A stretch of 17,383 nucleotides of DNA, from the NCBI GenBank assembly GCA_030613505.1, contig JAUWLW010000053.1:1-17383 (forward strand), in the 5' to 3' direction. Positions 1 through 17,383 of the stretch are shown here, piece by piece. The translations under genes were made by a program, and so were the position numbers. The notes under the pieces are model-generated. The model worked only from the letters and a program-made list of their open reading frames with translations. It had not been told where the DNA came from and ran no database searches. This DNA is from Candidatus Zixiibacteriota bacterium (lineage in GTDB: Bacteria; RBG-13-66-14; B26-G2; WVWN01). Numbering within the stretch: position 1 is the stretch's first letter; every line of letters starts with the position of its first letter.

Positions 1-126
1 GCTCTTTATTCGCTCTATATGACCGATCAAGTCGGACTCGAAGAGTGCCTGCGCGTAAGCGCCGATCAGGTAGGGCTGCGCCGGATGATCGGCGAGCCTG
101 AGACGGCTCCCGCCGCCGTCCGCTGA
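1..126 (+). CDS. 3' end of an unidentified gene (partial)
   Basis: The first frame is open from the window edge to a TGA at 124-126 and would give a 41-residue C-terminus ending in ETAPAAVR. I recognise no family or motif. The TPR reading frame at 152-457 starts just behind it in another frame, so this could be the end of an upstream gene or part of the TPR gene separated by a frameshift. The open frame is short and GC-rich sequence stays open by chance, so confidence is low. Confidence 0.3.
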   Translation, partial: ALYSLYMTDQVGLEECLRVSADQVGLRRMIGEPETAPAAVR

Positions 127-151
127 CGCCTGGACCGCGACGTACCGGGGC

Positions 152-457
152 GTGCAAGACGGCGACGAGAGCCGCGACCGGGCGCGCGGGGGCGACTATG
201 CGCGGGCCGGTTTTTGCCTGGACTTGGCGGAGCGTCTCGGCGCCCGGGCCGAGAAGGTGCAGAACCGCCTCGGCGCCTACGCCGAAGGACGAGGCGACGT
301 CGACGCGGCGGCCGCCCACTACCGACGCGCGTTGGCGTTGGACCCCACGTTTCGAGGGGCGCGGGAGGGTCTGATAAAGCTCTATTACCGTTCGGGCGAG
401 AACGACAGCGCCGCGCGGGAGCTCCGGACGCTGACGGCCTTTTATCCCGGCGATTGA
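152..457 (+). CDS. short tetratricopeptide-repeat (TPR) protein or C-terminal TPR fragment
   Basis: The frame encodes about 101 residues from a GTG at 152; it is already open from about position 101, so the true start is uncertain. Residues about 40-70 match a TPR consensus: LGAYAEGRGDVDAAAAHY followed by RRALALDPTFRGA. A second, weaker repeat follows (LIKLYYRSGENDSAARELRTL). TPR units are helix-turn-helix scaffolds for protein-protein contacts. There is no signal peptide and no convincing Shine-Dalgarno sequence before the GTG, and most TPR proteins are longer. It may therefore be the C-terminal part of a larger TPR protein broken by a frameshift near 100-126. A hairpin with a T-run follows at 495-522. 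The TPR assignment is fairly safe; the gene boundaries are not. Confidence 0.55.
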   Translation: MQDGDESRDRARGGDYARAGFCLDLAERLGARAEKVQNRLGAYAEGRGDVDAAAAHYRRALALDPTFRGAREGLIKLYYRSGENDSAARELRTLTAFYPGD

Positions 458-494
458 GGCGGCGCAGGGATTATTAATCGTAACAGGCCGAGCC

Positions 495-522
495 AACGAC
501 GCGAGTCGCGACGTTGATTTTT
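495..522 (+). terminator. probable intrinsic terminator after the TPR gene
   Basis: An imperfect GC-rich inverted repeat at 495-515 (AACG-A-CGCGA against TCGCG-A-CGTT, with one A-A mismatch) is followed by a T-rich run ending near 522. It lies 38 bases after the TGA at 457 and separates the TPR gene from the promoter at 613. Confidence 0.45.
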
Positions 523-612
523 AGCGGTTTTGCTAATTATACCGGCCGTTTTACGGATTTTAAGGCTGAGGAGTTGCCGTATATTTTTAAGTAAAAAATG
601 TGCAAAAAGGAC

Positions 613-641
613 TTGATATTTTACTGTCGTTTGTGTATGCT
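613..641 (+). promoter_or_regulatory. sigma70-like promoter for the secreted protein at 696
   Basis: TTGATA at 613-618 and TATGCT at 636-641 are separated by exactly 17 bases, in an AT-rich stretch between the terminator near 500 and the gene at 696. Initiation would fall near 648, leaving a leader of about 48 bases with an AAGGAGG ribosome site at 684-690. This also argues against a start codon at 600, which would lie upstream of transcription initiation. Confidence 0.6.
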
Positions 642-695
642 GTTAGTCGAAGGAAGTTGCCTTTCAAACGGCGTTCTACTAACAAGGAGGCTGAT

Positions 696-1424
696 GTGAA
701 GAAGGTACTTTTAATAATAGTAGCCTTGCTCATAGCGACGAGCGCGTTGGCGGCGCCGCCGTCGAAGATCCTCGTCAAGTACGACGTGTACGGCGGTTAC
801 GGGAACGCCGTCATCAACGCGCTCAAGGCCAAGTGGTCCGCCGCGACCATTACGTCTTACGTGGGGAATACCTGGCCGGTGTTCATTTCCCAGCTCACCA
901 CGGGGACCTGGGACGTAGTTATCGTCGAGGGACACAACTACAGAGGTACGAGCACGACCCAGTATCAGGCCCTCGCGACCTGGTATAACAAGAAAGTCGG
1001 GCCGCTCTTCTACACCGACTGGTATATGTACGGTAGCCTCAACAACGTGCTTGAAACGGCTATGGGCGCCGGCAACGGGACCCAATTGCGTATGCCGCCT
1101 CGGCCCCATTACGCGTGGGTCACGACGCACCCGATTTGTACCGGCATCACGAGCTGGACCTACGGCAACCCGGGCTACGGCACGGGCGGCAACGCCATGC
1201 CCTGGACTACGGCTACTCCCGTAACCGGTTGGACCAGCAGCTCGTCCACCGGCCAGGGTGGCATCATGGTCGCCCCGGATAAACACAGCATCATCAGCGG
1301 GTACATGCCTTCCTTGAACTCGTCGCAGGGCGAAAAAATCTGGGCGAACATCCTGGAATTCATGTGGGCCAGCTCCAGCGTCAGTCCCCAATCGCTCGGT
1401 AAAGTCAAAGCCCTGTACAAATAG
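696..1424 (+). CDS. secreted protein, possible GATase1/ThuA-like fold, with short C-terminal motif SLGKVKALYK
   Basis: The chosen start is the GTG at 696, five bases after a strong AAGGAGG (684-690); an ATG at 694 is out of frame. The 242-residue product opens with a typical signal peptide (MKKVLLIIVALLIATSALA, predicted cleavage after ALA). The mature part starts with a beta-strand (KILVKYDVYG) and has a WDVVIVEGHNY segment about 75 residues on. This alternating strand-helix pattern resembles class I glutamine amidotransferase-like or ThuA-like folds, but I see no catalytic Cys-His-Glu triad, so an enzymatic role is not supported. A Gly, Thr and Trp-rich segment follows. The protein ends SVSPQSLGKVKALYK, matching the motif found at three other places in the window. 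It is monocistronic, between its own promoter and the terminator at 1444. Function unknown; extracytoplasmic location likely. Confidence 0.8.
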   Translation: MKKVLLIIVALLIATSALAAPPSKILVKYDVYGGYGNAVINALKAKWSAATITSYVGNTWPVFISQLTTGTWDVVIVEGHNYRGTSTTQYQALATWYNKKVGPLFYTDWYMYGSLNNVLETAMGAGNGTQLRMPPRPHYAWVTTHPICTGITSWTYGNPGYGTGGNAMPWTTATPVTGWTSSSSTGQGGIMVAPDKHSIISGYMPSLNSSQGEKIWANILEFMWASSSVSPQSLGKVKALYK

Positions 1425-1443
1425 ACCGAACGTATTTACGACT

Positions 1444-1472
1444 AGCCGCCTGCGCGAGCGGGCGGCTTTTTT
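1444..1472 (+). terminator. intrinsic terminator after the secreted-protein gene
   Basis: AGCCGCC at 1444-1450 pairs with GGCGGCT at 1461-1467 around a 10-base loop and is followed by TTTTTT ending at 1472. It starts 20 bases after the stop codon at 1424. Confidence 0.8.
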
Positions 1473-1534
1473 ACTTGGGCGTTCGTGCGCGCGCCCGCAA
1501 TTTGCGTTTCTGGATACGCCGGCAAGGGTTTTAC

Positions 1535-1563
1535 TTGTATTACGCGCGGTAAATAGTTACAAT
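1535..1563 (+). promoter_or_regulatory. possible promoter for acetate kinase
   Basis: TTGTAT (1535-1540) and TACAAT (1558-1563) are separated by 17 bases. The -10 is good and the -35 is weak. Initiation near 1570 would give a leader of about 110 bases. The purine run GGAGAGGGGG at 1574-1583 lies inside that leader, far upstream of the ATG at 1680. Confidence 0.35.
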
Positions 1564-1679
1564 ATCGGCGTTTGGAGAGGGGGTAGTTGGTGCGGCCGCC
1601 GGTTTTTTCGTCCCGCGCGGCGGCCTGGAGGCCGGGCCGGCGCACTCCCCTTCGGCGGCCGGATACCTGTTTATACCCA

Positions 1680-3047
1680 ATGAAAATTTTGACGCTCAAC
1701 TGCGGCAGCTCGTCGCTCAAATATTCGTTCTTTGACGCCGCCGAGGAGCGGACCCTCGCCCGGGGCATCGTCGAGAGAATAACCATCGGCGGCTCTTTCA
1801 TCACGCATCGGGTCCCGGCGCCGGAGGACGAACGACCCGCCGGAACGTCGGGCGGCGCCGTCGGCGTCAAGGCGCGCGCCGGTTTGACGACGCGGCGGAT
1901 GTACGAGTGTCCCACCCACAAAGAGGCCATCGACCTCGTCCTGGCGACGCTGACGAAGGGCGACGGCGCCGTCATCGCCGACCTGGCCGAGATCTCGGCC
2001 GTGGCGCACCGCGTCGTCCACGGCGGCGAGGCGCTGACGGGCTCGGTGATGGTAGACGACGCCGTCGTGGACGCGCTCCGCGAGCGCATTAGCCTGGCGC
2101 CGCTCCACAACCCTCCCAACATCGCCGGCGTCGAGGCGGCCCGGGCCCTCCTTCCCGACGTGCCGCAAGTCGCCGTCTTCGATACCGCTTTCCACTATAC
2201 GATGCCTGACTACGCGTACGTGTATCCCCTGCCCTATGAGTGGTACTGCGACCTGGGCCTGCGGCGCTACGGCTTCCACGGCACGTCGCACCTCTACGTC
2301 TCGCGGCGCGCCGCGGCGCTGTTGGGCCGGGAGCCGGCCGACGTCAACCTCATCACCCTCCATATCGGCAACGGCGCGAGCGCGTGCGCCGTGCGGGGGG
2401 GCGTCTCCGTCGATACCTCGATGGGGTTGACGCCGCTGGAGGGCCTCGTTATGGGTACGCGCTCGGGCGATATCGACCCGGCGATTTCCTTCCAGGTGAC
2501 GAAGGACCTCCCCCTCGCGCCGCAGGAGGTCTACACCATTCTCAACCGGCGCAGCGGCGTCCTGGGCCTGACGGGGAAGTACGCCGACCGGCGGGACGTG
2601 CTGGCCCATATCAAACCCGACGCGACGAGCGCCGACGACGACGCCGAGGAGCCGGGTTCGGCATATAGGTGCAAGCTCGCGTTGGAAGTGGAGTGCTACC
2701 GCCTGAAGAAATACGTCGGCGCGTACGCCGCGGCGCTGGGGCGGGTGGACGCGCTGGTCTTTACGGCCGGCGTGGGAGAGAATTCGCCCGAGATGCGGGC
2801 GTGGACGCTGCGCGGCCTGGAGGGGCTGGGCATTATCGTCGACGAGGAGAAGAACGCCGACGCGCCCCGGGGCGAAGAGGTCGACGTCGCCGCCGAGGCG
2901 TCGGCGACGCGCGTCTTCGTCATCCCCACCGACGAGGAGCGCGTGTTTATCGAGGATACCGTCGCCTTGCTCGACGGCACTTATGCGCCGCCGGACCGCT
3001 TCGTATACTCATTCCAGAAACCGGATTATACGCCGCGGCTCGATTGA
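1680..3047 (+). CDS. ackA: acetate kinase
   Basis: Acetate kinase (ASKHA fold, cytoplasmic) interconverts acetate plus ATP with acetyl phosphate plus ADP, and with phosphotransacetylase makes ATP in fermentation. No pta lies in the window. The 455-residue product carries both family signatures: LNCGSSSLKY near the N-terminus and GLRRYGFHGTSH near residue 200. The residues matching the known catalytic set are present: Arg111 in HRVVHGGE, Asp168 in VFDTAFH, Arg261 in GTRSGDID and Glu419 in PTDEE. The protein is longer than the usual 400 or so residues because of an inserted stretch near residues 35-75, an acidic insertion after GLTGKYADRRD and a short C-terminal extension. The ATG at 1680 starts the conserved MKILTLNCGSSS but has no clear Shine-Dalgarno. 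TTG 1587 or GTG 1590 behind a purine run would add about 30 non-conserved basic residues. Confidence 0.95.
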   Translation: MKILTLNCGSSSLKYSFFDAAEERTLARGIVERITIGGSFITHRVPAPEDERPAGTSGGAVGVKARAGLTTRRMYECPTHKEAIDLVLATLTKGDGAVIADLAEISAVAHRVVHGGEALTGSVMVDDAVVDALRERISLAPLHNPPNIAGVEAARALLPDVPQVAVFDTAFHYTMPDYAYVYPLPYEWYCDLGLRRYGFHGTSHLYVSRRAAALLGREPADVNLITLHIGNGASACAVRGGVSVDTSMGLTPLEGLVMGTRSGDIDPAISFQVTKDLPLAPQEVYTILNRRSGVLGLTGKYADRRDVLAHIKPDATSADDDAEEPGSAYRCKLALEVECYRLKKYVGAYAAALGRVDALVFTAGVGENSPEMRAWTLRGLEGLGIIVDEEKNADAPRGEEVDVAAEASATRVFVIPTDEERVFIEDTVALLDGTYAPPDRFVYSFQKPDYTPRLD

Positions 3048-3073
3048 CGCCTTATACACGGAATACCGTTAAC

Positions 3074-3104
3074 GAAGAGCGGCCCGGGCGGGCCGCTTTT
3101 CTTC
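3074..3104. terminator. terminator between the convergent ackA and minus-strand genes
   Basis: AGCGGCCC (3078-3085) pairs with GGGCCGCT (3090-3097) around GGGC. Outer GAAG and CTTC can extend the stem across a TTT run. It starts 26 bases after the ackA stop and lies between convergent genes. A second inverted repeat, TAACGCGCC (3110-3118) with GGCGCGTTA (3128-3136), includes the stop codon of the minus-strand gene but has no T-run. Confidence 0.7.
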
Positions 3105-3133
3105 GTGGTTAACGCGCCGCTCCCGAGGGCGCG

Positions 3134-3772
3134 TTAGGGCGCATCTTGGCGCTCGCCGGTGTCGTTCTCGAACGCCGCCGAGCCGAAGTAGAAGTCGGGA
3201 CGCTCCCAGTGCAGGACGAAGTCCACGTCGGGGTAGAAGTCGTCGCGCCGCAGCTCATAGCGGACCACGCCCTCGCGGGAGGCGACCTCTTCCAGTTCGT
3301 AGGAACCTTCAACGGGGGCGAGTTGGGGCGGGACCTCGACGGCGAATACCGCCTTCCCGATAGGCCGCTGCCAGTCGCGCGTGCTGGTCAAAATGTACTT
3401 ATACTCGCAGCCGTCGCAGCGCTGCTCGTACGCGACCGACACCACGGCCTCGCTTTGCGGCGGTACCGTTACCTCGAACGCGACGTCGTGACGTTTCCAG
3501 GAGAAGGGGATGTCTCCCCCTTCGGCGTCGCGGACGGATATATTCTCCGGCTTGCCCAGCCCGGGCCCGCGGGGGAAGGGGTAATACAGCTTGAGTTTTT
3601 CCGCCTCGTCGCCGGCGTTGTAGAAGGTATACGTACCCTCGACCGTCGCGGTGGGAGGCGCGAGCGTTATCGTGACGTTCTCGCCGGTGAATTCGGCCTT
3701 CCCAACGGCGGGCGCGGGGGCGGTCGCGGCCGCCACCGACGCTACAACGCCCCACCTCAATAGCGTTTTCAT
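3134..3772 (-). CDS. secreted beta-rich protein, paralog of the product of 5510-6136
   Basis: The 212-residue product has a signal peptide (MKTLLRWGVVASVAAATAPAPAVG) and a predicted all-beta mature part. It shares a clear pattern with the protein of 5510-6136: an ENVxI strand, a YxFxN strand, a LxYPFxRGxGxG block, IPFxWK, VTVPxxSxAxVxVxYEQ, and RDDFYP near the C-terminus followed by W-E. Two Cys near residue 120 (CDGC) are unique to this copy. The family is not one I can name; the YPF block and charged strands recall DUF4424-like or other beta-sandwich surface proteins, but that is a guess. The ATG at 3772 has GGAGAGGA just upstream. The FG-GAP gene ends 42 bases upstream, so the two are probably cotranscribed. 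Likely an envelope or secreted structural or binding protein. Confidence 0.8.
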   Translation of the reverse strand: MKTLLRWGVVASVAAATAPAPAVGKAEFTGENVTITLAPPTATVEGTYTFYNAGDEAEKLKLYYPFPRGPGLGKPENISVRDAEGGDIPFSWKRHDVAFEVTVPPQSEAVVSVAYEQRCDGCEYKYILTSTRDWQRPIGKAVFAVEVPPQLAPVEGSYELEEVASREGVVRYELRRDDFYPDVDFVLHWERPDFYFGSAAFENDTGERQDAP

Positions 3773-3814
3773 TTTCCTCTCCTCTCCGCCGTTAATGTTG
3801 GCCTTGCGGCGCCG

Positions 3815-5416
3815 TTACCGCACTACCACCAGCCGCCTGGCGGCGGCGTCGACGCCCGCCTGCAGACGGTAGATGTATACGCCGGGCGCGAGGCCCGCGA
3901 GGCCGACGTCGACGTCGTGCGCGCCTTCGGTCAGCTGCCGCTGAAGCAACGTGCGGACCTTGCGGCCCAAGATGTCGTAAAGTTCTATCGTCGCGGCGCC
4001 GGCCTCGGCCAGCGTGAAGGCTATCCTGGCGTCGCCGCGGCACGGGTTGGGCCGCGCCTGCTCGAGCGCGAAGGCGTACGGCTTGCGCGGGGCCGGCTCG
4101 CGCGGCGGCCCCGGCTCGATGCCGGTATGGCCTACGAGGTCGAAGAGCCACACGTGCGCCGCCTCGTTGCCCTTATCCTGCAGGCTCACGCAGATCTCGC
4201 TCACGCCGTCGCCCGTCACGTCGCCCACGCGCTCGACGTCGTAGATGCGCTCCGAGAAATTTTGGGTCCATAGCTCGAGGCCCTTGTTGGAGTAGCACTT
4301 GGCGACGCCGCTGCCGCTCCCCAGCGATCCGCCCACCGCTTCCCACAGCTTGTCGCCGTCGACGTCCTGGACAACGTCCACCGACCACACGTCCGCGGCC
4401 ACCGGCTTGGCCCACAGCGTAGCGCCGTCCTTGCCGCTGACGCAGAGGAGGTTGGAGCTCCACGAGCCCACGACGACGTCGTCGTAGCCGTCGTTGTTAA
4501 CGTCCGGCAGGCGCTCGAGGTCCATCACGATAGCGCCGACGGTGTTGGTCCAGAGGAGGGCGCCGTCCTTGCCGCTCAGGCCTACCACCGTGCGGGCCCA
4601 CCCGCCGGCGGCCACGTCGTCGTAGCCGTCGTTGTTTACGTCGCCTAGGTTGACGACGTCGGAGAGGCTGTTGCCGGTGTCGTAGACCCAGATTTGAGAA
4701 CCGTTGGTGCCGTTCAGGCCGTAAACTTTATTATCCAAGCCGTTGCCGCCCGACCCCGCCACCGCCTCCGGAATCCCGTCGCCCGTAACGTCGCCGATGG
4801 CGGTCACGCACTGCGCGCCGTCCCGCGGCGGCCTGAAGGTCCAGATGATGTTCACCGCGTCCGAGGTGCTGCCGCCGTCGAAGCAGAAGACGGTCCCGCT
4901 GCGGACGGTCGCGTTGCCGCCCGCGGCGGCCAGCAGGTCCTTCTTGCCGTTCTTATTCACGTCGCCGGTTCCCGCTACGGAATAAACCCAACCCGCGTTC
5001 GGGCCGCTGTACGTCGAGTACGAAAAAATAGTCTTTCCGTCTTTACCCGATTTTAAATAGAACGACCGCCCCTCGCTCACGCCGCCGGGCGTGCCCATAA
5101 TGACCTCGCGGACGCCGTCGCCGTTGAGGTCTTCCACTGTGTCCAGGCCGTGGGTTCCCCACAGGCCCAGGCAGTCGTTGGCGGCCCAGAGTTTGCCGCC
5201 GTTCTTGCCCGAGAGCGCGAAGAGCTCGTCGCCGGCGTCGGAGTAGTACTTGCCGCACACGACGTCCGGGACGCCGTCGTTGTTCACGTCGCCCAGGTCC
5301 GCGGAGGCGTAGACGCCGTTGCAGTCGGTATACGACCACAAGAGCTTCGCGCCGGCGAGCGCGGTCGTCGCGGCTAGAATCGTCGCGAGAAATGTTAACG
5401 CGTAACGCCGCTTCAT
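3815..5416 (-). CDS. secreted FG-GAP/VCBS beta-propeller protein with type IX (Por) C-terminal sorting domain
   Basis: The 533-residue product starts with a signal peptide (MKRRYALTFLATILAATTALA). Eight repeats follow, each with a D-x-N-x-(D/N)-G calcium-binding loop: DVNNDGVPDVV, DLNGDGVREVI, DVNKNGKKDLL, DVTGDGIPEAV, DVNNDGYDDVA, DVNNDGYDDVV, DVDGDKLWEAV and DVTGDGVSEIC. PQQ-propeller-like turns (LSGKDGALLW) lie between them. This predicts a calcium-dependent beta-propeller, a fold often used for adhesion or ligand binding outside the cell. The last 80 or so residues form a classic sorting domain: NPCRGDARIAF, then ATIELYDILGRKVRTL, then LAPGVYIYRLQAG, ending LVVVR. In known systems such domains pass through the type IX apparatus and are usually removed. 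ATG 5416 has AAGGTGG upstream. It sits between two paralogous beta-rich genes (gaps of 42 and 93 bases). Confidence 0.92.
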   Translation of the reverse strand: MKRRYALTFLATILAATTALAGAKLLWSYTDCNGVYASADLGDVNNDGVPDVVCGKYYSDAGDELFALSGKNGGKLWAANDCLGLWGTHGLDTVEDLNGDGVREVIMGTPGGVSEGRSFYLKSGKDGKTIFSYSTYSGPNAGWVYSVAGTGDVNKNGKKDLLAAAGGNATVRSGTVFCFDGGSTSDAVNIIWTFRPPRDGAQCVTAIGDVTGDGIPEAVAGSGGNGLDNKVYGLNGTNGSQIWVYDTGNSLSDVVNLGDVNNDGYDDVAAGGWARTVVGLSGKDGALLWTNTVGAIVMDLERLPDVNNDGYDDVVVGSWSSNLLCVSGKDGATLWAKPVAADVWSVDVVQDVDGDKLWEAVGGSLGSGSGVAKCYSNKGLELWTQNFSERIYDVERVGDVTGDGVSEICVSLQDKGNEAAHVWLFDLVGHTGIEPGPPREPAPRKPYAFALEQARPNPCRGDARIAFTLAEAGAATIELYDILGRKVRTLLQRQLTEGAHDVDVGLAGLAPGVYIYRLQAGVDAAARRLVVVR

Positions 5417-5509
5417 CGTTATTCCACCTTTTCTAAAAATATAACTTAGTTAACGCGTTCATCGTCCCCGATTACATTTTATATTAATACCCCCGACGGC
5501 GCAAGTGGT

Positions 5510-6136
5510 TCAAGGCGTCGCGGGTCGCGCCTTTTCCCACGTAATCGTGAAGTTCATCTGCGGATAGAAGTCGTCGCGGACGAACACGTAGCCGGCGTCG
5601 TCGCCTTTCGCGGATACTTTTTTCAGGGGGTAGGAGGAGCTTACGGCGCCGAAGGCCGCGGGCGCCGTTACGGTGAAGGCGGTATACGCGCCCGCAAACC
5701 CCCAAAAGCGGTCCTTACCCAAGGGGTACGTAAAGGTCGTGCCGCTTACCGGCTGTTCGTACTTGACGACGACGCTCGCCCGGCTCTTGGCGGGGACCGT
5801 AACGCCGAAAGTTATATTCTTTTTCTTCCACGCGAACGGGATTTCCGCGCCCGCGCCGTCGGTTACGGCCGCGTTCGCGGCCGGGCCTACGCCCCATCCC
5901 CTGCCGAACGGGTAGCTCAGCTCTAACTTTTTATCTTTCTCGGCGTCGTTTTGGAAGACGTACTCGGCGGATACGCTCAATTGGCCGGCCGATAAATAGA
6001 TGTCGACGTTTTCCTCCGCCAACTTAAAGGGCGCGTCCGGGACGACGTAGTCCAAGCCGATGCCCCCTAGGGTCATTATGCCGAAAATTACGAACGATAC
6101 AAATACGATGCTTCCGGCTATAAAAACGTATTGCAC
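5510..6136 (-). CDS. membrane-anchored beta-rich protein, paralog of the product of 3134-3772
   Basis: The start is a GTG at 6136 preceded by AAAGGAG. The 208-residue product begins with a hydrophobic segment (residues about 3-26, QYVFIAGSIVFVSFVIFGIM) that reads as an uncleaved anchor or signal. The rest is predicted beta-rich and aligns along its length with the 3134-3772 product: YPFGRGWGVG, IPFAWKKKN, VTVPAKSRASVVVKYEQ, VRDDFYPQ and a final W-E. The CDGC pair of the paralog is missing. The two paralogs flank the FG-GAP propeller gene and share its strand, which suggests a joint envelope role, for example as partners or ligands of the propeller; this is inference. The cupin gene ends 75 bases upstream. 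I cannot name the family. Confidence 0.78.
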   Translation of the reverse strand: MQYVFIAGSIVFVSFVIFGIMTLGGIGLDYVVPDAPFKLAEENVDIYLSAGQLSVSAEYVFQNDAEKDKKLELSYPFGRGWGVGPAANAAVTDGAGAEIPFAWKKKNITFGVTVPAKSRASVVVKYEQPVSGTTFTYPLGKDRFWGFAGAYTAFTVTAPAAFGAVSSSYPLKKVSAKGDDAGYVFVRDDFYPQMNFTITWEKARPATP

Positions 6137-6211
6137 GTAATCTCCTTTGGCGGCCGGAGCGTCACAATGAACCTGCCCGCACCCTATTTGATTTTACTAC
6201 GGTTCGCCGGC

Positions 6212-6553
6212 CTACGCAAGCCCCGCCGGCGCGACGACGTAGACGTAGCGGAGGTCGCCGTCGCCGCGGTTGCGCACGTTGTGGAAGGGGCCGGGCGGGA
6301 TGTACGCGACTTGCCCCGCCTCGACCGCGAGCGCGCCGTGGCCCTCCAGCTCGGCCTCGCCCCGGCCCTCGAGTATCACCAGCAGCTCCTCGTGGTCCTC
6401 GGTGCCGTGGCGGCCGCAGTCTTCGCCCGGCCCCAGCGTCACCATCCCCGCGCGCATGCGCCTCGCGACGCCTTCGGTGAGGAGGGGGAGGTGGGTTTCG
6501 CCCCGGCCTTCGAGCGTTTTCACGAAGGGTTTAAATTCGCCGGCTTCGGCCAT
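6212..6553 (-). CDS. small single-domain cupin protein
   Basis: The 113-residue product is a single cupin_2 barrel. Motif 1 is GRHGTEDHEELLVILEG, with likely metal ligands His49, His54 and Glu56; motif 2 is GQVAYIPPGPFHNVRN, with His91. The first two histidines are five residues apart instead of the usual H-x-H, a variant I believe occurs in some small cupins. Such proteins bind a divalent metal and act as small dioxygenases, isomerases or sugar-binding regulators; the substrate cannot be told from sequence. There is no signal peptide, so it is cytoplasmic. ATG 6553 has AAAGAGGA upstream. It is the first gene of the minus-strand set 6553-3134 and is divergent from the AT-rich gene at 6661. 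Confidence 0.88.
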   Translation of the reverse strand: MAEAGEFKPFVKTLEGRGETHLPLLTEGVARRMRAGMVTLGPGEDCGRHGTEDHEELLVILEGRGEAELEGHGALAVEAGQVAYIPPGPFHNVRNRGDGDLRYVYVVAPAGLA

Positions 6554-6590
6554 CGTGGTCCTCTTTCCGTCCGCCCGGCTAAAAGGCGGG

Positions 6591-6619
6591 TTTATTTTTT
6601 ACGATAGGTTTATTATAAT
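6591..6619 (+). promoter_or_regulatory. promoter for the AT-rich gene at 6661, with a near-overlapping minus-strand -10
   Basis: TATAAT at 6614-6619 is a perfect -10, with a weak TTTATT at 6591-6596 after a 17-base spacer. It lies in the 107-base gap between divergent genes. Because ATTATAAT is self-complementary, the minus strand also reads TATAAT at 6617-6612, with a weak TTAAAT upstream (6640-6635) that could serve the cupin gene. Both polymerases could not bind at once. Confidence 0.5.
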
Positions 6620-6660
6620 GCAAAAAGGCTATCTATTTAAGGCAATTTAAGGGGAACGTA

Positions 6661-8181
6661 ATGGGCTTTGAAAAAGAAAAGGAAGAGGGCGAAATAATCG
6701 ACGCCGAGATTTGGTACGTTTATTCGTACGATCTAGGTTTGGAGGTACAGGAGTGGAAAACTGATATAGAAGGCTTTTTTAATATAAGTTCCATTTTAGC
6801 AATAATAAGACCCGAGGATGATTTTTTATATTTTAAAGGCGAAGAGAGTTTAGTTTGTACGAAGGTAAATTGGGAAAAGAAGTATTTCCCTAAGGGTTTT
6901 AGTTTCTCTAAAAGCTTAGAATTCGTTTCCGAAAAACACAGGGACTACGTATATAATTTATTAGCTTTTAGGCTTTCCGAACTATCTACTCCGGCTTTTA
7001 GCCGGGATTTCGCAGGGACCCCTGATTATATAAAAGGTATTTTATTACCTTTTTATGCGGAATTCGATTTAGGGGGCGAATCTACAAAAATTTACTTTGA
7101 ACCTTTCTTTAGGATAAACTACGATGGCGTTTTATTTTTGGAATATAGGTTAGTAGTAAAAAACCTCGAAACGGCGGAGTTTATTAATAGGACTAATTTA
7201 TTTACTTATCCGATACACCGTTTACATTGCCCATTAGAAATCGCTATCGCAAATCAGCACCTTGCTTCTATTTCTCACGGGGTAGTTTACAATTCGAAAA
7301 AATACCAAAAGGTAATGGAGGCTATAGAAACCGCGGAAATTTACTCCGAAGAAGTGGATTGTTTACCTAATTACGTCCTTCATACTTTCGAATTCGAAGG
7401 AAGCGGGCCGTTTTTTTTGGGGAATTTAAATGAGATATTTAAATACCTGTTTTTAAGAATTTTACGAGGCAAAGAAATAAAAAAAACGAAAGAATTGATA
7501 ACCCCGCTCAGATCCGGTTTTTGGCAGCAAACGATTTTCATCGTAGTTAGGGAGTTCGAAGACCAAGTGGATAATAATGAAACTAACTATAAAGAACACA
7601 AAGAACTAATAACGAAATTATTTAACAGGTCTTGTAAATACGCGCCTGGGTTAGCGCCTAGCTTAGAGGCTAACGTTCGCGTTTTCGATGACTATTTACT
7701 TTTCATAAATCCCGGTTTATTTCTTAAAGTATATAATAGTAATTACATTTCCAGTATTAAGGTTCCTGAGGGTGGTTCTCGCGATTTGGAATTCGCTCAT
7801 TTAGACGGGAGTACGTTGGGTATTATAGAATACTTCCTATCTTTGTATATGTTGAGTCGGATTACTTTAGATGTTTTGCTTTTTAGTAAAAAGCCTAAAC
7901 TGAAAACGATATTTGATTTGAAGGAAAGGGTACATTTTCAAAAGGGTTTCGTAGAACTGACTAGTATCGGCGCGGGGGAGGTTGCTGATTTGTTGGAAAA
8001 AGCAAAGGAAGTATTTAATTTATACGATTGTGAGAATACGGCAACAATTATTTCCGACGACCTTATGAGAAGGGAAATTCATAAATTAACAAAAGCGCAA
8101 AACATTATTCTGTTAATACTTACGTTCGTTCTCGTATTAATAGGCATTACCTCTTTTTTTGTTTTATTATTTAATTCATAA
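6661..8181 (+). CDS. unknown 506-residue protein with a C-terminal membrane anchor, AT-rich
   Basis: The ATG at 6661 follows AAGGGG (6649-6654). The N-terminus is highly charged and acidic (MGFEKEKEEGEIID) without a signal peptide, so the large domain of about 480 residues is probably cytoplasmic. A single strongly hydrophobic segment at about 481-504 (NIILLILTFVLVLIGITSFF) would anchor the C-terminus in the inner membrane. I see no P-loop, HExxH, nuclease or helicase motif and do not recognise the family. Composition differs sharply from its surroundings: Leu is mostly TTA and 16 of 60 bases are G or C in 6781-6840, against 44 of 60 in 10681-10740 of clpC. This suggests horizontal origin. 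The stop at 8181 lies six bases before the ATG of a decayed clpC start. The second AT-rich membrane gene follows at 8385 and may be its partner. Confidence 0.85.
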   Translation: MGFEKEKEEGEIIDAEIWYVYSYDLGLEVQEWKTDIEGFFNISSILAIIRPEDDFLYFKGEESLVCTKVNWEKKYFPKGFSFSKSLEFVSEKHRDYVYNLLAFRLSELSTPAFSRDFAGTPDYIKGILLPFYAEFDLGGESTKIYFEPFFRINYDGVLFLEYRLVVKNLETAEFINRTNLFTYPIHRLHCPLEIAIANQHLASISHGVVYNSKKYQKVMEAIETAEIYSEEVDCLPNYVLHTFEFEGSGPFFLGNLNEIFKYLFLRILRGKEIKKTKELITPLRSGFWQQTIFIVVREFEDQVDNNETNYKEHKELITKLFNRSCKYAPGLAPSLEANVRVFDDYLLFINPGLFLKVYNSNYISSIKVPEGGSRDLEFAHLDGSTLGIIEYFLSLYMLSRITLDVLLFSKKPKLKTIFDLKERVHFQKGFVELTSIGAGEVADLLEKAKEVFNLYDCENTATIISDDLMRREIHKLTKAQNIILLILTFVLVLIGITSFFVLLFNS

Positions 8182-8187
8182 ATGGCT

Positions 8188-8271
8188 ATGTAAGAATATT
8201 TGTACGATAATCAGCAGGAGGCCGTCCGCTCGCCGCAGGAGTCGGCCAAGGCGCTGGGCGCCGCGCAGATT
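8188..8271 (+). pseudogene. decayed fragment of the clpC 5' end
   Basis: Read from ATG 8188, codons 1-28 align without gaps to codons 1-28 of clpC (from 9169); I count 65 of 84 bases identical. The longest shared run is 18 bases, CGCAGGAGTCGGCCAAGG, at 8234-8251. Residues EAVRS, QESAK and GAAQI are kept. Codon 2 is TAA instead of GAA, and similarity ends near 8271 before a stop at 8281, so it cannot make a Clp protein. It is a GC-rich patch inside AT-rich DNA. Homology begins at the start codon, with unrelated sequence upstream of each copy. Confidence 0.82.
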
Positions 8272-8310
8272 AGGGGTTACTAACTCATTTTAAGCATAGT
8301 CGGCGATTAA

Positions 8311-8334
8311 ATTAAACCAAACGCGTTTTTTAAT
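8311..8334. repeat. inverted repeat in the leader of the gene at 8385
   Basis: ATTAAA-CC-AAACG (8311-8323) is followed directly by its complement CGTTT-TTTAAT (8324-8334), with only a CC bulge. Its core AAACGCGTTT is a perfect palindrome. It lies 51 bases before the start codon of the next gene. It could be an operator, or a weak terminator for the gene ending at 8181, because the right arm contains six T residues. Confidence 0.4.
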
Positions 8335-8384
8335 CAACGGCTATCACCAGTGAGCGGTTTTTAAATAAAAGCGGAGGTAACGAG

Positions 8385-9158
8385 ATGGACCCGAAATTGT
8401 TTATCTCTACTTATTTCGCCGGCGGTATATTTTTTTTAACGGTTATAATTACTTTTTCCGCAGTAAGTAATGGATTAACCGAATTTGAGAATTTGTATAC
8501 AAAAATCGGTTTGGGCGGAGCCGCAGGTTTAATAGCTTTAGCGCCCGTTCTTGGTTTTCTAATTGGAACATTGCATATAGTCTTACGCCGTTTTGGTTGC
8601 TTTTTGCTCGGTCCCCGCCACGACCGTTCCGGAAGGACCCTTAATTGCTGGAATTTCCACGATGACACGATAAGGATAGAGCTAAAGGAATATATTTTGA
8701 ATAGTATAGGTCGTAATGTTGATACAAACGCACTCGAGAAAATGTCGCCGGATGCTTTTTTAAGCTTTTTTACTTTTAAGGATTTCCCGAAAGAATTATC
8801 CGATTGGCGGAGGAGGTTGAACGGCGGCCAATTGGCCGGTATTAATAACTCACTCGCTGTTTGGTTGGGTTTTTCTTTAAGTTTTCTTGTGATTTATATA
8901 AAAGGCGGTTGTATCGCCGTCAATATAGAAGGATTTTACATTGTGGGTTTTTTCGCGCTCGTTTTTATGTCCCTCTTTCTTATCCAAGCGGTCCGTTGTT
9001 ATTACGAGGAAAGGCATTTGTACGAATTGGTATTTTATTTCTTATGGTCCGAAGAACCGGAAGTAAAGACCTGTAAGGAAACAAAGTCGTGGAAAAAAAC
9101 GGCTGAAGAGATTTCTAATAGAATCCGCAGAATCTTAAACGTAAAAAAGGATGAGTAA
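8385..9158 (+). CDS. unknown four-helix membrane protein, AT-rich
   Basis: The ATG at 8385 has a strong GGAGGT site at 8373-8378. The 257-residue product has four hydrophobic segments: about residues 6-28, 43-68, 155-175 and 183-204. A loop of about 85 residues between segments 2 and 3 contains CWNFHDDTIRIELKEYIL and a DWRRRLNGGQ stretch, and a charged tail (EEISNRIRRILNVKKDE) ends the protein. Both termini are probably on the same side, likely cytoplasmic. No enzymatic motif is visible and I do not recognise the family. Composition is AT-rich like the gene at 6661. It lies between a decayed clpC start (8188-8271) and the intact clpC, whose ATG is only 10 bases past its stop, so clpC is probably cotranscribed and may depend on this gene's promoter and translation. 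Confidence 0.82.
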   Translation: MDPKLFISTYFAGGIFFLTVIITFSAVSNGLTEFENLYTKIGLGGAAGLIALAPVLGFLIGTLHIVLRRFGCFLLGPRHDRSGRTLNCWNFHDDTIRIELKEYILNSIGRNVDTNALEKMSPDAFLSFFTFKDFPKELSDWRRRLNGGQLAGINNSLAVWLGFSLSFLVIYIKGGCIAVNIEGFYIVGFFALVFMSLFLIQAVRCYYEERHLYELVFYFLWSEEPEVKTCKETKSWKKTAEEISNRIRRILNVKKDE

Positions 9159-9168
9159 GTAGGTCGTC

Positions 9169-11685
<2,517 letters not shown>

Positions 11686-11742
11686 GTACGTACGGCGGCG
11701 GCGCCGACCTCGCTCGGCAAGGTCAAGACGCTGTTCCGGTAA
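11686..11742 (+). pseudogene. orphan C-terminal motif in frame behind the clpC stop codon
   Basis: After the clpC TAA (11683-11685) the same frame continues as VRTAAAPTSLGKVKTLFR and ends at a TAA (11740-11742). The last ten residues match the C-termini encoded at 1424 (SLGKVKALYK), 14337 (SVGRVKALFR) and 17215 (SVGGVKALFH). The stretch has no start codon of its own with a ribosome site. It looks like the 3' remnant of a lost exported-protein gene, or a former clpC tail cut off by a new stop. Stop-codon readthrough is possible but unsupported. Confidence 0.6.
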
Positions 11743-11789
11743 GCAAATTTTATAGGTTTTCGACTCGGACCGGTTCCCAGGAGGAATCT

Positions 11790-12443
11790 ATGCCGGATTA
11801 TGACGTGGAAGCGGTGCACCAGGACGCCATAGAGTACTACCGCCTGACGCTCGCGCTCCATCAAAAGGACTCCCACGCGCCCGAAACGGCGAAGGCGGAC
11901 GAAGCGGTCCTGGCGATGGTCCGCGAGACGCCCGACGTCCTCGAGATGAACAAGCAGATGATGGAGGGGGGCCTGGCGTTCGCCGTGGCGCGGGCCATAG
12001 CCGTTGACGGCGCCAACTTCCAGGCCGAGGTCTACGAGGAGCTGGACGAGGCGCCGCAGGCCGAGCAGTGGCGCAAGCGCGCGCAGGCCCTCGCCGCCTC
12101 CGAGGATATGGACCGGCTCTACGACGTCTCGAGCAAGATGGACGCGGAGGAGGCGCCGGTCAAGGAGAACGAGGCGCGGCTCAGGTCGCTCGCGCAGACG
12201 GTGGTCGAGAAACTCCTCCTGGTGGAGGCCAGCCCCGCCGGCACCGACCTCGACGAGCAGCCCAAGACGACGCTGGTCGCCTCCCTCGACGAGCTCGCCC
12301 AGCGGTTCCCCGGCCTACGCTTCGCCGACGTGCTCAAGTTGCCGCGCGTCCGCAAACGTCTTTTTTATCCCGACAAGGAGCTCGCTCGCCTGGCCGAGAT
12401 CTTCGAGAAGGTAAACAAGGAGCGGTTGGGGGGTCGGTACTAA
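11790..12443 (+). CDS. unknown helical cytoplasmic protein, first of a coupled pair
   Basis: The ATG at 11790 sits five bases after a strong AGGAGG (11779-11784). The 217-residue product is predicted almost entirely helical and is rich in Glu, Ala and Lys, with no signal peptide or membrane segment. Heptad-like stretches run through residues about 85-145 (EAPQAEQWRKRAQALAASED onward). The C-terminal part contains FPGLRFADVLKLPRVRKRLF and ends in a basic helix. I do not recognise a family; a distant likeness to short YlbF/YmcA-type helical proteins crossed my mind but has no motif support. The stop overlaps the next start (TAATG at 12441-12445), so the two are translationally coupled and probably work together. 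It begins 104 bases after clpC with no terminator between, so readthrough from clpC is possible. Confidence 0.85.
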   Translation: MPDYDVEAVHQDAIEYYRLTLALHQKDSHAPETAKADEAVLAMVRETPDVLEMNKQMMEGGLAFAVARAIAVDGANFQAEVYEELDEAPQAEQWRKRAQALAASEDMDRLYDVSSKMDAEEAPVKENEARLRSLAQTVVEKLLLVEASPAGTDLDEQPKTTLVASLDELAQRFPGLRFADVLKLPRVRKRLFYPDKELARLAEIFEKVNKERLGGRY

Positions 12444-13948
12444 TGGACCCGGCCGTAAAGCAGATGATCGACGGCTTCAGGATGGGCGTGGACGCGCAGT
12501 CGTCCATGATAAGCGATAAGTCGCTTTTGGAACCCATTCGCGACGTTATAACGGAAATGGAGATTGCAGCCGCCGAGCCGGGAATGGACATGATGAAGTT
12601 CCAGGAGCGGCTCAACGCCTCGGGCTTGATGACCAAATACGGCGAGGCCGTGGCCAAGCTGAGCGAGGCGCAGGTGGCGGCGATGGACCAGAAGATCGAA
12701 CAGATGGACCAGTACGCCGCCGAGGCCAAGCCGGTCGACCTCGAGACGCTGGACATCACGGACCTCGAAATCGTCCTCGGCCCCCAGCGCCAGGTCTACA
12801 ACACCACCGTCAAAGACAACGAGACGCTGCCACATCAAAAAGAAGCGTACGAAAAATTCTTCGCGCTGGCGGAAGAATGTAAAACCATCCCTGAGTTCAA
12901 CCGTCGCGCCAAGGCCGAAGGCCACTACGACCACCTGGGCATGTCGGCCACCTGGGACGCCAACGTGAACACGTTCAACGTCGAAGTCCAGCACCAACAG
13001 GCCGACATGACAACGTACGGCCTGGACGCGCTGGAGGCCGTGCGCGACAACCCGTTCCCGGAAACGGTGGTGTACGCGCTCAACCGCCTGGCGCTTCTCA
13101 ACGAGCGCAAGATGGCCGTGCGGTGGAGCCGCTTCGACCCGGTGAACGGCTTCGCCGGCGAGTTGTCGGCGTATCTCATATTGGTCCACACCGAGGAGCA
13201 GCGGCAGAAGGCCGTCAACATGTACGAGCTGGCGCGGGAGCTCACCGGCCTCGACGTCGACGGCTTCTTCGCGCAGCCGTACTTCCGCCAGCTGCTGGAG
13301 AAGGGCGACGCGGGGCAGCGCGCCGAGCACGGCCCGGATTATTTGGGCTTAATCGCGTTCCTGCGCGCTGGCTGGTTCCTCGACGCGGTCCTCTCGCCCG
13401 ACGAGAAGAAGGCGTTTGCCGAACGCAAGGAAATCCCCAGGCCGCCGGCCTGTCCCTATCCCTACCGCACCGGCCCCGTGGGCGGCGTTGAGTTGACGCC
13501 GGCGGAGCCGCCTTTCGCCGTCGCCACCGACCAGCCTTATCCGGTAAAGCTTACGCTGACCAACGCCGCCGCGGAGGCGCGGCAGTTGGATGCCAAGAAG
13601 GGCCTGCGGATGTGGGTCTTTTCGGAAGAGGGCGTGGAGGCGAAGAAAGTCGAGGTCAAGCTGCCGGCCGAACTAGCGGCGGGCGCCTCGGAGGTTGTAG
13701 AGGGCGACCTATTCGCGTGGGGCTTGCCGAAGGAGGAGCGCCTATTCATGGTCGCGTTCGACGTCGGCCTGGCCGGCGAATATAGCTGCGACCTGGCGGC
13801 GAAGTACGCCGAGCTGAAGGGCCTCTCGCCGGCGATGGTTCCCGACCACTTCCTGGAGCCGTTCGAGGGCGGCGCCGCCACGGCCCCGGCCTTCGCCTTC
13901 CCGCACAGGCCCGTCCCGGCCTATCCGTTCCCCATACCTATCGAATAG
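12443..13948 (+). CDS. unknown 501-residue cytoplasmic protein, second of a coupled pair
   Basis: The start is the ATG at 12443, overlapping the upstream stop by one base; the frame stays open further upstream, but that part overlaps the preceding gene. The N-terminal 125 residues are helical and Met/Gln-rich (MDPAVKQMIDGFRMGVDAQ, then AKLSEAQVAAMDQKIEQMDQ). A mixed central region (about 130-340) contains WDANVNTFNVEVQHQQADM and NRLALLNERKMAVRWSRFDP. From about residue 347 a beta-sandwich-like domain follows (VELTPAEPPFAVATDQPYPV). The tail is rich in Pro and aromatics (PHRPVPAYPFPIPIE). There is no signal peptide or membrane segment. I do not recognise the family. Translational coupling implies balanced output with the 217-residue partner. 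Several hairpins follow from 13964. Confidence 0.88.
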   Translation: MDPAVKQMIDGFRMGVDAQSSMISDKSLLEPIRDVITEMEIAAAEPGMDMMKFQERLNASGLMTKYGEAVAKLSEAQVAAMDQKIEQMDQYAAEAKPVDLETLDITDLEIVLGPQRQVYNTTVKDNETLPHQKEAYEKFFALAEECKTIPEFNRRAKAEGHYDHLGMSATWDANVNTFNVEVQHQQADMTTYGLDALEAVRDNPFPETVVYALNRLALLNERKMAVRWSRFDPVNGFAGELSAYLILVHTEEQRQKAVNMYELARELTGLDVDGFFAQPYFRQLLEKGDAGQRAEHGPDYLGLIAFLRAGWFLDAVLSPDEKKAFAERKEIPRPPACPYPYRTGPVGGVELTPAEPPFAVATDQPYPVKLTLTNAAAEARQLDAKKGLRMWVFSEEGVEAKKVEVKLPAELAAGASEVVEGDLFAWGLPKEERLFMVAFDVGLAGEYSCDLAAKYAELKGLSPAMVPDHFLEPFEGGAATAPAFAFPHRPVPAYPFPIPIE

Positions 13949-13963
13949 GACGATATAGCGTAA

Positions 13964-14000
13964 CGGCGGGCGGTATTGATTAACTAATACCGCCGCGCCG
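13964..14000. terminator. hairpin after the coupled unknown genes
   Basis: CGGCG-GGCGGTATT (13964-13977) pairs with AATACCGCC-g-CGCCG (13986-14000): 14 base pairs with a one-base bulge and an eight-base loop. It starts 16 bases past the stop at 13948. No T-run follows on either strand, so it may be an RNA-stabilising hairpin or part of a two-step terminator with the next one. Confidence 0.5.
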
Positions 14001-14034
14001 GTGCCAGGGAAATGAATCGTCCGCCACCGGCAGC

Positions 14035-14061
14035 AAAGCCGCCCCTCGGGGCGGCTTTTTT
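14035..14061 (+). terminator. intrinsic terminator
   Basis: AGCCGCCCC (14037-14045) pairs with GGGGCGGCT (14048-14056) and is followed by a run of six T residues (14056-14061). It is preceded by AAA, so it may work on both strands. The same AAAGCCGCCCCT core recurs at 14289 and 17164. It most likely ends the transcript of the 11790-13948 pair. Confidence 0.85.
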
Positions 14062-14090
14062 ATAAGAAGGCGCTCGGCCCCATATAAAGT

Positions 14091-14177
14091 GAGAGAGCCG
14101 GCCAAAAGGACGGCTCTCTCTGTATAGGGAGGGAGGGTTCTGGGATAAATAACGGCCCCCGAATAATTCGCCTCACC
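14091..14177 (-). ncRNA. candidate small RNA in the intergenic region
   Basis: The minus-strand promoter at 14184-14213 would start a transcript near 14177. Reading along the minus strand, the first strong structure is GAGAGAGCCG (14120-14111) pairing with CGGCTCTCTC (14100-14091) around a 10-base loop, giving an RNA of about 87 bases. A second possible stop is the hairpin at 14056-14037. No ribosome site precedes the only short open frame, an ATG at about 14174 running for 38 codons without conserved character. The 5' half is C-rich (complement of the G-quadruplex motif). Target and function are unknown. Confidence 0.4.
14127..14144 (+). other. canonical G-quadruplex motif
   Basis: GGGAGGGAGGGTTCTGGG fits the G3-N1-G3-N1-G3-N4-G3 pattern with very short loops, which favours a stable quadruplex in plus-strand DNA. 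It lies within the candidate minus-strand RNA gene, whose transcript would carry the C-rich complement. Quadruplex formation on the non-template strand could favour R-loops or pausing. Confidence 0.55.
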
Positions 14178-14183
14178 ATCTGT

Positions 14184-14213
14184 ATTATAACTTAAAACGT
14201 CATTAATAGTCAA
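14184..14213 (-). promoter_or_regulatory. strong sigma70-like promoter on the minus strand with no gene behind it
   Basis: On the minus strand, TTGACT (14213-14208) and a perfect TATAAT (14189-14184) are separated by 18 bases in AT-rich sequence. This is the best promoter match in the window, yet no credible protein gene lies downstream before 13948, where the plus-strand gene ends. It supports a short non-coding transcript. Confidence 0.6.
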
Positions 14214-14284
14214 GAAAAAAATAACGCGGCTCGCGCCCGCGCGAAGGTGCCTTGGCCGGCGCCGGAGCGTTAGGCCCGGGCGTA

Positions 14285-14350
14285 ACCGAAAGCCGCCCCT
14301 CGAGGGGCGGCTTTTATAAAAGGAGGTAGTTAGCGTTTAGCGGAACAGCG
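14285..14350. repeat. direct repeat, copy A: terminator plus 3' end of an Omp28-like gene
   Basis: This segment is nearly identical to 17159-17228, differing mainly in the loop of the hairpin and a few bases. The 24 bases 14317-14340 are identical to 17195-17218. It holds a perfect 22-base palindrome, a 3' UTR with an anti-Shine-Dalgarno-like stretch, the stop codon and the last codons of the gene. The two copies flank the 14755-17131 cassette in direct orientation. Confidence 0.8.
14289..14315. terminator. terminator at the 3' end of the Omp28-like fragment
   Basis: AGCCGCCCCTC (14291-14301) is followed by its exact complement GAGGGGCGGCT (14302-14312), a perfect 22-base palindrome. It has TTTT on the plus strand and TTTCGG on the minus strand. 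It lies 24 bases beyond the minus-strand stop at 14337 and probably works in both directions. Confidence 0.75.
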
Positions 14351-14630
14351 CTTTGACGCGCCCTACCGAGGCGGGTTCGACGGCGTAGGCCGACTCGAGT
14401 ATGCCGGCCCGGGCGTTTTTGACCTCTTTTCCGGTGGGGTCCTGGACGAAGACGGATAGGCCGAGGGCGGCCTCTTTCCAGCCGCTCTGAATAGTAAACT
14501 CGTGGGTGAATTCCTCGTTCTGACCCTGGCCCGTAATGGTAAGGTTCTTGGTGGTGAAGCCGCGCTCGACGAAGCGGTAGTGGCCACCGACCTTGTCCTC
14601 CCACAGGACGATGTGGCAGACGTGGCCCAA
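14337..14630 (-). pseudogene. 5'-truncated Omp28-like protein fragment with C-terminal motif SVGRVKALFR
   Basis: About 97 residues remain (start TTG 14630; the frame is open only to a stop at 14651-14649). The content resembles the C-terminal part of Omp28-related or thioredoxin-fold outer-membrane proteins: VLWEDKVGGHYRFVERGF, then a strand ending FTHEFTI, a Trp, LGLSVFVQD and GKEVKNA. There is no signal peptide, Shine-Dalgarno or plausible start. Upstream DNA turns abruptly AT-rich at about 14,631. It matches the C-terminus of the gene running off the window at 17383 (28 of 53 residues identical by my count), including the end EPASVGRVKALFR. It is most likely the 3' remnant of a gene whose front was lost when the AT-rich cassette arrived, though a short expressed product cannot be excluded. 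Confidence 0.65.
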
Positions 14631-14707
14631 ACGTAGGTTTAGGGCTACCTAATGTTAAATAGTCATTTAAAGTATAAAAAATATAGTGTAACTACCGCAT
14701 TTTGTGC

Positions 14708-14736
14708 TTGACTAATAACCTGCTTTATGTTACGTT
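14708..14736 (+). promoter_or_regulatory. weak promoter candidate for the metalloprotease cassette
   Basis: TTGACT (14708-14713) is a good -35, but the hexamer 17 bases downstream, TACGTT (14731-14736), is a poor -10. The whole 14640-14754 gap is AT-rich and gene-free. The gene at 14755 has no Shine-Dalgarno, so a short-leader or leaderless mRNA is possible. Confidence 0.3.
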
Positions 14737-14754
14737 TTTTACGGTGATTAAAAT

Positions 14755-15117
14755 ATGGTTCGTTTATTGACACTATTGTTAATATTTATAGCTCAAACCA
14801 CGATAAGTTGTACTTCGGGGTTTGAAGAAGTATATGCCGCCCCGTGGATCCATTCGGTTACCGAAAATAAAGGTGAGATTGAAATAATTTGGTCTTCTTT
14901 TACGGGAGACGATGAATTGTTACGGTTCAAATTAGACGAAAGAAAAAGTGTTTGGGAACTGGAATACAAGAAAAAAACTAAATACCTTAATTACGTCGAC
15001 AATTATTATTTAAAACCGGGCTCTATTTACGGATATATCGTTATCGACAGGGTAGGTAATAGGTCTCGGCTTAAGGCTATAAGGTACCGAGGTTTAACTG
15101 CTAAATACGGAGGTTGA
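14755..15117 (+). CDS. small secreted or lipoprotein Fn3-like protein
   Basis: The 120-residue product starts with a hydrophobic signal segment (MVRLLTLLLIFIAQTTIS) followed directly by Cys19. TISC is a poor lipobox, so it may be a lipoprotein or an ordinary secreted protein. The remaining 100 residues look like one fibronectin type III-like beta-sandwich: a W in IEIIWSSF, then YLNYVDNYYLKPGSIYGYIV, and a typical final strand DRVGNRS. No Shine-Dalgarno is visible before the ATG. The end overlaps the GGAGGT site of the metalloprotease gene four bases downstream, so the two are almost certainly cotranscribed and coupled. Composition is AT-rich. A role as accessory, anchor or binding partner of the protease is inference. 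Confidence 0.8.
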   Translation: MVRLLTLLLIFIAQTTISCTSGFEEVYAAPWIHSVTENKGEIEIIWSSFTGDDELLRFKLDERKSVWELEYKKKTKYLNYVDNYYLKPGSIYGYIVIDRVGNRSRLKAIRYRGLTAKYGG

Positions 15118-15121
15118 TGAC

Positions 15122-17131
15122 ATGGTAAATATTAAAACATTTTTTAGAATTTTAACCGGGTTTTTCGTATGCTTAAGTTTTACCTCGGCTTTTGCTATAG
15201 AGTTAGAAGTCCCGCCTGATATTTCTAACGACGACTTAAGGGAAATGGATGAGGCGACGTTTAAGTATTTATATAACTACGCATACGAAAATCTAGTAGT
15301 ACCGGAGATAAGAAAAGGGGTTTACCACGATTATGATTTGGTCGTAAATTTTACCAAAGACGGTATTCCGATTTCCGAGTTTTACGAAGGAACTAGGGAC
15401 GACGACGTACCTAACGGAGAACTTACGTTCGGAAGATGGGACGGCGACCACCCTTGGGAAGATTGGCAATTCGAAGCTTTATGGGAACACTTATATTGGG
15501 CTATGCAAGTTCCACAATGGATAGGCGCTTATCAGTTAGGTAAGGAAGTATACGGGAACCCTTTCTATCATGCTTTAGTGTATATTAAGCGAGATCCTAA
15601 TTTACCTTATGGAGGAATGTATACGCCTGGCGGCCCGTTTGGTACTATTACGCTAAATGTAGAAGACGGCGGCGAAATAACCGACAATATCAAAGGGGCG
15701 CTCACCCATGAGATGTTACACGCATTTTTGGACGGTACCCCGTTATGGGCCCAATTTTCAGAAGGTATGGCAACCGCCGGCGCGATAATTATTCAAACTA
15801 TGTTATATAATGCTGGTGTCGAAACTGGTTATGACAGGGTGAACCATAACAACGAAGTTTTGTATACTTATCATGAATTTTACAACGTTTCTGATTTCGC
15901 TTGCCCGGGTAATAATTTCTGGTTGGGTTGGGATTGGTTGGTACATATTAGGTACAATGTTTCTTCTTTCGTTTGGTGGAAGATGTATTGCGAGGACCCG
16001 GATTTTTTCGTAAGGTTTAATAGTTTATTGTATTCAAATCCGGGCGTAGGTCACGGCCAGTTAATGGATAACGCCCGCGACGCTTATTCCCTACCAACCC
16101 TCGAGGGGTTTTGGGATATCCAAAAATGGTTAGAAAATCAACCGATTATAAAAATGCCCGCTAGCACCGACGGCACTTTTATGGCTGCTATACCTTATGA
16201 CGATTGGCCACGCGTTTGGTTATATAAACGCTCCGACGGGGGCGAGTTAGAAGAACCGGTAGTTGGAGCTAACGTAGAAGCCGACCTTTTCGACGCGGAT
16301 AATAACTGGGTAATCCATAGCACAGATATTACGCGGCCCGACGGGTACGCCCTATTCCCGAGCCCGTACGGAGGTCCGGCTATGAAACGTTATAGGATTT
16401 ACGCCGTTACTAAATACGGCGGTGGTTTAGTAAGGAATGTTAAGGGCCATTCCGACGAGAAACACTACGGCGTTCCGGGTCGCGGAGGTCCGCATAACCC
16501 GAACGACCGCAACATGTACGGCATCCTCGTCTATACAACCTCCCAATCGCCTCCATACGAGCTAGACGTCAGCCTCTACGACGCGCGGACGGGGGTTCAA
16601 ATTTGGGGTATGGTGCAACCCGTCCACGATTTTAGCCAGTTTTACGTTTCTGGCCTCGACCCCGAACCGCTTCCTGATTTTTTACAATGGCGTTTGACGT
16701 ACCGCACTTTCGACCCGCCGTACGAGTATACTATTTGCCGGAACGTCGATAAAGCGACGTACTTCATTATATTTAACGAGTACCCCGGCGACGATTTGGA
16801 CTCCGGCCCCGTACCCGCGGCAATCACGCTTAACGCGCCCGTTGACGAAATTGAAAAACTCTCAACCCGGGCTTCGATTTCGGCTTCCGGATACGGCGTT
16901 GCGATAAATTATTACGTTACCGTAAAACTGGCCGCGTATGGCACGGCCACTTTCGAAGCGTTCGACTTAGCGGGTAGGAAAGTGTTCCGAACGGACCTTG
17001 GCCGACCGAACCTGGGGAAAAATACTTACTACCTCGACGTCGCCGATTGTAACCTACCCCAAGGCGTTTATATTTACCGTATTAAGGTAGGCCCCGAAGC
17101 TTCGGTAAATAAATTCGTGGTAACTAGGTAA
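15122..17131 (+). CDS. secreted zinc metalloprotease (gluzincin type) with type IX C-terminal sorting domain
   Basis: The ATG at 15122 follows GGAGGT at 15109-15114. The 669-residue product starts with a signal peptide (ending SFTSAFA). A catalytic domain of about 350 residues carries HEMLH at 196-200 (two zinc-binding His and the general-base Glu197) and Glu214 in FSEGMATA as probable third ligand, the layout of peptidase MA-like gluzincins. A beta-sandwich of carboxypeptidase-regulatory type follows at about 375-440 (VVGANVEADLFDADN). The end is a Por sorting domain: ATFEAFDLAGRKVFRTDL, then LPQGVYIYRIKVG, ending NKFVVTR. It should be exported through Sec and then the type IX system. Base composition is AT-rich over the catalytic part and more GC-rich after about 16,450, suggesting a mosaic gene. 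Substrate unknown. Confidence 0.9.
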   Translation: MVNIKTFFRILTGFFVCLSFTSAFAIELEVPPDISNDDLREMDEATFKYLYNYAYENLVVPEIRKGVYHDYDLVVNFTKDGIPISEFYEGTRDDDVPNGELTFGRWDGDHPWEDWQFEALWEHLYWAMQVPQWIGAYQLGKEVYGNPFYHALVYIKRDPNLPYGGMYTPGGPFGTITLNVEDGGEITDNIKGALTHEMLHAFLDGTPLWAQFSEGMATAGAIIIQTMLYNAGVETGYDRVNHNNEVLYTYHEFYNVSDFACPGNNFWLGWDWLVHIRYNVSSFVWWKMYCEDPDFFVRFNSLLYSNPGVGHGQLMDNARDAYSLPTLEGFWDIQKWLENQPIIKMPASTDGTFMAAIPYDDWPRVWLYKRSDGGELEEPVVGANVEADLFDADNNWVIHSTDITRPDGYALFPSPYGGPAMKRYRIYAVTKYGGGLVRNVKGHSDEKHYGVPGRGGPHNPNDRNMYGILVYTTSQSPPYELDVSLYDARTGVQIWGMVQPVHDFSQFYVSGLDPEPLPDFLQWRLTYRTFDPPYEYTICRNVDKATYFIIFNEYPGDDLDSGPVPAAITLNAPVDEIEKLSTRASISASGYGVAINYYVTVKLAAYGTATFEAFDLAGRKVFRTDLGRPNLGKNTYYLDVADCNLPQGVYIYRIKVGPEASVNKFVVTR

Positions 17132-17158
17132 TACGCAAAGTAGTTTTATCAGTTTTAA

Positions 17159-17228
17159 TACCGAAAGCCGCCCCTAGTGTAGGGGCGGCTTCTGTAAAAG
17201 GAGGTAGTTAGCGTTTAGTGGAACAGCG
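17159..17228. repeat. direct repeat, copy B: terminator plus 3' end of the second Omp28-like gene
   Basis: This is the partner of 14285-14350. It contains the same hairpin family, an identical 24-base 3' UTR and stop region (17195-17218), and the last codons of the gene. It starts 28 bases after the metalloprotease stop and marks the right edge of the AT-rich cassette. Confidence 0.8.
17164..17192. terminator. terminator between the metalloprotease and the minus-strand Omp28-like gene
   Basis: AGCCGCCCCTA (17166-17176) pairs with TAGGGGCGGCT (17180-17190), an 11-base-pair stem with a three-base loop. T-runs are short on both sides (CTTCT and CTTTCGG). Genes converge here, so it probably serves both. 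The loop differs from copy A while the stem is kept, a compensatory pattern that supports real hairpin function. Confidence 0.75.
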
Positions 17229-17383
17229 CCTTGACGCCGCCCACCGACGCCGGCTCCACGGCCACGCCCTCGACGAGCTTCGTCGCCCGGCCGTTGAGGA
17301 TCTGTTTGCCGGCGAAGTTCTGGACCCAGGCCGAGACGCCGAGGTTGGCCTTATTCCAACTTCCGTCCAGCGTGAAGGTCCGC
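17215..17383 (-). CDS. 3' end of an Omp28-like secreted protein with C-terminal motif SVGGVKALFH (partial)
   Basis: The gene runs off the right edge; 55 C-terminal codons are visible, ending at the TAA 17217-17215. The visible part (FTLDGSWNKANLGVSAWVQN, then AGKQILNG) matches the last domain of Omp28-related or thioredoxin-fold outer-membrane proteins and is 28 of 53 identical to the fragment at 14337-14630. It ends EPASVGGVKALFH, another copy of the short C-terminal motif. Because the sequence continues outside the window, this may be the intact member of the duplicated pair. Location is probably extracytoplasmic, although the signal peptide is not in view. Confidence 0.75.
   Translation of the reverse strand, partial: RTFTLDGSWNKANLGVSAWVQNFAGKQILNGRATKLVEGVAVEPASVGGVKALFH

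Follow-up and report, generated by a model that had tools for sequence, protein, structure and literature searches.

A short tail of the overall form [ST]-[WLVF]-G-x-[IV]-K-x-[LMI]-[FY]-[RK]-stop, existing in several dialects, is very likely to be a genuine C-terminal tag of exported proteins. It meets the generic expectations of a sorting tag, namely a fixed C-terminal position, many unrelated passengers and signal peptides on those passengers, and the lineages that bear it belong to several distantly related phyla. The tag came to light in a stretch of 17,383 nucleotides from a Candidatus Zixiibacteriota bacterium (the whole stretch is called the window here), in which the following features are relevant.

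696..1424, + strand: tagged secreted protein with a GTG start and the signal peptide VKKVLLIIVALLIATSALA; an open reading frame with the tag at its end
1392..1424, + strand: tag SLGKVKALYK plus stop, from the sequence of the window
11710..11742, + strand: orphan tag SLGKVKTLFR plus stop, in frame 3' of the clpC stop, without a start codon
14337..14648, − strand: tagged gene, 5'-truncated, Omp28/thioredoxin-like by inference; ends SVGRVKALFR and is homologous to tagged open reading frames
14337..14369, − strand: tag SVGRVKALFR plus stop, from the sequence of the window
17215..17383, − strand: second tagged gene, of the same family as the 14337..14648 gene, 3' end only (cut by the contig end)
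17215..17247, − strand: tag SVGGVKALFH plus stop, from the sequence of the window
3815..5416, − strand: for comparison, untagged secreted protein with a classical type IX sorting domain (TIGR04183, 33.6 bits, cut-off 23)
15122..17131, + strand: for comparison, untagged secreted protein with a type IX-like sorting domain (TIGR04183, 20.3 bits, below the cut-off of 23)

A preliminary description of the window had claimed that four frames end in one ten-residue pattern, with a Pro two to three residues before the Ser, that the attached proteins differ in fold, and that two other secreted proteins use the Por sorting domain instead. All four tails are present and the Pro lies two residues before the Ser in each, but the tail ending at 11742 has no protein of its own. 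The Por domains were also confirmed, the second scoring just under the cut-off. The difference in fold held only in part. The 14337 and 17215 proteins are homologous (54% identity over 52 residues) and make up one family; since the 11742 tail lacks a protein, the window contains only two independent tagged families. The 14337 copy is missing its N-terminal part, the truncation point being the edge of an AT-rich block, while the 17215 copy runs past the contig end. The 14337..14648 gene is homologous to tagged, thioredoxin-like reading frames in loci L058 and L110; a Pfam scan of a 97-residue fragment of this passenger gave zero matches. The 11742 tail consists of 18 codons in frame after the clpC TAA (EDEVFD-stop-VRTAAAPTSLGKVKTLFR-stop). 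No tag was found at the clpC loci of relatives that were looked at, and the orphan is likely, judged from sequence alone, to be a gene remnant. Full-length homologs of the 696..1424 protein that were read, from the same genus and the same phylum, all end in a tag; an AF2 model of this protein was too poor for use (pLDDT 52). On the window alone the case is thinner than the preliminary description supposed; genome-wide it is far stronger.

In the genome of origin (2.86 Mb, 93% complete), a degenerate DNA pattern for [LVFW]-G-x-[VI]-K-x-[LIMV]-[FY]-x-stop gave 142 matches at a stop codon, against 1 for the reversed pattern used as control. Detailed analyses were confined to 919 kb of this genome, the window included. 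Within the 919 kb, the string S[LVFIW]Gx[VI]K[ATGS][LIM][FY] occurs 121 times in six frames, and in 119 of these cases it lies exactly one residue before a stop. Across 127 tails, numbered from the C-terminus, G(-8) and K(-5) are invariant, S(-10) is present in 98% and P(-12) in 95%, with strong preferences for V/I(-6), L(-3), F/Y(-2) and R/K(-7) and a last residue that is usually charged rather than apolar. The search pattern itself partly forces the invariance of Gly and Lys, but it imposes neither the fixed position nor the Ser, the Pro or the preference at -7. Close variants missed by the pattern, such as SLGRGKALFR and SVGRIRALFR, end a few more genes. The codons of the tag vary freely, Ser being drawn from both TCN and AGY, Gly from all four codons and Leu from six, and selection therefore acts on the peptide and not on the DNA.

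The passengers are enriched in signal peptides. In the own-genome sample, a signal-peptide-like start was called for 76 of 90 genes with the tag and for 233 of 562 without it (p=1e-14). The call rests on a crude hydropathy rule and not on SignalP; when inspected by eye, many of the other tagged genes show a signal peptide or a start that was wrongly set. By single linkage the tagged proteins fall into about 14 unrelated families, one large group of which includes NHL-type propellers; most of those scanned belong to no recognisable family. The preliminary description had named two outcomes that would refute it, the motif being equally common on cytoplasmic proteins or confined to one homologous family, and neither was met. 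Tagged proteins are short, with a median length of 257 aa against 604 aa for proteins with a type IX CTD, although only 10 of the latter were compared.

Anchoring through a lipid was considered and is not supported, since nearly all tagged proteins are without a convincing lipobox. A lipobox regex matched 5 tagged proteins against 79 of SPI type, and 39 untagged proteins against 125 (p=4e-4), so that lipoboxes are depleted among the tagged. By reading, the five matches are mostly Ala-rich SPI-type sequences, with AAAACGSWVY (locus L063) ambiguous. Three untagged homologs of tagged proteins are lipoprotein-like by reading (L067 12613-13545, L087 6239-7150 and L066 392-1450). Together with the depletion, this pattern is consistent with passage of tagged proteins through the periplasm in soluble form.

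The tag changes its form across genomes. The first pattern has 92-137 matches in three members of the genus, 11-21 in members of the order and class, and 1-6 in another family of the same phylum (f5). Homologs of the 696..1424 protein in f5 end in a W form of the tag (TTWGAIKAGF, TSWGAIKAEF and similar), and a WGxIKA pattern finds 27-52 tails per f5 genome, with 0-1 in controls. Alignment of these homologs shows a conserved passenger, an extra Big_5 domain gained in f5 between passenger and tail, and the tail kept. Outside the phylum, among 386 genomes scanned, 15 genomes from several families each hold 10-52 copies of the form [ST]-W-G-x-[IV]-K-x-[LMI]-[FY]-[RK], and a manual count found a detectable signal peptide in 29 of 38 tagged reading frames sampled from other genomes. 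An earlier impression that SxGxIKxLYR-type endings occur in other candidate phyla was thus borne out, such endings being found there. A further dialect, SSWG[EQ]IKAEF[KS], was seen in one genome (G161, loci L234-L236).

One tagged protein is present in single copy and is widespread. It has about 134 residues, a signal peptide and an FN3-like domain, for which generic FN3 matches were the only ones obtained apart from weak sequence similarity to part of a Parabacteroides glucanase. In its AF2 model the domain has pLDDT mostly >90 and the tail is a short helix of pLDDT 62-70. A scan of named genomes returned 372 relatives, the best 80 of which come from Ignavibacteria, Calditrichota (including a MAG named Caldithrix abyssi), KSB1, LCP-89, Neomarinimicrobiota and others. 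All 80 of these loci, when fetched, end [RQHKE][TS]WGSIKA[ML]F[RKQ], although identity to the reference is no more than 27-44%, and the tail is the best conserved part of the proteins. In several KSB1-type loci, which also show helix-hairpin-helix genes, the FN3 gene adjoins genes for PorD (DUF4835) or the PorV/PorQ family. In Ignavibacteria it is found with SpoIID-like and Maf genes and not with type IX genes. No obvious sortase-like partner was seen in 91 neighbourhoods of the FN3 gene searched for a dedicated partner enzyme. At L145 and about 32 other loci, mostly of Ignavibacteria, a SpoIID-like gene comes after the FN3 gene, often together with Maf (names by reading), in a conserved order.

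The closest known signals are those of type IX secretion. SprA and PorV recognise type IX CTDs, which fold as beta-sandwiches; type A CTDs have a single near-invariant Lys close to the C-terminus (PMC10994853), while type B CTDs use dedicated carriers (PMC12618676). Like these domains (TIGR04183/PF18962; type B), the tag is C-terminal, is borne by Sec-exported proteins of the same genomes and has a near-invariant Lys near the C-terminus. Unlike them, it comprises 10-16 residues rather than a beta-sandwich of about 70, and its passengers are shorter. A classical type IX CTD is rejected as the identity of the tail, since the family models do not match: no hit to TIGR04183/PF18962 was obtained in 10 tagged proteins with NCBIfam (E<=10) or in 10 with Pfam (E<=0.1), and no NCBIfam or Pfam model covered the tail in the tagged proteins scanned. 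The proposal in the preliminary description of a second C-terminal tag distinct from the Por domain is supported; the specific step it suggested, be it export, anchoring or processing, is not shown. The shortest type IX signals found described, at 43-55 residues, are those of Prevotella intermedia (PMC11969387), which are likewise reduced C-terminal signals on exported proteins. They retain motifs B, D and E and three predicted strands, whereas the tag has about a quarter of their length and no such motifs were recognised in it.

The PEP-CTERM, MYXO-CTERM, GlyGly-CTERM and LPXTG signals resemble the tag as short C-terminal sorting tags on dozens of unrelated exported proteins per genome. Such signals combine a motif, a transmembrane helix and a basic tail; the tag, in contrast, has neither a transmembrane helix nor a known cleavage motif. 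A tripartite CTERM tag is rejected, a TM-like 17-mer being found within the last 70 residues of only 1 of 113 tagged proteins. Exosortase (PF09721) is rejected as the processing enzyme in the own genome, where it was not found; nor was it found in relatives within the phylum, except for one sub-cut-off match (G003). It is present in 8 of the other tag genomes. The motif strings were not found in the literature searched (preprints and most subscription papers were outside its scope), and the tag is apparently undescribed.

The link to type IX secretion is inferential and new in this analysis, being absent from the preliminary description. The tag is nested within SprA-bearing lineages: SprA is encoded in 138 of the 386 genomes (36%) and in all 29 genomes with >=3 tags (p=1e-14, uncorrected for kinship). 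Kinship inflates this per-genome value; counted by families, the association is 14/14 with p about 6e-7. In a set of 60 genomes, the majority picked because they carry tags or SprA, 59 have classical type IX CTDs, as has every tag-rich genome tested, so that the tag genomes meet the type IX criterion of encoding both SprA and CTD proteins. C25 peptidases (PorU class) are present in 33 of 33 genomes tested. The own genome has 48 classical CTD matches against 142 tags, and encodes a C25 peptidase of 1489 residues (PorU-like) with, by reading, a PorV-like gene directly next to it. Many SprA-positive genomes have no tag.

In the reading that is favoured here, tagged proteins would be made with a cleavable Sec signal peptide and would cross the inner membrane as soluble, non-lipidated proteins. 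The last 10-16 residues would then be recognised, the invariant Gly and Lys lying at a constant spacing from the free C-terminus. The most likely reader would be the outer-membrane part of the type IX system, SprA with a carrier of the PorV/PorQ family. The tag would be a minimal alternative to the CTD of about 70 residues, by which proteins, mostly small ones, are brought to the cell surface or kept there. This reading is favoured because every tag genome in the set of 29 has SprA, because CTDs and C25 peptidases co-occur with the tag, because PorD, PorV and PorQ genes are neighbours, and because of the invariant Lys shared with type A CTDs. It is weakened because the FN3 gene of Ignavibacteria does not lie with type IX genes, because many SprA-positive genomes are untagged and because the shortest described signals have 43-55 residues; the co-occurrence with SprA may also reflect shared ancestry. 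Type IX recognition, surface fate and any cleavage are all a matter of inference, with no receptor and no experiment to support them, and recognition by the type IX apparatus is as likely to be wrong as right. A bolder reading, for which the odds are slightly unfavourable, is that the tag defines an undescribed class of secretion signal of 10-16 residues with a dedicated type IX carrier, parallel to the classical CTD, in FCB-type and candidate phyla. In some genomes its clients would then outnumber those of the CTD (142 against 48 here), and the FN3 protein (TWGSIKAMFR) would be a conserved client or component; these extensions, too, are rather less probable than not.

The alternative that survives best is a tag independent of type IX secretion, which remains possible. 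Here the tail would bind another, unidentified receptor of the periplasm or outer membrane, or pair as an edge strand with a partner sheet, and would serve to retain proteins at the envelope or to build surface layers. The strict residues and the fixed spacing to the C-terminus suggest a protein receptor, the FN3 gene stands away from type IX genes in Ignavibacteria, and the G-x-[VI]-K-A-x-[FY] periodicity gives greater amphipathicity to a strand than to a helix. If the tail added a final strand to the sheet of a partner, it might resemble the last CTD strand, but this is a guess. Against independence stand the presence of SprA in every tag-rich genome, of CTD proteins in every one tested, and of PorD/PorQ neighbours in KSB1-type loci.

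It is unlikely that the tail is an amphipathic membrane anchor, an in-plane helix that sticks to the membrane without a receptor. The tail does resemble MinD-type tails, the net charge is +2 or +3 in 114 of 127 tails, and the AF2 helix for the FN3 tail would agree, although its confidence is low. The signals for conformation differ, however, the moment calculation favouring a strand. Neither an invariant Ser, Gly and Lys nor a set spacing from the stop would be required of a lipid-binding helix; the helical moment does not stand out from that of shuffled sequences, 43% of which reach its value, and the f5 form WGAIKAEF is almost without one. Less plausible still, and very unlikely, is a mark for periplasmic proteolysis or for a chaperone. 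Periplasmic proteases can recognise C-termini, and the tag offers a free C-terminus in fixed register, but it is hard to see why about 140 genes, many of them tandemly arrayed, would be maintained just for destruction of their products, and the last residue is usually charged rather than apolar. It is all but excluded that the tails arose by chance, by descent within a single family or from a DNA repeat at the ends of genes: two of the four window copies are homologous and some tails are orphans, but chance is rejected by the 142 matches against 1 and the 119 of 121 occurrences at a stop, a repeat is rejected by the free codon choice with its TCN and AGY serines, and there are about 14 families and conservation across phyla.

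If the tag predicts destination, many hypothetical proteins of under-studied phyla could be assigned a location. The type IX system has been studied almost only in Bacteroidota, and if it reads the tag, it may use a far smaller address label outside that phylum. A peptide tag read by another carrier would extend the logic by which SprA, PorV and dedicated carriers read type IX signals, although this is not shown. Since lineages with cultured members (relatives of Caldithrix, Melioribacter and Ignavibacterium) appear to carry the single-copy form, the tail should be testable soon.

Some further observations concern the surroundings of tagged genes. The window has two AT-rich blocks, 6607-9130 and 14650-17140, of 35-53% GC in a contig of about 65% GC; the second adjoins the truncated gene at 14337-14648 and bears the secreted protein with the type IX-like domain. 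More orphan tags without a complete gene are found at L046:3226-3300, L054:7270-7314, L065:10150-10242, L070:5504-5539 and L071:9921-10007, and the one at L065 (MKLFVAVAVESLGKVKALFK) looks like a signal peptide start joined to a tag via an internal deletion. Another contig of the own genome (C58, locus L062) repeats sequence from window positions 1-800: the start of the tagged protein recurs there at 92% identity, along with a near-identical TPR end, possibly through recent duplication or as strain variants within the assembly.

A tagged, secreted, beta-helix-like family has one in-frame TGA in the context C-[PV]-G-TGA-G, at L050:8426-9181 (−), L050:6575-7315 (−) and L066:3241-3990 (−), with homologs in genomes G001-G004. 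Exactly one in-frame TGA is present in 12 of 12 homologs (five genomes, two families), and the CxG-TGA site is the same wherever it was read (10 loci, several overlapping). From sequence alone, the family is likely to consist of selenoproteins that are exported and bear a CxxU motif. A scan of three loci returned no tRNA-Sec. SelB is encoded in all seven genomes tested and, in G004, lies about 3 kb from two of the TGA genes.
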